A stretch of 64,000 bases of DNA from Cephalothrix simula (Eukaryota > Nemertea > Palaeonemertea > Archinemertea > Cephalotrichidae): positions 17,371 to 81,370 of the forward strand of contig JAXIUW010000008.1 of the NCBI GenBank assembly GCA_035591015.1. The letters are read 5' to 3'. Position numbers and translations under genes: made by a program. Shown in pieces: positions 1-64,000 of this stretch. A model generated the notes under the pieces. That model did no database searches. It was not told the DNA's origin and saw only the letters and a list, made by a program, of their open reading frames with translations. Positions within the stretch are counted from its first letter, which is position 1. The number at the start of each line of letters is the position of its first letter.

Positions 1-654
1 ACTAAGCTACATTTGCCAGAGCATAGCACAATTAGGGTTCTTAAAGCCTTTGATGCTGGCTACGAGGTTACTCCCTTTTATGATAGTTTGCTTTTTCAGA
101 TAATTGCCACGGGTAAAGATCGAGAATCTACCATTAAAGGCCTTTCCGAATACTTAGCTGAAATTCGTTTAGAGGGTATTTATACCAACATTCCGCTTAT
201 GCAAAGCATATTGAATGATGAGGCCTTCATTGAAGGCAAGTATGACAACAGCTATCTAACTGATTTTTTTGAACGTACTCAGATGAAGCCAATCATTGAA
301 CGCACCTTGGCCATGAATAAAGGCGCATCGGGTTCAGCCACGGTTGAAGCGATTAGGATTGATGGTTCCGATGAGCTTAGGGTAATTTCTCCTAATACGG
401 GTGTGTTCTATAGTTCGCCAGCTCCGGGTGAGCCACCGTTTGTTAAATCAGGGCAACGGTTTAGTGCTGAAGATACGCTGTACATATTAGAATCTATGAA
501 GGTATTTTCACCGGTCAATCTAAAGCGCATGAACGGGCATATAGGTGAAGATGTCTTCTTAGATGATAATCCGTATATTATAGTACGTAGCTTTGCCGAG
601 AGTGGGCAAACCGTCAATCGTGGTGATTTGTTGTATATCGTTAAGCCGGCATAG
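1..654 (+). CDS. Biotin-dependent acyl-CoA carboxylase alpha subunit, C-terminal part (5' end outside window)
   Basis: The reading frame is already open at base 1, so the gene is cut by the window edge. The first part (motifs GYEVTPFYDSLL and IRLEGIYTNIPLM) matches the C-terminal subdomain of biotin carboxylases. The last ~80 residues form a biotinyl carrier domain with the motif ILESMKVF, and the biotin-accepting lysine codon is at 499-501. Such fused subunits carry out the ATP-dependent biotin carboxylation step of acetyl- or propionyl-CoA carboxylase in the cytoplasm. The motif is ESMK instead of the usual (A/V)MKM, a modest variation. The substrate (acetyl-, propionyl- or other acyl-CoA) cannot be decided without the missing N terminus and the beta subunit. 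Confidence 0.9.
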   Translation, partial: TKLHLPEHSTIRVLKAFDAGYEVTPFYDSLLFQIIATGKDRESTIKGLSEYLAEIRLEGIYTNIPLMQSILNDEAFIEGKYDNSYLTDFFERTQMKPIIERTLAMNKGASGSATVEAIRIDGSDELRVISPNTGVFYSSPAPGEPPFVKSGQRFSAEDTLYILESMKVFSPVNLKRMNGHIGEDVFLDDNPYIIVRSFAESGQTVNRGDLLYIVKPA

Positions 655-726
655 CATTTGCGCTAGGGTTGACCTTACAAAGAGGCATAACCTGCTAAGC
701 AGGTATACGCAACACAAAAGAGAGTA

Positions 727-1605
727 ATGGCAAAGCATAAGATTCGGCTGGGGGTACTCTGCTCGCATACTGGTAGCAATTTCTTAAATATTTACAACGC
801 ATTCAACACAGAAGACTCCGCCATAGCCGTGGCAGTACTCATCAGCAATAATTCTGGGTCATTGGCCTTGAAGCGTGCCCAAGAAAGAGGCTTGCCGGCG
901 GTGCATATTAGTCAAGTTACGCATGCAGAGGGCGAAGATGCAGAGCAATTGCGTGTTTTAAGGCAGCATGAGGTTGATGTAGTCGTGCTGGCCGGCTATA
1001 TGAAAAAGATTGGTACGAAGGTATTAAGGGCGTACAAAAACGATATTCTAAATATTCATCCGTCATTACTCACTGATAAGCAGCGGCGCTTTGGTGGTCG
1101 GGGCATGTATGGATTGATGGTGCATAAGGCTGTAATTGAAGCCCGTGAGCCGGTTAGTGGTGCCACCGTGCATTTGGTAACCGAAGATTACGATCAAGGT
1201 GCGGTGATTGCCACTGCAGAAGTTGATGTTTTGCCTGATGATACTCCAGAAAGCCTCCAGCAGCGTGTTCAAGATGCTGAGAAAACTCTTTATCCTCAAG
1301 CTATAAAGCAACACATAGTGCTAAAGTTGGCGGTTAGATTTTTGTTGCTGGGTGGTAACTACACGCATGAGGATTTGGCCTTAAAAGCCCTGCTGAATGG
1401 CCAGCATACACAAGAGTGGCAGGCTGTAGCAGCATTATTAAACGGGCATTATGCAGAAAAAAGGTTAGATTTTAAGCCCTTATTAAACGGATTTAATACA
1501 GAAAAGCCGTTGAGCATCACCAATGATAAGACTGAACGTGAAGCGGTTTTAGCCTTACTGAATAAAGTGCATACAGAAAATCTTACCGCTTATCGCAAGA
1601 CTTGA
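727..1605 (+). CDS. purN: Phosphoribosylglycinamide formyltransferase with repeat tail
   Basis: This is the GAR transformylase of purine synthesis; it transfers a formyl group from 10-formyl-THF to GAR. Visible family features are the N-terminal GVLCSHTGSNF nucleotide loop, the NIHPSLL motif with the catalytic His, and EDYDQGAVI with the catalytic Asp. The segment RRFGGRGMYG resembles the PurN subtype that has FGGKGYYG rather than the E. coli form. The enzyme normally ends near 200-215 residues; this protein has 292. The extra tail (from about residue 207) is built of LLNG-type 15-residue repeats, annotated separately. The ATG follows an AGAGAG ribosome site. It lies 72 bp after the carboxylase gene on the same strand and may be cotranscribed. 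Confidence 0.92.
   Translation: MAKHKIRLGVLCSHTGSNFLNIYNAFNTEDSAIAVAVLISNNSGSLALKRAQERGLPAVHISQVTHAEGEDAEQLRVLRQHEVDVVVLAGYMKKIGTKVLRAYKNDILNIHPSLLTDKQRRFGGRGMYGLMVHKAVIEAREPVSGATVHLVTEDYDQGAVIATAEVDVLPDDTPESLQQRVQDAEKTLYPQAIKQHIVLKLAVRFLLLGGNYTHEDLALKALLNGQHTQEWQAVAALLNGHYAEKRLDFKPLLNGFNTEKPLSITNDKTEREAVLALLNKVHTENLTAYRKT
1345..1605 (+). repeat. Tandem 45-nt/15-residue repeats in the purN C terminus
   Basis: Codons 207, 222, 237, 252 and 277 each start a unit of the form LL(N/G)G-x-(H/N/Y)-x-x-E. The units begin LLGGNYTHED, LLNGQHTQEW, LLNGHYAEKR, LLNGFNTEKP and LLNKVHTENL. The first three steps are exactly 15 residues (45 nt) and the fourth is 25. The DNA has diverged between copies while the protein pattern persists, which suggests an old duplication under some protein-level constraint. 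The first unit may be the original end of the enzyme from which the rest were copied. Confidence 0.75.
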
Positions 1606-1624
1606 TGGGCATTAAGGCTGGTGT

Positions 1625-4225
1625 TTACGATGCGGTTTGGCTGACGATGGTTCGGTTACGCCCAGCGAGCTTGGCTTCGTAAAGCAGCCTATCACTAGCC
1701 TGAATAAGCTCTTCAGGAGTTTTGGCATCTTCAGGAAAGGCCGCTACTCCGGCACTGATAGAGAGTCTTCCGAGGGGCTGCGTTTTGGCCTCTGCGGATT
1801 CTAGGGCTTCAACATTGCGCCTAATCTTTTCGGCAACCACGTAGGCCATTTCTTTGGTAGTCTCTGGCAGAACAATGGCGAATTCTTCACCGCCATAGCG
1901 AGCCGCTAAATCAACGCTGCGTACCGAAGTCCTGAATACATCACTGACACGCTTTAGCACAATATCACCTTTAAGGTGGCCGTGGGTATCATTAAATAAT
2001 TTGAAATTATCAATGTCTATGAAGATTAATGAACATGGTTTATCTGTATGATTACAATATATTATCTGCGTTTCTATGAACTGATCAAGGTGCTTGCGAT
2101 TAGCTAATCCGGTTAGCTGATCAGTTAGTGCTTGCTTTTGAACTTGGTGAATATTGCGACTAAGGCGAGATTCACGGCGGAATGCTTCAACGAACTGGGT
2201 TATCTTGAAGCGTAACTCGCGCTCTGTATAAGGCTTGGTCACAAAGTCATTAGCACCGCGCTCAATAGCGATAATGCGCTCATGCGGGTTAGCATATAAT
2301 GCACTCACACAGAGTATCGGTGATATATGTTGCCTGTTTTCAGTAAGATAGGCAATCAGACGATGATTAGACCAACTATTAGACTTAATGGATGGGTCAA
2401 TAACTATTAAGTCGGGGCGTAATTTTTCATATTCGGTCAGGCACTCAAAAGGGTTGGTGCAGATATTCACCGTAGCATCAGTCCAAATGGACTTAATGAG
2501 CCGTTCAGTATGATGAGCGTTGTCTTCGTCTTGGTCAAAAATTAATAGTTGATGCGGTATCTCTAAATCTTTTTTGTATTCTAGGGGCAATTTAATGATC
2601 CACTTGGCATAAGCACCATACCGGCTATCTTCTAAATGCCCTTGAAACTCGCTGATGATGCGTCTCGCCAAGGGGATGCCCACCACCTTACCAAATTGCA
2701 GAACTCCATAATCTGCAGGGGGCTTGGGTTTGTAAGTAATCGTGATGGTTACAGATTGCTTTATGTATTTTCTGTGCAGAGTTATCCGTGAATCGCCGGT
2801 GGCATCATCGCAAACTATATCTGCAACTAGCTTTGAGATTAGCTTTAGGTGATTAAGATAGGCGTATATTGGACGCTCTGTTTTGATAGAGTGAGTTACA
2901 ACTAACTTTATACCCTGTTTATCTAGTAGATGCTGCCGATTTTTGAAATTCTCGGCCAGCAATGTATAAAGTTTAACTTGGCTTAATTGCTTGCTTTGCA
3001 GTTGTTGTTGAACTTCTAGCAAAGGATCTATGTAGGATACTACGTCTCTTATAGAACTAGAATTATTCTTAATATTTTTGATTAGGGTTTTAATTTGACT
3101 GGCTGCATCTATATTAGCAGCTAGGGACGCACCCGCATTAGCATAAGCTATTTTTAGTTGGTCAGCGTCAATCAGTAAGCGCTGAGTTGGCAAAAGAATT
3201 TCGTCACTTATGGCCGATAAGGTATCAGTTTTAATGCGGTCGCTATTTTGAAGCTCTTTATATGTGTATTCAAGATCTTTAAGTGCTCGTGCGATTTCTT
3301 CATTCTTCTGTTTTAGGATTACTGAATGCTGCTTTTTAAGTGATATATCAGTTAGCTGAAAAGAAATGGTTTTTTTGTTATTGCGGTCGACTATAGGAAT
3401 GGCGATTACCGAATAACTGGTGTTGTACCTTGTCCATTCTCCCTGCCAAATATCGTTGATAGACAAGCTAAAGTTGCCTGTTGATAACGGTTCAATTATC
3501 TGCGCAAGATTAGTCGGAATAATCGTATCTGGCAAGAGATCTTTGAAGATTTGCATCGCTGCTGGATTATATTGCGCAATCTCGCCACGGTCATCGGTAA
3601 CGATTACGGCAATGGGGCTATTATGAATAACCTGTGAGTACAGGGTTGCCTGATGTAATTTTAAGTAAAACTCATCCTCAACCTGTTTTTTGCTAGATGA
3701 AATGCTTTCAATTTGACGCAGTGCGTCTTCATAATTTCGTGAGCGTTTAGTAGTCTCTTCAAGCCTTAAAACCAGTATTCTAGATATTATGGTTATGAAC
3801 TGATAGCTTAAAGATGCTGACACATTAGGCCCAATAAAAGACTCTTCAGGCAGGCAAATAACCCTAGATGGCGACTTGCATAAAACATCGGCCGAGCGTG
3901 GTCTATTAACCAGCAAAGCCATTTCGCCAACTACATCGCCAGGAGTATTAAGGTCTACAATATGTTGCCCGGCAGAAAGTACTGACAGTTCACCATGCAT
4001 CAGAATATACATGTCTTTGCCTTGGCTTCCATCAGCCAATAGCAAGTAACCCTCATCTATATCCATAATATAGCCCAACTTGAGCACAAAGCGCATGTCA
4101 TCAAGATTAAGGCTCTTAAAGTTCGGCCTGCTCAATAGCATATCAGCACATTGAGTTAGCAAAGCCTCGTCTTTACCAATATAAATCTTAGCGGGAGGAT
4201 CGTTTTTATTTTTGAGGGTTGGCAT
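1625..4225 (-). CDS. Multidomain signalling protein: cNMP-binding, PAS, degenerate histidine kinase, receiver, GGDEF
   Basis: The 866-residue protein reads in order as follows. A cyclic-nucleotide-binding fold lies at ~35-140 (PGDVVGEMALLVNRPRSADV). A PAS domain spans ~185-300 (NSPIAVIVTDDRGEIAQYNP). A DHp-like helix region at ~330-380 shows SDEILLP where kinases have SHELRTP. A remnant HATPase fold follows at ~430-545 (VVGIPLARRIISEFQGHLED). A receiver domain covers ~555-680 (DLIVIDPS, VTKPY). A C-terminal GGDEF domain carries GGEEF at ~778-782. RSVD lies five residues before GGEEF and matches the c-di-GMP inhibitory I-site, so it probably makes c-di-GMP. The phospho-accepting His of the kinase part is missing. 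No membrane segment is evident, so a cytoplasmic sensor is likely. It converges with purN, 19 bp apart. Confidence 0.88.
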   Translation of the reverse strand: MPTLKNKNDPPAKIYIGKDEALLTQCADMLLSRPNFKSLNLDDMRFVLKLGYIMDIDEGYLLLADGSQGKDMYILMHGELSVLSAGQHIVDLNTPGDVVGEMALLVNRPRSADVLCKSPSRVICLPEESFIGPNVSASLSYQFITIISRILVLRLEETTKRSRNYEDALRQIESISSSKKQVEDEFYLKLHQATLYSQVIHNSPIAVIVTDDRGEIAQYNPAAMQIFKDLLPDTIIPTNLAQIIEPLSTGNFSLSINDIWQGEWTRYNTSYSVIAIPIVDRNNKKTISFQLTDISLKKQHSVILKQKNEEIARALKDLEYTYKELQNSDRIKTDTLSAISDEILLPTQRLLIDADQLKIAYANAGASLAANIDAASQIKTLIKNIKNNSSSIRDVVSYIDPLLEVQQQLQSKQLSQVKLYTLLAENFKNRQHLLDKQGIKLVVTHSIKTERPIYAYLNHLKLISKLVADIVCDDATGDSRITLHRKYIKQSVTITITYKPKPPADYGVLQFGKVVGIPLARRIISEFQGHLEDSRYGAYAKWIIKLPLEYKKDLEIPHQLLIFDQDEDNAHHTERLIKSIWTDATVNICTNPFECLTEYEKLRPDLIVIDPSIKSNSWSNHRLIAYLTENRQHISPILCVSALYANPHERIIAIERGANDFVTKPYTERELRFKITQFVEAFRRESRLSRNIHQVQKQALTDQLTGLANRKHLDQFIETQIIYCNHTDKPCSLIFIDIDNFKLFNDTHGHLKGDIVLKRVSDVFRTSVRSVDLAARYGGEEFAIVLPETTKEMAYVVAEKIRRNVEALESAEAKTQPLGRLSISAGVAAFPEDAKTPEELIQASDRLLYEAKLAGRNRTIVSQTAS

Positions 4226-4416
4226 GATCTAGATTTTTTGTGAATCTCCAAATTTAAATCATACTCGGGGTCATCAAGAGCATTCTTGAGTAACCGCTAC
4301 TTAAGTAATGATAATTATATAGCATTATTTAACGCTATTTGCTCTGTAACACTCAATAACCAATAGTAAATCACTGGCAAGAGCTTATCTCAAAACAATA
4401 CATGGGGTGGCGAGGT

Positions 4417-5805
4417 CTAATAGTTAGCACTCTTGCCAATCGCCACGGCCATGGCCTCATAAATTGCCTCTGATAGAGTAGGATGCGGATGCACAGCGCT
4501 TAAAAGTTCATCAACGGTGCTTTCTAGGTGCATGGCTAAGGCCATTTCTGCAATATTTTCGGTAACGCCATTGCCAACAATGTGTACACCCAGTATTTCT
4601 TTATGCTTTTTGCCCAAAATAACCTTAACCATACCTTCGGTACTAGATTGAGCATGAGCCATGCCCGATGCCATTAAAGGAAAAACGCCCCGAATATAAT
4701 CAATGTTCTTAGCCTTACATTCGTCTTCGGTATAGCCGATTGAGGCTACCTGCGGAATAGAGTAGGTACAAGCCGGTATATATTGATTAGCTAAAGGCAG
4801 AGTTTTATGCCCGCAAATAGCATCAATGGCCAGTTCGGCTTCGGCAGATGCCTTATGTGCCAACAGTTTGCCACCGGCTATGTCACCAATGGCATAGATA
4901 TGCTCAAGATTAGTTTGCGTCTTGGCATTGGTCTTAATAAAGCCCTGCTGATCTACGCTAATCCCCAAGTTATCAACGCCTAATGCCTTGGCATCAGCCT
5001 TCATTCCAGTAGCGACAATAACCATTTCTACATTTAATTTTTCGCCAGAACCCAAAATAGCCTCAACTTTGCGCCCTTTTTCGTTAAGTGCAGTAACTTT
5101 TTCATCACAATACACTTTAATTCCCTGTTTTTTATAACTTTTTTGAAGGACTTTGGCAATGTCGGCATCTTCTAGGGGTAAAATATGCGGTTGAGTTTCT
5201 ACTAGATGAACATCAACACCAAAGGCATTGAAGAAATACGCAAATTCAACACCAATGGCTCCTGCGCCAATAATAAGCAAGTTCTTAGGGTACTTGGTTA
5301 GCTCTAGGGCTTGACGATAGGTAATAATCTGCTTAGACAGCTTAAAGATAGGCGGTACATGGGGCTTAACTCCAGCAGCTAAAATAATATTTTTGGCTTG
5401 CACGGTTTGGGTATCTGAGCTGTTGCTAGCGGTAATGCTAACTTCATCTAATCCGCTGAGCTTCGCCGTACCCTGAATGTGTTGGATCTTGTATTTTTTG
5501 AATAATGAGGCAATACCCTGATTCATTTTGCCGGCGACATCGCGCGAGCGTTGCATTATTTTTTGGGGTGAAAAACCAACATTAGAGCAACTTAAACCAT
5601 AGTCTGCAGCATGATTGATTTGCGTGTAAAGCTCAGCACTTTTCAACAAAGATTTAGTGGGAATACAGCCCCAATTGAGGCAGATACCGCCTAGCTCATC
5701 ACGTTCAATAACTGCGGTTTTCAAGCCTTCTTGAGCACCACGTACCGCAGCAACATAGCCCCCGGGTCCAGAGCCGACCACTACTAAGTCATAATTTTGT
5801 TTCAT
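4417..5805 (-). CDS. lpd: Dihydrolipoyl dehydrogenase (E3)
   Basis: This flavoprotein reoxidises dihydrolipoamide in 2-oxoacid dehydrogenase complexes or the glycine cleavage system. The 462 residues show the FAD loop GSGPGGYVAA at 11-20, the redox disulfide CLNWGC (C42/C47), the NAD loop IGAGAIGVEF near 180, the second FAD motif YAIGDIAGG, and the C-terminal HPHPTLSEA with the catalytic His-Glu pair. Length is normal for the family. No E1 or E2 gene lies beside it. Its ATG overlaps the stop of the upstream lipoprotein gene by 4 bp (ATGA), so the two are translationally coupled, an odd pairing with envelope genes. Confidence 0.96.
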   Translation of the reverse strand: MKQNYDLVVVGSGPGGYVAAVRGAQEGLKTAVIERDELGGICLNWGCIPTKSLLKSAELYTQINHAADYGLSCSNVGFSPQKIMQRSRDVAGKMNQGIASLFKKYKIQHIQGTAKLSGLDEVSITASNSSDTQTVQAKNIILAAGVKPHVPPIFKLSKQIITYRQALELTKYPKNLLIIGAGAIGVEFAYFFNAFGVDVHLVETQPHILPLEDADIAKVLQKSYKKQGIKVYCDEKVTALNEKGRKVEAILGSGEKLNVEMVIVATGMKADAKALGVDNLGISVDQQGFIKTNAKTQTNLEHIYAIGDIAGGKLLAHKASAEAELAIDAICGHKTLPLANQYIPACTYSIPQVASIGYTEDECKAKNIDYIRGVFPLMASGMAHAQSSTEGMVKVILGKKHKEILGVHIVGNGVTENIAEMALAMHLESTVDELLSAVHPHPTLSEAIYEAMAVAIGKSANY

Positions 5806-7073
5806 TGTGAAGTATGTAAGAATACAAATTTAGTTTGCCCCTCTCGCAAAGAAAAAGGCTCTTGTTTAACAGTTTCAATTACATTGCCATAGGCATCTAA
5901 TAGGTCAAATTCAATAGAATATCTATCATAGGGCGGAGTTATCTTGATTAAAGACTGCCCCATCAGAATTTGATCTGGCAAGAGCAACCACGACCGTAAA
6001 TCGGCCTGCGCCGAAATCAGATTAAGAATTAGATTAAACTCTGACGGTAATTGCTCTTGAGCTATGCGCCCAATAAGGCGTTTGGCAATAATGCGCAGTC
6101 GGCGGTCATTAAGATTTTGCTTGGCAATTGCGCCAATATTATCAACTGGTTCAAGCATAAGCTGTTTGATTTGACCATTGCCTTTAATCAGTCGTGCCAG
6201 ACTGCTCTTAATTTGGTAGTTACGGTCTTGATAGTCGGGAACGGTAAGGGGAATATCAGGCCCAATCACAAGGTGCTCGGTTTCTTTGCGTGGCGATTTG
6301 CCACTATATTGAATAACGTAGAGATGAGCCAGCTGGCTACTCTCACGCCACGGAATTAACTCTGTGTCTGGAAACTCACTTGAGTAACGCTCTAATTCTT
6401 CATTGCCCATAAATGAGGCCATCGTCAACAAATTGTTTTTCAAAAATGATGGAGCCTTAGTGCCGTAATTGCCTTGCTGATAGCGGTTATAAGCATTTTG
6501 ATAGGCTATAAAAGCATCATTGAGATCATTGCGAGAGTTACTTGACTGATACAAGGCGCCGGCCAATAGTCTAGCAAAGGCATCTTCGTTGTAGACGTTC
6601 TGTTGATCTTCTTCATAATTACTATTGAAGTAGACCAGCTTTTCATTGACCTTGCGGGCCTCAACCAAGGCCGCCTCAAGATTGTTGAGTTGAATGTAAT
6701 TAAGGCAAATAAATAGGTTAATGAGTACTATCTCAAAGTCTTCGGCCTTATAGGGTAGAATATTATCATTAAGAAAGGTTGAGGCTATCTCACCACTAAT
6801 TGATGTAGCGTATTGCTCATCAGCAATGGCCTCGGCAACTTGCAAAAAGCTGATACTCTTAGCGTATTCGCCGGCATAGTGGCTAACAATGCCCATATCA
6901 AGATTATACAAAAGCTCGTTAAGGCTGCCATAATTGTCTTCGGTGATTTCTAGCAATACTTTTTCGTATTGACCGTTATCAATCATATCTTGAGCTTTAT
7001 TTTGATGCACCAGCGTAGTGCTGCACCCCACATACAAGAGCATGCTGGCTATCAGAACAGCCAACGGGCGCAC
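5802..7073 (-). CDS. Uncharacterised outer-membrane lipoprotein (COG3014-like), LpoB neighbour
   Basis: This is a predicted lipoprotein of 423 residues. From the GTG at 7073 it begins MRPLAVLIASMLLYVGC, a clean type II signal peptide with a lipidation Cys. TTG codons at 7076 and 7166 also fit the frame, but the 7166 start adds a basic stretch ahead of the signal and overlaps lpoB heavily, so I prefer the shorter form. The mature part is helix-rich (NLEAALVEARKVNEKL; ALYQSSNSRNDLNDAFIAYQ) and TPR-like; the C-terminal third looks beta-rich. Lipoproteins of this kind are known beside lpoB homologues, and a role with penicillin-binding proteins is inferred from that context only. It lies 16 bp after lpoB and overlaps lpd by 4 bp. 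Confidence 0.72.
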   Translation of the reverse strand: MRPLAVLIASMLLYVGCSTTLVHQNKAQDMIDNGQYEKVLLEITEDNYGSLNELLYNLDMGIVSHYAGEYAKSISFLQVAEAIADEQYATSISGEIASTFLNDNILPYKAEDFEIVLINLFICLNYIQLNNLEAALVEARKVNEKLVYFNSNYEEDQQNVYNEDAFARLLAGALYQSSNSRNDLNDAFIAYQNAYNRYQQGNYGTKAPSFLKNNLLTMASFMGNEELERYSSEFPDTELIPWRESSQLAHLYVIQYSGKSPRKETEHLVIGPDIPLTVPDYQDRNYQIKSSLARLIKGNGQIKQLMLEPVDNIGAIAKQNLNDRRLRIIAKRLIGRIAQEQLPSEFNLILNLISAQADLRSWLLLPDQILMGQSLIKITPPYDRYSIEFDLLDAYGNVIETVKQEPFSLREGQTKFVFLHTSQ

Positions 7074-7089
7074 CAAACTAGATTTTTTG

Positions 7090-7689
7090 CTAGAAAGTAT
7101 AAGAGCTTCTTTCAATGGTCTTTTTGATTTGTTTTTCGCCAATCCAAACTTTCTCGTTAGTCTCAATGCTAATCAACTCAAGATTAGTTTGATAGTAGAT
7201 TAACCTATCATTGCCATCACGATCGGTGATTGAGTTTATTTCGCCAGTCAAAGCGAAATCTGCACCAAGCTCCTTGCCCAAAGCTACCGGATTTTCAATA
7301 AAGCCTTCTTGTTGATCAGCCCTTTCAGCTCTTATATCAGAGCGAATATCAGCTGCAGATACTACTCTTACATAGCCAGAATTGATTAAGGCTCGTTCAA
7401 GATTCTTAATAAATGTTTGAGTATTGATATGCTCGCTGGTGCGATTTTTAATCGCAAAGGGCATAACCACCGGCGGGCGATCATTCGCTCTTTCAAAACG
7501 AATCAGCCACGGCCGTGATACGACATCTAATGACATTTCTTCGGCGACTAGCCTTGAATCTGTATCGTTCCAGCGTCCGCTAAGATCAATCACCGCATCG
7601 GCCTCAACCCGAGTTACCTTTTGGGCGCAACCAACAAACAGTACGCAGGCCACAAGTACCACACTAAACGCTCTCACCCTGTACATCAT
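7090..7689 (-). CDS. lpoB: Penicillin-binding protein activator LpoB family lipoprotein
   Basis: The product is 199 residues with a lipoprotein signal (LVACVLFVGCAQK). LpoB family hallmarks are DLSGRWNDTDSRLVAEEM after the linker, VMPFAIKNRTSEHINTQTF, and ALTGEINSITD in the core fold. In E. coli LpoB spans from the outer membrane to stimulate PBP1B. Here the linker between the Cys and the folded domain is short, so reach through the periplasm may differ. It is the first gene of lpoB-lipoprotein-lpd. Two ATGs at 7689 and 7686 are equivalent choices. Confidence 0.88.
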   Translation of the reverse strand: MMYRVRAFSVVLVACVLFVGCAQKVTRVEADAVIDLSGRWNDTDSRLVAEEMSLDVVSRPWLIRFERANDRPPVVMPFAIKNRTSEHINTQTFIKNLERALINSGYVRVVSAADIRSDIRAERADQQEGFIENPVALGKELGADFALTGEINSITDRDGNDRLIYYQTNLELISIETNEKVWIGEKQIKKTIERSSYTF

Positions 7690-7796
7690 AAATTGTACAC
7701 CTTGGATTATTTTTACAGTTACAGCTTACCCACAAATAATGCCACAAAATGAAGCACTCTTCCACAACAAATAACCATTTATGTTGCCCAAAGCAC

Positions 7797-9104
7797 TCAC
7801 AATTTGTTGGCGGCTAGTTCAGCCAGCTCAGAGCGTTCGCCCTTATCTAAAATTATGTGCGCCGACAGAGGGCTGCCCGCTAATGTTCTTACCACATGGG
7901 TTAAACCGTTAGAATGCTCATTAATGTAGGGGTTATCAATTTGAGACGTATCTCCGGTGAGGATTATCTTAGTGCCTTCACCAACACGAGTTATAACCGT
8001 TTTAATTTCATGCCGAGTTAGATTTTGAGCTTCATCTACAATCATAAACTGATGCGGTATGCTGCGCCCTCTAATATAGGTTAGTGGCTCAATTTGCAAT
8101 ATTCCCTCATCAAGCAGGGGCTGGTAGCTTTTATGCGATTGACGACCGCCATCGGCACGCATTAGGAGGTCTAGGTTGTCAAAGATGGGCTTTAGCCACG
8201 GAGCGAGCTTTTCTTCAGCGGTGCCCGGCAAATATCCAATGTCTTTACCCATCGGAAAAATAGGTCGCGATATCAGCAGCCGACTATAATTATCAGTGTG
8301 TAGAACCTGCTGCAATCCGGCCATCAAGGCCAGCAGAGTTTTGCCCGTTCCGGCCTTGCCCAGCATAGTTACTAAGTTAATGTTAGGATTAAGCAAATTA
8401 TGTAGAGCTACCTGCTGCTTTATATTGCGTGGAGTCAGTCCCCAGAGGCTGCTCGGCGGTGCGGCAACCGGTTGTAGCCGGCCATCAATATTGAAGAGCA
8501 GTTGCTCTTGCGTACTGGATTGATTTTTGAGTAATACGGCCTCATTAGGATAGGTATGCGGCAATTTGTCAAAAAACTTTTCTAGCTGAAAGTCTTGGCT
8601 GGCATGAATAGCATTCCAATCACTATCTGAGCAACTTAGATTGTAAAACCCCATTGGCGCAGGGGTTTTGTTATTAGAAAGATTTTCGTAATTAGAACAG
8701 GATATACCCAAAGTAGAAGCCTTAATACGCAGGCTGGCATCTTGACTGATGATGCTGATTTTGCCTTGCTTACACAAGGCTAGGGCATGGTTAAGCACAA
8801 TGTTACTGCCTCGGCGCAAAGACATGTAGCGAGGAATGAGGTCTTCTGGCGAGTTATCAAAGAAAATGCGCAACGTAGAGTTGGTCTCAACTCTAGTACC
8901 TTTAGATAGGTCACCTTTGAGTCTTAACAGATCAATCTGACGCAGCACCGAGCGAGCATTGCTGCCCACCTCAGAAACATCGGCTTTGAAGCGATCTATC
9001 TCTTCAATGGCCATAGCCGGGATAATAATCTCGGCATTTTCAAAGGAATATATAGAATGGGGGTCTGCTAATAATACGCTGGTATCAAGCAAAAAGCGTT
9101 TCAT
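7797..9104 (-). CDS. PIN domain-PhoH family ATPase (PhoH2 type)
   Basis: The N-terminal ~150 residues form a PIN nuclease domain: LLDTSVLLADP with the first acidic residue, AIEEIDRFK, and ISQDASLRIKA with later acidic residues. The C-terminal ~230 residues form a PhoH helicase/ATPase with Walker A GKAGTGKTLLAL, Walker B FMIVDEAQNLT and the downstream LTGDTSQIDNP. PhoH2 proteins are known as sequence-dependent RNA helicase/RNases and resemble toxin-antitoxin PIN proteins, but no antitoxin ORF is visible next door. I place the start at the ATG 9104 rather than the in-frame TTG at 9107. mltD ends 27 bp upstream on the same strand, so they may share a transcript. Confidence 0.93.
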   Translation of the reverse strand: MKRFLLDTSVLLADPHSIYSFENAEIIIPAMAIEEIDRFKADVSEVGSNARSVLRQIDLLRLKGDLSKGTRVETNSTLRIFFDNSPEDLIPRYMSLRRGSNIVLNHALALCKQGKISIISQDASLRIKASTLGISCSNYENLSNNKTPAPMGFYNLSCSDSDWNAIHASQDFQLEKFFDKLPHTYPNEAVLLKNQSSTQEQLLFNIDGRLQPVAAPPSSLWGLTPRNIKQQVALHNLLNPNINLVTMLGKAGTGKTLLALMAGLQQVLHTDNYSRLLISRPIFPMGKDIGYLPGTAEEKLAPWLKPIFDNLDLLMRADGGRQSHKSYQPLLDEGILQIEPLTYIRGRSIPHQFMIVDEAQNLTRHEIKTVITRVGEGTKIILTGDTSQIDNPYINEHSNGLTHVVRTLAGSPLSAHIILDKGERSELAELAANKL

Positions 9105-9131
9105 CAACAGCTTGGTAATGTAAAACTCAAG

Positions 9132-10256
9132 TTAAAGCGGAATAACAACTAAGCGTTTGGGCAAGGCAGTATCATCACGCAGCTGATTGATGCGCTCTAT
9201 ATCAGCCACCGGAGCATTAAATTTTGTGGCTAAAGAATTAAGAGTTTCAGTTGGTTGAATATGATGGATAAGCCAATCTCTTGATTGAATATCAGCATCA
9301 GAAAGCAGTTTTTCTATCTTTTCACGGGTGCCAATAGGCATGCGCAACAGGTAGGGGGTAGAGCTTTCGGGCAGGTAGTTGCGATAGAATGATGGATTAA
9401 GTTTGGCGATTTTGGATTCGTCAATCTCTAGATAATGCGCAAGGCTTTCAAAGCTGACGCCCGGAGAAATACGGACTTCTTCAAAGTTTAGAGGCTCTTG
9501 AAACTTAACATCGCCAAAGCCATAGGCACGATGATTCCTAAAGATAATAACCGAGGCTAAAAAGGCCGGCACATAAGCCCTAGTTTCATCGGGCAGTGTG
9601 TCTAATGACCAAAAGTCTTGTGGCAAACCTTTGCGCTGATTATTACGCATAGCCCAATTGACGGTGCCGGCACCGGCATTGTAGGCCGCTAAGGCTAGCT
9701 CCCAAGAATCAAACCGCTGATGGAGATGCTTTAGATAACGTCCAGCCGCCCAAGCACTGACCAAGGGGTCACGACGTTCGTCATGCCACTCATCGCGTGA
9801 CAGTTCAAATCTGGTGGCCGTGGGTGCAGTGAATTGCCATACGCCCACCGCATTGGCATGCGAAATTGCGCTAGAAACATAACTGCTCTCAATAAGTGGC
9901 AGGTAGGCCAGCTCATTAGGAATGTTAAGCTGCTCAAAAATATAGTAAAAATGGTCAATATACCGTGATGACCGCGACAGTCCATCAGCAATTACTCGCC
10001 GATGCTTGCTCTTGAATAAGTCTATATAACGGCCAACTTTGGCTAGGGCTTGCTCATCAAGGCGTTCATGCAGTGTGTTTAGTGCAAAAGGGCTGTTGCC
10101 AATTCCAAGGTTTTCTTTAAGAAGAGAAAATGGAACGCTAGACGGCAGTCCCAGCATAAGCCACGCCGAACACGCTATGGCTAAACCAAGAACTAACACA
10201 GCCGCTAATCGTTTAGTAAGGGTACGATTGCGGTTTTTTTTGACTAGCTTAGGCAT
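9132..10256 (-). CDS. mltD: Membrane-bound lytic murein transglycosylase, MltD-like with LysM
   Basis: The enzyme cleaves peptidoglycan glycan strands, giving 1,6-anhydro ends. The 374 residues contain an N-terminal membrane segment (~18-40), an SLT family 1 catalytic domain with Glu123 in LPLIESSYVSSAISHANA, followed by GVWQFTAPTA and ALAAYNAGAGTVNWA, and one LysM-like repeat at ~330-374 (IHHIQPTETLNSLATKF). E. coli MltD is longer with two LysM repeats; here only one is evident. The N terminus lacks a clear lipobox, so it may be anchored by a helix instead of lipid. Confidence 0.92.
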   Translation of the reverse strand: MPKLVKKNRNRTLTKRLAAVLVLGLAIACSAWLMLGLPSSVPFSLLKENLGIGNSPFALNTLHERLDEQALAKVGRYIDLFKSKHRRVIADGLSRSSRYIDHFYYIFEQLNIPNELAYLPLIESSYVSSAISHANAVGVWQFTAPTATRFELSRDEWHDERRDPLVSAWAAGRYLKHLHQRFDSWELALAAYNAGAGTVNWAMRNNQRKGLPQDFWSLDTLPDETRAYVPAFLASVIIFRNHRAYGFGDVKFQEPLNFEEVRISPGVSFESLAHYLEIDESKIAKLNPSFYRNYLPESSTPYLLRMPIGTREKIEKLLSDADIQSRDWLIHHIQPTETLNSLATKFNAPVADIERINQLRDDTALPKRLVVIPL

Positions 10257-10550
10257 AGCTTATAAGGTTTTGATGGGGCTTCATACGGCAAGGATGCAAT
10301 TAAATTTTCAGCTATTAAATATTAAACAAATAGCAGGTCGTGCAGGCAGGGCCGCTTGGGGGAAGGGGGGATCGACCCAACCTGCACGATTTAACTGTAA
10401 AAGGTAAACAGCAAAGCGTTAAGTACAAACTTTTTGACAATCACAATAGCTCATGCTTTTGCATAGCAATACCGCACTAGTTCATATCCCTTGAGCTGGG
10501 CAACATTGTAATTAAGCTAATCAAAAAAAGCAACAATAAAACCGCTAAGA
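10257..10550. other. Intergenic region between hemF and mltD with a GC-rich hairpin
   Basis: This 294-bp spacer is AT-rich at both ends but holds a strikingly GC-rich block. Bases 10336-10346 (GGTCGTGCAGG) pair with 10381-10391 (CCTGCACGATT; the two outer pairs are G-T). After a 2x2 internal loop, 10349-10354 pairs with 10373-10378 with one mismatch. The 18-base loop at 10355-10372 holds GGGGGAAGGGGGG on the plus strand, hence two C-tracts if transcribed with hemF and mltD. No U-run follows, so it does not look like a terminator. The 4.5S, 6S and tmRNA consensus cores are not present. It could be a 5' UTR element of mltD or a small RNA. Confidence 0.45.
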
Positions 10551-11447
10551 TTAGTGCGCCCAATCTTTAGGAATTAAAAATCTTTGATATAACTCATGTT
10601 CTGCGCTACCCGGTTGCGGCTTCCAGTTATAGGTCCACTCTACTTTAGGTGGCAATGAGGCCAATATTGATTCAATTTGACCGCCTGAACGCAGCCCAAA
10701 CAAAGTTCCTTGGTCATGGAGCAGATTAAACTCTACGTAACGACCACGACGATACAGCTGAAACTTGCGCTGACTATCGCTATATGGCAGGTTACGGCGC
10801 AGCTCTACGATGGGGGCGTAGGCACTTATGAATGTTGTGCCTAAATCTTTAATAAATTGGCGCAACACTTGGCGATCTGTGCTGAGATTATTAAAGAAAA
10901 TGCCCCCAATGCCACGATGCTCACCACGATGAGGCAGGTAAAAATAATCATCGCAGGCCTTTTTGAATTGCGGGTAATAGTTAGCATCATATTTGTCACA
11001 ACACCGTTTTAGTTCTTGATGAAAATGGCGGCAATCTTCGGCAAATGGATAGTAGGGCGTTAAATCCATCCCACCACCAAACCAAAAAATATCCAAGCAT
11101 TCAAAGTAGCGCACATTAAAGTGAACCGTAGGCACAAAGGGATTACGAGGATGGAAGATTAGCGATACACCCGTAGCAAAAAAGGGCTGGCCTTCAATTT
11201 GAGGCATGGCTTTATTTAACGGCAACTTCGGCAATTCTTGGCCGTTGATGGCCGAGAGCAGAACCGCACCACGTTCAAACAGGCTACCATCTTCAACGAT
11301 ATAGGCTAGGCTATGTCCGCCGTCATCACGTTGCATCTTGTTATGATTAAATGGCTTTTCTTCATAACGCTCAAAGGTGGTGCATATTTCGGCCTGAATG
11401 CCCAGCATATCGTCAGCAAGGGCTTCGGCTGTGCTTGAGTATGCCAT
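10551..11447 (-). CDS. hemF: Oxygen-dependent coproporphyrinogen III oxidase
   Basis: HemF converts coproporphyrinogen III to protoporphyrinogen IX in heme synthesis using O2, in the cytoplasm. At 298 residues it is almost the E. coli length (299). Family motifs are TVHFNVRYFE, WFGGGMDLTPYYP, YFYLPHRGEHRGIGGIFFNNL and RGRYVEFNLLHDQGT, all intact, including the conserved His, Arg and Asp residues of the active site. It is divergent from the histidine phosphatase gene, with 80 bp between the starts. This supports an aerobic lifestyle. Confidence 0.97.
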   Translation of the reverse strand: MAYSSTAEALADDMLGIQAEICTTFERYEEKPFNHNKMQRDDGGHSLAYIVEDGSLFERGAVLLSAINGQELPKLPLNKAMPQIEGQPFFATGVSLIFHPRNPFVPTVHFNVRYFECLDIFWFGGGMDLTPYYPFAEDCRHFHQELKRCCDKYDANYYPQFKKACDDYFYLPHRGEHRGIGGIFFNNLSTDRQVLRQFIKDLGTTFISAYAPIVELRRNLPYSDSQRKFQLYRRGRYVEFNLLHDQGTLFGLRSGGQIESILASLPPKVEWTYNWKPQPGSAEHELYQRFLIPKDWAH

Positions 11448-11507
11448 GTGTGTATACTGAAAAGATTAAAAACTATGGCTGAAGCCACATTCTAGCACGA
11501 GTAGATT

Positions 11508-11533
11508 ATATCCGATGAGAATATCCGATGAGA
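11508..11533. repeat. Perfect 13-bp tandem duplication over a start codon
   Basis: The unit ATATCCGATGAGA occurs at 11508-11520 and again at 11521-11533 with no spacer. Each copy contains an ATG. The second (11528) starts the phosphatase frame; the first (11515) is out of frame with it because the period is 13. It looks like a recent slippage duplication. Confidence 0.85.
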
Positions 11534-12286
11534 ATAACAATTGTGAGACATGGAGAAACCTATCAGAACCGCTCAAGAACCGTTCAAGGGCAAAGCGACA
11601 GCTTGGGCAGATTAACCCGATTAGGGGTATTACAGGCCGAATTATGCGGAGAAGCTCTGCGCCAAGAAGAGTTTGATGCGGTATTCTGTAGCCCACTAGA
11701 ACGCAGTATGCTGACGATGGCCGCCATAGTAGAGCGGCTAAACAGTACACTTTCTAGAAAAATAATCTTTGCCGATGAGCTTATGGAGATAGACCTTGGC
11801 ATTTTAGAAGGCCAGCCTCATCATGCGTGGAAGGTTATGCTTGGCGAGCATGACCCAGCCACACATTGTCCTGAAAACGGTGAAAGCTGGGTTGAACTCT
11901 TTGAGCGTGTGCAGGGCTATTTTAAGGAACACGTGCTAACTTCGGGCTATACAAACATCCTTATTGTTGGACATGGCGGCGTTAATAGAGCCCTGATTGG
12001 TTCTGTGATCAACATGCCTATCAAACAGGCTTGGAGGCCGCCCGGAGAGGGTATTCCCCAGCATAATGCCTGCATTAACTACATAAAATTAAACACTAAA
12101 AATAATCCCTCAACCCTTACCGAGGCCATTGTAAACAGCACTAAGCACTTATCAAGCATAATGCCGGCCAGCACTGCTGGTCAGCGTTGGCTGGGGCATG
12201 GTTGGGAAATGCTTGATGAGGAAGACCATACCGCTGCTTCATCCGCTGAGGGGCAGTCGCACTTTTTAGAGAAAATCTTTAAGTGA
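11528..12286 (+). CDS. Histidine phosphatase family protein (phosphoglycerate mutase-like)
   Basis: The 252-residue protein opens with IVRHGETYQNR, in which His8 is the phospho-accepting histidine of the RHG fold. It continues with VFCSPLERSML, ELMEIDLGILEG and the second catalytic histidine in LIVGHGGVNRALI. These proteins remove or transfer phosphate on varied substrates; the cobC/PhoE-like branch is the closest look. The last ~45 residues (after residue 205) are an extra tail of unknown role. True 2,3-BPG-dependent mutase function is unlikely since an apgM-type mutase lies next door. Substrate unknown. Confidence 0.85.
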   Translation: MRITIVRHGETYQNRSRTVQGQSDSLGRLTRLGVLQAELCGEALRQEEFDAVFCSPLERSMLTMAAIVERLNSTLSRKIIFADELMEIDLGILEGQPHHAWKVMLGEHDPATHCPENGESWVELFERVQGYFKEHVLTSGYTNILIVGHGGVNRALIGSVINMPIKQAWRPPGEGIPQHNACINYIKLNTKNNPSTLTEAIVNSTKHLSSIMPASTAGQRWLGHGWEMLDEEDHTAASSAEGQSHFLEKIFK

Positions 12287-12623
12287 TGCACCATACAATG
12301 CTCTATGCATTGCTATACACATAGTAGCATTACACATAATAAGTTTACACATCGCTCGGCGGCAACACGCACAGCAGCTAGCAGAAAGCATCATAGAAAT
12401 TGATGCTGTAGCCTGCTGATAAAAGTTAGTTAGCAGTCTTTCATTAATTTACTAAAAAGTACCTGTGGCTAGGCGTCTAACAGTCCAGCCCCCCAAAGAA
12501 CCTAGCCAAAAAACTCAACCTAAAACTGCAAGCAGTTTTGGGTCGGCGGAGTTTATGCTTGAGCTAACAGCCCAATCCAAAAACTTATCCAAAAAAAGTA
12601 CAGCCAAAAAACTTATCCACGAG
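12287..12623. other. Convergent intergenic region with hairpins and short repeats
   Basis: I see no gene here. The region lies between convergent genes. It holds an imperfect hairpin centred on 12387-12407 (AGCATCA, 7-nt loop, TGATGCT) and the palindrome at 12522-12539. Three related short direct repeats follow the pattern CCAAAAAACTTATCC, near 12505, 12574 and 12602. The repeats are too few and diverged to be a named element. Confidence 0.5.
12522..12539. terminator. Candidate bidirectional terminator
   Basis: AAAACTGCAAGCAGTTTT is self-complementary (7 bp stem, 4-nt loop) with T-runs at both ends, placed between two convergent genes. The T-runs are short and form part of the stem, so strength is doubtful. 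Confidence 0.35.
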
Positions 12624-13814
12624 CTAAGACAAAAATGCTTCTAGCAATTCTACGCCAGATTTAATATGCAGATTTGCTTGTAGAGCATCAGCTTCACAGT
12701 AGTGGCGAGCCTCACCGGGTTGGCCAAGCTCTTTAACGCGAGCATAGGCAAAGGGAACGGGGTCATAACTATGAGTGCCGGTGCTGACTGGGGTGGCGTG
12801 GTCTGAGGTGATTAAGATCTTCAAATCGCCATGCTGCTCTCCATACTCAATAAGCGGCCCAAGAACGTGCTCATCAACAGACTGAATAGCATCTATCTTT
12901 AGTTCTTGGTTTTTTTGATGGCCGGCCTCGTCTGGAGCTTCAACATGCAGGTACAGCATATCGTGGTCTTCAAGAGCCTTTACGCCATAGCGACCCTTGG
13001 CTACAAAGTCGGTGTCAATATAGCCAGTCGCTCCGGGGACATCAATCAAATCTGCGCCACAACTCACGGCAATACCACGAACTAAGTCTACTGCGGTAAT
13101 CACTGCTAAGCTCTTACCACGCAGTGTCTGAAATGGTGGCAGACTCATTGCGTGTCCCTGACCCCACAACCACACCTGATTGGTGCTATTCAAGCCCTTT
13201 TGGTGGCGTTCAGCTAGCACTTGATGCTCGGCAAAAACCTTGCGTGATAACTCCATTACTTCTAGCAAAACTTGGGCGCCCTCGCCTTGAGGTAGGTGGG
13301 CTTCTATGGCTTGGTCAGAAATATCATGCGGGGGAGTAGTTATCATCTCAACCATTCCGTTGCGCCACACCATCACATGCCGATAGCTAACTCCGCCGTA
13401 GAACTCAAGCTGGGGGTGCTTACAGGCATCACGCAGACTGTTCACTAGGGCGTGTGCGCTTGTATCATCAAGGTGTCCGCCAGCAAAGTCGGTCATCATA
13501 CCATCATTTATGGTAACCAAGTTCATGCGAAAGGCGATATCGTCAGCCCCCATCTTGATGCCCAATGCCGCCGCCTCTATTGGAGAACGGCCGGTATGAT
13601 ATTCTTGCGGTGCGTAACCAAATAAGCCCAGATTGCCTACATCAGAACCGGGCGGAAAGCCCTCAGGAATGGTCTGCACCAATCCAAACTTGCCTGCCGA
13701 GGCTAATTTGTCCATGTTGGGCGTCTTCGCTAGGGTTAGCGCACTTTGACCCAAGGGATTACCATGTAGCATGTCGCCCATGCCATCACTCTGAATTAAA
13801 ACATATTTTGTCAT
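12624..13814 (-). CDS. apgM: 2,3-bisphosphoglycerate-independent phosphoglycerate mutase, archaeal (ApgM) type
   Basis: The 396-residue member of the alkaline phosphatase-like metalloenzyme superfamily interconverts 3- and 2-phosphoglycerate. Visible signs are the metal-binding start VLIQSDGMGD, TPNMDKLASAGKFGLVQTIP, the SDVGNLGLFGY segment with the phospho-accepting Ser, and C-terminal metal ligands in EAPDEAGHQKN and TSDHATPVSTGTHS. The size and motifs fit the ApgM/COG3635 branch rather than the ~510-residue GpmI. Cofactor-independent phosphonopyruvate decarboxylase-like proteins share this fold and remain a weaker alternative. Confidence 0.88.
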   Translation of the reverse strand: MTKYVLIQSDGMGDMLHGNPLGQSALTLAKTPNMDKLASAGKFGLVQTIPEGFPPGSDVGNLGLFGYAPQEYHTGRSPIEAAALGIKMGADDIAFRMNLVTINDGMMTDFAGGHLDDTSAHALVNSLRDACKHPQLEFYGGVSYRHVMVWRNGMVEMITTPPHDISDQAIEAHLPQGEGAQVLLEVMELSRKVFAEHQVLAERHQKGLNSTNQVWLWGQGHAMSLPPFQTLRGKSLAVITAVDLVRGIAVSCGADLIDVPGATGYIDTDFVAKGRYGVKALEDHDMLYLHVEAPDEAGHQKNQELKIDAIQSVDEHVLGPLIEYGEQHGDLKILITSDHATPVSTGTHSYDPVPFAYARVKELGQPGEARHYCEADALQANLHIKSGVELLEAFLS

Positions 13815-13936
13815 TGTCTATTTGATTGTTCAGATGCTAGCAGTATCAGTAGTTCTTGTGGTGAACAGCTCATAAGCCAATAGTGTGTCGTAGAAGCACT
13901 GATTATATAGTGTTTAGTTAGCAAGGCCGCCGGGCA

Positions 13937-14836
13937 TTATGTTGTGCGGCGTGGTGGCACGAGCTTGATTTTATCTTTAGAGCTAATATATACACCGATC
14001 ACAATTATTATGCCACCTAGCACCTGATAGAGATTCGGCAATTCAGTCAGCCACACCCAAGCGATTACAGCGGTTACCGCCGGTATTGAATAGGTAAACG
14101 GTACAACTTTGCTTACAGGAGCGTAAGATATTGCATAAGACCAAGCCGTAAAGGCAATGGCGGTGGGGCCTATTCCTAAAAACAAGACCACAAGTTGCCC
14201 TTCAAATGATGCATTTTGCCACGCTAAGATAGGCTCTGGCGTGAACGGCAGCGTGGTTAAAGTGCCAGCTAGCATAGAATAAGCAGTAATCTCAAGTACG
14301 CTATATTTTTTAAGACCAGATTTGATAGCGATAGAATAGATAGAGGCGGTTAGTGCTGCCAACAGTATCAAGATGGCATCCATATTAAAAGATACTTGGG
14401 CATCTTGACTGTAGAAAATAATTAACATAGAGCCTGAAAAACCAATCAGCGAGCCCAACATTCCCTTAATGCCCGAACGCTCACCAGAGAATATATTAGA
14501 AAGAATTAAGGTCATTATGGGTGCGGTAGTAATAAGCAAGCTGGCCGAGGCTGAGTTGACGGTGCGCTCTCCATAAGAAATTAATAGCTGATAGGCCGTA
14601 AAACCAATTACACCATAAAATAAAAACAATAATAGGTCGGTCTTACTGGGGAGGCGGCGCACCTTAATCATCACAAAGGGCAACATTATGATGGTGGCAA
14701 TGAATATTCTAAAGAATGACAAATAATTGGGCGAAAAGTCTTTAAGAGCAACTCTGATGCCAACAAAGGCCGATGCCCATAGCGTAATAGCTACAAATAG
14801 CGCAATGCTTAGCTTAATTAAGTTAGATTTATTCAT
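13937..14836 (-). CDS. DMT superfamily (EamA-type) membrane transporter
   Basis: The 299 residues contain about ten hydrophobic helices arranged as two EamA repeats. The first is near 10-140 (LWASAFVGIRVALKDFSP, typical of the first repeat) and the second near 155-290 (GPTAIAFTAWSYAISYAPVS; PAVTAVIAWVWLTELP). Members export amino acids, metabolites or drugs; no substrate can be read here. The C terminus ends basic (PPRRTT), which puts it in the cytoplasm. Divergent from kdsB. Confidence 0.88.
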   Translation of the reverse strand: MNKSNLIKLSIALFVAITLWASAFVGIRVALKDFSPNYLSFFRIFIATIIMLPFVMIKVRRLPSKTDLLLFLFYGVIGFTAYQLLISYGERTVNSASASLLITTAPIMTLILSNIFSGERSGIKGMLGSLIGFSGSMLIIFYSQDAQVSFNMDAILILLAALTASIYSIAIKSGLKKYSVLEITAYSMLAGTLTTLPFTPEPILAWQNASFEGQLVVLFLGIGPTAIAFTAWSYAISYAPVSKVVPFTYSIPAVTAVIAWVWLTELPNLYQVLGGIIIVIGVYISSKDKIKLVPPRRTT

Positions 14837-14860
14837 AGCTTGCCGATGGTTATCAATATG

Positions 14861-14908
14861 TTGTCAAAAGTGATGAATAGTTGTTGATGTTTGTTGATAG
14901 TTGTTAAT
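14861..14908. repeat. 10-bp-periodic TTGTTGAT repeats in the kdsB/transporter divergent region
   Basis: TTGTTGAT at 14881, TTGTTGAT at 14891 and TTGTTAAT at 14901 lie exactly one helical turn apart. A weaker TTGTCAAA sits in phase at 14861. They are 25-45 bp upstream of the transporter start. They could be an operator array or slipped repeats; no regulator is known for this motif to me. Confidence 0.55.
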
Positions 14909-15119
14909 AAGTAGGCTACCAATAATTAGGTTGCTCATAAGTAGATTAAACGGCGACTACGCTATATTATCTCAGTCAGATTGATTGTTAATACCTAAAA
15001 GTAAGTCATATCTAAGTCATAGGTTAAATAGCTCGGAACGTGCTAAAATGCAGTTCTAGTTTAGCCACCATACTACCAGCTATCTTAGAAGTTTAGACTA
15101 AAAGACTAATTATTTATAA

Positions 15120-15887
15120 GTGAGTTCGCAACAGTTACATAATAATCCAGTCTGGGTTGTTATTCCAGCACGTTACGGTTCTACCCGACTGCCAGCTAAG
15201 CCCTTGGTTAAAATTGGTGGCCAGCCGATGATAGAGCACGTCTACAAGCAAGCTCGGCAAGCCAAACTAGCCGACAGAGTTATTGTAGCTACCGACCATC
15301 CAGACATACAGAACACGGTTAAGAGCTTTGGCGGTGAGGTAGTTCTTACCAAAGATTGCCATAGTGGCAGTGATAGAGTAGCTCAAGCCGTGGAGCAGTT
15401 AGAAACAGAGGGCATTCCGCCCCGCTGGATTGTAAACGTACAGGGCGATGAACCCCTTATTAATCCGCAAGACATTGACACCCTGATTGGTGAAGGGCAA
15501 CGCTTGGATGTGAGCATGGCCACACTGTACCATCCCTGCCCTGCAGAACAAATGCAGTCAGAGCAAGTAGTTAAGGTTGTTTTAGATGCTGCTGGTCGGG
15601 CACTGTATTTTTCACGAGCACCAATTCCCTTTAGCCGAGCCGCTACTGATCAGGGTTTGCAGCACATGGGCATTTATTTATTTAGTGCCGAGTTCTTAAA
15701 GCTCTTTGTGAGCATGCCGCCCAGTCCACTTGCCCAGCAAGAGCAGCTAGAACAACTAAGAGCCTTAGAGAACGGTCATGCAATATACTGCTTCTTAGCT
15801 AGCAGTCCATCAGTGGGGGTAGATGTTCAGGCTGATGTAGAATTGGTTGAGCAGATTTTGGCCAAAAAATCTCAAACACTAGCCTAA
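15120..15887 (+). CDS. kdsB: 3-deoxy-manno-octulosonate cytidylyltransferase (CMP-Kdo synthetase)
   Basis: The enzyme activates Kdo with CTP for addition to lipid A. The 255 residues open with VVIPARYGSTRLPAKPL (nucleotide loop) and continue with VIVATDHP, GEVVLTKDCHSGSDRVAQA, VNVQGDEPLI and HMGIYLFSAEFL, all canonical. The start is GTG at 15120; the ATG nearest by lies well inside the conserved core. It is first in a kdsB-kdsA-kdsD plus-strand run, so all three steps from ribulose-5-P to CMP-Kdo except KdsC phosphatase are present. Confidence 0.96.
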   Translation: MSSQQLHNNPVWVVIPARYGSTRLPAKPLVKIGGQPMIEHVYKQARQAKLADRVIVATDHPDIQNTVKSFGGEVVLTKDCHSGSDRVAQAVEQLETEGIPPRWIVNVQGDEPLINPQDIDTLIGEGQRLDVSMATLYHPCPAEQMQSEQVVKVVLDAAGRALYFSRAPIPFSRAATDQGLQHMGIYLFSAEFLKLFVSMPPSPLAQQEQLEQLRALENGHAIYCFLASSPSVGVDVQADVELVEQILAKKSQTLA

Positions 15888-15955
15888 ACAACCTAAAGAT
15901 AAAGATAATCCAAAAACTTCTTTTAAGATAAAACGCCTCCCACAGAGCTAATACT

Positions 15956-16804
15956 ATGACTAGTCATAATAAAATTAATGCATTGGCTGAACAGTCAAGT
16001 TTTTACAATAAGCGTCTGCCATTTTTTGTGTTAGCCGGCCCCGATGTTATTGAAGACGCTCTACGGCCGGGGCAAACAGCGCGGATTGCTGAACGCCTGA
16101 TAAAAATAGCCCATGGTTTAGATGTTCCCTTGGCCTTCAAGGTTTCTTATGATAAGGCTAATCGGACTGCCCTGAGAAATTTCCGTGGCCCGGGCTTAGA
16201 CCAAGCACTAAGTCTGTTCAAAGAGCTAAAGCAAACTTTTAATGTTTTGCTGCTTTCAGATGTGCATCGTTTTGAAGAGATAGAGCCCGCCGCTGAAGTT
16301 TTAGACATACTGCAAATACCGGCTTTTTTATCACGACAGACTGATTTTTTGGTTGAGGTTGCTCGCACGCATAAAATAGTCAATCTTAAAAAGGGGCAGT
16401 TTATGGCACCACGTGATGTTGAACATGCCCTCAACAAGCTGACCAGCACCGGCAATGAGCGCATAATACTCACCGAGCGAGGTTATATGTTTGGCTATAA
16501 CAACATGGTGGTTGATATGCGTGGTTTTCCAATTATGAAGAGCTTTGGTTATCCGGTAGTCATTGATGCCACACATAGCATTCAGCTGCCCAGTGGTGCC
16601 GGTGGGCAATCTGGTGGCGAGCGACAGTTTGTGAATACCATAGCCCGAGCAGCAGTGGCCGCCGGTGCCGATGGTATATTTATGGAAACCCATGATGAGC
16701 CAGATCAGGCATTGTGCGATGGTCCGAACATGATTAATGTTAATGATGTAGAAGATTTAATCAGGCAGCTTTTAGATATATATCAGGTAGTCAATGGACG
16801 ATAA
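15956..16804 (+). CDS. kdsA: 3-deoxy-8-phosphooctulonate synthase
   Basis: KdsA condenses arabinose-5-phosphate with phosphoenolpyruvate to Kdo-8-phosphate. The 282 residues have the usual length and motifs: VLAGPDVIED (often AGPCVIE, the Cys replaced by Asp), FKVSYDKANRT, LKKGQFMAP, ILTERGYMFGYNNMVVDMRG, VIDATHSIQLPSG. Retention of the metal ligand His and Asp in DATH is seen. It overlaps the next gene by 11 bp, so the two are coupled. Confidence 0.96.
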   Translation: MTSHNKINALAEQSSFYNKRLPFFVLAGPDVIEDALRPGQTARIAERLIKIAHGLDVPLAFKVSYDKANRTALRNFRGPGLDQALSLFKELKQTFNVLLLSDVHRFEEIEPAAEVLDILQIPAFLSRQTDFLVEVARTHKIVNLKKGQFMAPRDVEHALNKLTSTGNERIILTERGYMFGYNNMVVDMRGFPIMKSFGYPVVIDATHSIQLPSGAGGQSGGERQFVNTIARAAVAAGADGIFMETHDEPDQALCDGPNMINVNDVEDLIRQLLDIYQVVNGR

Positions 16805-17765
16805 CAGCATTTTGACCGAAGCTCGGCAAGCATTACAGATTGAAACCGAAGCCCTACAAGGCGTTCAAGCACAACTTGGAGAGGCGTTTGTTAGTGCCGC
16901 ACGCAAGATTTTCAACGCTCCGGGCAAGCTCATTGTTACCGGCATGGGCAAAAGCGGATTGGTAGGGCGCAAGATAGCCTCAACCATGGTCAGCACAGGG
17001 CAGATGGCGATTTTTCTGCATCCGGCCGAAGCCATTCATGGCGATTTGGGAGTGATTAGTCGTGGTGATGTAATGCTGGCTATATCTAACTCTGGCACAA
17101 CCGCAGAGATCATGCGTTTGCTGGGGCCGCTACGGCGCATTGGCGGTGAGCTGATTTCTATTACCGGCGATGCTAAATCTGATCTAGCGCAACGGGCTGA
17201 ATTGCATCTTGAAGTTAAAATTAATCAAGAAGCCTGCCCGCTTGGCTTAGCTCCAACGGCTAGCACTACGGCGGCTATGGCTTTAGGCGATGCCTTAGCG
17301 GTATGCCTGCTTAAAATGCGTAATTTTTCTGCTGAAGACTATGCTGTGTTTCATCCGGGCGGGGGCTTGGGTAAAAAGTTGATTACAACCGTTGGCGATA
17401 TAATGGATACCAACATTCCCCTAGTTAGTAGCCAAGATACAATAAAAAAAGGTGTTAAGGTTATAGAAGATAAACGCTATGGAATAACTGGAATAGTTAA
17501 TGATCAACAGGAGTTAGTCGGCTGTTTTTCAATGGGAGACTTTACTCGCCTGTATATTAAAGAGCCTGATTTAGGTTTTATGACTAATACCATGGGCGAC
17601 CATAAGCAGGCAACGGTGGTTACTATTGCTGCTCATCAGTTGGCGGCTCGGGCTTTGTATGTTATGGAGCAGAACTCAATCCGTGCTTTGTTTGTGGTTG
17701 ATGCCCAAAATCGCCCAATCGGCATAGTTGGCATTTATGAGATACTAAAAAGCGTTGATTATTGA
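16794..17765 (+). CDS. kdsD: Arabinose-5-phosphate isomerase (KdsD/KpsF/GutQ family)
   Basis: This isomerase turns ribulose-5-phosphate into arabinose-5-phosphate, the first Kdo step. The 323-residue protein has an N-terminal SIS domain (TGMGKSGLVGRKIASTMVS; MLAISNSGTTAEIMRLL; CPLGLAPTASTTAAMALGDA) and a C-terminal CBS pair from ~205 (VGDIMDTNIPLVSS; MEQNSIRALFVVDAQNRPIG). The order and 11-bp overlap with kdsA indicate the Kdo function rather than sugar catabolism. Confidence 0.95.
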   Translation: MDDNSILTEARQALQIETEALQGVQAQLGEAFVSAARKIFNAPGKLIVTGMGKSGLVGRKIASTMVSTGQMAIFLHPAEAIHGDLGVISRGDVMLAISNSGTTAEIMRLLGPLRRIGGELISITGDAKSDLAQRAELHLEVKINQEACPLGLAPTASTTAAMALGDALAVCLLKMRNFSAEDYAVFHPGGGLGKKLITTVGDIMDTNIPLVSSQDTIKKGVKVIEDKRYGITGIVNDQQELVGCFSMGDFTRLYIKEPDLGFMTNTMGDHKQATVVTIAAHQLAARALYVMEQNSIRALFVVDAQNRPIGIVGIYEILKSVDY

Positions 17766-17800
17766 GTTATCACTAGCGAAGAGCCAAGTTGATTGAGCCA

Positions 17801-17827
17801 GTTTCTAAGTAACAGGTTTCTAAGTAA
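17801..17827. repeat. 12-bp direct repeat at a convergent gene end
   Basis: GTTTCTAAGTAA occurs at 17801-17812 and 17816-17827, a 15-bp period. The second copy runs into the last codons of the minus-strand gene ending at 17820. It is a small slippage duplication in the kdsD/TPR-protein junction. Confidence 0.7.
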
Positions 17828-19058
17828 GCTGTTCACGCAGCTCCATGCCCTGTTCATAAAAGGCTTTGGCACGTTCAGTATCACCAATCTTAAAGCAGCG
17901 ATTGCCGATTAGGTCAATTAATTCAATCTGTCCGGGAATGTCTTGCATACTTTTTTTAAGCTCTAAATGAGCAATATAGGTGCGAATGAGGCGTGCATCG
18001 GCATTTATTGCGTCTAGTTCTTGCTCAAGTTGATAGTAAAGTCGGTCAGCATCGGCATAGCGTCCTGCATTATTGTGCTCACGCAATACGGTTTCACGCA
18101 GGCTTATTCTTAGATTACTGGCAGCATCTGGTGGTAAGGACTTGGCATAACGTCTAATCCAATCGTCATATTGACCATTGCCATCAAGAGTATCTCTTAC
18201 ATAACGGCTAAAAGCTACGGCAGTTTCACGCTCAGTTTGCCCACGCAACACCGTTAACCCGGCCTCTAATGCCGTTGTTTCTGGGGGCAGGGGCAAGTTA
18301 AGTTGACTGCTTGCCGTTTGCAGTTCTTGCAGATACTCGCCGAGTCGCTGTCCATCACTATTATTTAGAGCGGTTTGGCAAGACTGAAGTATCTCATGCA
18401 GTCCACGGTGCAAATTTTCTGGTCGCTGATCGGGTTGAGCCGGTTTTTGTGGCTTGCCACGAGGACTTTGTGCGCCTTGATAAGCTCTTTGTGCGGTGTA
18501 GGTTTGGCTTATTGAGCGTTGCGGTTTGCTTTCTGCGGGGCTAGATTCAGTTGGCGGAGCAGCAACTTGTGGCGGATTTACCTTGGCAGCGGTGTTTGTA
18601 ACAACATTATCTTGAGTGGATTCGGCATCTGCTTTAAGGTCAGCTTCGGTAGTCTTTTCTGCGGTTGATGCTCTGTCTTGAACAGCCTGCTGGCGAGCAT
18701 TTTGAACCACTTTTTGTAGGGTGGCCTTGGCTTGCTCAGCTGGGTTTGGCGTTTTTGATGATAGCGATAGAGTAACTCCGTCATCATCTAAGGCTTCTTC
18801 GCTGCTTGAGCTAAGAATCTTATGAAAGGGGTTAGATTTAAATAAGGCCGGGTCTAGGCGTGTTGATGATGGCTGTGGTGGAGCATGGGCGGTTTCATCA
18901 ATAACTACAGTGGTATGCTTCAGTATAACGCCGATTAAAGCTCCTACCAAAGCTAAAAAGAATACCGCCAATGCCAGCCAATCACTGGGGTAAAACCACA
19001 TTATGACGCCGGCACCAAAAAAGCTCAATGCCGCTACTAGTAACCATTTTTGTTTCAT
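17820..19058 (-). CDS. Membrane-anchored protein with low-complexity linker and TPR-like C terminus
   Basis: I do not recognise a named family. From the ATG at 19058 (412 residues; GAGGGTG ribosome site 3-4 bases upstream) there are two adjacent membrane helices at about 4-44. A long Pro/Gln/Ser/Glu-rich linker follows (~60-220, e.g. AEQAKATLQKVVQNARQQAV). The helical C terminus includes AGRYADADRLYYQLEQELDA and GDTERAKAFYEQGMELREQL, which look like TPR units. A longer start at 19109 is possible but lacks a ribosome site. It lies 84 bp downstream of pal on the same strand, which suggests an envelope role; FimV/Tol-associated scaffolds are loose analogies only. Confidence 0.7.
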   Translation of the reverse strand: MKQKWLLVAALSFFGAGVIMWFYPSDWLALAVFFLALVGALIGVILKHTTVVIDETAHAPPQPSSTRLDPALFKSNPFHKILSSSSEEALDDDGVTLSLSSKTPNPAEQAKATLQKVVQNARQQAVQDRASTAEKTTEADLKADAESTQDNVVTNTAAKVNPPQVAAPPTESSPAESKPQRSISQTYTAQRAYQGAQSPRGKPQKPAQPDQRPENLHRGLHEILQSCQTALNNSDGQRLGEYLQELQTASSQLNLPLPPETTALEAGLTVLRGQTERETAVAFSRYVRDTLDGNGQYDDWIRRYAKSLPPDAASNLRISLRETVLREHNNAGRYADADRLYYQLEQELDAINADARLIRTYIAHLELKKSMQDIPGQIELIDLIGNRCFKIGDTERAKAFYEQGMELREQLT

Positions 19059-19142
19059 AGCACCCTCATTGCTTGTATATAATATAACAAGCGAGAAGGT
19101 TAGGCTCAATTATTGTGTAATTATTGTGAACTTATTGTGCGC

Positions 19143-19841
19143 TTATTGGACTTGAGTATATAGTTTCTCGGGCTTAAGCGGGTCATTCTGCTCTTTATTC
19201 CAGCTAAATTCAACACGACGATTTTTTGCCCAAGCGGCATCAGTTTGATGATAATCAAGAGGCATTTCTTCACCATAGCTAATTAAGCCCAAGCGATTTG
19301 GGTTAATGCCGGCAGTAATCAGATATTTGGCAACGCTCTCAGCACGCTCTAGCCCCAAAGCAAGATTATATTCAACAGCACCACGCTCATCGGTGTGCCC
19401 AATCAAATTTAGTTTAATGTCAGTGTTTTGCATAAGCCACTTTAGCACCTGATTGATGTTTTTTTGCTGCGAGGCATCAATGCGCTTGCTGTCAAAAGCA
19501 AAGTGGATTGTCGGCAAGTCAGATATAACACGATATTTCAAACCAATAGGCGACAGACCTACAGAATCTTCTGGGGGTTTGATGCGTTGAGCAAAGTCAA
19601 TTTCGGGATAGTCTTCATTGATATCAGGCAGCTCAGAGAATAATCGAGAATCGGGATCAAAATTTCTTGCAGAGCCTTGCTGCTCTATAGCGGTTCGTGG
19701 ATTATCGGCTTCAGCGTTATCATAGAGATAATTATTGGCGCCTCTAATGGGGCTTTCAATTACTTCAGAACTAGCGCAACCAACTAATCCAAGCAGGGCA
19801 AAGGCGGTGGCTAGAGCGAATACAGGCTTGTAGTTATTCAT
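19143..19841 (-). CDS. pal: Peptidoglycan-associated OmpA-like lipoprotein (Pal family)
   Basis: The 232 residues have a lipoprotein signal peptide ending LLGLVGCASS (Cys22) and a C-terminal OmpA/Pal domain: IHFAFDSKRID, LNLIGHTDERGAVEYNLALG, RAESVAKYL, SYGEEMP, WAKNRRVEFSW. The Asp and Arg that bind meso-DAP in peptidoglycan are kept (HTDERG; NRRVEF). An extra ~80 residues separate the Cys from the domain, longer than in classic Pal. No tolB/ybgF lies beside it in the window, so a Pal paralogue is possible. Confidence 0.86.
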   Translation of the reverse strand: MNNYKPVFALATAFALLGLVGCASSEVIESPIRGANNYLYDNAEADNPRTAIEQQGSARNFDPDSRLFSELPDINEDYPEIDFAQRIKPPEDSVGLSPIGLKYRVISDLPTIHFAFDSKRIDASQQKNINQVLKWLMQNTDIKLNLIGHTDERGAVEYNLALGLERAESVAKYLITAGINPNRLGLISYGEEMPLDYHQTDAAWAKNRRVEFSWNKEQNDPLKPEKLYTQVQ

Positions 19842-19919
19842 AAAATCAAAGCGAGTTATATTGAAAAGTAGGCTTATTGCTTACAGTCAGTCTTTATGAC
19901 CTCATAGCAAAGCAAAAAG

Positions 19920-21845
19920 CTAACCACTAATACGAGCTTGATGCGCTTTGATGGGTAGGAGTTTGATTATATCATCGGCAATTTGTTCTGGTAGCAATGA
20001 AGAATAGCTCAGCTGCTCAGATTGCGCTCCGTAGCTAATAAATTCATCTGGAATGCCCATAACTTTGGTGCGTACGGAAATATCGTGCTTACTAATTAAA
20101 GACAACACAGACTCGCCAAAACCGGTGCTGATAACATTTTCTTCAATAGTGCCCACCAACTTCACTGATTTTATATGTTTAATTAATAATTGTTCATCAA
20201 GTGGCTTAATAAAGCGAGCGTCAATTAAACTGGCTTCAATACCGTATTTTGCTAGTAATTCAAGTGCTTTTTCAGCAGCTTTGACCATGCTACCGATGGC
20301 GATTATTAATACATCATTATTAGGGTTATCAATTAGGCATTCGGCTGTGCCAATTTCAATGGGCAAGATACTTTGCTGTTCAAAATCCATGGGGAGCGTA
20401 TTGCCTCGTGGATAGCGCATGGCGATAGGTCCGGCCTCATAATTAAGAGCAGTTAGTAGCATCCGCCGCATTTCAAGTTCATTGCGTGGAGCCATGTGTA
20501 CCATGCCGGGGATCATGCGCAGATAGCCAAAATCAAACACCCCATGATGCGTGGGGCCATCTGAACCAACAAAGCCACCTCTATCCATCATAATGCGCAC
20601 GGGCAATTTTTGCAGAGCAATATCATGCACCATTTGGTCAAAGGCACGCTGCGAAAAGGTAGAATATACAGTAACAAAAGGCTTCAGGCCGTTAGCGGCC
20701 ATGCCGCCGGCCGAACAATAAACATTAGCTTCGGCAATGCCAAAGTCAAAAACACGGTTGGGATATTTTTTATAAAGTTCGCCAAGACCCGTATTAGTTG
20801 GCATAGCTGCGGTTAGGGCGACCACTTTTTGATCAGTTTCCATCAGCTGCGTAAGTCCTTCACTATAGATTTTTGTCCAACTCTTGGCAGGTTGCGCTGT
20901 AGAGCTTTTAACGGCGGGCGGGCTGAGCGCATGGGCATCAAACGTGCCCTCTATGCCATCACCCAAACCCTTGCCTTTGATAGTTCTAACGTGGAGAAAA
21001 ACAGGCTCATCAATATTTTTTAACTTAGTGAGATTTTTAACTAAATCTTTCAGACTATGCCCCTCTACCGGGCCGAAGTAGCGAAAGTTAAAGGCCTCAA
21101 TCAGTGCGCCAACATTGGGGCTGCCATAATCTTTGAATGAGCGTTCCATATGCCGTAAATTGCGCACCAATGACCCTCCAAAGGGTAAACGGTGATGGAT
21201 TTTTTTAATGTCAGAGCGCATCGTATTGTACGAAGATGATATAGTTATATTGGTAATAAATCGTGATATTGCGCCAACATTTTCATCAATGCTCATGCCG
21301 TTATCATTAAAGATTACCAGCATTTTTAAGCCTAATGCTCCGGCAGCATTAAGTGCCTCATAAGCCAAACCACCGGTTAGGCCACCATCACCAATAACAG
21401 CAATAATTTTTTGCTCTTTTTTCAGTAAATTACGAGCCACTCCCATGCCCAATGCCGCCGAAATAGACGTTGAGGCATGACCAGCACCAAAGTGATCAAA
21501 GGAGCTTTCTTCTCTTTCTAAAAACTTAGACATTCCGCCCCACTTTCCGTAATCGTTAAAGCGATTAGCACGACCGGTAAGTAACTTGTGAACATGCGCC
21601 TGATGCCCAACATCCCACACAATAAGGTCTTGGCTAAAGTCGTAAATCTTAAACAGGGCTAAGGTTAGCTCTATCACGCCCAAAGCTGCTCCCAAATGCC
21701 CACCGGTATTGCTGATGCTGCTGATTAAAAACTGACGACATTCTTCGGCAAGCTCGTTAAGCTGTTGTATGCTATAGCCCTGAATTTGGGTGGGTTTTTT
21801 GATGCCGAATAGAATTGGATAATCTTTTTGAGTAGCTGAGGCCAT
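19920..21845 (-). CDS. dxs: 1-deoxy-D-xylulose-5-phosphate synthase
   Basis: DXS condenses pyruvate and glyceraldehyde-3-phosphate, the first step of the MEP isoprenoid pathway, also feeding thiamine and pyridoxal. The 641 residues are of normal length. Motifs include VWDVGHQAHVHKLLTGR, the thiamine-diphosphate site GDGGLTGGLAYEALN ... FNDNGMSI, FRYFGPVEGH, and the pyrimidine-domain region FDFGIAEANVYCSAGGMA, followed by MDRGGFVGSDGPTHHGVFD. Alone on its strand, divergent from dapD. Confidence 0.96.
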   Translation of the reverse strand: MASATQKDYPILFGIKKPTQIQGYSIQQLNELAEECRQFLISSISNTGGHLGAALGVIELTLALFKIYDFSQDLIVWDVGHQAHVHKLLTGRANRFNDYGKWGGMSKFLEREESSFDHFGAGHASTSISAALGMGVARNLLKKEQKIIAVIGDGGLTGGLAYEALNAAGALGLKMLVIFNDNGMSIDENVGAISRFITNITISSSYNTMRSDIKKIHHRLPFGGSLVRNLRHMERSFKDYGSPNVGALIEAFNFRYFGPVEGHSLKDLVKNLTKLKNIDEPVFLHVRTIKGKGLGDGIEGTFDAHALSPPAVKSSTAQPAKSWTKIYSEGLTQLMETDQKVVALTAAMPTNTGLGELYKKYPNRVFDFGIAEANVYCSAGGMAANGLKPFVTVYSTFSQRAFDQMVHDIALQKLPVRIMMDRGGFVGSDGPTHHGVFDFGYLRMIPGMVHMAPRNELEMRRMLLTALNYEAGPIAMRYPRGNTLPMDFEQQSILPIEIGTAECLIDNPNNDVLIIAIGSMVKAAEKALELLAKYGIEASLIDARFIKPLDEQLLIKHIKSVKLVGTIEENVISTGFGESVLSLISKHDISVRTKVMGIPDEFISYGAQSEQLSYSSLLPEQIADDIIKLLPIKAHQARISG

Positions 21846-21987
21846 AACAATAAAAATAACTTACAAAATAAGCCGACATTGTACCACGTTCGCAATTATA
21901 TGGGCTAAATTGGAAAGAGCAGTTTTTTAAGTTATTCTGTGCAGACTGATGCCATAATAAATATTATTGCCGAGGTAAGGTATAGTT

Positions 21988-23058
21988 ATGAGTAATTCTA
22001 TAGAGTTTGTGGTTTTGGTTCGTCTACGTAGCGAAGGCGTTCTAAAGGGCGTTTTTTGGGCAGATGCTACCCACAGAGCATCAATTGAGGTGTTGCTAAA
22101 GCATATACAGAGTGGCATTATTCCGCAGTCATCTAAATCAGAACTAGTGCATGACTTTGATGCTCAACGGCTCAATGGAGCAATTCGGCAACTGATTGAA
22201 AGCCGCCACACAGATTGGCAAGTAGAGGTTGTTAGTAGCGAGCAGCCTAATTTATTAGCGGGCGTTTTGAGCTTGAACAGTGATCGTCAGCAGGCCGAAG
22301 CATTTATAGAGTTGCTTGATAGGGGATTGATTAGAGCTGCTGAAAAAATTGACGAAGCATGGCAGCCACAACGCTATGTTATTGATGGCATTTTGGATTA
22401 CTTTAGAGCTATGCCTAATCAACGCCAGCAAGACCTATGGTGGGATAAGATTCCCCTTAAAACCATCGGGTTGACTGACGACCAGTTGCAAGAAGCTGGC
22501 GTTCGCTATGCCCCGGGATGTATGGTGCGCAAGGGTGCGTACATAGGCTCAGGTACGGTGCTGATGAATTTATCTTTTGTTAATATTGGCGCCCACATTG
22601 CCGGCGGCGGAGTGATGATTGATGGTGGCGCGCGCATAGCATCATGCGCTCAGATTGGCAGCGGAGTAAAGTTTGGTGCGGGCAGTGGCGTTGAGGGCAT
22701 ATTAGAACCGCCCGGACGGCTACCATCAATAGTTGAAGATAATGCCGTGATTGGTGCTATGTGTGAGGTTTGCGGTATTGTTGGCGAGGGGGCAATAGTG
22801 GCCAGCGGTGTGGTTATGGCTTCTGGCAAAAAGATTTATGATGCTGAAACTGGCCAAATAGTAAGTCCGCAGCGCATTGAAGTTGGCGAAGAAGTATTTT
22901 TAGTGCCAACAATACCACCCTACCGCCTAGCCGTTGAGGGTGGATTGCCCGCCAATGATGGCCGTAGCTACACTGCAGCAGTTATTTTGAAGCCGGGCGA
23001 TTTGCGTGAAACCAAAACACGTGAAGCATTCCGCAAGCAGGGGATACTTTATTCATAA
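21988..23058 (+). CDS. dapD: Tetrahydrodipicolinate N-succinyltransferase with N-terminal extension
   Basis: The enzyme succinylates tetrahydrodipicolinate in the lysine/meso-DAP pathway. The C-terminal part matches E. coli DapD: GLIRAAEKIDEAW, PGCMVRKGAYIGSGTVLM, FVNIGAHI, SCAQIGSGV, EGILEPPGRLPSIVEDN, KKIYDAETGQI, and the left-handed beta-helix hexapeptides are plain. At 356 residues it is about 80 longer than the E. coli enzyme, the excess all N-terminal and unlike the longer Pseudomonas form. The ATG at 21988 has an AAGG site. Confidence 0.86.
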   Translation: MSNSIEFVVLVRLRSEGVLKGVFWADATHRASIEVLLKHIQSGIIPQSSKSELVHDFDAQRLNGAIRQLIESRHTDWQVEVVSSEQPNLLAGVLSLNSDRQQAEAFIELLDRGLIRAAEKIDEAWQPQRYVIDGILDYFRAMPNQRQQDLWWDKIPLKTIGLTDDQLQEAGVRYAPGCMVRKGAYIGSGTVLMNLSFVNIGAHIAGGGVMIDGGARIASCAQIGSGVKFGAGSGVEGILEPPGRLPSIVEDNAVIGAMCEVCGIVGEGAIVASGVVMASGKKIYDAETGQIVSPQRIEVGEEVFLVPTIPPYRLAVEGGLPANDGRSYTAAVILKPGDLRETKTREAFRKQGILYS

Positions 23059-23825
23059 GCCCATTCTTAGTCTAGGTTGAGCTACTGTAGCAAAAAATGC
23101 ACAGCTCTTCAGAAAGCCCGCATATCCAACATTAATGCGATGTTTTATTGCTTACGGTGGTGTTCAAGGCATTGGCCGTGGCGGCGAATGTTGAGGCAAG
23201 GCCGTAGCCATGAGCGAGGTTGGCGGTGTTGTTGATGAGAGCGATGAAAACTCTGTGGTGATTAGCCTTGGGCTATAATCGCAAGTAAAAAGGCCTATAA
23301 CTTTGTAAGCTGATAGTCAAATAATCACCTAGAGTTTCTCACAAAAACGCCTTTTAATTGATACATCTAGTTGTTGATGCAGAAACGGCTAATCATTAGC
23401 TAGAGATAATACTATTCTAAGTCAGTGAGTGGCAGTAGCTAGAGCAGAGAGCTTCTGCAACCGAACAATCTTCAAGGCATATTCCAGCATTGTTGATAAA
23501 AAGCTGCTTGAAAAAAGTCCACAGTGTTGAAATTTTCCATCGCCTTTTTGATAAATAAAATATTTTTATATTAAAAATACACTGGCCTATTTAGCCTCTG
23601 TTTAGAGCTAGTCTAAGAGATTTCATTCGTAAGGCTAAAAAATAATCTGCTATTTACCTTGTATTTAAGCAGCTTAGAATAAATAGATGCTCAATATTGC
23701 AATAAAAATACTTTTTATCATATAAATGGCATCTGGATTGCACAAATAACGGGCGTCGGTCGTTGGTAACGATAGCCGAGCTATTGAGATAGGGAATAGT
23801 TAGATGAAAGCAGTTTGGAGGTTTT
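23059..23825. other. Largest intergenic gap (767 bp), possible gene remnant
   Basis: No convincing gene. A GC-rich patch at ~23150-23265 stands out from AT-rich flanks. On the minus strand an open frame from 23272 to 23132 without a start codon has coding-like composition (FIALINNTANLAHGYG and on), bounded by stops, which may be a decayed gene. An AT-only hairpin lies at 23561-23579 (TATTTTTA-TAT-TAAAAATA). The last ~60 bp carry the ribosome site of the small gene downstream. Confidence 0.4.
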
Positions 23826-24041
23826 ATGAAAGTTAAAAAGAGCATAGTAACTCATCAGCTAATCAAGCAAGCAGTTGAGGATTTTTATAATATGGGGAAA
23901 TCTGTAGATGTTTTACCGCCTCAGGTGGTATTTGCCAGACCACTTATTGGTGAACGATTCAGTATTTATGAGACAGACTTTAAGGATGACGACCTAGCTG
24001 CCTATGGTACTGATGATTATGGCGGTAAAAAGATTAACTAG
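23826..24041 (+). CDS. Small hypothetical protein, 71 residues
   Basis: I recognise no family. The ATG is preceded by TTTGGAGGTTTT, a very good ribosome site at ideal spacing, which is the main support. The product is basic at the N terminus (MKVKKSIVTHQLIKQAVEDF) and acidic later (YETDFKDDDLAAYGTDDYGG) with no membrane segment. It is flanked by a long empty region upstream and a convergent gene 37 bp downstream. Confidence 0.6.
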   Translation: MKVKKSIVTHQLIKQAVEDFYNMGKSVDVLPPQVVFARPLIGERFSIYETDFKDDDLAAYGTDDYGGKKIN

Positions 24042-24078
24042 CTTATAGTTTTATCGGGGAAGATAGGCAGAAGCATGC

Positions 24079-25776
24079 TTATTCATCAAGGGATACTACA
24101 ACTATAGAGCTCATTCTTTGCGCCGTGTTCCTGCTGTCAGGATACCAAAAAATTATACTCTCACGTGCAGAACTAGAAAGTTTGCCGACAATTACATTAT
24201 TGCCACGGTAGGGCATGGGTACGGGAAACTCTTCGGCAATGGGGTCATCCCAGTCTGGGCCGTCAGCACTATTCTTGTAAATGCTGATGGTGTTTATATA
24301 TTGGTTGATGGCCAGATCACGCCAACCATCGCCATTTATATCAGGGCTAATCAGTATGGGGCGATTTTTTCGATTATCGTTTTCTATCTCAAGGGTTAAA
24401 CTTTCGGTTGAAAAATTTTTCAGTTCTGTATCTTCCCAGCGATATAAACTAGCATCCATGCTAATCGTGTCCATGGTTAAAGCTCTGATTATTGAAAATA
24501 AATTTATGCTTGTGGTCGCCACTAAAACCCAAGCCTCGTTGTTATTATTGACTAATGGGTAAATACTTTCTATAAAAGCTGGCCCTTCGCTGAATAACAA
24601 TTGAGGCGTTACGGTTAGCGAGTACTGAGCATTTTCATCAAGGCCATAGTGCAGGCTAACGTAGTTTTTTTGTTTGAAAAGGCTGTTACGGTTAACAGTT
24701 CTTAGCAATAAAATATCGTTGATTCGATCATCGTTGATGTTGACAATAGAGCGAATTGTACGATGCTCATTTGCATCAGGTGCGGCATAGTCACCAATAG
24801 ATACATGAGTTGGAACCAGCAAATCCTCTGTATTGTAAAGGTCTTCTAAGTGATTATGCTCTTCCCACAACTCAGGGCTAAAAGAATCTAAACTCTCAAG
24901 TACTTCACGCATATCTGCGGTTGATTGAAAGCCCATATTTTTGCTTAAGGCAGCAATCCATTCTGAAGGCACTCCATTTTCTACTAGGCGGGCAATGTTG
25001 TTCTTGCTGAGTACATACTCAAAGTACGATGGATTAGCTTTAGTTAGATGATTATAGGTTACGTTTAACGAATAACTTCCGGGCTGTATGAGATCTGGCA
25101 GACCATCGGCATTGATGTCTTTCCACAGAAAGCTCGGATATGATCGCCTCGCTGTCAGGCCACCCCAGTCGCTCACGCCAACACCATCACCCGAGTACCA
25201 CAGATACTGGGCTATCGGCACAAACATATTAAAGTCATTTAATTTGAATAATTGAAGCGCATCACTTCCATGAATGAAGATGATTGGCTCATCGCCGCCA
25301 TTAATGCTGCCTTCGGCAGTGCTGGCCACCAAGCGCAGTTTTGAAGGCAAAAAGGTTGTTCCACCTGCAAAAGCAGTTTCACAGCTGCAACTTCGTAATA
25401 GGTTGAATTGCTGAGCATTTTCGTCAAGCTCTGCTACCCAGAGTGTGTCATCTTTAAGCACTAACCAGCGAGCTACTCCACGATGAATATCAATAAACTC
25501 TACCCAGCGGAAAGACCGATCTAGAGTCATTTGCAGAGTTTCAACCAGTGTATTTTCACGAACTCGTAGCAGTGATAGCTTCTGCGATTCAACAAAGGGC
25601 ATATAGCCGTGCATAACCATGATGGCCGGCTCTTCAAGGGCTACATACTGAACGCCTCTAACTACTTGCTCAAACTGATGCTCAAGTAGTTGCATACCAT
25701 CATTATCGGCATGCGCATTGTGTCCAAAAACAAAAAATTGACAAAATATAAATAAAATTAGTGACTTTGCACGCAT
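24079..25776 (-). CDS. Secreted FG-GAP/VCBS-type repeat protein
   Basis: The 565 residues start with a Sec signal peptide (cleavage after HNAHA near residue 23). Calcium-loop motifs typical of FG-GAP/VCBS beta-propellers occur at DINADGLPDLI, DINGDGWRDLA and the degenerate NINDDRINDIL, so a seven-bladed propeller is likely. Two cysteines (SCSCE) sit near residue 128. Function is unknown; such proteins bind ligands or partners at the cell surface or in the periplasm. It is the last gene of the minus-strand run that begins with the mreB-like gene, 61 bp after the outer-membrane protein gene. Confidence 0.8.
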   Translation of the reverse strand: MRAKSLILFIFCQFFVFGHNAHADNDGMQLLEHQFEQVVRGVQYVALEEPAIMVMHGYMPFVESQKLSLLRVRENTLVETLQMTLDRSFRWVEFIDIHRGVARWLVLKDDTLWVAELDENAQQFNLLRSCSCETAFAGGTTFLPSKLRLVASTAEGSINGGDEPIIFIHGSDALQLFKLNDFNMFVPIAQYLWYSGDGVGVSDWGGLTARRSYPSFLWKDINADGLPDLIQPGSYSLNVTYNHLTKANPSYFEYVLSKNNIARLVENGVPSEWIAALSKNMGFQSTADMREVLESLDSFSPELWEEHNHLEDLYNTEDLLVPTHVSIGDYAAPDANEHRTIRSIVNINDDRINDILLLRTVNRNSLFKQKNYVSLHYGLDENAQYSLTVTPQLLFSEGPAFIESIYPLVNNNNEAWVLVATTSINLFSIIRALTMDTISMDASLYRWEDTELKNFSTESLTLEIENDNRKNRPILISPDINGDGWRDLAINQYINTISIYKNSADGPDWDDPIAEEFPVPMPYRGNNVIVGKLSSSARESIIFWYPDSRNTAQRMSSIVVVSLDE

Positions 25777-25837
25777 AGTCTCCCAGTATCCCCGCTAATA
25801 AAGTTGCTAATTTGGGCGTTGATGCCCTAATCTGACG

Positions 25838-26764
25838 CTATAAATATAATCTGAATAATAATACCAGCAGATTGCTATCAGGCATGCCCTTAGATAGAAA
25901 AGGCTTTTCAAACTTCAGTCGCAATTCTAGTGGTAGCTGACTTTCATTATCAAGCACTGACTGCCAATTATCCCAGCCAAAGCTAAAGCCGGCTTTATAG
26001 TAATTACCTGAATCATTTAGAATTTCTCTGTCTAACTTACTAGCACCCATCCAGCCCATGCCAAGCTGTATGCCAACTATGTAGCTGCCAAAGAACATAT
26101 CAAAACTGGTATCAACCAATAGTTCATAGCCACGAGTATAGTCAACCCTAGCAGTTGAGTTCCACGGAGTTATCTTGAAGGGTATGCCGTAGACATAACT
26201 GACGTGGCCTGATAGCACCGCCTGAAAATCAGTAAAATAATACGAGTATGTGCCTTGGAGCACTGCGGCGGGGCCGGGCTTATCAATTTGTAATGAATGG
26301 CGATTATAAAAGCCCTTGGCAAAGGCAAAGGGAGTTTCAATCCATAATTCGCCAATAACTTTTTGAAAAGAGTTATACGAAAACTGATAAGCTGTACCCA
26401 CGCTGATATTGCCAAAGCGACCGATGGTGCGGTTGCCGAAATGCTCAATGAGGTCTTGACTAACGCCGCCGATAGAGCCTTTTTGAACGCCAACCCCGTA
26501 AGACGTTTTTAATAATATGTCCCAGCGGTCGGTTATTCCGTAGCCGAGGTTCATCCGCAGTATATGATACTGCTGCTCAAGGTTGCCAGTAGCGGCATCA
26601 CCAAGGGCTAGGGTAGATAAATTGCCATGACTGCCGTCATTCAGGTAGGCGGTATTTTGAAAGTTAAACTGATAGTCCCAGTCAAACTGCCAAACTGCGG
26701 TTGGAATAGCCCATGCAAGGCTAGGCCAAACTATAAAAACCGTAATAAACCAAATTCTTAACAC
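25838..26764 (-). CDS. Predicted outer-membrane beta-barrel protein
   Basis: The 308 residues have a signal peptide (PSLAWA|IP near residue 19). Alternating hydrophobic/polar strands follow throughout, rich in Tyr, Gly and Phe (ILRMNLGYGITDRWDILLKT; SVGTAYQFSYNSF; YIVGIQLGMGWMG). The C terminus ends in LLVLLFRLYL, the type of hydrophobic last strand used by the Bam machinery, though not with a final Phe/Trp. No named family is certain; it resembles short DUF3187-like barrels. The GTG start overlaps maf by 7 bp, so it is coupled to the cell-shape operon. Confidence 0.75.
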   Translation of the reverse strand: MLRIWFITVFIVWPSLAWAIPTAVWQFDWDYQFNFQNTAYLNDGSHGNLSTLALGDAATGNLEQQYHILRMNLGYGITDRWDILLKTSYGVGVQKGSIGGVSQDLIEHFGNRTIGRFGNISVGTAYQFSYNSFQKVIGELWIETPFAFAKGFYNRHSLQIDKPGPAAVLQGTYSYYFTDFQAVLSGHVSYVYGIPFKITPWNSTARVDYTRGYELLVDTSFDMFFGSYIVGIQLGMGWMGASKLDREILNDSGNYYKAGFSFGWDNWQSVLDNESQLPLELRLKFEKPFLSKGMPDSNLLVLLFRLYL

Positions 26765-27369
26765 TGTATTTCCTTGTGGGCGATACCAATGGCCTGTTGT
26801 TGAATCAAAACATCGTAAAGCTCTTCAATGGGCAGGCCAACTACGGCATTATAAGAGCCTTCAATGCGCTTAATCATTAGGCTCGCCCAACCCTGAATGG
26901 CGTAGCCACCGGCCTTATCTAGCCCTTCGCCGCCGGCAGCATAGGCTTTAATTAACTCACTTGGCAGTTCTTTGAAGGCTACCTTAGTTTTTGTAGTTCG
27001 TACAATATGCTGTTGGCACTGGCTGTCAATAACGCAGAATGATGACAAAACAAGATGCTCAGAGCCTGAAAGCTGATTAAGCATCGCATAGCATTCGTCT
27101 TTAGATGATGGCTTGCCCAAGATATTGCCGTTGATGCAGACTATTGTATCGCCAGCAATGATCACGGCATCAGTATCTACGGGGCAGCGCAAAGCCTTTT
27201 CAGTAGCCATGCGTTGAGCGTAGGCAAGAGGCTCTTCGTGCGGATAGGGCTGTTCATCAATATTAACGGCTTGAGTATTGAAGGTTAGCCCCATTTGCTC
27301 AAGCAATAGCTTTCGGCGTGGTGATTGAGAAGCCAATATTAGACTACGATACTGAACAATAAAGCTCAT
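26758..27369 (-). CDS. maf: Maf family nucleotide pyrophosphatase
   Basis: Maf proteins hydrolyse non-canonical or modified nucleoside triphosphates and are linked to septum and shape genes. Signs: LILASQSPRRKLLLEQMG at the N terminus, IIAGDTIVCINGNILGKP, the conserved YAAGGEGLDKAGGYAIQGWA and EGSYNAVVGLPIEEL. I start at ATG 27369 (203 residues), one base after the mrdA stop; an upstream in-frame start would add 13 residues inside mrdA. The mrdA-maf linkage is common in bacteria. Confidence 0.93.
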   Translation of the reverse strand: MSFIVQYRSLILASQSPRRKLLLEQMGLTFNTQAVNIDEQPYPHEEPLAYAQRMATEKALRCPVDTDAVIIAGDTIVCINGNILGKPSSKDECYAMLNQLSGSEHLVLSSFCVIDSQCQQHIVRTTKTKVAFKELPSELIKAYAAGGEGLDKAGGYAIQGWASLMIKRIEGSYNAVVGLPIEELYDVLIQQQAIGIAHKEIQC

Positions 27370-27370
27370 A

Positions 27371-29284
27371 CTAGGGAAAAACTCGGTCAAGATTATTACG
27401 GAAACCAAGCTGCTGGTTGTTGATTAGATCAGAAGGCACAGCCAAAGAATTATAGAGAGGATTAGACAGTGGCTGAATATTTTCGTGGTAAAAAGTAAAT
27501 ATCTTATCAGCTAAAGGCACCGCTGTTCTAACCGATGAGCCACCATGCTCAACCACTACAACTACAGATATTTGCGGGTCGTAAGCAGGGGCAAAGCCAA
27601 CAAACATTGAGTGTGGTTCAAACTCTGGGCTGTCTGCGTTGTTATTACGACGGCTAACCACCTCTACAGTACCTGTTTTGCCAGCCACATCAAAGGGCAA
27701 GCTATTTAATTGCTTGGCAGTGCCATTAACTACTGCCTGCCGTAAACCCTGTTTAACTACAGAGAAATAATAGCTGTTTATGGCTGCATTTTGCCAGTTT
27801 GGCGAGTTATCTTCAATATCATACACGGTTTGCTGTTCACTATTGACGATTTGCCTTATTACTGAAGGCCGCGGAGTAGAGCCCTCGTTGGCTAGAGTAT
27901 TTATATAATATAGCAACTGCATCGGAGTAGCTGCCATAAAGCCCTGCCCAATGGCAAAGTTTACCGTTTCACCACTAAACCAGCGCTCACCAAGGGTGGC
28001 TAGCTTCCACTCTGTAGAGGGCACTAAACCCGGTTTTTCTGCGCCTAGTTCAGAGTTAACAACCTGCCCAAAACCGAGTCGTGCGGCATAATCAGCAATA
28101 ACATCAGCCCCTAACTCATAGCCTAATTTATAAAAAAATACGTTGCAAGAAACGGCCAAGGCTTCTTTAACATTAACCATGCCATGGCCACTACGCAAAT
28201 TGCAGTAGAACGTTTTTGAACCAATGTTGAAGTGGCCGGGGCAGTCAAGCTCTGTATGTTCGTCAATAAGACCTTCTTCAAGAGCGGCTAAAGCCACTAT
28301 GGGCTTAAAGGTTGAGCCCGGCGAATATAGCCCATGAATAGCACGATTAAAAAGCACATGGCTGTTATTGTTTATAAATTCAGACCATTCACCCTCTTCC
28401 ATGCCATCTGAGAAAATGTTGGGGTCATAGTCCGGAAAGCTGGCAAAGGCTAGTATTTCTCCAGTTTGAGGATTACTAACTAGCACAGAGCCGACTCTAT
28501 CTTCAAAAATCTTTTTGATATAGGCTTGTAGGCGCAGATCAACGGTTAGCCAAATATTTGAGCCCGGTTGAGGAATAATCGGTGCTCCGGTTACGCTAAG
28601 CTGGCGACCAACGTTATCAACAACAACCTGCTTGCCGCCATCTACACCAACTAAATCGGGGTTAAGCGTTTTTTCAATGCCTGATTGACCACTAACACGC
28701 CCTGAGTAAACCCGATCTAAAGACATACCCCGCAATTCTTGTTCACTAATTTCGCCTACATAACCAGTTACATGCGCTGCTACATCAGCACTGGGGTAAA
28801 GCCGTCGTGATTCAACAACCACCCGTACTCCGGGTAGATCAGTTGAGTAGGTGTCTAGCAAATCGGCCATATTGCGACCAATGTTCTCTAAAATTACTAC
28901 GGGCTTAAAGCGTGGTCGCTGGCGGTTAGATTCTATTTTTTGGCGCAGATCTTTGATGTCAATCTTGGCTATGCGTGAAAGATTATTAAGGGTTAAGTCA
29001 AGATTATCAGTGTCTTCAGGAATTATTTCTACCCGAAAGGCAGGGCGGTTATAGGCTAATAATTCACCGTTACGGTCATATATTGTGCCACGCAATCCCT
29101 CTAGGGGCAGTACTCTAACTCGGTTGCCAGTAGAGATTTCTTCGTAGTGTTCGCCCTGCATAACCTGCAAATACCACAGCCTAGCAATTAAAACTAAGAA
29201 CAGTAGCAAAAAGAAGCCTAGTATGACTAGTGTGCGCAGGCGCACTTGCTGAACTTCGTTATTGCTCATTAAAGATATTTTCAT
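27371..29284 (-). CDS. mrdA: Penicillin-binding protein 2 (elongation transpeptidase)
   Basis: PBP2 is the class B transpeptidase of the rod elongation complex. The 637 residues show one N-terminal membrane helix (~15-38), the dimerisation/pedestal domain, and the transpeptidase with SxxK in GLYSPGSTFKPIVALAAL, SxN in AVSCNVFFYKLG and KTGT in DVAGKTGTVEVV. Length matches the family. Its ATG overlaps the mreD stop by 4 bp. rodA, often next, is absent; maf takes its place. Confidence 0.95.
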   Translation of the reverse strand: MKISLMSNNEVQQVRLRTLVILGFFLLLFLVLIARLWYLQVMQGEHYEEISTGNRVRVLPLEGLRGTIYDRNGELLAYNRPAFRVEIIPEDTDNLDLTLNNLSRIAKIDIKDLRQKIESNRQRPRFKPVVILENIGRNMADLLDTYSTDLPGVRVVVESRRLYPSADVAAHVTGYVGEISEQELRGMSLDRVYSGRVSGQSGIEKTLNPDLVGVDGGKQVVVDNVGRQLSVTGAPIIPQPGSNIWLTVDLRLQAYIKKIFEDRVGSVLVSNPQTGEILAFASFPDYDPNIFSDGMEEGEWSEFINNNSHVLFNRAIHGLYSPGSTFKPIVALAALEEGLIDEHTELDCPGHFNIGSKTFYCNLRSGHGMVNVKEALAVSCNVFFYKLGYELGADVIADYAARLGFGQVVNSELGAEKPGLVPSTEWKLATLGERWFSGETVNFAIGQGFMAATPMQLLYYINTLANEGSTPRPSVIRQIVNSEQQTVYDIEDNSPNWQNAAINSYYFSVVKQGLRQAVVNGTAKQLNSLPFDVAGKTGTVEVVSRRNNNADSPEFEPHSMFVGFAPAYDPQISVVVVVEHGGSSVRTAVPLADKIFTFYHENIQPLSNPLYNSLAVPSDLINNQQLGFRNNLDRVFP

Positions 29285-29781
29285 TTTTTTATCCTTGAGC
29301 GTCGCCCCTTAAATAGTAATGGTTTGGTTACGTAAAGCAAGTGAATGCCGGCCATGATTAGTAGCCCCAGCACAGTTTGCAATAATACCGAATTAACAAA
29401 CATTGCCCACCATTCAGTCTCTGAATACAAAGTCTGATACAGGGTTAAAGTTATACCGCCTTCAATTATACCAAATAAAAGCATGATGAAGTACAGCGTA
29501 TAAATTGATTTATCGTACATAAAACTAATAACAAACGTACCAATTAGAACCGTTGTAATGTAGGAAGCAATATGTAAGCCCAGTATGTTTTCACTATCCA
29601 TCAACAAACCCAGCGCAAAGGCATAGGCAAAGGGGTTGTGTTTATCATCATTGAGGGCAAAGTAGGCCAAAGCCATTACCGGAAAAATTGGCTTTATGCC
29701 CCAAACTGCCAAGGCGGGCGCAACAACAATTTGCAGGCAGTAGATAATTAGGCTAATTGCGGCAACCTTTAGAACATTCAT
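29281..29781 (-). CDS. mreD: Rod shape-determining protein MreD
   Basis: This small membrane protein of the elongasome has 166 residues and about five hydrophobic helices (LIIYCLQIVVAPALAVWG; FAYAFALGLLMDSE; TVLIGTFVISFMYD), which fits MreD. The family motif of a helix ending G-D/L-L-D in the middle appears as ALGLLMDSENILG. I start at ATG 29781, since the in-frame codon before it is TTG. Coupled to mreC (9 bp) and mrdA (4-bp overlap). Confidence 0.9.
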   Translation of the reverse strand: MNVLKVAAISLIIYCLQIVVAPALAVWGIKPIFPVMALAYFALNDDKHNPFAYAFALGLLMDSENILGLHIASYITTVLIGTFVISFMYDKSIYTLYFIMLLFGIIEGGITLTLYQTLYSETEWWAMFVNSVLLQTVLGLLIMAGIHLLYVTKPLLFKGRRSRIKK

Positions 29782-29790
29782 CAACTTTGG

Positions 29791-30666
29791 TTATTCATCA
29801 TTATCACTAGGCAGTAAAACATAAACATTTTCAATACGATTAAAATTTACGGCAATATCAACGGTAGCATTTTTGAATAGTTCATGCTGCTCACTTTGCA
29901 CTGCTTCAATAGTCCCCACCAGCAGCCCTTTAGGGAATATGCCGGCCATGCCACTGGTAATAACCTCATCACCAACCTTAATTTCGGCTAGTTTGCGGAT
30001 TCGATCTACCGCCAGTCCTAAACCATCACCGGCGGCAATGCCTTTGTCTTGAGGAATAAGCAATACATCATCATTATTGCCGACAACAACCATTCTATCG
30101 CGGGTGCGGCGCACTAAAACAGGAAATCTATGCCGGCGGTCAGTAATTAATTGTACCGTAGAGCGCAGAGGCGAGACTGTTTCAATGCGACCAACTACTC
30201 CCTCACGCACGATTACCGGATAATTACGCTTGATGCCTGCCTGACTACCACGATTAATGATTAAGATATGATTAAAATTCTCAACTGATTCACCGACTAT
30301 CTCTGAATAAACGCTTTTTAATGGTTGCTTTTGAGGAAAATCAAGCTGTTCTCTGAGTAGCTTGAACTGAATAGCGTCATTTTCATATTGGTTTAGCTTT
30401 TCATTGAGGAGCTTATTTTCTTCAATAAGGCGTTTATTTTCAGTTTGGGTATTAATCAGCACGACATAGTCATCAATTAAACCACCGATGCTACTGGTTG
30501 AATTATGAACAAACTCTTGTACGGGGAAGGTTATTGTGGCCAAGGCATCATAGAGAAAGCTAAAATTGACACTAAATTTGGCACGCATAGATAGAGCCAC
30601 ACCTGCGCTAACTAACACAGTGGCAATGATAATTACTATGCGATGTCTTTTAAGTAGCCTCAGCAT
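29791..30666 (-). CDS. mreC: Rod shape-determining protein MreC
   Basis: MreC links cytoplasmic MreB with periplasmic PBP2. The 291 residues include one membrane helix (~9-27), a coiled coil at ~75-110 (LINTQTENKRLIEENKLLNE) and the beta-rich domain with NFNHILIINRGSQAGIKRNYPV, REGVVGRI, VQLITDRRHRFPVLV and VGDEVITSGMAGIFPKGLLVG. All are family signatures. It starts 13 bp after the mreB-like gene. Confidence 0.94.
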   Translation of the reverse strand: MLRLLKRHRIVIIIATVLVSAGVALSMRAKFSVNFSFLYDALATITFPVQEFVHNSTSSIGGLIDDYVVLINTQTENKRLIEENKLLNEKLNQYENDAIQFKLLREQLDFPQKQPLKSVYSEIVGESVENFNHILIINRGSQAGIKRNYPVIVREGVVGRIETVSPLRSTVQLITDRRHRFPVLVRRTRDRMVVVGNNDDVLLIPQDKGIAAGDGLGLAVDRIRKLAEIKVGDEVITSGMAGIFPKGLLVGTIEAVQSEQHELFKNATVDIAVNFNRIENVYVLLPSDNDE

Positions 30667-30678
30667 ACTTTAGATAAA

Positions 30679-31581
30679 TTATGTTACAGAAATTTTTGAA
30701 CCCGGTAGCAATTTTAACGCTTGCAGGCATAATAATTCAACTGGATTATCAGCAGTTTTGAAGGGCAGCCCCAAACTTGATGATAATGTTTCAGCCAATC
30801 CCTCAATTAATGCACCGCCACCAAGCAGCTGTACACCCTGTTGTTTAGCCTGTGGGGCTAGTTCTGGGGGTAGCTCTTGCAGACATTCTGAAAAGATTTG
30901 CAAAATTAAACCCATATAATCTTCTAGGCAGTCATAGACCAGTGCTAGGTTAACAATGAGGCGGTTTTTTCTTTTATTGATAACATTAATGCTGAATAAT
31001 TCAGTTTTAAGAGGCTTTGCGCTGGGCAGTAGCGAGATGCACTCAAAAATTAATCTAAGTGCATCGTCATCACTGACGGTGATTTTATATTTTTTTTCTA
31101 GGCTCTCAATGATTAACTTAGCCAGATTGTTAAGGCCAAACTCAATCCGCTGGAATGAAATTAACTCACCTTTATAAACCATGCCAGCAGCAATTTTGCT
31201 ATAGCCAACATCTATATAAAGATTTAGGTCACGCTCATGGCTCAATATTTGAGGCGCGCTAAGCCAGTGGGTTTGATTTATACCCGCTTCACGTAAAGTG
31301 TAAGTCATATTTTCACGATCAGCGGCGGGTATGTTAGGCTCTGCAATTAGATAAATGCGGTTTAAGAAGCGTGGCATTGCGGCATGTTTGGCCAATATGT
31401 GTTCAATCAGCTCACAAAAGGCCATCATGTTATTGATTCTAAAGCCCATAACGGCGGGCAGGGGCTCTAGTGCAGACTTAAATTTATCGGTTCTGAGTAC
31501 AATTAATCTTTCATTATTAACACTAAGAATGCGTGTATTAAAGCTCCCTAAGTCAAGGATTAATTTGTTGATAAAACGCAT
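30679..31581 (-). CDS. Degenerate MreB-like actin-fold protein
   Basis: The 300-residue protein sits directly upstream of mreC, where mreB usually lies, and aligns with MreB along its length. LILDLGSFNTRIL corresponds to phosphate loop 1 ([10 protein letters not shown]). LPPELAPQAKQQGVQLLGGG ALIEGL corresponds to [20 protein letters not shown] of the intact copy at 56280. Phosphate loop 2, DIGGGTTE in real MreB, is replaced by DVGYSKIAAG, and the central region is strongly diverged. ATP turnover and polymerisation are therefore doubtful. I start at ATG 31581; a GTG at 31617 would add 12 residues. A PilM/FtsA-type actin fold is a weaker alternative. Probable role: partner or regulator of the elongasome. 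Confidence 0.8.
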   Translation of the reverse strand: MRFINKLILDLGSFNTRILSVNNERLIVLRTDKFKSALEPLPAVMGFRINNMMAFCELIEHILAKHAAMPRFLNRIYLIAEPNIPAADRENMTYTLREAGINQTHWLSAPQILSHERDLNLYIDVGYSKIAAGMVYKGELISFQRIEFGLNNLAKLIIESLEKKYKITVSDDDALRLIFECISLLPSAKPLKTELFSINVINKRKNRLIVNLALVYDCLEDYMGLILQIFSECLQELPPELAPQAKQQGVQLLGGGALIEGLAETLSSSLGLPFKTADNPVELLCLQALKLLPGSKISVT

Positions 31582-31591
31582 AGTGCTATGC

Positions 31592-31620
31592 TTGACTTTG
31601 TTTGTGCGTAAAGGCACTAT
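31592..31620 (+). promoter_or_regulatory. Candidate promoter for tRNA-Phe
   Basis: TTGACT at 31592-31597, a 17-bp spacer, then CACTAT at 31615-31620, about 44 bp before the tRNA. The -35 is good and the -10 only half matches. It overlaps the 5' end and upstream region of the minus-strand mreB-like gene. Confidence 0.35.
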
Positions 31621-31663
31621 CTAGTGCGTTGATGGTATGCGTTGCTGAAGTTTAATGTGTGCT

Positions 31664-31667
31664 GGCG

Positions 31668-31705
<38 letters not shown>

Positions 31706-31739
31706 CGTGTCGGCAGTTCGATCCTGTCTCTCGCCACCA
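31664..31739 (+). tRNA. tRNA-Phe (GAA)
   Basis: A complete cloverleaf of 76 nt: acceptor GGCGAGA pairs with TCTCGCC, D arm GCTCAGTTGGTAGAGC, anticodon stem GAGGA/TCCTC with loop CTGAAAA and anticodon GAA at 31697-31699, and T arm with GTTCGATCC. The 3' CCA is encoded (31737-31739). Confidence 0.98.
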
Positions 31740-32055
31740 GCCGCTGAGGTTCTTTATTAACCACACCGCAGAACAACAATTATCATTCTAACAAAATATC
31801 TGTCAAAATTCTGTGCAGAACCGCAGCGCACCAAGTATCGTGCAGAAGAGTAGGCATCATGCAGTAGAAATTTTCTAAATGAATTCTCTAAAGAAATTCT
31901 ATAAATAAATCATCTAAACTGCGCAAAGTATAGGTGTATTCTTAGCGTAAATGCACAGCAGGTGCTAGATGAAGCACAATTGATGCTAGAATTATCTGTA
32001 AATAATCTTGAAAACCAAATAAACAATCTAGCATAACAATAGGTGAGTGTAAGAT
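31740..32055. other. Spacer between tRNA-Phe and mtnP
   Basis: No gene seen in 316 bp. It is AT-rich with scattered repeats of GCAGAA-type words. Near the downstream end is a weak promoter-like pair, TTGAAA at 32008-32013 and CATAAC at 32032-32037 (18-bp spacer), and a GGTGAG ribosome site before mtnP. No clear terminator follows the tRNA. Confidence 0.4.
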
Positions 32056-32931
32056 ATGGCTTCAGAGATTAAAATTGGCATAATCGGTGGCAGCGGATTT
32101 TATTCTTTGGTTGACGCAAAAAATATTGTAGAGCACAGAATTAACACGCCTTACGGCAATATGTCTGATGCCGTTATAGAGGGCAATATAGCCGAAACAA
32201 AGGTCTTTTTTTTAGCACGCCACGGCCAAGGTCACAGTTATTTGCCTAGCGAAATACCCTTTTTAGCGAATATCTGGGGGCTAAAGAGCTTAGGTATTAC
32301 GCATTTAATATCGGTTTCAGTGGTGGGCAGCTTGGTAGAGGGAATAAAACCCGGACATATTGTTTTTCCAGATCAATTTATAGACTGCACTCGCCGCCGT
32401 GAAACAACCTTCTTTGGAAAAGGTATAATTGGGCATGTTTCTATGGGAACGCCAATTTGCCTAGAACTGCATGACTTACTGGTTGAAAAAGCTCAAGGTT
32501 TGGCGATTAAGCATCATCGTACAGGTAGCTATGTTTGCATTGAAGGCCCCAGATTTTCTACACATGCAGAATCAAAGCTATTTGCTAGCTGGGGTGGTAG
32601 TGTGGTGGGTATGACCAACATGCCCGAGGCTAGTTTGGCTCGTGAAGCAGAAATGTGCTATGCAACATTGGCTTTGGCCACAGACTACGATAGTTGGCGC
32701 GGAGCTGATCATGCTGTTAATGTAGGCGATATAATAACCATAATGCGTCAGAACATTGAAAAATCGGTGCAGATTATTAGTGAAGCCGTGGTTGATGTTG
32801 CTACTGCCACTACTGACACGTGCGGCTGTCGGAATGTGTTAGATAGCTCTATATATACTCCGCGTGAGGCGATTAAGAGCCAAGTTTTTCAGCGCTTAGA
32901 GCCTATTTTAGCTCGCTACATGGATAAGTAA
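32056..32931 (+). CDS. mtnP: S-methyl-5'-thioadenosine phosphorylase
   Basis: The enzyme cleaves methylthioadenosine to adenine and methylthioribose-1-phosphate for methionine salvage. The 291 residues show IGIIGGSGFYSL, FLARHGQGHSYLPSEIPF, LISVSVVGSLVEGIKPGHIV, YVCIEGPRFSTHAES and MTNMPEASLAREAEMCYATLAL, with the NMPE and late DYD (ATDYDSW) substrate motifs of MTAP rather than purine nucleoside phosphorylase of the PNP-I type. It precedes rodZ by 15 bp. Confidence 0.93.
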   Translation: MASEIKIGIIGGSGFYSLVDAKNIVEHRINTPYGNMSDAVIEGNIAETKVFFLARHGQGHSYLPSEIPFLANIWGLKSLGITHLISVSVVGSLVEGIKPGHIVFPDQFIDCTRRRETTFFGKGIIGHVSMGTPICLELHDLLVEKAQGLAIKHHRTGSYVCIEGPRFSTHAESKLFASWGGSVVGMTNMPEASLAREAEMCYATLALATDYDSWRGADHAVNVGDIITIMRQNIEKSVQIISEAVVDVATATTDTCGCRNVLDSSIYTPREAIKSQVFQRLEPILARYMDK

Positions 32932-32946
32932 AACCTAGTTACTACA

Positions 32947-33759
32947 ATGAACGATAATTCAAATCTGCTTCAAAATGAACAGCTAACCAAAGTGGGCACT
33001 CGTTTGCGTGATGCTCGTGAAGCTAAGGGAATTAGCATAGAAGAAGTTGCCAGTTCTAGTCGCATCAATAGGGTTTACATTGAGCAAATTGAAAATGGCA
33101 TGCTTAATACGCAACTAGGTGCAGTGGTGGTGCGGGGGTTTGTGCGCATCTATATAAAATTTTTAGGACTAGGTGAAGAATTAGAAGCAGAGCTGAGCCT
33201 AGTTACTGCCGGCGACGCAAAAGAAGAAAATCAATTTCAGGTTGCACGCCGTATGGATTATCTTGTTGTGTCAGAGAAAAAGCTGTTTACACCGCTGCGA
33301 TTGGTTATTGCTCTATTTCTGCTGGCAGTGGTTAGCGGTTCAGTTGTTACCTACCAGTTACTAGATAGCTCTGAGCAACAAGTTGTTGAAGAAGCTGTTG
33401 AAGAAGTGGTTGAAGAACCAGAGGCTGTTGCCGTAGAAGAAATACCAGAGTCGCCGGCTCCAATTGGTGAAATAGCCAATAGCATAAGTGATTTAAGCAT
33501 ATTAAAGGTTTCTGTGCGGGGGCTAGAGCCAACCTGGATTAGAGTTTCGGTTGATCGGGCTGAACCACAAGAATTCTACGTTACTCAAGATGAAGTGCTC
33601 AATTGGGATTGTGAAGAAGAAATAGTCTTCACCATAGGCAACTCAAGTGGGCTGAGTATTTTGATGAATGGCGAAGAAATAGTCATTCCGCCGGGGCCCA
33701 AGCAGCTGATTACTGACATGACGCTTAATCGCCTGACCCTATTTCGGCTACAAAATTAG
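32947..33759 (+). CDS. rodZ: RodZ-like cytoskeletal HTH membrane protein
   Basis: RodZ anchors MreB to the membrane. The 270 residues comprise an N-terminal Xre-type HTH (~15-75: VGTRLRDAREAKGISIEEVA; VRGFVRIYIKFLGL), a membrane helix at ~118-138 (LVIALFLLAVVSGSVVTYQL), an acidic Val/Glu linker (~143-165) and a C-terminal DUF4115 beta domain (LKVSVRGLEPTWIRVSVD; WDCEEEIVFTIGNSSGLSIL). It is encoded on the opposite strand from, and 1.3 kb away from, the mre operon. Confidence 0.9.
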   Translation: MNDNSNLLQNEQLTKVGTRLRDAREAKGISIEEVASSSRINRVYIEQIENGMLNTQLGAVVVRGFVRIYIKFLGLGEELEAELSLVTAGDAKEENQFQVARRMDYLVVSEKKLFTPLRLVIALFLLAVVSGSVVTYQLLDSSEQQVVEEAVEEVVEEPEAVAVEEIPESPAPIGEIANSISDLSILKVSVRGLEPTWIRVSVDRAEPQEFYVTQDEVLNWDCEEEIVFTIGNSSGLSILMNGEEIVIPPGPKQLITDMTLNRLTLFRLQN

Positions 33760-33780
33760 GCTTTGCTCTTTGGTTAGCGA

Positions 33781-34242
33781 CTATAGCTGATGATAACCTT
33801 GACGATAGTAGATTAAGGGGTTTTTATCGGTATTAGTGCTATAGATTTCATCCAAAGCAACAATAAATAGCTGATGATCGCCTACCGTGCTGGTCTCGGT
33901 CACAGTGCCCACCATTTGCACCAAGGCGTCTTTAATTACTGGAATGCCAGACTTGACCTCTAGGTGTGCGGCAATATCATGCTGGTCTGGATGAGCAAAA
34001 TGCTGTGATATTTGCTCTTGGTCAGCATTTAATATGCTTATTCCTACCCGGTGACAATCCTTAAAACTTGAGAAAAGGCTTGAACTCAACCCTAAGTAGA
34101 ATGACAATAACGGCGGCTCAAGCGATGCTGATATTAGTGATGACGCAGTAAATCCGGTTGGTTTATCCGCAGGGGTGCTAATTACAGATACTCCCGAAGC
34201 CCAATTACTAAAGGCATTGCGGTATGTTTTTTTATTAATCAT
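33781..34242 (-). CDS. Flavin reductase-like FMN-binding split-barrel protein
   Basis: The 153 residues match the flavin_reduct domain: YRNAFSNWASGVSVIST, TGFTASSLISASLEPPLLSF, SSLFSSFKDCHRVGISILNA and a late GDHQLFIVALDEI. Members reduce FMN/FAD with NAD(P)H to supply monooxygenases. No partner oxygenase is visible nearby. I start at ATG 34242; the TTG two codons upstream is less likely. The membrane-protein gene ends 15 bp upstream, so they are probably cotranscribed. Confidence 0.85.
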   Translation of the reverse strand: MINKKTYRNAFSNWASGVSVISTPADKPTGFTASSLISASLEPPLLSFYLGLSSSLFSSFKDCHRVGISILNADQEQISQHFAHPDQHDIAAHLEVKSGIPVIKDALVQMVGTVTETSTVGDHQLFIVALDEIYSTNTDKNPLIYYRQGYHQL

Positions 34243-34257
34243 AGTCAATGAGTTAGC

Positions 34258-35895
34258 TCATGCTAAAGGTTTGAATAAGGGGATTATATGTCGTTCATAA
34301 AGCTCTTTTAGATGGCTTTTGCGCTGAGGGTCCATGTAAAAGAAGTCTACTCCACGATCGGTGATTTCCCAAAACTTGCGATCGGTTACGGTTATCATTT
34401 CATTCCAAATGCCGTCCATGCGCTCCCAGCTTTCCATCTTCATATCATCAATTACAAGTTTAACTATCTTTTCATCACCCATAGACAGCGCAAAGGCCGC
34501 AAAACGCAACTGAGCCTTGCGCACGCTCCGCAGTTCAAACTCATTTTCACGTGTTTTTCGGCTGTCATCAATCTCTAAGAATATTTTTAGCATGTCTCTG
34601 AAACAAGGACTCTTTTTTATATAAGCCTGCTCTAGTAGATGCTCTAAATCAAAGCATGTCGTAATCAGGATTAGCGGAATATTAAAATTTTGAGCAGTTT
34701 GACCATAGTACTTGAAATAAGAGGCTATTTTTACCGCTAGCTTAGAGTCATAAATCAATATTTCTTCGGCAAGCATGCGGTACTGATACAAAAGATTATA
34801 AATAGCTCGTGCATTATGATTAGTTACCGCAAAGCGCAAAAACGTATTAAAGTACTGCACCACGAAGCTCAGCAAATAACGCTCGTTGAGGCGAATGGCA
34901 TACTGACCAATAGTCTTGGTATTATTGGCTATTGAGCTAACTGCATCGGGCATACCAACAATTGAAGACTTAAATATAAGCTCTAAATCCATAAAGCACT
35001 TAGCCTCAACCCAAATCCTAGTAGATATTATTTCATTAATAAAATCAGAAGATAATGACGGAAACGTGTCGCGGTAAACAGCAAACCATTGCCGTGGCAT
35101 TTTAGCTTTAAGCAAAATGTAGTCAACTAGAATCTCTTTGAGGGTGCGAATACTAAGCAGGGCTTCGTTGCGATCTTTCTGCTCTACGGCACTTAGGGCA
35201 ATGTCGCTAATCTGCTCCATTGATAAAGCTATATCACGCTGAATGCGCTGTAGTTCTTTAGGCTTAGGTTTTTTAATCGCTCCAGCAATAGATTTGCGGG
35301 TGTTAAGTCTAATGGTGGCCACAACATTATTGGGCGTTAAGAATATAAATACGTAGTTAAAATAGGGTATTAGCAAACTCAGAATGAGCGTTGTAAGAAA
35401 TAGCAGAAACACGCTTCCCCAAAACGGCAAGAATTGCATAGAAGTTGAGTAAACCAGTAAAATGCTATAAATACAGGCCAATACCATCAACACAAAGAAG
35501 GTGCGGTTGATAGCATCATTAATAAATAGCTCAATTAATTTAGGGGTGTAGCGTTGAGCAGCTAATTGCACAACAATGGCGACAACTGTAATAACCAGTC
35601 CGAGTATGGCGATTAATACTTCTGATACGCCACCTAGTGCGTCACCAACAACTTCTATTTCGGTTAAGAATAAAGTTTCAAACAATGACGCATTGCTGAG
35701 GCTAATTTTATGGTCTAAAATACGCAAGGTTGCGTAGGCACAGGTTGCGATGCCCACGGTTAACCATAGTGAATAAAACCAATATTCAAAGAACACACGC
35801 CGTGAGCGCAAGACGGGATTAGGCAAAATAAATTCGCCAGCACTTTGCTTAATGCGCATTTGACTAATTCTGCTTTGATCTACATTTTTTTTCAT
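34258..35895 (-). CDS. Large membrane protein, DUF2254-like
   Basis: From ATG 35895 it has 545 residues. Four hydrophobic helices lie in the N-terminal ~200 residues (FEYWFYSLWLTVGIATCAYA; SEVLIAILGLVITVVAIVVQ; TFFVLMVLACIYSILLVY; FLLFLTTLILSLLIPYFNYV). The long soluble helical region that follows has no recognised catalytic motif. The helix pair with AIVVQLAAQRYTPKLIELF resembles the DUF2254/COG4325 membrane family. Function unknown. Divergent from the cis-prenyltransferase gene. Confidence 0.62.
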   Translation of the reverse strand: MKKNVDQSRISQMRIKQSAGEFILPNPVLRSRRVFFEYWFYSLWLTVGIATCAYATLRILDHKISLSNASLFETLFLTEIEVVGDALGGVSEVLIAILGLVITVVAIVVQLAAQRYTPKLIELFINDAINRTFFVLMVLACIYSILLVYSTSMQFLPFWGSVFLLFLTTLILSLLIPYFNYVFIFLTPNNVVATIRLNTRKSIAGAIKKPKPKELQRIQRDIALSMEQISDIALSAVEQKDRNEALLSIRTLKEILVDYILLKAKMPRQWFAVYRDTFPSLSSDFINEIISTRIWVEAKCFMDLELIFKSSIVGMPDAVSSIANNTKTIGQYAIRLNERYLLSFVVQYFNTFLRFAVTNHNARAIYNLLYQYRMLAEEILIYDSKLAVKIASYFKYYGQTAQNFNIPLILITTCFDLEHLLEQAYIKKSPCFRDMLKIFLEIDDSRKTRENEFELRSVRKAQLRFAAFALSMGDEKIVKLVIDDMKMESWERMDGIWNEMITVTDRKFWEITDRGVDFFYMDPQRKSHLKELYERHIIPLFKPLA

Positions 35896-36237
35896 ATTGA
35901 ACTTTTTTTTTGAACACCAACGCAGGCCTAGCAAACTATAGTATATTCTTTTTATTCAGAACAAAGCCTAATAACTATAACTAATATGTTTTTAGTGAAT
36001 AATCATTAATTCATTTTTATTAACTTTAGGGCTACCGTGCTGCTAATGTAGTGCTATAGTTTCAGCGCCTCATGCCGTACATAAACTTAATCGGTTATTT
36101 AGATGGGGTACTTTAGGCTAAGTTTGCAAATATGCTTTAAGCTATAGTTTATTTTTTGACTAGACCGCAACCTATTATTGATCTAAGTCTAGCTTATACA
36201 TAAGAACGATTTAAGCAGCAGCAAAGGCTATGCATTT
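35896..36237. other. Divergent intergenic region, AT-rich
   Basis: No gene seen in 342 bp between two divergent genes. It is AT-rich with several possible -10 words on both strands and must hold both promoters, but none stands out as a full consensus pair. Confidence 0.45.
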
Positions 36238-37128
36238 ATGACGAAACCCAGCATAAAATCAATCATAAAAGAAGTAAGCAGCGTGGTGAGTGCCGTGGTT
36301 GGCGCAAGAGGCTGGCAGACGTCTTCTCAAAAAGCTGAACAGACCTTGACCCAGCCCCTAAACGAAGCTATTAACCAAAATATAGCTGCTTCTGTGACGG
36401 ATAGCATTGAGACTGCGAATATTCCCAAGCACATAGGGTTTATTCTTGATGGCAATCGGCGTTATGCCCGTCGGTATGGCCTGTCGTTGGCAGACGGCTA
36501 TTCTAAGGGAGCAGCAAAGGTTGAAGAATTAATGCAGTGGATGGAAGAATTTGACATACGCATCATTACCCTGTGGGCATTCTCTTTAGATAACTTTAGG
36601 CGGCCAGCGGCCGAAGTTGACCAGCTGATGCATCTATTCCGTGGCTATTTGCAGACTCTGCGCACTCATCCTCACATTCATAAAAACCAAGTGCGGCTAG
36701 CGATTTGGGGGCAGCGGCATTTGCTAGATAAAGATTTAGTGGAACTGATTGAAGAAATAGAAGAAAAAACTAAAAATTATCAGCGGCGTCTAGTTAATGT
36801 TTGCATGGCCTATGGAGGCCGTGAAGAAATAATTGATGCATTGCGGAAGTTACTAGAACAAACTCAGCAGCGTAGTGGATCTATTAAAGATTTACTCAAA
36901 AACCTTAGTGTGGACGATATTACTGAAAACCTGCAATCTGCTCAGTGTACTGCACCAGAACTGATTATTCGTACCAGTGGCGAAAAAAGAATATCAGGGT
37001 TTTTAATGTGGCAAAGCACCTATTCAGAATACTATTTTTGTTCTAAAGAATGGCCAGAGTTTAGCCGAGAAGATCTAAAGGAGGCCATTTTATCTTATCA
37101 AAAGCGAGAGCGACGCTACGGACGCTAG
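36238..37128 (+). CDS. Divergent cis-prenyltransferase (UppS/DHDDS-like)
   Basis: The 296 residues have a ~60-residue N-terminal extension, then a Z-prenyltransferase core: HIGFILDGNRRYARRYG (catalytic Asp kept), TLWAFSLDNFRRPAAEVDQL, ELIIRTSGEKRISGFLMWQ and SYQKRERRYGR. The His that follows Gly in bacterial UppS (GHKAG in E. coli) is Tyr here (DGYSKGAAK). DGNRRYA and AFSLDNF look more like the archaeal/eukaryotic dolichol-type branch. The usual uppS neighbours (frr, cdsA, dxr) are absent, so this may be a second enzyme rather than the essential undecaprenyl-PP synthase. Confidence 0.85.
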   Translation: MTKPSIKSIIKEVSSVVSAVVGARGWQTSSQKAEQTLTQPLNEAINQNIAASVTDSIETANIPKHIGFILDGNRRYARRYGLSLADGYSKGAAKVEELMQWMEEFDIRIITLWAFSLDNFRRPAAEVDQLMHLFRGYLQTLRTHPHIHKNQVRLAIWGQRHLLDKDLVELIEEIEEKTKNYQRRLVNVCMAYGGREEIIDALRKLLEQTQQRSGSIKDLLKNLSVDDITENLQSAQCTAPELIIRTSGEKRISGFLMWQSTYSEYYFCSKEWPEFSREDLKEAILSYQKRERRYGR

Positions 37129-37218
37129 TCTAAATAGCGAATTATATGCTACTATTAGCGAGAACAAGGGTTTATTGAGGCTAACTTAACCGCTCTTTAG
37201 ACCTGTCAGAGATTGTGT

Positions 37219-38388
37219 ATGGCAACAGGCGATTTTTTAAGAAGACTTGATGGTGAGCGAATGCTTAACGGGCTTGATGCTGTTTTGCAGGTAATGATCG
37301 ACTCATGGGGGCATGCCAATATCTTTCAGCGGAATGCGGTGGTCTGTCTGCGAGAGCATCTTGAGCTAACTAGCGCAGACACCCCTGATTTAGCCAAGTT
37401 CGTAAATACAATTCCCACCCGAGTTTCTGAGGTAAGGAATACTCATTTTCGCTTTTTGACCGTAGATAAAGATTTAGATATCTACTATACAGATACGGCT
37501 CCGGATATATCTCAAGACCCTCAAAAATATTGGTTTTATTGGTTGGCATATCGCTTTCAAAAAGAAGCCAATAAGCTGATGCGGCTAGAGGCTACTCGCA
37601 AGGATATGAACAAAATCATCGATGTTCTGCCAGAGATGATTAATAGTTTGGGCATGAAAAAAGTTTCTCCAGAATCTTTGCGTCTACCAGCCATAGAGCT
37701 AATGGTTTTTACTTGGGTAGAAAGTAATTTGCCCAGTATCACTAGCTTTGCCGCTGCTACTATTGCAACGCATATCATTGAACTAACACGACAAGAAGCC
37801 CGGGTTGTGCCGGGTAGTAATTTTATTTTTGTAAAGCGTGAGATAACTCCAGAAAAAGCCAACAAACTACAGCCAATGGCGAGCTACGTTTATCAGGCCG
37901 AGCTGAATGAGGCACGAGAGCATTACAAAGCACAGGATGACTTTGAGCGTGCACGAGAAATAGCTGCTATAAATAGTAAAATAGTAAAGATGATTCCCAC
38001 CCTTGGTCGTTATGCGGCTAAAAGCGTTAATAATCTAACCCAAGTTATTGAGAGTACTCTGTTTCCGTATCCACAAAAAATAAAGTGGATTAGACCATTG
38101 ATCAGAGATATTTACACCAAGGCTAGCAAGTTACGCATTTTTGCTAACTGCATCTCTATACAATCGGTCAATAACACCTATGCTCGCACTATCACTGAAG
38201 GCCGTATTGACCAAGCCGTACTGGGAGTGTCTTACTTATTGGCCGTTGATAGCGTTGATGGATGGAGCTCTACTGAAAGAGACATTGAAGACCCAACTTA
38301 CGATCTCAAAGAGCTATTTGGCTGGAACGGTAGCATAGATGACCTTGCCAAGCAGTTAGCTCAAAAATATAGGGTCGACCACACTTAG
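37219..38388 (+). CDS. Unknown soluble protein
   Basis: I do not recognise this 389-residue protein. It is predicted helical and has no signal peptide or convincing membrane span. Notable stretches are a Trp/Tyr-rich segment (PQKYWFYWLAYRFQKEANKL) near 95-115, a hydrophobic SITSFAAATIATHIIEL near 180 and an acidic C terminus. No catalytic motif is evident. ATG 37219 is preferred to TTG 37213. It lies 90 bp after the cis-prenyltransferase gene on the same strand and may share its transcript. Confidence 0.7.
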   Translation: MATGDFLRRLDGERMLNGLDAVLQVMIDSWGHANIFQRNAVVCLREHLELTSADTPDLAKFVNTIPTRVSEVRNTHFRFLTVDKDLDIYYTDTAPDISQDPQKYWFYWLAYRFQKEANKLMRLEATRKDMNKIIDVLPEMINSLGMKKVSPESLRLPAIELMVFTWVESNLPSITSFAAATIATHIIELTRQEARVVPGSNFIFVKREITPEKANKLQPMASYVYQAELNEAREHYKAQDDFERAREIAAINSKIVKMIPTLGRYAAKSVNNLTQVIESTLFPYPQKIKWIRPLIRDIYTKASKLRIFANCISIQSVNNTYARTITEGRIDQAVLGVSYLLAVDSVDGWSSTERDIEDPTYDLKELFGWNGSIDDLAKQLAQKYRVDHT

Positions 38389-38405
38389 ACAAATCAGCAT
38401 CATAA

Positions 38406-39515
38406 TTAGGTTAGCCTAGCGTAAAGGGGATTAGTTGGCCAAGGCTTGCTAAAGAAGGCATCTAGCCATTCATCGGGAAGGGTTGAGAGCTTGCTATATT
38501 TCCACTGCGGCCTGCGATCGCGGTCAATGAGCAAGGCTCGCACGCCTTCAGGATGCTCAGATTGACGGATTATATTAGCGGTTAGCATAAGTTCGTGGCA
38601 CAATGCCTCGGCTACAGAGTACAGAGCGGTCATATTCAGGCTACGTTCGGCGATGGCCAATGAGGTTGGCGAAGCATAGTTAAGGTTGTGGCGCATACTA
38701 TTAAATAGCTCGTTATTGATATTGATAGACTTCAAATTGTCTAGGGCATTTTCTAAGCAACTTTCATCAAGGGCTTGCTCAATTATTGCCTGATGCGGTA
38801 CGGCTGTGGGCTGGGGTGGTGATGCTTTTTCTTCTAAAGATTTTAGTATGTTAAAGACAATATTATTATTTTCAGCATTACATTCAGACCAGCTAATACG
38901 GCCTAGTTCTTCTTTAAGCGGGCTTAGCTGTTTATTGTCTAGTATGCGGTCAGCAAGGCCAATTTGTTGCAGGTCTGTGGCATTAATTCCAACTCCGCTG
39001 TAGGCGATAAATTTTCCCCATGATTTTTTAATTCTGTTTAGAAAAAAATTTGCCCCGGCATCGGGATAAAGGCCAATCAGCACTTCAGGCATAGAAAAGC
39101 TAGTTGTTTGCGTGGCTATCCGATAACGAGACCCTTGCATTATTCCAGAGCCAGCACCAATGACTAAGCCATGGGCAAAGGTAATAACGGGCTTACGAGC
39201 AGTATAGATTAAGTAATCTAGCCAGTATTCATCCTCAAAAAACTGCTGCGCTTCGGCATAATTACCATCTACAATCAGCTGATAAATTTCTTTAATATTG
39301 GCGCCAGCACTAAAAGCCTTATCTGAATTACTGCTAATTAGGGTTGCAGCTATGGTATGGTCTTGCTGAGCATGATTTATGGCTTGGGCTAAGTGCTTAA
39401 TCATTAAATGACTAAAGGCATTAAGCTGCTGCGGTTTGTTTAGAATTATGTGCTGAACTCTAAGGTCATTTTGGCCTAGAAATTCAGTTATAATCGGCGG
39501 ATTATCCTCAATCAT
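38406..39515 (-). CDS. Enoyl-CoA hydratase/isomerase family, 3-hydroxyisobutyryl-CoA hydrolase-like
   Basis: The 369-residue crotonase-fold protein has KPQQLNAFSHLMI at the N terminus, FSAGANIKEIYQ (oxyanion hole), ARKPVITFAHGLVIGAGSGIM and TSFSMPEVLIGLYPDAGANF with the Glu and Asp expected of HIBYL-CoA hydrolases, and the C-terminal EGVRALLIDRDRRPQW typical of that subfamily. In valine breakdown it frees 3-hydroxyisobutyrate. No other valine genes are nearby, so the physiological substrate is inferred. Confidence 0.88.
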   Translation of the reverse strand: MIEDNPPIITEFLGQNDLRVQHIILNKPQQLNAFSHLMIKHLAQAINHAQQDHTIAATLISSNSDKAFSAGANIKEIYQLIVDGNYAEAQQFFEDEYWLDYLIYTARKPVITFAHGLVIGAGSGIMQGSRYRIATQTTSFSMPEVLIGLYPDAGANFFLNRIKKSWGKFIAYSGVGINATDLQQIGLADRILDNKQLSPLKEELGRISWSECNAENNNIVFNILKSLEEKASPPQPTAVPHQAIIEQALDESCLENALDNLKSININNELFNSMRHNLNYASPTSLAIAERSLNMTALYSVAEALCHELMLTANIIRQSEHPEGVRALLIDRDRRPQWKYSKLSTLPDEWLDAFFSKPWPTNPLYARLT

Positions 39516-39685
39516 AAGTGCAGTGGCGGTAATGGTGGTCTAATGGCTTTTGGTAATCTATACTATATTGCTGTCTATGGTGATGATCATTATTTTGATA
39601 TCTGCCACAGCCTACTATGCACGGCCTATGCATGATGCTAAGGCCATTCTTGAACAGATTACAGTATTGTCAACTAATCTCAAAT

Positions 39686-40885
39686 ATGGAAGAAAAACTC
39701 TCAGAAAGTACCACCACTACAACTGATAAACCCGGAGTAGTAGTAGACTTAACAGATAAGCAAATTCACATTTTGGGCACAGCCCATGTTTCAAAAGCTA
39801 GCGTAGAAGAAGTTAGCCAATTAATTGATACAGTTAAGCCCGATACGGTTTGCGTTGAGCTTTGCGAATCGCGTTACTATGTGCTAAAAAATCCGCAACA
39901 GTGGGCTAAGCTAGACCTAGGGCAAGTCATCCGTGAAAATAGAGCGTCATTGCTATTGGCACAGGTAGTGCTGTCTGCCTACCAACGCCGACTGGGCGAA
40001 AAGCTCCAAATCAAGCCGGGCGCCGAAATGCTTGAGGCCATTGAACTGGCCGAGAAACATAATCTTAAATTGGTTTTGGCTGATCGTGATATTCGCATCA
40101 CCATGCTTAGAACTTGGCGCAATATGCGCTTTTTAGACAAACTGAAGGTTCTCTTTATGCTGCCGTGGATGATGCTGGCCTCGCCTGAGGTAAGCGCCAA
40201 AGAGATTGAGGAGATTAAGAATGAAGATACTATATCAAGCATATTAAAAGAGATAACCAAAACCTTCCCAACCCTAAAGACAAGCCTAATTGATGAGCGT
40301 GATATTTATTTGGCCGAACAAGCTCGGCAGGCCAGCGGAAAAGTTGTGCTGCTGGTAATTGGTGCCGGGCATTTAGAGGGAGTTCTGAAGCAACTACAAC
40401 GCCCTGTTGCCGATTTAGAGCCTCTGCGACAGACCAAACCTCGTGGCTGGACACGCTATTGGCCATGGGTTATTCCAATGTTTATTGTCGGAATGTTTGC
40501 CTATGCGGTGATTACCAAAGGTGCTGCGGTGTCATCATCAATGTTGCTGGTGTGGGTAATTGCTAACAGCACGCTGGCGGCCTTAGGCAGTTTAATAGTT
40601 TTAGCCCATCCGTTGACTGTTATCGCAGCAGCAGTAGCGGCTCCGTTTACCTCGGTCAATCCTCTGGTAGCAGCGGGCTGGGTGGCTGGCGTGGTTGAAG
40701 TTTGGTTACGCAAGCCCCGTGTTCAAGACTTTGAGAATATTCATAGCGACATACTAGAATTACGAGGCTTTTGGCGCAATCGCATCACACGAATACTGCT
40801 CTTGGTGGCCTTGGTCAATCTGGGCAGCACCATTGGTACGGTGTGGGGCGTGGTGTGGATTTCTTCTTTGTTTGTTGGGGGCTAA
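39686..40885 (+). CDS. TraB/PrgY family membrane protein
   Basis: From ATG 39686 the protein has 399 residues. Motifs are IHILGTAHVSKASVEEV at the N terminus, TVCVELCESRYYVL, LVLADRDIRITMLR and VLLVIGAGHLEGVLKQL, with the GTAHVS and GAGHLEGV His residues of the TraB/Tiki/GumN superfamily. Three to four membrane helices fill the C-terminal ~150 residues. Relatives inhibit pheromone signalling or act as metalloproteases; the substrate here is unknown. A longer start at 39617 would add 23 residues with no ribosome site. Confidence 0.85.
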   Translation: MEEKLSESTTTTTDKPGVVVDLTDKQIHILGTAHVSKASVEEVSQLIDTVKPDTVCVELCESRYYVLKNPQQWAKLDLGQVIRENRASLLLAQVVLSAYQRRLGEKLQIKPGAEMLEAIELAEKHNLKLVLADRDIRITMLRTWRNMRFLDKLKVLFMLPWMMLASPEVSAKEIEEIKNEDTISSILKEITKTFPTLKTSLIDERDIYLAEQARQASGKVVLLVIGAGHLEGVLKQLQRPVADLEPLRQTKPRGWTRYWPWVIPMFIVGMFAYAVITKGAAVSSSMLLVWVIANSTLAALGSLIVLAHPLTVIAAAVAAPFTSVNPLVAAGWVAGVVEVWLRKPRVQDFENIHSDILELRGFWRNRITRILLLVALVNLGSTIGTVWGVVWISSLFVGG

Positions 40886-41958
40886 CGGCGTCTGAAGCCG
40901 CCTCTAAAACCTCTAAAACCACCGGCACTACGGCCGAGCGAACCTCGTGAGAAAGACCTAGTCCCCCAAACTCCACCACGATTAGATTTACTACGTGAGG
41001 TTGATACATTACTAGGCTGACTGCTACTGGCAGCTGATTTGCGCCCAAAGCCTCCGCTGCCAGCATTTTGACGTTGGTTTTGAAAGCTCCGTGATGGTGT
41101 AGCCTTGGCCAACGATTGCGGCGGCTGACTAGAGTATGCCTTAGCGTATTTGCTTTGGGGTTGGGTGCCTTTGGCGGTGGTCATAGCCGTGCTTGATGCT
41201 TGAGACTTAACATGGCCACGCTGGCTAACTGTATTGCTATACTGAGATTGTCTTTGTGCAACGCCTACCGGGCTGTATCCGCCATAGCCGTATCCGCCGT
41301 AGAAGCCGCCGTAATAACTGGGCATAAACATCCAGTCAAGCATGCGCATGGCGAAGTACATTTGTAAAAAGCTACCCGTTGTATCATAGGCACTATAGCG
41401 TTGCTGATTGGGATAAACGTGCTGATTACCTTGCGCTTCAATGGTCAGAGCTTGGCTGTCAAGAGTTGAGGTTACTGTAGCCACCTCTATTGTTTCAACG
41501 TCTCGCCAAGCATCGCGATCATCGGCCTTAGGCAGCGGATAAGAATCTGGTGCAGGAACTCTAATTGAGAGCAGAACATATTGATCGCTTTCAGCCGGCT
41601 CGGGCTGAATAAGAATAGGGTCTACTATGTCATCGCCGTTAAGGTCTATGCTGCTAATTTCTTGTACTTGTGTGCTCAGATTATCCATCAGATAAGTTAA
41701 AAAAGCCTGTTCAGTAAGGCCAGACTGAGCAGCTTCACGCACAATGCCCTTAGTCATTTCAGGCAGTAAGGATACGTCAAGGTCTTTCTCTAGATTTAGC
41801 TCACGAGCTTCTTGACTTAGCCCCCGTGATACAGCAATGGTGTTATAGTCAATTTGGCTGGTGGCACGCTCTTCGCCGCCACGGAGCAACAAATAAGCTA
41901 CAACTAGAAAGCCGACAATTATAATCCAATTCTTCATAATCTTTGCTATAATACGCAT
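40882..41958 (-). CDS. Membrane-anchored protein with Gly/Ser/Arg-rich C terminus, unknown
   Basis: No family recognised. The 358 residues have an N-terminal membrane anchor (WIIIVGFLVVAYLLL), a folded segment with an EF-like DLNGDDIVD near 105, then a Tyr/Gly run (FYGGYGYGGYSPVG), a Ser/Gln/Ala-rich stretch and a Gly/Arg/Phe tail (GFRGFRGGFRRR). Two in-frame ATGs, 41958 and 41937, are both plausible. The tail has the look of a disordered, RNA- or polyanion-binding region. Its 3' end overlaps the convergent TraB gene by 4 bp. Confidence 0.65.
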   Translation of the reverse strand: MRIIAKIMKNWIIIVGFLVVAYLLLRGGEERATSQIDYNTIAVSRGLSQEARELNLEKDLDVSLLPEMTKGIVREAAQSGLTEQAFLTYLMDNLSTQVQEISSIDLNGDDIVDPILIQPEPAESDQYVLLSIRVPAPDSYPLPKADDRDAWRDVETIEVATVTSTLDSQALTIEAQGNQHVYPNQQRYSAYDTTGSFLQMYFAMRMLDWMFMPSYYGGFYGGYGYGGYSPVGVAQRQSQYSNTVSQRGHVKSQASSTAMTTAKGTQPQSKYAKAYSSQPPQSLAKATPSRSFQNQRQNAGSGGFGRKSAASSSQPSNVSTSRSKSNRGGVWGTRSFSRGSLGRSAGGFRGFRGGFRRR

Positions 41959-42057
41959 GATAAAACGCTAAGTAAGACAGTCTATCACAGCTCTAGTTAT
42001 GTTGAAACAGCACCAAAAACATTCATAAAATCACCACAGAAAGTATCGGAGAAAGCA

Positions 42058-42606
42058 TTGTCCAGATTATTGAAGAAACATTGGAAGATTAGCCTAGCTT
42101 TTATGGTGATGATGACGGCCATAGTTAGTCTAATAGCTCTACTCGCCTTTGGTCTGACGCGTGATCCTCGGCTTATTCCATCAACCTTGCTCAATCAACC
42201 GATGCCAGAGCTTAACAGCTCTATTCTTTATGACACACAAAAGGTATCTAACTTAGCTGAACCACGGGCGACTGTGTTGAACTTTTGGGCATCGTGGTGC
42301 TTAGAGTGCCGTTATGAAGCTGAAGAATTGAAGCGCATTAGTGATGAGTATCAGGGGCGGGTAGTAGTGCATGGAGTGGCGATTCGTGATACTAAAGAAG
42401 ACATTTCTGAATTTGTGCGTGAATACGATAAAAACTATTTAATATCAATGGATAATAACGCTGGAGATGCTGCCATTGCCTATGGCCTGTACGGAGTGCC
42501 AGAAACATTTATTATTGATAGTCAGGGTATAGTTCGCAAGCATTTTGTGGGTGCCGTTACTTACCAAGAATTGCAGTCAGCATTACTAGAATTGGATGAG
42601 TTTTAA
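42058..42606 (+). CDS. ccmG: Thiol:disulfide interchange protein for cytochrome c maturation (CcmG/DsbE)
   Basis: The 182-residue protein is anchored by one helix (~10-32) with a periplasmic thioredoxin fold. LNFWASWCLECRYEAEEL carries the redox WCxxC pair, and YGVPETF (here YGLYGVPETFIID) gives the cis-Pro motif of CcmG/DsbE. CcmG reduces apocytochrome c before heme attachment. The start is TTG 42058, supported by GGAG six bases upstream. It overlaps ccmH by 11 bp; other ccm genes are not in the window. Confidence 0.9.
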   Translation: MSRLLKKHWKISLAFMVMMTAIVSLIALLAFGLTRDPRLIPSTLLNQPMPELNSSILYDTQKVSNLAEPRATVLNFWASWCLECRYEAEELKRISDEYQGRVVVHGVAIRDTKEDISEFVREYDKNYLISMDNNAGDAAIAYGLYGVPETFIIDSQGIVRKHFVGAVTYQELQSALLELDEF

Positions 42607-43066
42607 TCTATCTAAATATTTAGCATTATTCGTTTTAACGGCTTTAGTTGGCGCACTGGGCAGCCTAGCTTTTGGGCAGAGTAGCAATGAGGCAACGTCG
42701 CAAAATCTTGAGCAAGGTCTAAATCAGTTTGACCAGCATGCCCTAGCCATAGCTGATAAATTGCGTTGTCCAACCTGCCAAGGAATATCTGTTAATGATT
42801 CAGAAGCGGTGTTCTCGGTGCAGATTAGGGCCAAAATCAAAGAGCTATTAAAGGCTGGCCAAGATGAAGAAGAGATAATCGCTTTTTTTGTAAGTCGCTA
42901 CGGAGAATGGATTTTGCGCTCACCTCCAGCACGTGGACTTTATGTTTTATTGTGGGTGATGCCGGTTGTGCTTCTTGCCATTGGTGGCGTTACTATAGTC
43001 TACTTCACAAGAAAGCGCAGCAAGCAGCAATCATATTCTGACGCAGATTTTAATGTTGATGCTTGA
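42596..43066 (+). CDS. ccmH: Cytochrome c maturation protein CcmH
   Basis: The 156-residue protein has a signal/anchor at the N terminus, the CcmH motif LRCPTCQGISVNDSEA (usually LRCPxCQ) with two redox cysteines, ELLKAGQDEEEIIAFFVSRYGEWIL and a C-terminal membrane helix (LYVLLWVMPVVLLAIGG). It is the short CcmH form without the fused CcmI/TPR half seen in E. coli. It works with CcmG to present reduced apocytochrome. Confidence 0.93.
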   Translation: MSFNLSKYLALFVLTALVGALGSLAFGQSSNEATSQNLEQGLNQFDQHALAIADKLRCPTCQGISVNDSEAVFSVQIRAKIKELLKAGQDEEEIIAFFVSRYGEWILRSPPARGLYVLLWVMPVVLLAIGGVTIVYFTRKRSKQQSYSDADFNVDA

Positions 43067-43098
43067 TTATATGTGTATTTACTCAATCTAATAAAGAT

Positions 43099-43200
43099 AT
43101 GACTACGTTAGTATTAATCGGTGTACTGGTGGTTGCTGTTGTAGCGGCTGTGCTTGGTGCGCTACTTAAAACTAAAGAAACGCTGATGCTGGATGACTAA
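43099..43200 (+). CDS. Very small membrane protein, 33 residues, possible CcmI remnant
   Basis: An ATG at 43099 opens 33 codons ending at the TAA of 43198-43200. The product starts MTTLVLIGVLVVAVVAAVLG and ends LLKTKETLMLDD: one membrane helix followed by a short charged tail. It lies 32 bp after ccmH, where ccmI would be, and CcmI begins with a similar helix. It may be a truncated ccmI or an independent small protein. Ribosome site is weak (AAAG). Confidence 0.45.
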   Translation: MTTLVLIGVLVVAVVAAVLGALLKTKETLMLDD

Positions 43201-43365
43201 GCATCTATCTCACTCTATAAAGATTTAACTCTGATTAGTATTTCACTGTGATGATGGTTGCTCTTAACGTTATGAGTCTGCTCTGAGCTTAGTTGATACA
43301 GCCAAACGTATCATCCACATATTCAAGAGCATATCTTGCCACACCGCTTATATTATTTATTATTT

Positions 43366-44502
43366 ATGTATAAAACTCTTTCATCTGCTATCGGTTGGCC
43401 GATACTGCGTAGCTTCTTACATGCGCTAGAAGCAGAACAGGCGCATAACATCACTTTGCGTGCGCTAGAGCTAATGCCACCAGAGCTAATGCCCGCTCTT
43501 CATGACTACTCGCCAGAGCTAAAAGTAAGGCTATGGAGCTATGATTTTCCATCACCGGTGGGTTTAGCTGCCGGCATGGATAAAGATGCTCGCTGCTACA
43601 ACGCCATCTATAAATTAGGCTTTGGCTTTGTTGAGTGTGGTACGGTGACTAAGTATCCCCAAGGTGGCAATCCAAAACCACGCTTGTTTAGAATCAGTTC
43701 TGAGCAAGCCATAGTTAATCGCATGGGCTTTAACAATGCCGGCATTGAGGCAATGCTAAATAATTTGGTCAATAAGCCTCCGCAGGGCATATTAGGCATT
43801 AATATTGGTGTTAATCGCAATATTGCTGCAGATAGCATTGCTCAACACTATGCGTACTGCTTAAAAACATTGTATAAACACGCTCACTATTTTGTTATTA
43901 ATGTGAGCTCACCCAACACGCAAGGGTTACGAAAATGGGAAGAACCAGAGGCACTTGGCGCATTATTGAAAGAGCTGGTAGCTTATCGCAATACTTTAAG
44001 TGAGCCTCGCAAGCCCTTATTAGTTAAACTTAGTGCTGATTTAGCTGATGTTTACGGTGCCGGCCAAGCCTGCCTAGATAGCGGCATAGATGGCATAATT
44101 GCCTGTAATACAACGGTAAATCATAATCAATGCCGCCATGGAGAGCGTTTGGAAGGCGGATTAAGCGGGCGACCACTGTATCAGCGAGCGATAGAGGTTA
44201 TCAGTCAGCTGTGGCAGGCTACGGAGGGCAAGCTGCCTTTAATTGGGGTAGGCGGCATTAGCTCTGCTGAGGATGCTTATAGAATGCTGGCACATGGAGC
44301 TAGTTTGGTACAGGTTTATACGGGGTTAGTTTATCAGGGAGCGCAGTTGGTGAGCGATATCAATCAGGGTTTGGTAGATATGCTAAAAGAGCAAGACATT
44401 GCTAGTATTAGCGATATCCCTCGTCCCAACCTAGTTACTAAAGGTGCTGTTGCTGCAAAAAAGCTGCTTGACAAGAGTGGTCGTAAAAAGGCTAAGGCTT
44501 AA
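43366..44502 (+). CDS. pyrD: Dihydroorotate dehydrogenase (quinone), class 2
   Basis: PyrD oxidises dihydroorotate to orotate at the membrane, passing electrons to quinone. From ATG 43366 it has 378 residues. Motifs: EAEQAHNITLRAL (N-terminal helix for quinone access), SPVGLAAGMDKDARCYNAIY, FGFVECGTVTKYPQGGNPKP, NRMGFNN, INVSSPNT (catalytic Ser), LVKLSADL, CNTT, GGLSGRPL, LIGVGGISSAEDAYRMLAHG and YTGLVYQG. A TTG at 43336 would add ten residues. The last ~30 residues are a lysine-rich tail. Confidence 0.96.
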   Translation: MYKTLSSAIGWPILRSFLHALEAEQAHNITLRALELMPPELMPALHDYSPELKVRLWSYDFPSPVGLAAGMDKDARCYNAIYKLGFGFVECGTVTKYPQGGNPKPRLFRISSEQAIVNRMGFNNAGIEAMLNNLVNKPPQGILGINIGVNRNIAADSIAQHYAYCLKTLYKHAHYFVINVSSPNTQGLRKWEEPEALGALLKELVAYRNTLSEPRKPLLVKLSADLADVYGAGQACLDSGIDGIIACNTTVNHNQCRHGERLEGGLSGRPLYQRAIEVISQLWQATEGKLPLIGVGGISSAEDAYRMLAHGASLVQVYTGLVYQGAQLVSDINQGLVDMLKEQDIASISDIPRPNLVTKGAVAAKKLLDKSGRKKAKA

Positions 44503-44590
44503 AAAATAATGGCATGCCATATAATTAGAAATAATTTTTGGGAATAATCTTTAGGCATGATTTTTAGATTAAAGTAAGCACCAGTTAATT

Positions 44591-45388
44591 ATGGATGACA
44601 GATTAAATTTAGAGGCCGTAATTGATTTTGGTTACGAATTGGTTGAGCAGAGTTCAGCCATAATTAGAGCTGATTACGGTTCAGTAGATGTTGCATTTAA
44701 GGCTGATCAGAGCCCGGTTACGGTTACTGATCGTCAAGTTGAGCAAGTTTTGCGCACTCAAATTGTTAAGAAGTTTCCGCAGCATAAGGTTATAGGTGAA
44801 GAATATGGAGTTAGCGGCAACGAGGATTCAGCCTACGAATGGATTTTAGACCCCATTGATGGCACGCTGTGCTACGTACACGGAGTGCCACTGTTTACCA
44901 CGCTAATTGCCTTGGTAAGAAATAAAAAACCTATTTTGGGCATTATTGCGCAACCAATACTTAATCAGGTTATGGTGGGTGCTGAGGGTCGCCAGACGGT
45001 GTTTAACGGCCAACCGGTGAGTGTATCTGATACTAAGCAAATATCTGATGCCAGTATGGCCTACACAAGCTATCAACAAATCATAGACAGTAGCCTAGAA
45101 GCCGAGGTAAGATCTTTAATGCTTAAAACCAAAGTTGCCCGAGGCTGGGGCGATGCCTATGGTCATATGCTAGTAGCTATGGGTAAACTAGATGTTGCGA
45201 TTGAGCCTAGTCTAGCCTTGTGGGATATTGCTGCTTTGGGAATATGTGTAGTTGGTGCTGGTGGTGACTTTTATAACTGGGATGGTGGCACTGATTTTTT
45301 AGGAAGCAGTGCGATATCTTCAAATAAGCACCTTAAGCCACAGATATTAGATGCAATTAAATCAGCAAATAATCCTAAGTATGCCTAA
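44591..45388 (+). CDS. hisN: Inositol-monophosphatase-fold phosphatase, histidinol-phosphatase (HisN)-like
   Basis: The 265 residues have the lithium-sensitive phosphatase motifs: TVTDRQVEQ, VIGEEYG (metal Glu), WILDPIDGTLCYVHGVP (metal Asp pair) and PSLALWDIAALGICVVGAGG (second metal Asp). The RGWGDAYGHMLVAMGKLDVA segment resembles HisN histidinol-phosphatases, which act in histidine synthesis, more than SuhB or CysQ. No other his genes are close, so the substrate remains inferred. Confidence 0.82.
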   Translation: MDDRLNLEAVIDFGYELVEQSSAIIRADYGSVDVAFKADQSPVTVTDRQVEQVLRTQIVKKFPQHKVIGEEYGVSGNEDSAYEWILDPIDGTLCYVHGVPLFTTLIALVRNKKPILGIIAQPILNQVMVGAEGRQTVFNGQPVSVSDTKQISDASMAYTSYQQIIDSSLEAEVRSLMLKTKVARGWGDAYGHMLVAMGKLDVAIEPSLALWDIAALGICVVGAGGDFYNWDGGTDFLGSSAISSNKHLKPQILDAIKSANNPKYA

Positions 45389-45482
45389 ATAAACCTAAAT
45401 CAGCCTAAATAAAGTAGCCATAAAAAAACTTAAGCACAGAGCTTATAACTTTTGAACATCAAGACTTAAAACTGAGTAGCTT

Positions 45483-46250
45483 ATGAAACGTTTTGCCTCA
45501 TGGAATGTAAATGGTATTAGAGCCTGCATTAATAAGGACTGCTTTCACCCGGCATTGCAGACCATGGATGCCGACATAATTGGCCTACAAGAGGTTAAAG
45601 CCATGCCAGAGCAGGTTAATTTAGAGGCCAAAGGTTATCATCAGTTTTGGAACTCGGCTCAACGCAAGGGTTATTCAGGTACTTTGGTGCTTTCTCGTGA
45701 AAAACCGTTGCAGGTAAAGCTGGGGATGGGTTTGCCGGAGCACGATACCGAAGGACGAGTTATTGCGGTTGAGTATGCTGATTTTTGGTGGGTTACGGTA
45801 TATACCCCTAATTCTAAGCAAGAATTAGCACGGCTTGATTATCGTACTCAACAGTGGGATGTACTCTTTCTGAATTATATGAAAGAGCTAGAGCAAGATA
45901 AACCCGTTATCTTTTGTGGCGATCTAAATGTAGCCCATAAAGAGATTGACTTGGCTAATCCCAATAGCAATCGGCGCAATGCGGGCTTCACGGATGAAGA
46001 ACGGCATCGGTTTGATTGCATCGTTGATGCAGGCTTTATTGATACATTTCGTGAGTTCTATCAAGATGGCGGCCATTACACTTGGTGGAAGTGGAGTCGT
46101 GGCAATATGTTGCGTACCAGAAACGTTGGTTGGCGCATTGATTATTTTTGTATTTCGGCGAAGCTGCGACCACGGCTAGTCTCAGCCTCTATTCGTGCGG
46201 ATATAATGGGTTCTGACCACTGCCCGGTATTAATTGAGATGGACATCTAA
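45483..46250 (+). CDS. xthA: Exodeoxyribonuclease III / AP endonuclease
   Basis: This enzyme of base-excision repair cuts at abasic sites and removes 3' blocks. The 255 residues are complete: ASWNVNGIRACI (first Asn), IIGLQEVKA (metal Glu), VTVYTPNSKQELARLDYR, FCGDLNVAHKEIDLANPN (Asp/Asn), YTWWKWSRGN, WRIDYFCIS and the GSDHCPV ending with catalytic Asp-His. It is closer to the Bacillus ExoA subgroup than to E. coli XthA in the TWW(K/S) region. Confidence 0.95.
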   Translation: MKRFASWNVNGIRACINKDCFHPALQTMDADIIGLQEVKAMPEQVNLEAKGYHQFWNSAQRKGYSGTLVLSREKPLQVKLGMGLPEHDTEGRVIAVEYADFWWVTVYTPNSKQELARLDYRTQQWDVLFLNYMKELEQDKPVIFCGDLNVAHKEIDLANPNSNRRNAGFTDEERHRFDCIVDAGFIDTFREFYQDGGHYTWWKWSRGNMLRTRNVGWRIDYFCISAKLRPRLVSASIRADIMGSDHCPVLIEMDI

Positions 46251-46578
46251 ATTAGCAAGGTTTCTGGCTAAACTAATACTGGTTTTAATTAAGATTTGGG
46301 GCTCAGTAGTTAAGATTTTAGCCAGATTATTTAGTCTGGCCTGCTTGGCCTCACTCATTAAGGCTTCCTCAGTAAGACCTAATCCGTAAGACCTAATTAG
46401 AAAGACTTACCTAAATAACAAATCTAGTGCAGTAACCATGGGCTGTGTCGCAGAAGCAGATATAATCCTATGCTAGAGACTACGCAGACTATGGGCTATC
46501 CAAGGCTATTTGCTGTATGCCGTGATATAACAAGCCTATAGACTGACGAGCCTATGCGGTGATGCCCGAAGCACAAAT
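46251..46578. other. Convergent intergenic region with inverted repeat
   Basis: No gene seen in 328 bp. A 10-bp inverted repeat, TCTGGCTAAA at 46263-46272 and TTTAGCCAGA at 46317-46326, spans a 44-nt loop. The second arm also begins a small hairpin with TCTGG near 46335. Two direct copies of GTAAGACCTAAT lie near 46372 and 46386. These may serve as a terminator zone for xthA and the YggT gene. Confidence 0.45.
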
Positions 46579-47190
46579 TTAGCGCAACAGCGACTGACCC
46601 ATCTCAGAGATGGCTGAGGCAACTATAAATCCAAGTAAAAACACAATTAACGCTGCTACTAGCGGAGAAAAATCAAAGCGTGTCCGTGGCAGGTGACGCT
46701 GTAGGGGTGTGATTAGCGGATCAACAATCATATACAGCGAGCGCACCAGCAGATTATTGGGTGAGGCACTGACAAAGGTCAAAAAACTCCACACCAATAA
46801 GATTAAAATCAAGAAAAAACTCAATGAGTTGCCAACGTAGCCTAGCGCAAGTAAAAAGTAGCCCAACACGCCTTGGACAAAATCAAGCACAGAGTGGCCA
46901 GCTACTAATCCGCTCAGTTCTTTAATTGAACCCGTTAGGAAAATCCGTAAAAACCATATAAGTAGCAATGATATATACGGACTTAATAGCCGAAACGGAG
47001 CTGGCACAAAACGAGCCACCCAACGCCATAGAGGTCGGGTAACTCGCTCTAAGAACAGAACCGCAGGATGATAAGGATTAGGCGAGAACCACGTTATGGC
47101 AATAGCAATCAATATAACCCAACCGTAAAGCGTTAAGCTCCAGTAGACTATATTACTCAATAATTGTAGTGTAGTATAAAGTGGTCCCAT
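46579..47190 (-). CDS. YggT family membrane protein with two YGGT domains
   Basis: The 203 residues contain two copies of the YGGT domain. The first (~20-90) has ITWFSPNPYHPAVLFLERVT and PYISLLLIWFL; the second (~125-195) has FVSASPNNLLVRSLYMIVDP and RFDFSPLVAALIVFLLGFIV. YggT proteins are inner-membrane proteins tied to osmotic or salt stress and cell division in various bacteria; mechanism is not established. It follows fbaB by 8 bp on the same strand. Confidence 0.9.
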   Translation of the reverse strand: MGPLYTTLQLLSNIVYWSLTLYGWVILIAIAITWFSPNPYHPAVLFLERVTRPLWRWVARFVPAPFRLLSPYISLLLIWFLRIFLTGSIKELSGLVAGHSVLDFVQGVLGYFLLALGYVGNSLSFFLILILLVWSFLTFVSASPNNLLVRSLYMIVDPLITPLQRHLPRTRFDFSPLVAALIVFLLGFIVASAISEMGQSLLR

Positions 47191-47198
47191 TGCCTGAA

Positions 47199-48119
47199 TT
47201 AGCCGTTCTTGTAGGTGTTCATTACATCTTTGAGTAGCTTCAGACCATCGTCATGAGGGCGCTGGAATGAGTTTCTGCCAATGATTGAGCCAAAGCCGCC
47301 GCCATCTCTAATGCCGGCTGTTTCGGTCATTATGTCATCATAACTCTTAGACGGACCGCCAGAGAAAATAACAATGCGCCTGCCACTAAAGGAATTTTTA
47401 ATTACATAGCGCACACGGTCAGACAAAGTACCAATCGGGATATTGTGCTTTTCAATAAGTTTTTTAGTGTCTTCAGATTCAATATGCTCACTAGGCGGCT
47501 TAACTTTAATAATGTGCGCTCCCAACGAACAGGCAATATGCGCCGCATAAGAGACTACATCAACAGCGGTTTCACCGGCTTTACTGATTTCGCTGCCACG
47601 CGGATATGACCAAACCACCACGGCCAAACCAGCCTCTTTGGCTTCTAGTGTTAATTCTGCCAGAGCTTCGTACATATCATTACGCAGTGCTGAACCCGGA
47701 TAAATGGTGTAGCCAATGGCCACACAACCCAAGCGCAAAGCATCACGAACACTGGCCGTAATTGCCGGACAGGGCTCACCACCCTTGTACAAGATATCAC
47801 TGTTATTGACCTTTAAGATTAGCGGAATTTGCCCGGCAAATTCTGAAGCACCAGCCTCTAAAAAGCCCAGTGGCGCAGCATAGGCATTACAACCAGAATC
47901 TAAAGCCAGCTTAAAGTGATAGAGGGGGTCATTAGCATCTATGTTAGGAGTAAAAGAGCGCACCGGTCCGTGTTCAAAGCCCTGATCAACGGGTAGTATG
48001 ACCAACCTCCCGGTGCCACTTAGAGTGCCATGGTTTAGCAACTGATAGATGTTGCGTTGTGAACCCGGATTTTCGCTGGCATACCAGCTCATAATTTCTT
48101 TAATTCTTTGATTATTCAT
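47199..48119 (-). CDS. fbaB: Class I fructose-bisphosphate aldolase (DhnA/FbaB type)
   Basis: This glycolytic/gluconeogenic aldolase uses a Schiff-base lysine. The 306 residues show LVILPVDQGFEHGPVRSF, GCNAYAAPLGFLE, IGYTIYPGS, VVWSYPRGS, HIIKVKPPSEHIE with the probable Schiff-base Lys in IKVKPP, and IFSGGPSK for phosphate binding. It belongs to the archaeal-type class I group and is independent of the metal-dependent class II enzyme. Paired with YggT on the minus strand. Confidence 0.94.
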   Translation of the reverse strand: MNNQRIKEIMSWYASENPGSQRNIYQLLNHGTLSGTGRLVILPVDQGFEHGPVRSFTPNIDANDPLYHFKLALDSGCNAYAAPLGFLEAGASEFAGQIPLILKVNNSDILYKGGEPCPAITASVRDALRLGCVAIGYTIYPGSALRNDMYEALAELTLEAKEAGLAVVVWSYPRGSEISKAGETAVDVVSYAAHIACSLGAHIIKVKPPSEHIESEDTKKLIEKHNIPIGTLSDRVRYVIKNSFSGRRIVIFSGGPSKSYDDIMTETAGIRDGGGFGSIIGRNSFQRPHDDGLKLLKDVMNTYKNG

Positions 48120-48264
48120 ATAGTTAATCGTAGTTATAAGTTATATAATTAGTGACTGTAAGGGCATTTAGAGCTCTTATTTTTAGTGAAAAGGCCTGCT
48201 GCCGAAAAATTGTTCGCAATCCAAAACCATAATCTATTTATCCTATAACACTTTATGTCTGCGT

Positions 48265-48293
48265 TTGAAAGCTAAATCGTTAGTCGCTATAAT
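48265..48293 (+). promoter_or_regulatory. Strong sigma-70-type promoter for the LTA-synthase-like gene
   Basis: TTGAAA at 48265-48270, a 17-bp spacer, and a perfect TATAAT at 48288-48293, 42 bp upstream of the start at 48336. It is the clearest promoter in the window. Confidence 0.7.
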
Positions 48294-48335
48294 ATGCTAA
48301 TTCTATATACGTTTATGCCCTGTACAAAATAGCCT

Positions 48336-50348
48336 ATGCCTCGCTTTATCGCCTATCAAATAAGCATGTTCTTGTTGCTACTGATGGTTTTTTCAGTGCT
48401 AAAAACGGCCTTTGTAATTAATTTTTGGGAAGATGAGTTAAGCCTTACCGAGTTATTACAAGCATTATGGATGGGCATGCGCTTTGATATTAGGCTAATT
48501 ATCTACATTTTGGCACCAGTGCTGTTGTTGAGCTGGCTACCTTTTCTTAATCCCTTTAAGGGTAAATGGCGCAGTAAAATATGGCAACTATGGTATGCGC
48601 TAACACTGACGGCGATAATTTTTGTTTATCTAGTAGATTTTGGTCATTACGCCTATAAAAAACAGCATGTTAATTTTTCTATTTTTGAATTTATTAATAC
48701 CCGTCAAGACCTAGCTGTGGCGTGGGAAACCTATCCGATGGGATGGGGTTTTTTATTTTTGGGATGCTTGGCCGGAGCGATATACTTTTTCACCGGTTAT
48801 GTGCAGCGGCGATTGCAGCCATTGAGAACTTATAGCTGGTGGCTGAATGTGCTGCTGTTTAGTGCAGTGTTATCAGTCTATTATCTTGGTGAGCGAGGCA
48901 ATTTTGATCGCTGGCGGCTGCGCTGGAGCAATGCTTACACAGTATCTAAACCATTCTTCGCAGCGATTGCTCTTAACCCGGTGCTGTATGCGGGGGCGAG
49001 CTATCTCAAGGCCGGAGCACTGACCGTAGACTACCCGGCACTCAACAAATATTACCCAATTGTACGCTATTACCTTGGATTGCCTCCAGAAACGGCACCA
49101 AAGCCGACTGCCGAGCAGACCTCTAATAATCAGCGTGATTATGACTTTAAGCGAGTGATTGAGCCTGCGTCAACGCCGCTAGGGCATGGCTACAATGTGG
49201 TATTGATAATGCTAGAGTCCTTGGCTGCTCATCGGATGGGCTTGTTTGGCAATCCGTTACAAGCCACACCAAACTTTGATGCTCTTGGTCGCAATGGCTG
49301 GTTTTTTCCGAATTTTTACGCTCCACGAGCGGGAACAGCACCGGCAATGTTTGCGACACTTTTTGGCGTACCCGATGTAGCCATGAGTATTTCTAGGATT
49401 GATTCTTCTACGCATAATCCATTGGCAATTGACCATCATTCAATAATCAACTGCTTCAGTGGCTACGATAAATCATTTTTCACTGGAGTTTCAGCTACTT
49501 GGGGTCATATGCGTGCGGTGCTAAAAAATATAGATGGCCTGCAAGTCTTTGACCGGGCAAATCTTAAGGCCGAGGCCAGCGATGTTTGGGGTGTGCAAGA
49601 CTTAGACATGCTGCTAGAGGCTAACGACTACATGCAGAATGATGCTCAGCAGCCCTTTTTTACTATTTTAATGACTGGGGGCAACCATGAACCCTATGCT
49701 CGCATACCCAAGAATAACATGGGTTTTAAGCCTCTTAAAGCTGACCAAGAGCTTTTGGAGCAGTATAGTTTTCGGAATTTAGATGAGCTTAATGCCCTAG
49801 CCTACATTGACCACAGTCTTGGAAAATATTTTGAGGCTGCTCGTAACAGCAATTACTTTGATAAGACTATTTTTGTTTTATTTGGTGATCATGGAGTAGG
49901 TAGCCCCAATAAAGATGCGCCCCTAGCTTATCGGCGTTTTGATTTAAGCTCACACAGAGTCTTTTTTACTATTTATGCGCCGGGGTTATTAGAAGCCCAG
50001 ACGCTGCATCAGGTTGCCAGCGAGATTGATATATTGCCCACGTTAGCATCATTAATGGGGGTGCCGTCATGCACCAATCAAACTCTAGGCCGCAATATAC
50101 TTGCCGTTGCCCCAGAGCTAGAAGGTGCTTTTATCGCCTCAACACAAACGGGGCGACGCACGCTAGCCTTTATTCAGGGCGACCTGATATTCTATAATAG
50201 CCCAGAGTTAAGCGGGGTATTTAACTATCAAAGCAATAGTTTGGTTGACTTGCGTGAGGAGTATCCACGGTTTTATATGCTAGGCAATGATTTGACCGCT
50301 GGCATCTACGAGGCATCTAACTATATGATTCTTAATGGTAACCGCTAG
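48336..50348 (+). CDS. LTA synthase-family (sulfatase-fold) membrane phosphotransferase
   Basis: The 670 residues have five N-terminal membrane helices (to ~190) and a periplasmic sulfatase-like domain. VLIMLESLAAHRMGLFG carries the metal Glu; FYAPRAGTAPAMFATLFG holds the likely Thr nucleophile; GGNHEPYARIP and FGDHGVGSPNK give the metal-binding His/Asp set. In Gram-negatives relatives transfer phosphoglycerol or phosphoethanolamine to envelope glycans. The acceptor is unknown. Confidence 0.88.
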   Translation: MPRFIAYQISMFLLLLMVFSVLKTAFVINFWEDELSLTELLQALWMGMRFDIRLIIYILAPVLLLSWLPFLNPFKGKWRSKIWQLWYALTLTAIIFVYLVDFGHYAYKKQHVNFSIFEFINTRQDLAVAWETYPMGWGFLFLGCLAGAIYFFTGYVQRRLQPLRTYSWWLNVLLFSAVLSVYYLGERGNFDRWRLRWSNAYTVSKPFFAAIALNPVLYAGASYLKAGALTVDYPALNKYYPIVRYYLGLPPETAPKPTAEQTSNNQRDYDFKRVIEPASTPLGHGYNVVLIMLESLAAHRMGLFGNPLQATPNFDALGRNGWFFPNFYAPRAGTAPAMFATLFGVPDVAMSISRIDSSTHNPLAIDHHSIINCFSGYDKSFFTGVSATWGHMRAVLKNIDGLQVFDRANLKAEASDVWGVQDLDMLLEANDYMQNDAQQPFFTILMTGGNHEPYARIPKNNMGFKPLKADQELLEQYSFRNLDELNALAYIDHSLGKYFEAARNSNYFDKTIFVLFGDHGVGSPNKDAPLAYRRFDLSSHRVFFTIYAPGLLEAQTLHQVASEIDILPTLASLMGVPSCTNQTLGRNILAVAPELEGAFIASTQTGRRTLAFIQGDLIFYNSPELSGVFNYQSNSLVDLREEYPRFYMLGNDLTAGIYEASNYMILNGNR

Positions 50349-50502
50349 CAAGACGCACCACCAGCATGCTGACCCGGCAAAGTCAGTCGCTTGAATTATT
50401 CAGGGTAAAACCTGAAATTACTTACTCTGGGTTAAGGATTACGGCCGATTCGGCTCTCCACGCAAAAGTATCGCAATTATAGTCTCGCAGTTATACGTGC
50501 CT

Positions 50503-51093
50503 TTATGCGCTGGGAGTTTCTTCAGTCTCGGTGCTACTTTCAGGGCTGGCTTCAGAGCTAACCTCTGCGCCGGCATCATGGCTACTCTCTGGAGCAGCAT
50601 CAGGGCTAGAATCTGTTGTGGCTTCAGTAGCTTCTTCTGCTGCAGTAGGGGCGTTCTCATCAACAACGGTAACCTCTAGCCGTGCGTTGATTTCGGTATG
50701 CAAACGAACACTAACCTCGTGCTTGCCAATGTTCTTAATCGGATTTCCAATAAGCACATTATTCGGTAGAACGCTGTAGCCAATAGAATTAAGCTCAGAC
50801 GCTATGCGTGATGCTGATAGCGCACCGTACAAAGTTCCACTTTCTGCGGTGGGAACAAACACGGTAATGGCTAGAGATTCGATAACTTTGGCTTTGCGAG
50901 TAGCTTCTTCAATCTCAAGCTGGCGATGCTTTTCAAGATGAGCTACCCGATGCAGTATACGCTTGCTCTTAGAGCCGATATTAATGGCTAATCCCTGCGG
51001 AATAAGATAATTACGCGCATAACCATCCTTAACCTGCACTCTATCGCCCAGCGAGCCAAGATGGGGCACATTTTTTAATAGTACAATTTGCAT
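50503..51093 (-). CDS. rplI: 50S ribosomal protein L9 with acidic C-terminal extension
   Basis: The N-terminal ~150 residues are classic L9: MQIVLLKNVPHLGSLGDRVQ, YARNYLIPQGLAI, GTLYGALSASRIASEL and EVSVRLHTEINARLEVTVV. L9 normally stops there. About 45 further residues rich in Ala, Ser, Glu and Asp (EEATEATTDSSPDAAPESSH and on) follow, without a stop or frameshift. The tail is expected to be disordered. The gene ends the rpsF-rpsR-rplI operon. Confidence 0.95.
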   Translation of the reverse strand: MQIVLLKNVPHLGSLGDRVQVKDGYARNYLIPQGLAINIGSKSKRILHRVAHLEKHRQLEIEEATRKAKVIESLAITVFVPTAESGTLYGALSASRIASELNSIGYSVLPNNVLIGNPIKNIGKHEVSVRLHTEINARLEVTVVDENAPTAAEEATEATTDSSPDAAPESSHDAGAEVSSEASPESSTETEETPSA

Positions 51094-51108
51094 AAGTCGT
51101 TGTATGTA

Positions 51109-51360
51109 TTAGTTTGCTTCGTCACTATGCTGAGGAATATAGCCATCAGAAAATGAAAGCAGAGCAATGCTACGAGCACGCTTAATGGCTGAACACAATC
51201 TGCGTTGTGTTTTGGCCGTAGTGCCGGCTATGCGGATGGGTACAATCTTGCCCTTGTCAGAAATGTAGTTCTTGAGTAGCTCTACATCCTTATAGGGAAT
51301 TTCTTTTAAGTCATTTAGCGCAGAAGAGGGCTTAGCGAGCCGTGTCTTCCTCCGCTTCAT
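51109..51360 (-). CDS. rpsR: 30S ribosomal protein S18
   Basis: S18 binds S6 and 16S rRNA. The protein from ATG 51360 has 83 residues: [56 protein letters not shown] and ARSIALLSF, all typical. An ATG at 51381 adds seven residues and deepens the overlap with rpsF; I prefer the shorter form because S18 N termini are short. The start overlaps the rpsF 3' end by 29 bp. Confidence 0.93.
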
Positions 51361-51877
51361 TATTCTTTGAGGCTTCTTCATCAGTTTTAGCTTCGGTTTC
51401 TTGATCTTGTTGACTATTAGTATCTTCGGCTGAGCTACCTAAATCGGCAGTTTCAGCACTCTGCTGTTCACCGCCAGCAGTAGCAGCGGTTTGTGGTTCA
51501 TCGGTACTTGTTGGATTCGGCGACTCAACATCTGTCTTAGAAACTTTTGTTGTTGAGGCCAGTATTTGCCAAGCATCATATTCGTGCTGAACATCATCAA
51601 CGGCTACGGTAAGCCACTTGAGTACGCGCTCATCATAGCGCAGCAACTTTATTAAGGCGTCTAACGCCTTGGGCTGGCGAGTATGATAGAGCAACTCATA
51701 ATGCCCGTAATCTCGCTTTTTGATGTTGTAGGCAAGTCGCCGTCTGCCCCATGAACCATGGTGCACAATGGGGCCGTCTTCTTTGCTCAAAGTTTCGGCA
51801 CAGCCATCTAACCATTCCTTGCGCTGCTCAGAAGAGCAATTAGGGTCTAAAATAACTACAGTTTCGTATCCTTGCAT
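51332..51877 (-). CDS. rpsF: 30S ribosomal protein S6 with long acidic tail
   Basis: S6 core: [59 protein letters not shown] over ~100 residues. The 181-residue product continues with ~70 residues rich in Glu, Asp, Thr, Gln and Ala ([20 protein letters not shown]). E. coli S6 has a short Glu tail extended post-translationally by RimK; here a much longer acidic tail is encoded. The ATG has an AGGA site six bases upstream. It heads the operon. Confidence 0.94.
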
Positions 51878-52178
51878 TTAATTCCTGCTCAAACCGTTAA
51901 ACATACACAATAACAACACATATCTAGACTTAACCCAAACATAACTATTTTGTTGGGTGACTAGACAAACAACATATAGAACAATACATAAAACGATACA
52001 TAAATTAATATATAAAAGTAATCACAATACCGCAAATAAATCGTTACCAGCCGGCCTGCGCTAGCATCAAGCCACTAACAAGCTATTAAACAAACCATTA
52101 GATAAACCGTTATCTGATCCTGCGTGGCCCTAAACCACTTATTGGTTGATCAGTTCTACGCCTTAAACTTAAATGGCG
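51878..52178. other. Spacer between pth and rpsF
   Basis: No gene in 301 bp. It is rich in ACATA/ATACATAAA-type words, and a hairpin lies near 51935-51960 (ACCCAA paired with TTGGGT). It must contain the rpsF promoter on the minus strand, but no full consensus pair stands out. Confidence 0.4.
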
Positions 52179-52757
52179 TCAGTCAATTTTGTTGACACTG
52201 CTCGGGTTAATAGTTTGACCCTTTAGCAGATTAGTATCAACATATTCAGCCAGCAAATCGGTGGCATTTTGTTCAGCAATGCTTAACAGAATTGCATCAT
52301 CTGCCGTCCGTGGCTGGCCTAAAACATAGTCGGCAACGCTACCGTGCTGGGGGCGTCCTACGCCAATTTTCAATCGTCTAAACTTGTCAGTCCCAAGGTG
52401 ATTGATTATTGATTTCAAACCATTATGACCAGCACTGCTGCCAGATTCACGCACACGAATACAACCGCAACCTAAGTCAATATCATCGGTAACCACCACA
52501 ACATCGCTAGTATCAGCGTGGTAGTAGCGAACCATGCTACCAACCCCTTCTCCGCTATTATTCATCCATGTTTGAGGTTTAATCAACAAAAATTTTCCAC
52601 CATCAGCATGGCCAGCGGTTATTAGGCATAATCGTTCTGCCTTCCAAGGTGCTAGATTGAGCCTTTCGGCTAGGTTATCTAACACCGTAAACCCAATATT
52701 ATGGAGGCTACCCGCATATCTAGCACCGGGATTACCGAGCCCAATTATTAAGCGCAA
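52179..52757 (-). CDS. pth: Peptidyl-tRNA hydrolase
   Basis: Pth frees tRNA from dropped-off peptides. From TTG 52757 it has 192 residues, close to E. coli (194), opening RLIIGLGNPGARYAGSLHNIGF with the catalytic His in HNIGF, then LIKPQTWMNNSGEGV, VTDDIDL and GSSAGHNGLKSIINHLGT. An upstream ATG at 52817 exists, but its extra 20 residues are only the rplY acidic tail read in another frame, so I reject it. The TTG falls one base after the rplY stop, indicating coupling. Confidence 0.93.
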   Translation of the reverse strand: MRLIIGLGNPGARYAGSLHNIGFTVLDNLAERLNLAPWKAERLCLITAGHADGGKFLLIKPQTWMNNSGEGVGSMVRYYHADTSDVVVVTDDIDLGCGCIRVRESGSSAGHNGLKSIINHLGTDKFRRLKIGVGRPQHGSVADYVLGQPRTADDAILLSIAEQNATDLLAEYVDTNLLKGQTINPSSVNKID

Positions 52758-52758
52758 A

Positions 52759-53367
52759 TTACTCTTCGTCTTCTTCCTCAGCAACTGCTTCAGTTTCTTC
52801 AGTTCTGTCTTCATCAACTCGTGCAGCAGACAGCACTATCAACGTATCGCCTTCATCATCAACATGGCTAAGACCTTCGGCAAGTTTTACATCACGCACA
52901 TGAATACTATCGCCTACGTTCAGATGACTAACGTCAACATCAATATATTGCGGAATAAGTTTAGGCAAGCACGAAATCTGGATCTCGTGTTTAACCGATT
53001 GTATTACCCCACCAAATTTTAGACCCACAGCTTCGCCAATTGGTCTAATTTCTACCGCAACTTGAGTTTCTACCGAGGTATCAATCTCGTAGAAATCAAG
53101 ATGCAAAATTCTGCCGCCCACTGGTGATAATTGCACATCTTTAAGCAGATATTCGCCACTTTTGCCATCATCAAACTTTAATGATATCAGGCGTTCACCA
53201 TGCACATCACGCAAAACTTTATTAACAGTCAAGGCGTTGAGATGAATGGCCTGCGATGATTTACCATCATAGGTTACGGCGGGAATAAAGCCATTGCGCC
53301 GCAATTTACCAACAGCACTTTTGCCAGTTTCGCTGCGTTTATAGGCCTCTAATATTATCTCTTCCAT
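52759..53367 (-). CDS. rplY: 50S ribosomal protein L25/general stress protein Ctc
   Basis: The 202-residue two-domain form binds 5S rRNA. It has an L25 N-domain (AYKRSETGKSAVGKLRRNGF; VTYDGKSSQAIHLNA; LLKDVQLSPVGGRILHLDFY) and a C-terminal Ctc domain (SCLPKLIPQYIDVDVSHLNV; GDSIHVRDVKL). The last ~20 residues are acidic (EEDEE end), as in many Ctc proteins. rplY-pth pairing is a common gene order. Divergent from lpxA. Confidence 0.95.
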   Translation of the reverse strand: MEEIILEAYKRSETGKSAVGKLRRNGFIPAVTYDGKSSQAIHLNALTVNKVLRDVHGERLISLKFDDGKSGEYLLKDVQLSPVGGRILHLDFYEIDTSVETQVAVEIRPIGEAVGLKFGGVIQSVKHEIQISCLPKLIPQYIDVDVSHLNVGDSIHVRDVKLAEGLSHVDDEGDTLIVLSAARVDEDRTEETEAVAEEEDEE

Positions 53368-53562
53368 TGTTTTAATCTATCAAACTTAATTCAAGCTGCC
53401 AGACCAAATTAATTGTTCTCGGCAACGTTAAAAGGTCATCCTTGCCATTATACACAGTTTAGCCTATAAGTGTACTGCCCTAAGTAATGATATTTGAACA
53501 ATACCCCAATAATTAATTGACTAGGGCTTAAAACAGCACTAATCAAGCAAATAAGGCTTGCC

Positions 53563-54357
53563 ATGTCAAATATTCATCCTACTGCAATAGTTAGTTCTAA
53601 GGCCAAACTGGGCGATGCTGTGCGCATTGGCCCCTACGTTGTTATTGATGATGATGTAGAGATTGGCAGCGGTAGCCACATTATGAATGGAGCAGCCATC
53701 TACAGTGGCACAAAACTCGGCGATAATTGCCGTATATATCCGTATGTGGTGCTGGGCTTAGAGCCTCAACACGTAGGCTATAAGGGCGAAGAGCCTTCAC
53801 GATTAGAGATTGGCAATGGTTGTGTAATTCGTGAGTTTTCAAGCCTGCGCCGTGGCTTTCCAGCCTTGGGAGGCATAACTCGGCTTGACGATAACGTGTA
53901 CATATTAACCACGGTTCATCTGGCGCATGATTGCAAGATTGGCGAAGGCACGATTATTGGGCATGGCTCTAGCTTTGGCGGTGGCGTTGTGGTGGGCCGG
54001 TTTTGCAATTTTAATGGCCACACCAGAATTCAGCAGCATCGGCGAGTTGGCGATGAGGTTTTTGCCGCATTTTTGCCAGTGATTACCAAAGATTTGCCTC
54101 CCTTTACTTATGCGGCCTTAGACCGTCCCTTTAAGCATAATGCGGAGGGTATGCGGCGGCATAATCATTCTGAAGATGAAATTGGCCTTGTTAAGCGCAT
54201 GTATCGGACTATTTATAGTAAAAACCTAACCCTCAAAGATGCTATTAGCGAGCTTAAAAATGATTACCCTCAAGAAGAAGCCGTTGTTCAGAACATGATT
54301 GATTTTTTAAGCACCACTAAAATAGGCATAATGCGCCCCTATTTGCGTGATAGCTAG
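53563..54357 (+). CDS. lpxA: Acyl-ACP-UDP-N-acetylglucosamine O-acyltransferase
   Basis: LpxA adds the first 3-OH acyl chain to UDP-GlcNAc in lipid A synthesis. The 264 residues (E. coli 262) consist of left-handed beta-helix hexapeptides (AIVSSKAKLGDAVRIGPYVV; GAAIYSGTKLGDNCRIYPYV) with the catalytic His in TTVHLAHDCKIGEGTIIGHG and a C-terminal helical domain (GMRRHNHSEDEIGLVKRMYR). Mid-helix rungs diverge from E. coli. lpxD, fabZ and lpxB are not beside it, which is unusual. Confidence 0.88.
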   Translation: MSNIHPTAIVSSKAKLGDAVRIGPYVVIDDDVEIGSGSHIMNGAAIYSGTKLGDNCRIYPYVVLGLEPQHVGYKGEEPSRLEIGNGCVIREFSSLRRGFPALGGITRLDDNVYILTTVHLAHDCKIGEGTIIGHGSSFGGGVVVGRFCNFNGHTRIQQHRRVGDEVFAAFLPVITKDLPPFTYAALDRPFKHNAEGMRRHNHSEDEIGLVKRMYRTIYSKNLTLKDAISELKNDYPQEEAVVQNMIDFLSTTKIGIMRPYLRDS

Positions 54358-54380
54358 GCATGCCAACCGTTGAGTAAAAA

Positions 54381-55577
54381 ATGAGTGGTATAAAGCATCC
54401 CCTGCATCCGGTAAGCGGATTTTACTGGTTAGGCAAAAATATCGGTATTTTAGACAACAGCTTAGATTTTGGCTTATGCCTCTCTGAGCAGCCGGCCACT
54501 GCGGCAGCGGTATTTACTAAGAACACCTTTTGCGGAGCACCGATTATTGTCGGGCGGCAACATCTATCGGATGGCAAGTTGCAATTATTTGCAGTCAACT
54601 CAAAAAATGCCAATGTGGCCACTGGAGCAGACGGTACAGCCGATACGCAGCGGATTTGCGAGTTACTTAGTAATAGGTTTAGCATTAGCATTCAAGACAT
54701 TCTGCCGTCTTCTACGGGGATTATTGGTCGCCGTCTACCCATAGAACGCATTGTTGAAAAACTGAACATTGAACGCTCAGAACTAAGCCCAAGTGCCGAA
54801 GCCATCACTGATTTTGCGACAGCAATCATGACCACTGATACACGCCCCAAGGCTGTATCAATCAAAACTGAAGGCTTTACGATAACAGGAGTAGCCAAAG
54901 GTTCGGGAATGATTGCCCCCAACATGGCAACCATGCTGGCCTACTTTGTAACCGATGCCCAAATTGATGCCGAACCCTTGCAACAAATACTTAGAGCAGT
55001 AGTTGGGCGGAGTTTTAACTGCATTTCAGTTGATACAGATACATCAACCAGCGATACAGTGGCTATTATGGCTAATGGCCAAAACTGCACTGCGGGCAAC
55101 GGCATGGCAACCGATTTAGCGCAGTTTGAACATGCACTAGATGAGGCCGCCCTATACTTGGCCAAAGAGGTTGCTCGTGATGGTGAAGGCGCAACTAAGC
55201 TGATAGAGCTCAAACTAGCCAATGCACCATCGCTAGAGGCAGGCAAAAGTCTCGCCTTTGCAGTAATTAACTCACCGCTGGTCAAAACGGCATTGCATGG
55301 TGCAGACCCAAACTGGGGGCGCTTTGTGATGGCCTTGGGCAAGGTGGGCGTCACTCAAATTGCATTAGAAAACATACAAATTAGCTTTGGCTCTAAACAA
55401 CTAACGCTAACGGCGCAACCGGCCTCAGAAAAAATGCTCGGCGCAATTAGAGATTATCTAAAAAAAACAGAGCTATATATAGAGATCAACGTTGACTGTG
55501 GACAGTATGACTTTACGGCTTGGGGTTGTGATTTAAGCGCAGAGTATGTTAGGATAAACGCCCATTATAGTACGTAG
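54381..55577 (+). CDS. argJ: Bifunctional ornithine acetyltransferase/N-acetylglutamate synthase
   Basis: ArgJ recycles acetyl groups in arginine synthesis. The 398 residues include AAVFTKNTFCGAPI, AVNSKNANVATGADG, SSTGIIGRRLPIERI and the self-cleavage site KGSGMIAPNMATMLAYFVTD, where the Thr of MATML becomes the nucleophile of the beta chain. FNCISVDTDTSTSDT, DGEGATKLIEL and GADPNWGRFVMALGK complete the family set. It lies 23 bp after lpxA. Confidence 0.96.
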   Translation: MSGIKHPLHPVSGFYWLGKNIGILDNSLDFGLCLSEQPATAAAVFTKNTFCGAPIIVGRQHLSDGKLQLFAVNSKNANVATGADGTADTQRICELLSNRFSISIQDILPSSTGIIGRRLPIERIVEKLNIERSELSPSAEAITDFATAIMTTDTRPKAVSIKTEGFTITGVAKGSGMIAPNMATMLAYFVTDAQIDAEPLQQILRAVVGRSFNCISVDTDTSTSDTVAIMANGQNCTAGNGMATDLAQFEHALDEAALYLAKEVARDGEGATKLIELKLANAPSLEAGKSLAFAVINSPLVKTALHGADPNWGRFVMALGKVGVTQIALENIQISFGSKQLTLTAQPASEKMLGAIRDYLKKTELYIEINVDCGQYDFTAWGCDLSAEYVRINAHYST

Positions 55578-55640
55578 TAACTTGTTTATTCCGATAAGAG
55601 ATATTCGCAAGACTCGTAATGAACGCCTCCGCTGTATTGC

Positions 55641-56225
55641 ATGAGTTCTATTCGCTATTTGTTTGATTTTACGAGTCCTTACTCGTATCTTGGAATTGCA
55701 AGGTACGAAGCCGTGGTGCAGAAGCATTCTATTAGCATAGAGTGGCATCCTTTTTATTTAGGAGCAGTATTTAAGGCACAGCGCACCGCTCCGCCGCATA
55801 CGATTGATACTCGGCGTCAATATTTGATGGAAGATATTAAACGCATGGCGAATATGTTAGGAGTGAATTATACTATGCCTAAGGTATTTCCCTTCAAAAG
55901 CGTTAATGCGCTCAGGGTTAGTTTAGCCGTAGAAGCTCAGCGGCGTAGAGAGCTGATTGACCTATTATTTAGTGGTGCATTTTTTGAGGGACTAAACTTA
56001 GGTGATGATGATGTTTTACAAGGTTATCTGAGTGATAATAAATTTGATGGGCAAAGTCTTTTAGAACAAGCCAAAACTGCTGCAATTAAAGATGCCCTGC
56101 GTCATAATACAGATTGGGCAATGCAGCATGGTGTATTTGGTGCTCCAACGGTCTTTTATAAAGATAAAATGCTTTGGGGCTGTGACCGAGCGGATGTGCT
56201 TGATTATTTAATATCTGAGCAGTAG
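55641..56225 (+). CDS. DsbA-fold 2-hydroxychromene-2-carboxylate isomerase family
   Basis: The 194 residues form a thioredoxin-like/kappa-GST fold: YLFDFTSPYSYLGIARYEAV with Ser in place of the redox CxxC, WHPFYLGAVFKAQ, FPFKSVNALRVSLAVE and HGVFGAPTVFYKDKMLWGCD with the cis-Pro. Relatives such as NahD isomerise hydroxychromene carboxylate in naphthalene breakdown or act on glutathione conjugates. No aromatic pathway lies nearby, so a general GST-like role is as likely. Confidence 0.86.
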   Translation: MSSIRYLFDFTSPYSYLGIARYEAVVQKHSISIEWHPFYLGAVFKAQRTAPPHTIDTRRQYLMEDIKRMANMLGVNYTMPKVFPFKSVNALRVSLAVEAQRRRELIDLLFSGAFFEGLNLGDDDVLQGYLSDNKFDGQSLLEQAKTAAIKDALRHNTDWAMQHGVFGAPTVFYKDKMLWGCDRADVLDYLISEQ

Positions 56226-56279
56226 TTTTAGTTATTAGCTCGGTGAGAACGGGGCGTTTTTTGAACACTTATTCATTTT

Positions 56280-57326
56280 ATGAAAGAATTTTTTGGTAAC
56301 TTGGGCAGAGCCCTGCGTAGTGATATGGCCATTGATTTAGGCACGGCCAATACTCTGGTTTATGTGCGAGGGCAGGGTATAGTTGTGCGTGAGCCATCTG
56401 TGGTGGCCGTAAAGCAAGATGCTCGTGGCGAATACAAGGTATTGGCGGTAGGCCGTGAGGCTAAAACCATGCTTGGGCGTACTCCGGGCAGCATAACGGC
56501 GATTAGACCCATGAAAGATGGAGTTATTGCCGACTTTCAAATTGCAGAAGAAATGCTGCGCTATTTTATTAAGCAAGCTCAAAGGCAGAACTCATTTATT
56601 AAGTTTAAGCCCCGCATTATAATCAGCGTGCCCTCGGGCATCACTCAGGTTGAAAAACGTGCTGTCCGTGAATCGGCAGAATCGGCTGGAGCCAAAGACG
56701 TTTTCCTGATTACAGAACCGATGGCAGCGGCGATAGGCTCTGGCCTACCAATTTCAGAACCCAGTGGCAATATGATTGTTGATATTGGCGGTGGCACAAC
56801 GGAGGTTGCGGTAATCTCATTGGCAGGCATTGTCTACAGTGACTCGGCACGTGTGGGTGGCGATCGCATGGATGAGGCCATTATTCAGTATATTAAGCGT
56901 CAGTACAACATGCTGATTGGTGAACGCTCGGCTGAAGAGATTAAAATCAATATTGGCTCAGCCTACCCTAATCCAGAATCCTCAGTTTATGAAATAAAAG
57001 GCCGTGACTTAGTCACCGGAATACCCAAAACCCTTATTCTTACCGATACAGAAATCAGGCAAGCTCTGTCTGAAGTCTATGACAGCATTGTTGAAACCGT
57101 TAAGAATGCCCTAGAAAAAATCCCACCAGAGCTAGCAGCCGATATTGTTGACAAAGGCATAGTGATGGCCGGGGGCGGTTGTATGCTCTCGGGCATGGAT
57201 GTTCTGCTGCGTGAACGGACGGGTTTACCAATCATTTTAGCTGAAGATCCGCTATCTTGCGTGGTATTGGGTACTGGTAAAGCACTTGATCATATTGATC
57301 TATTGCGTAGCGTGGCTATGACCTAA
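56280..57326 (+). CDS. mreB: Rod shape-determining protein MreB (intact copy)
   Basis: The bacterial actin that guides lateral wall growth. The 348 residues have an intact nucleotide site: [81 protein letters not shown] and [15 protein letters not shown]. It stands alone between an isomerase and the riboflavin genes, not with mreC. Compare the degenerate copy at 30679-31581. Confidence 0.97.
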
Positions 57327-57359
57327 TTAAACGTAGATGCGCTTAATCAGCTTTTGAAC

Positions 57360-58061
57360 ATGAATGTGAACCATCAATGCTGGCCAGAGGTTGGCGTTGT
57401 TGAAGGCTTGGGTCGGCCTTATGTGGTCGGCAAGGTAGCGATTAGTCTTGATGGCAAGTTGGCTATGGCTAATCGGCAAACGGCTCTTATCAGCAATGCT
57501 CAGTCACGTTTGATGGGGCATGGACTGCGCAGAAAGTGTGCAGCCATTATGATCGGATTGAATACCGCACTGGCCGATAATCCCCTGCTGAATGTACGTG
57601 ATGGACTATCCGAGACCGCCCAGCCGGCACGGATAATTTTAGACTCGAGGCTTAGAATACCACTAGATAGTCGTTGCCTTAGTGCTGATGGCGCTCAGCG
57701 CATCGTTGTTTGTGGCACAAAAGCCAGCCAGCAGCGTCGCGCCCAGCTTGTTGAACGTGGAGTAAGCATTATAGACTGCCCCACCGAACAGCCGCAAGCC
57801 GCAGATTATTTGCCGAAGTTTTTAGAGCAGGGTTTGCGGAGCGTATTGGTTGAGGGGGGCGCCAAGGTTTATGCGCATTTAATTAAGAGCCGCCTTATTG
57901 ATGAGCTATACTTGTTTGTGGCACCGTTGATTTTAGGTGATGAACATATCAGCTGGTGTGCAAGACTCGGCTTAAAAGATATTGATGAAGCTCAACGGCT
58001 AAAACTAGAGCAGCATACAGATATTGCCGGCGATGCTTTGCTACGATTGCGCTTTGGATGA
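57360..58061 (+). CDS. Riboflavin biosynthesis reductase (RibD C-terminal domain only)
   Basis: The 233 residues match the reductase half of RibD (KVAISLDGKLAMANRQTALI; CAAIMIGLNTALADNPLLNV; RSVLVEGGAKVYAHLIKSRL; DELYLFVAPLILG), which reduces the ribosyl side chain of the pyrimidine intermediate with NADPH. The zinc deaminase half that normally precedes it is absent, so a separate deaminase must exist elsewhere. ATG 57360 is preferred over TTG 57354. First gene of the rib run. Confidence 0.88.
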   Translation: MNVNHQCWPEVGVVEGLGRPYVVGKVAISLDGKLAMANRQTALISNAQSRLMGHGLRRKCAAIMIGLNTALADNPLLNVRDGLSETAQPARIILDSRLRIPLDSRCLSADGAQRIVVCGTKASQQRRAQLVERGVSIIDCPTEQPQAADYLPKFLEQGLRSVLVEGGAKVYAHLIKSRLIDELYLFVAPLILGDEHISWCARLGLKDIDEAQRLKLEQHTDIAGDALLRLRFG

Positions 58062-58149
58062 GTAACAGTCAAAGGCTATTCAATGCTATGATTGTTATTA
58101 AAAATAAGGGCTGAAATATAGTCAGAACCTACAGTAATAGGCAGTATTT

Positions 58150-59367
58150 ATGCTTGCTAAAAAAATGCAAAACTTAGATTTGGTTGAAGAAGCCATTGCG
58201 CAGCTCAAATTGGGCAAGATAGTAATTTTGACTGATGATGAAGGGCGTGAAAACGAAGGCGACTTTGTGTGTGCTGCAGAAAGTGCTACTCCCGAAGTAA
58301 TTAACTTTATGGCGATGCATGGTCGGGGCTTGGTTTGCCTAGCCCTTGACCCACAGATTGCAGACCGGCTTAACCTTCAGCCGATGGTGAATGACAATCG
58401 CTCACCACTAAAGACTAATTTTATGGTTAGTATAGAGGCTGCTACAGGCGTTAGCACTGGAATATCGGCTTATGACCGCTCGCATACTATTCAAGCAGCC
58501 ATTAGTGATACGGCTACTCCTCAAGACATCGTATCGCCGGGGCATGTGTTTCCACTTAAAGCAGCGGCTAGCGGAACTCTTATTCGTGCCGGACAAACCG
58601 AGGGTTCGGTAGACTTAGCCCGTTTAGCCGGGCTTAAGCCAGCGGCGGTAATCTGCGAGATAATGAATGCCGACGGCACTATGGCACGCTACAAACAGTT
58701 GCGTGAATTGGCTGATAAGTTTGATATTACAATAGTTTCTATAGCAGATATTATTGCTTATCGTAAACAGCATGAACGCCTTATAGAGCGCATCACAGAA
58801 ACCAAACTGCCCACTAAAAGCGGAACAGAATTTAAGATTATTGGTTATCGTACTACCTACAATGACGAAGATTATGTAGCCATCACTTTAGGTGAATTGT
58901 CAGATGAGCCGACTTTGGTTAGAATTCATTCGCAGTGCCTTACCGGAGATGTATTTGGTTCAACACGTTGTGACTGTGGCGAACAACTTGATGCTGCCAT
59001 AGCGATGATTGAGCGTGAAGAGCGAGGAGTTATTTTGTATTTGCCGCAAGAGGGTCGGGGAATTGGTTTAATCAACAAGTTGCGCTCTTACGAATTGCAA
59101 GACCAAGGCGTAGATACATTAGAGGCTAATCATCGCTTGGGCTTTGATGGCGATTTGCGTGATTACGAACTCGGTGCTCAGACTTTGCATGATTTGGGCA
59201 TCAAAAAAGTTCGCCTTATGACCAATAACCCGCACAAAGTAGTGGGCATTAATGGGCATGGCTTAGATGTTGTAGAACGTGTGCCGGTTGTTATTACGCC
59301 CCGTGATAGTAATCGTAGCTACTTGGCTACTAAAAAGAACAAAATGGGGCATCTGCTAGATGTTTAA
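58150..59367 (+). CDS. ribBA: Bifunctional DHBP synthase/GTP cyclohydrolase II
   Basis: The two first branches of riboflavin synthesis in one 405-residue protein. The N-terminal half has LTDDEGRENEGDFVCAAE and HVFPLKAAASGTLIRAGQTE with RibB acidic residues. The C-terminal half has VRIHSQCLTGDVFGSTRCDC (zinc cysteines), LYLPQEGRGIGLINKLRSY and MTNNPHKV for GTP cyclohydrolase II. Both catalytic sets look complete. No FMN riboswitch precedes it. Confidence 0.96.
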   Translation: MLAKKMQNLDLVEEAIAQLKLGKIVILTDDEGRENEGDFVCAAESATPEVINFMAMHGRGLVCLALDPQIADRLNLQPMVNDNRSPLKTNFMVSIEAATGVSTGISAYDRSHTIQAAISDTATPQDIVSPGHVFPLKAAASGTLIRAGQTEGSVDLARLAGLKPAAVICEIMNADGTMARYKQLRELADKFDITIVSIADIIAYRKQHERLIERITETKLPTKSGTEFKIIGYRTTYNDEDYVAITLGELSDEPTLVRIHSQCLTGDVFGSTRCDCGEQLDAAIAMIEREERGVILYLPQEGRGIGLINKLRSYELQDQGVDTLEANHRLGFDGDLRDYELGAQTLHDLGIKKVRLMTNNPHKVVGINGHGLDVVERVPVVITPRDSNRSYLATKKNKMGHLLDV

Positions 59368-59420
59368 CTCGCTTCACTTGCCCTATATTTAAGTAGGTGG
59401 GCTTGCAATGTAGTCAAGAT

Positions 59421-60047
59421 ATGGATAACAACACAGCCGCACCAGTAGCCTTAGCCATTGTAACTACACAGCAATACCCTGATCTGGGGCGAAAGTTTTT
59501 AGAAGAATTTTTGACGGCGTTAAGCAGAAGGCAACGCATTGCGCCCGATGTAGAGCTTGCGCTAAAAGGCTTTGATGATACGTTGCGGGCAGAGCTAAAG
59601 ATTACGGAGCATTCTATCTTGATTGAGATGCCTACGGTTATAGCTCAGCAGCCTCCTGAATCCAAGCTGCCGATGCTAGCGGGCTTTGACCACTGGCCTA
59701 GGGAAGCTAAGTTTTTCATGACGATGATTCCCGGTGCGCTAGAGATGCCCTTGGCCACAAAGCTAATTCTTGACAACCTCAAGCCGCAGGCGGTGATGAC
59801 CATGGGCATAATCATTCGTGGCGAAACTCAGCATAATGAAGTTGTGGCGAAAACCGCAGCCCAAAGTTTAGATAATCTTGCGCTTGACCATAAAACACCC
59901 ATCATTCAGGGCATTATTAGTGCTAATGACCGAAAAGGAGTCGAAAAACGCATTGAAAGCCGCTCAGAATATTTTGCCGCTGCTATTTTGAATATGCTCT
60001 GCCTCAAGCGTAGCATTGAGCAAACTCAACCGCAGGATAAACCCTAA
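59421..60047 (+). CDS. ribH: Divergent 6,7-dimethyl-8-ribityllumazine synthase
   Basis: The product joins the pyrimidine and butanone-phosphate intermediates. The core motifs MIPGALEMPLATKLI and GIIIRGETQHNEVVA (catalytic His in RGETQH) and IIQGIISANDRKGVEKRI identify RibH. It has 208 residues from ATG 59421 (a GTG at 59397 adds eight), against ~155 normally. The excess lies between the first strand and the GALE motif, and the usual FNE is absent. Position after ribBA supports the call. Confidence 0.84.
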   Translation: MDNNTAAPVALAIVTTQQYPDLGRKFLEEFLTALSRRQRIAPDVELALKGFDDTLRAELKITEHSILIEMPTVIAQQPPESKLPMLAGFDHWPREAKFFMTMIPGALEMPLATKLILDNLKPQAVMTMGIIIRGETQHNEVVAKTAAQSLDNLALDHKTPIIQGIISANDRKGVEKRIESRSEYFAAAILNMLCLKRSIEQTQPQDKP

Positions 60048-60061
60048 ACCAAGGTAACCTA

Positions 60062-60973
60062 GTGTTTACGCAAAAGTATAAAGCATGCTCACTACTATTA
60101 GTGGTGTTGGTTGCGCTTAATCTAGGCGGTTGTGTAAGCATAGCCACACCGATTAGAGGCGAGTTCACCTTCAAAGAAATCTTAATTCAAGGCAGTGGCA
60201 ATGCTAAGATATTAGCCCTTGATATTATAGGCGTAGTCAGCAATGAGTCTATATTTGTTCCAGAAATAGGTTTTGTGCCGGGCATGGTCTCACGCCTACG
60301 ACAAGAATTAGAAATAGCCTTGATGGATGATTCAATCCGCGGAATATTACTGCGCATCAATTCGGTGGGCGGCACGCTTACTGATAGTGACATAATCTAC
60401 AATCAACTTGTGCAGTTTAAGCGCAGAAAAAATGTTCATATAGTAGCCTCAATTGGTGATATTGCGGCCTCGGGTGGCTTGTATGTGGCTATGGCCGCCG
60501 ATGAGATTTATGCGCATCCAACGTCTATTACCGGCAATGTGGGAGTTATTCTGCCTCGCATTGATTATACGGGGCTAATGGAGAATTTGGGCATTAAAGA
60601 TGGTTCGATTTCATCAGGACGCTTTAAGGATATTGGCTCAGAATACAAAAAAATTGGTGATGAAGAGCGCAAAATTATGCAGAACATTGTTGACCAACAG
60701 CATCAAAGATTTATAGATGTTATTGAAGATAATCGTGATATATCAAATAAGAATATAGAGATTATCGGCGATGGTCGTATTATTACCGCTCAAGATGCGC
60801 TAAATTATGGCTTGATTGATGCCATAGGTTACTTAGATAATGCCTACGAGCGCATTATAGAGCTTAGCCAAGCTAAATCAGCACGGTTGGTTCGTTATGC
60901 AAACTCGTGGGCAACGGGGCAAAATATATACAGTATTGTAGCACCGGTTGAATATATACTATCAAAACCATAA
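60062..60973 (+). CDS. sppA: Signal peptide peptidase SppA-like serine protease with lipoprotein signal
   Basis: The 303 residues match short SppA of the S49 family: GILLRINSVGGTLTDSD, SIGDIAASGGLYVAMAADEI with nucleophile Ser in ASGG, ITGNVGVILPRIDYTGLMEN and a base Lys candidate in SGRFKDIGSEYK. The N terminus reads LLLVVLVALNLGGCVSIATP, a lipobox rather than the usual simple anchor, so it is predicted to be a lipoprotein. GTG start with an AAGG site. Shares its stop base with the next gene. Confidence 0.87.
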   Translation: MFTQKYKACSLLLVVLVALNLGGCVSIATPIRGEFTFKEILIQGSGNAKILALDIIGVVSNESIFVPEIGFVPGMVSRLRQELEIALMDDSIRGILLRINSVGGTLTDSDIIYNQLVQFKRRKNVHIVASIGDIAASGGLYVAMAADEIYAHPTSITGNVGVILPRIDYTGLMENLGIKDGSISSGRFKDIGSEYKKIGDEERKIMQNIVDQQHQRFIDVIEDNRDISNKNIEIIGDGRIITAQDALNYGLIDAIGYLDNAYERIIELSQAKSARLVRYANSWATGQNIYSIVAPVEYILSKP

Positions 60974-61491
60974 TGACTAATAGACAAAAACTGACCATAG
61001 TATTTTTTGGCATACTCGGGTTAGGGATGTTCTTTGCCCTTAGCTCTGTATTGCTTGACCAAACAAAGATTTTAGAGAACTCAATTAGTGGCGTTATAGA
61101 GGTAGCTGATGATATAGCCGTAGAATTAGGGCTCAGAAAAACAGACATTGCCTATGTGATTATGTTTGATAGTCAGCAAAAAATAGTGGGGCGTACTCAG
61201 ATTTCTCCGTTGGTGCCTCCGCAAACGTTTCAGGTAGAGCTTGAGCAGCGGGAACACACACCGCCCCTTGGATTGCTTATAGTTACTTATGGTGTGGCGC
61301 AGACATCAGGGGCATCAAACGATGCCATGGGTAGCATTCAGCTAAAGTCTTGTGGAATTAAGACAAATCTTGAACTAAAAACTACAGAGGTTAGGTTAGT
61401 TATCAATCAGTTATTGTTTGGGCAGTCTGCATCAAGCATGGGTAACAATCTGTTATGCCAAGGTGTTTTTCCATTGAATAATATCAATTAA
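60973..61491 (+). CDS. Hypothetical membrane-anchored protein coupled to sppA
   Basis: Unknown family. The 172 residues have one N-terminal helix (LTIVFFGILGLGMFFALSSV) and a probable periplasmic domain with two cysteines (LKSCGIK, NLLCQGVF) that could form a disulfide. The ATG overlaps the sppA stop by one base, the main evidence that it is real and functionally paired. Confidence 0.7.
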   Translation: MTNRQKLTIVFFGILGLGMFFALSSVLLDQTKILENSISGVIEVADDIAVELGLRKTDIAYVIMFDSQQKIVGRTQISPLVPPQTFQVELEQREHTPPLGLLIVTYGVAQTSGASNDAMGSIQLKSCGIKTNLELKTTEVRLVINQLLFGQSASSMGNNLLCQGVFPLNNIN

Positions 61492-61597
61492 AATAAGAAC
61501 AACTATATATAAAACTGATTACAGATTTAATTATCTGTATAAAACATGCCAAACTAGTATTAAGGCAGCAAACTAAATCAAATAGAGGTAACAAAAA

Positions 61598-62920
61598 ATG
61601 AGTCAAGTAAAGTATGAAGCTAACCTGGATTATCGTGTTAAAGATATGGCACTGGCCGATTGGGGACGCCGAGAAATTGAGATAGCTGAAAGCGAAATGC
61701 CCGGATTAATGGCTTTACGCAAAGAATTCTCGGCTAAAAAACCCTTAGCTGGGGCACGCATAGCCGGTTGTCTGCACATGACCATTCAAACCGCAGTACT
61801 TATTGAAACTCTAATTGAGTTAGGAGCTGACGTTCGCTGGAGTTCATGCAATGTATTCTCTACCCAAGACCATGCCGCCGCAGCGGTTGTTCGTGATTCT
61901 GGAGTGCCAATTTTTGCGTGGAAAGATGAAACAGAAAGCGAATATTGGTGGTGTATTGAGCAGAGTTTGAAGTTTCGTGATGGAGGCCCCAACATGCTGC
62001 TTGATGATGGCGGAGACTTAACTGTATTTGTGCATAAAAAAGAATATCAACACCTATTACAGCATATTAAGGGTGTATCTGAAGAGACAACTACTGGGGT
62101 AAACAGGCTGTATCGGATGGGTGCAGAAGGCAAATTGGTCTTTCCGGCAATTAACGTTAATGATTCAGTAACTAAGAGCAAGTTTGATAACCTATATGGA
62201 ATAAGGGAGTCATTGGTTGATGGCATTAAGCGTGCTACGGATGTTATGGTTGCCGGCAAGGTGGCTGTGGTGTGCGGATATGGCGATGTGGGCAAGGGCT
62301 GTGCTCAAATTTTAAGAAGCATGGGGGCGCAGGTGTTCGTCACCGAGATAGACCCCATTTGCGCTCTACAGGCAGCTATGGAAGGCTACAAGGTGATTAG
62401 CATGGATAACGCAGCCAGCCACGGCAATATTTTTGTAACCGCTACGGGCTGCGATAAAGTTATTCGCCGTGAACACATTGATAAAATGAAAGATCAGGTA
62501 ATCGTTTGTAATGTCGGCCACTTTGATGGTGAGATTGATGTAGCCTCGCTGAAGGATGACCCCAACGTTGGCCACGTAGAGATTAAACCTCAGGTTGACC
62601 AGCATATTTTGCCCAATGGACATCGCATAACCGTTTTGGCTGAAGGTCGCTTGGCTAATTTATCTTGTGCCACTGGCCATCCTAGTTTTGTGATGTCAAC
62701 CAGCTTTACCAATCAGGTGCTAGCTCAAATCGCCTTATGGAAAAACAAAGGCGAATACACTAATAACGTTTATGTTTTACCTAAAGCACTTGATGAAAAA
62801 GTCGCCAGATTACATCTTGAGAAACTTGGAGTAGAGCTAGATGTACTCACTCAAGAGCAGGCTGACTATTTAGGTATTAGCCCAAAAGGCCCCTTTAAGC
62901 CAGAATGGTATCGCTATTGA
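61598..62920 (+). CDS. ahcY: Adenosylhomocysteinase
   Basis: SAH hydrolase of the methyl cycle. The 440 residues are complete: [79 protein letters not shown] (NAD loop), [39 protein letters not shown] and the conserved C-terminal PEWYRY. GAGGTAAC ribosome site. I looked for an SAH riboswitch upstream in the 106-bp spacer and see only a small hairpin (ACAGAT/ATCTGT). Confidence 0.97.
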
Positions 62921-63219
62921 TAGCAGGTGGTTATGCCTCACAAGGCCGATCGCTTATAGATGGCAGTAGCCGATAGCAAGATTTTTGCGTAGCCTACTAG
63001 AGAAACACAACGAAGACTGCGCAGGTTAAATAAGTAGTTGCTGACGGTGTGTTCTCTTCGCTAAGAGAATGCACTGTGCTGAGGTTGTTTGTGGCTGGCT
63101 GAGTGACTTTAGATGGCTAGAATTAAAACGAACATAACATACTACAGCTGGTGTATACTGCGATATTTTGATTGCAGACTATCACAAGTTCATATAGTTA
63201 ATCCGATTCATAAGAGTAG
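62921..63219. other. Spacer after ahcY with a small perfect hairpin
   Basis: About 299 bp without a gene. TTCTCTT at 63052-63058 pairs with AAGAGAA at 63063-63069 over a CGCT loop. No T-run follows, so its action as an intrinsic terminator is doubtful. Confidence 0.45.
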
Positions 63220-63654
63220 ATGAGCCCTTTGGAATCTATAAAAACCTGCATGGTTGAGAAGTACGCAACCTTTGGAGGCCGAGCTTCAAGAAGCGAATAC
63301 TGGTGGTTTACCGTATTTCAAAACTTGGTTACGTTAGCGATTGTATCTGTGGTGGCCGTGGCAATGCATACCGGTGATGAGATGCATTATGTGCAAGCGA
63401 ACATAATGCTAGAGCCTCATTGGGCAATGTATAGTCCGCTGAGCATGATGGGCGCATTGGTTTTGTTTGTGTGGAATATAGTAATCATCATCCCCGCAAC
63501 GGCGGTGACTGTGCGTAGATTGCATGATAGCGGTAGAACTGGCTGGTGGATTTTGGTCAATATTACGGGAATTGGCACTCTGCTGATACTGTTTTACATG
63601 CTCTGTAGGTCAGAAGATCGGCACAATGAGTATGGCGCAGTGCCCACTAGCTAG
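63220..63654 (+). CDS. DUF805 family membrane protein
   Basis: The 144 residues have the DUF805 signatures GGRASRSEYWWFTVFQNL near residue 20, VTVRRLHDSGRTGWWILVN in the middle and the C-terminal CRSEDRHNEYG. Three to four membrane helices are predicted. Function of the family is unknown; it is common in Gram-negative inner membranes. No neighbouring gene is coupled to it. Confidence 0.9.
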   Translation: MSPLESIKTCMVEKYATFGGRASRSEYWWFTVFQNLVTLAIVSVVAVAMHTGDEMHYVQANIMLEPHWAMYSPLSMMGALVLFVWNIVIIIPATAVTVRRLHDSGRTGWWILVNITGIGTLLILFYMLCRSEDRHNEYGAVPTS

Positions 63655-64000
63655 GGCTAACTCAAAGTAGCCCAAAACAACTAAAAACTACTAAATATCT
63701 ATTCGCCTTGCTATATTCAAAGTGTTATGTCCAAAGTGCCGCTTCCAAAGCAAAGGGATAGTAACGCCTAGACTGTAGACTTAATAAGCGACAGTCTATA
63801 GGATGAACAGCCTCAAAAAAACTTTCTGATTTAGATATTCGGACAAGCCAGCCAGCCATACAGAATGGCAACCGATGCAGCCCTGCCTAACGGCAGCTCC
63901 ATCCATGCCTTGTCTACATCAATACACATCAAGCCACAAACAGCGGTCAGCAGTAATTCTGATGCAGTAAAATACTAGCGTTTTGAGTATTGGAAGCGTT
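63655..64000. other. Window-end region without a clear gene
   Basis: No supported gene in 346 bp. An 8-bp inverted repeat TAGACTGT (63769-63776) / ACAGTCTA (63791-63798) lies downstream of the DUF805 gene. A minus-strand open frame of 48 codons between stops (63831-63974) has plausible residues (GRAASVAILYGWLACPNI) but no good start, so I do not call it. Confidence 0.4.

Follow-up and report, generated by a model that had tools for sequence, protein, structure and literature searches.

What fills the mreB position of an mreBCD–mrdA operon when a normal mreB lies elsewhere in the same stretch of DNA, and what could its product contribute to wall synthesis? This is the question raised by the window (the whole stretch of 64,000 nucleotides analysed here), in which a preliminary description had placed an MreB pseudo-ATPase directly before mreC. 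As far as it can be read from sequence, the operon MreB together with the separate normal MreB suggests a two-part shape cytoskeleton, undescribed for these wall-building bacteria.

The operon-slot gene and its genomic context

The genes of the window that are relevant here are the following:

26758–27408, minus strand: maf, last gene of the operon and conserved there in SAR324
27371–29284, minus strand: mrdA, encoding PBP2 (TIGR03423, 628 bits)
29281–29784, minus strand: mreD (TIGR03426, 36.5 bits against a cut-off of 34.85)
29791–30666, minus strand: mreC
30679–31581, minus strand: divergent mreB paralogue without the ATPase motif ("DIV" MreB), gene 1 of the operon; ATG start, with an alternative GTG start at 31617
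31664–31739, plus strand: tRNA-Phe (GAA), between the divergent mreB and mtnP
32056–32931: mtnP, divergent from the operon
32947–33759, plus strand: rodZ (HTH_25 and RodZ_C), like mtnP divergent from the operon
56280–57326, plus strand: canonical mreB with its catalytic motif intact (E146, T173, E175), preceded by argJ and a thioredoxin-fold/isomerase-like gene

The divergent frame is intact on the minus strand from either start (30679–31617 with GTG, 30679–31581 with ATG), and the longest open stretch in the other five frames across it is at most 79 codons. It lies 12 bases upstream of mreC, after which mreD, mrdA and maf follow. A frameshift or pseudogene artefact was rejected, given the intact frame and the presence of the gene in the same slot in relatives. 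Beyond maf, the minus strand encodes an FG-GAP repeat protein and a 308-aa protein without Pfam match (24079–25776 and 25838–26764); FG-GAP relatives are also found downstream of the operon in three other genomes (G016, G008, and G009). The mtnP–rodZ pair (32056–33759) stands divergently beside the operon in two further genomes as well (G012 and G009; loci L168 and L169); next to the operon of G008, or of those SAR324 genomes whose operon mreB is canonical, it was not found.

Family placement of the divergent protein

The product of the slot gene is indeed MreB-like, passing the Pfam MreB_Mbl model (PF06723) with 72.7 bits (3.2e-20, cut-off 27), and a profile search recovers it as the second MreB of the window's genome (71.4 bits). 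The intact mreB at 56280–57326, also noticed in the preliminary description, reaches 485 bits with the same Pfam model and keeps the motif E146/T173/E175. Three further MreB-profile matches in the genome lie in frames of 646, 417, and 596 codons, which are the sizes of DnaK/HscA and FtsA. The divergent protein stays under the NCBIfam MreB cut-offs (TIGR00904, 56.0 vs 365.75; NF010539, 59.9 vs 293), shares 17% identity with the window's own MreB in the alignment and retains 24 of the 101 residues that are near-invariant in MreB. Other actin-fold families were considered and rejected, namely FtsA (18.2 bits vs a cut-off of 31.8), PilM (PilM_2, 10.7 vs 27; TIGR01175, 12.1 vs 133), and MamK and BeeR, to neither of which the profile search gave a match. 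A confident placement in PilM or FtsA, which the preliminary description had named as the result that would speak against it, did not occur, both being under their cut-offs and MreB_Mbl above its own. Genome contigs, viral contigs, and plasmids contained no match when searched directly with the protein, and a PHROGs search returned weak matches only.

The solved structures nearest to the protein by sequence are MreBs. An AlphaFold2 model of moderate quality (pLDDT 67, with residues 12–71 below 50) was built from an input alignment of MreBs, which biases it; searched with Foldseek, this model gave MreB or Mbl as all of its best 25 matches, and VIA gave Z values up to 20.3. Given this origin of the model, the fold result supports the placement without being independent of it.

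Distribution among SAR324 genomes

A single bacterial 16S gene occurs in the assembly to which the window belongs (8.6 Mb, 580 contigs); it is 87% identical to those of two genomes (G013 and G014) whose phylum also provides, among the loci fetched, the best matches of the window's canonical MreB and PBP2. This phylum, that of Candidatus Lambdaproteobacteria RIFOXYD2_FULL_50_16, we take to be SAR324, a group of uncultured bacteria, and the window belongs to it.

The same arrangement appears in 9 of the 52 SAR324 genomes searched (G007–G010 and G012–G016), with a divergent MreB in the mreB slot and the gene order mreB*-mreC-mreD-mrdA-maf; mreC and mrdA follow in all nine, and mreD and maf where detected. 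For the nearest relatives, available as drafts split into many contigs, linkage was read up to the contig ends. A profile of the divergent family scores 464–490 bits in these nine genomes and at most 291 in the other SAR324 MreBs, a bimodal distribution; because the profile was built from the same nine copies, the gap to the remaining MreBs is its informative part. With hhalign the window protein matched this profile at E 3.6e-21 (probability 99.4), compared with 2.2e-11 (97.3) for the canonical one, and it has four of the eight residues diagnostic for the divergent family. The best scores among 150 Pseudomonadota genomes and 148 genomes of a second phylum (that of G003) were 266 and 274, respectively, with no divergent-type MreB in either, and a lateral source in these two phyla was rejected on the strength of the 298 genomes sampled.

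A canonical mreB is located elsewhere in eight of the nine genomes, the ninth (G010) having yielded only a fragment of a canonical-type gene. In seven genomes argJ and/or the isomerase-like gene adjoins it, as in the window, and in G013 the contig is too short to show its neighbours. The operon slot is occupied by a canonical mreB in SAR324 genomes G001, G034, G038, and G054. A second, catalytically intact mreB is also seen in several other SAR324 genomes (L185, L186, L187, L188, L191, and L192), and both copies keep the catalytic motif in G034, G036, G038, G043, G046, and G054, so that MreB duplication seems to be common in SAR324. Apart from these, one Magnetococcales genome (G005) has three extra MreB-family genes (L098, L103, and L109; 67–69 bits), possibly MamK-like, and one canonical MreB. 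An MreB derivative in the operon slot, a canonical copy kept elsewhere and the conservation of this arrangement in SAR324 relatives agree well with the earlier proposal that the gene was duplicated and turned non-catalytic.

Catalytic residues lost and motifs retained

Four sites within the divergent gene are referred to below:

30814–30822, minus strand: adenine-site GGG, retained
30856–30870, minus strand: PPELA motif, retained
31189–31212, minus strand: degenerate phosphate-2 loop DVGYSKIA (canonical DIGGGTTE), in which Lys replaces the catalytic Thr and Ala the acidic residue
31255–31257, minus strand: codon of Ala109, at the catalytic Glu position (CcMreB E140)

The preliminary description had reported a degenerate phosphate-2 loop next to a preserved adenine-site GGG and PPELA helix, and the alignment bears this out, with DVGYSKIA in the operon copy vs DIGGGTTE in the intact MreB and both motifs present. 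Three losses of the window copy were absent from that description: the catalytic Glu is replaced by Ala, the adenine-site Lys by Ile, and subdomain IB is shortened, the segment from the P1 loop to the end of IB being 21 residues vs 46, with about half of IB gone.

Two residues of CcMreB, E140 and T167, hold the attacking water in place (PMC4051119); with E169 as third member they make up the motif E...T-x-[D/E], which is present in 95.8% of MreBs outside Spiroplasma and needed for Pi release (PMC9597168). The canonical MreBs in our alignment have the Glu in 86/87, the Thr in 87/87, and the Asp/Glu in 87/87. The picture is different in the ten divergent copies (the nine SAR324 relatives plus the window copy): the Glu site reads A, A, A, S, I, A, I, L, S, A (lost in 10/10), the Thr site K, K, K, S, K, K, R, K, K, T (lost in 9/10, with Lys in 7/10), and the acidic site lacks an acidic residue in 10/10. 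Despite this catalytic loss, the copies retain GGG, PPEL, and several residues specific to the family. The relatives also keep P1 and the adenine GGG, all nine retain the adenine-site Lys and seven of the nine the phosphate-2 GGG triplet, both of which the window copy has lost; their IB regions are full-length (46–58 residues), with low similarity or rich in proline/glycine in several of them. The idea that relatives would share the loop loss stands for the catalytic Glu, Thr, and acidic residues, lost family-wide, and fails for the glycine loop, degenerate in the window copy and intact in most relatives. By these alignments the family-wide event is the loss of the catalytic E...T-x-[D/E] set, and since the relatives keep the adenine Lys and mostly the phosphate-2 glycines, while the window copy has lost both, a loss of nucleotide binding would apply to the window lineage alone. 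A separate case is a Nitrospirota MreB (L030:7407-8468, plus strand) with Gln for the catalytic Glu and the other catalytic sites canonical.

Evolutionary history

All nine divergent copies fall into a single clade, which joins the SAR324 MreBs (96.8% SH-aLRT, the only support measure, in a tree with very long branches). The window copy was left out of the final tree, its placement by tree having been rejected as uninformative at a branch length of 10. Divergent copies pair like the canonical ones (G012 with G013, G009 with G016), and their distances correlate with those of MreC (Mantel r 0.51, P 0.004), canonical MreB (r 0.47, P 0.017), and PBP2 (r 0.47, P 0.017), as expected under vertical descent. 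Their mean identity is 38%, vs 84% for the canonical copies, which indicates weak constraint; MreC and PBP2 stand at 55 and 56%. The window's canonical MreB nests within the canonical clade of the divergent-copy genomes, so that by descent this genome should carry the divergent gene. From synteny and the tree we infer that duplication came before decay in the slot. The slot, the catalytic losses, the conservation in ten genomes, and the vertical inheritance can all be read from the sequences themselves.

RodA in the divergent-copy genomes

The RodA of seven divergent-copy genomes (G013, G014, G015, G009, G012, G007, and G010; L224–L231) has about 70 extra residues before a conserved LRPYQxxRLxTFxNP stretch, presumably at the start of the large periplasmic loop. 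The insert is absent from G001, G034, G038, and G054, and the match in G016 is split in the same way. The insert is a change of the elongasome specific to this lineage; it coincides with the divergent MreB a single time on the tree, which is no proof that the two are connected. No RodA turned up in the 8.6 Mb assembly that contains the window, although mreC, mreD, mrdA, and mreB are present; the sole SEDS protein found was FtsW (G000:C1:63996-65045, 51% to the FtsW of G014), and the missing RodA may be an assembly gap.

A putative scaffold and its rivals

We consider it fairly probable that an MreB was duplicated in SAR324 and that the operon copy, by analogy with known systems, became an ATPase-impaired and stable partner within the Rod complex. 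The duplication would have given two MreBs in one clade; the operon-slot copy lost its hydrolysis residues (Glu, Thr, and acidic) and has since evolved fast, the argJ-side copy staying canonical. The operon-encoded protein would be an actin subunit that hydrolyses ATP very slowly or not at all, as Spiroplasma MreB3 and the Bacillus paralogues suggest. Bound to canonical MreB and to the MreC/RodZ/PBP2–RodA complex, it would serve as a stable scaffold or anchor, and filament turnover would fall to the canonical MreB. In the window lineage nucleotide binding was probably lost too, which would make the protein a structural adaptor. E. coli MreB touches the cytoplasmic part of PBP2 and the RodA tail (PMC13327600), and Bacillus MreB paralogues copolymerise (PMC7641798); together with the MreB3 parallel, these contacts favour a scaffold or adaptor that does not turn over. 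Position and conservation also suggest that the divergent MreB may be the new elongasome component that the preliminary description had supposed.

The main rivals to this scaffold are a filament cap and a decaying duplicate. An Arp-like cap or nucleator would bind one end of the canonical filament at MreC/PBP2 and set its start or stop, with no copolymerisation along the filament. IB shifts toward IIB on polymerisation (PMC4051119), and the near halving of IB in the window copy, like the low-similarity or proline/glycine-rich IB of several relatives, would suit such a role, as would the grouping of the gene with mreC and mrdA while the canonical mreB is unlinked; the full-length IB of the relatives argues against it, and we regard it as unlikely. 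That the gene is a redundant duplicate under relaxed constraint, retained mainly as the first gene of an essential operon and with the window as end state, would explain its very fast evolution (38% vs 84% identity), the few near-invariant residues left in the window copy and the failure to find RodA in the same assembly. Yet the gene is unbroken in ten genomes separated at the level of orders, its losses fall on the same catalytic residues and spare GGG, PPEL, and several residues specific to the family, and the divergence is phylogenetically coherent, all of which makes simple decay quite unlikely. Least credible is an active ATPase or nucleotide switch with a rewired active site, acting as a second dynamic MreB. 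The relatives do retain P1, mostly the phosphate-2 glycines, and the adenine GGG and Lys, but the Glu and the acidic residue have given way to varied, mostly small or hydrophobic residues in 10/10, and the window copy is also without the phosphate-2 glycines and adenine Lys, so that we give it very little credence.

Comparison with known systems

MreB paralogues are already known, and so is one ATPase-poor MreB. In Bacillus, Mbl and MreBH retain the ATPase motif and have diverged far less than the SAR324 divergent copies. They provide a parallel as several MreB paralogues, able to copolymerise, in one wall-building cell (PMC7641798). The closer parallel is Spiroplasma MreB3, which has Asp, Lys, and Ser at the three catalytic sites and slow ATPase activity and Pi release, and has been proposed as a stable anchor for other MreBs (PMC9597168). 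Like it, the SAR324 protein is a paralogue without E...T-x-[D/E] that coexists with an active MreB and carries Lys in place of the Thr and a small residue in place of the acidic one; the window copy has the MreB3-type K at the Thr site and A two residues further, and Ala in place of Asp at the Glu site, where the SAR324 copies have Ala, Ser, Ile, or Leu. Spiroplasma is wall-less and uses MreB3 in swimming, whereas the SAR324 copy sits inside mreBCD–mrdA in a bacterium with PBP2, and the window copy has additionally lost the phosphate-2 glycines and adenine Lys. With canonical MreBs (PF06723; C. crescentus 4czj and T. maritima 1jce) it shares the Pfam match, GGG, PPELA, and the operon position, and may share the fold, as far as a model biased by its MreB alignment can indicate, whereas the low identity, the missing motif, the shortened IB and the scores below the NCBIfam cut-offs set it apart. 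Other two-copy SAR324 genomes resemble the window in having two MreB genes, one of them in the operon in G034, G038, and G054, and differ in the motif kept by both copies. We found no paper on a SAR324 MreB or an MreB pseudo-ATPase in the literature searched, nor a catalysis-dead MreB in the mreBCD–mrdA slot across a wall-building clade.

More tentatively, and as an extension that we would sooner doubt than accept, the Rod-complex actin may have split in one clade into two obligate parts, a dynamic canonical MreB and a fixed, hydrolysis-dead adaptor, accompanied by the RodA insert, with the window lineage furthest along and nucleotide-free. A hydrolysis-dead MreB encoded with MreC, MreD, and PBP2, the active MreB being apart, would represent a natural, clade-wide separation of scaffold and turnover, and a way to test which step of wall synthesis needs ATP hydrolysis by MreB. 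Such a two-MreB system would be a bacterial parallel to the actin-related proteins.
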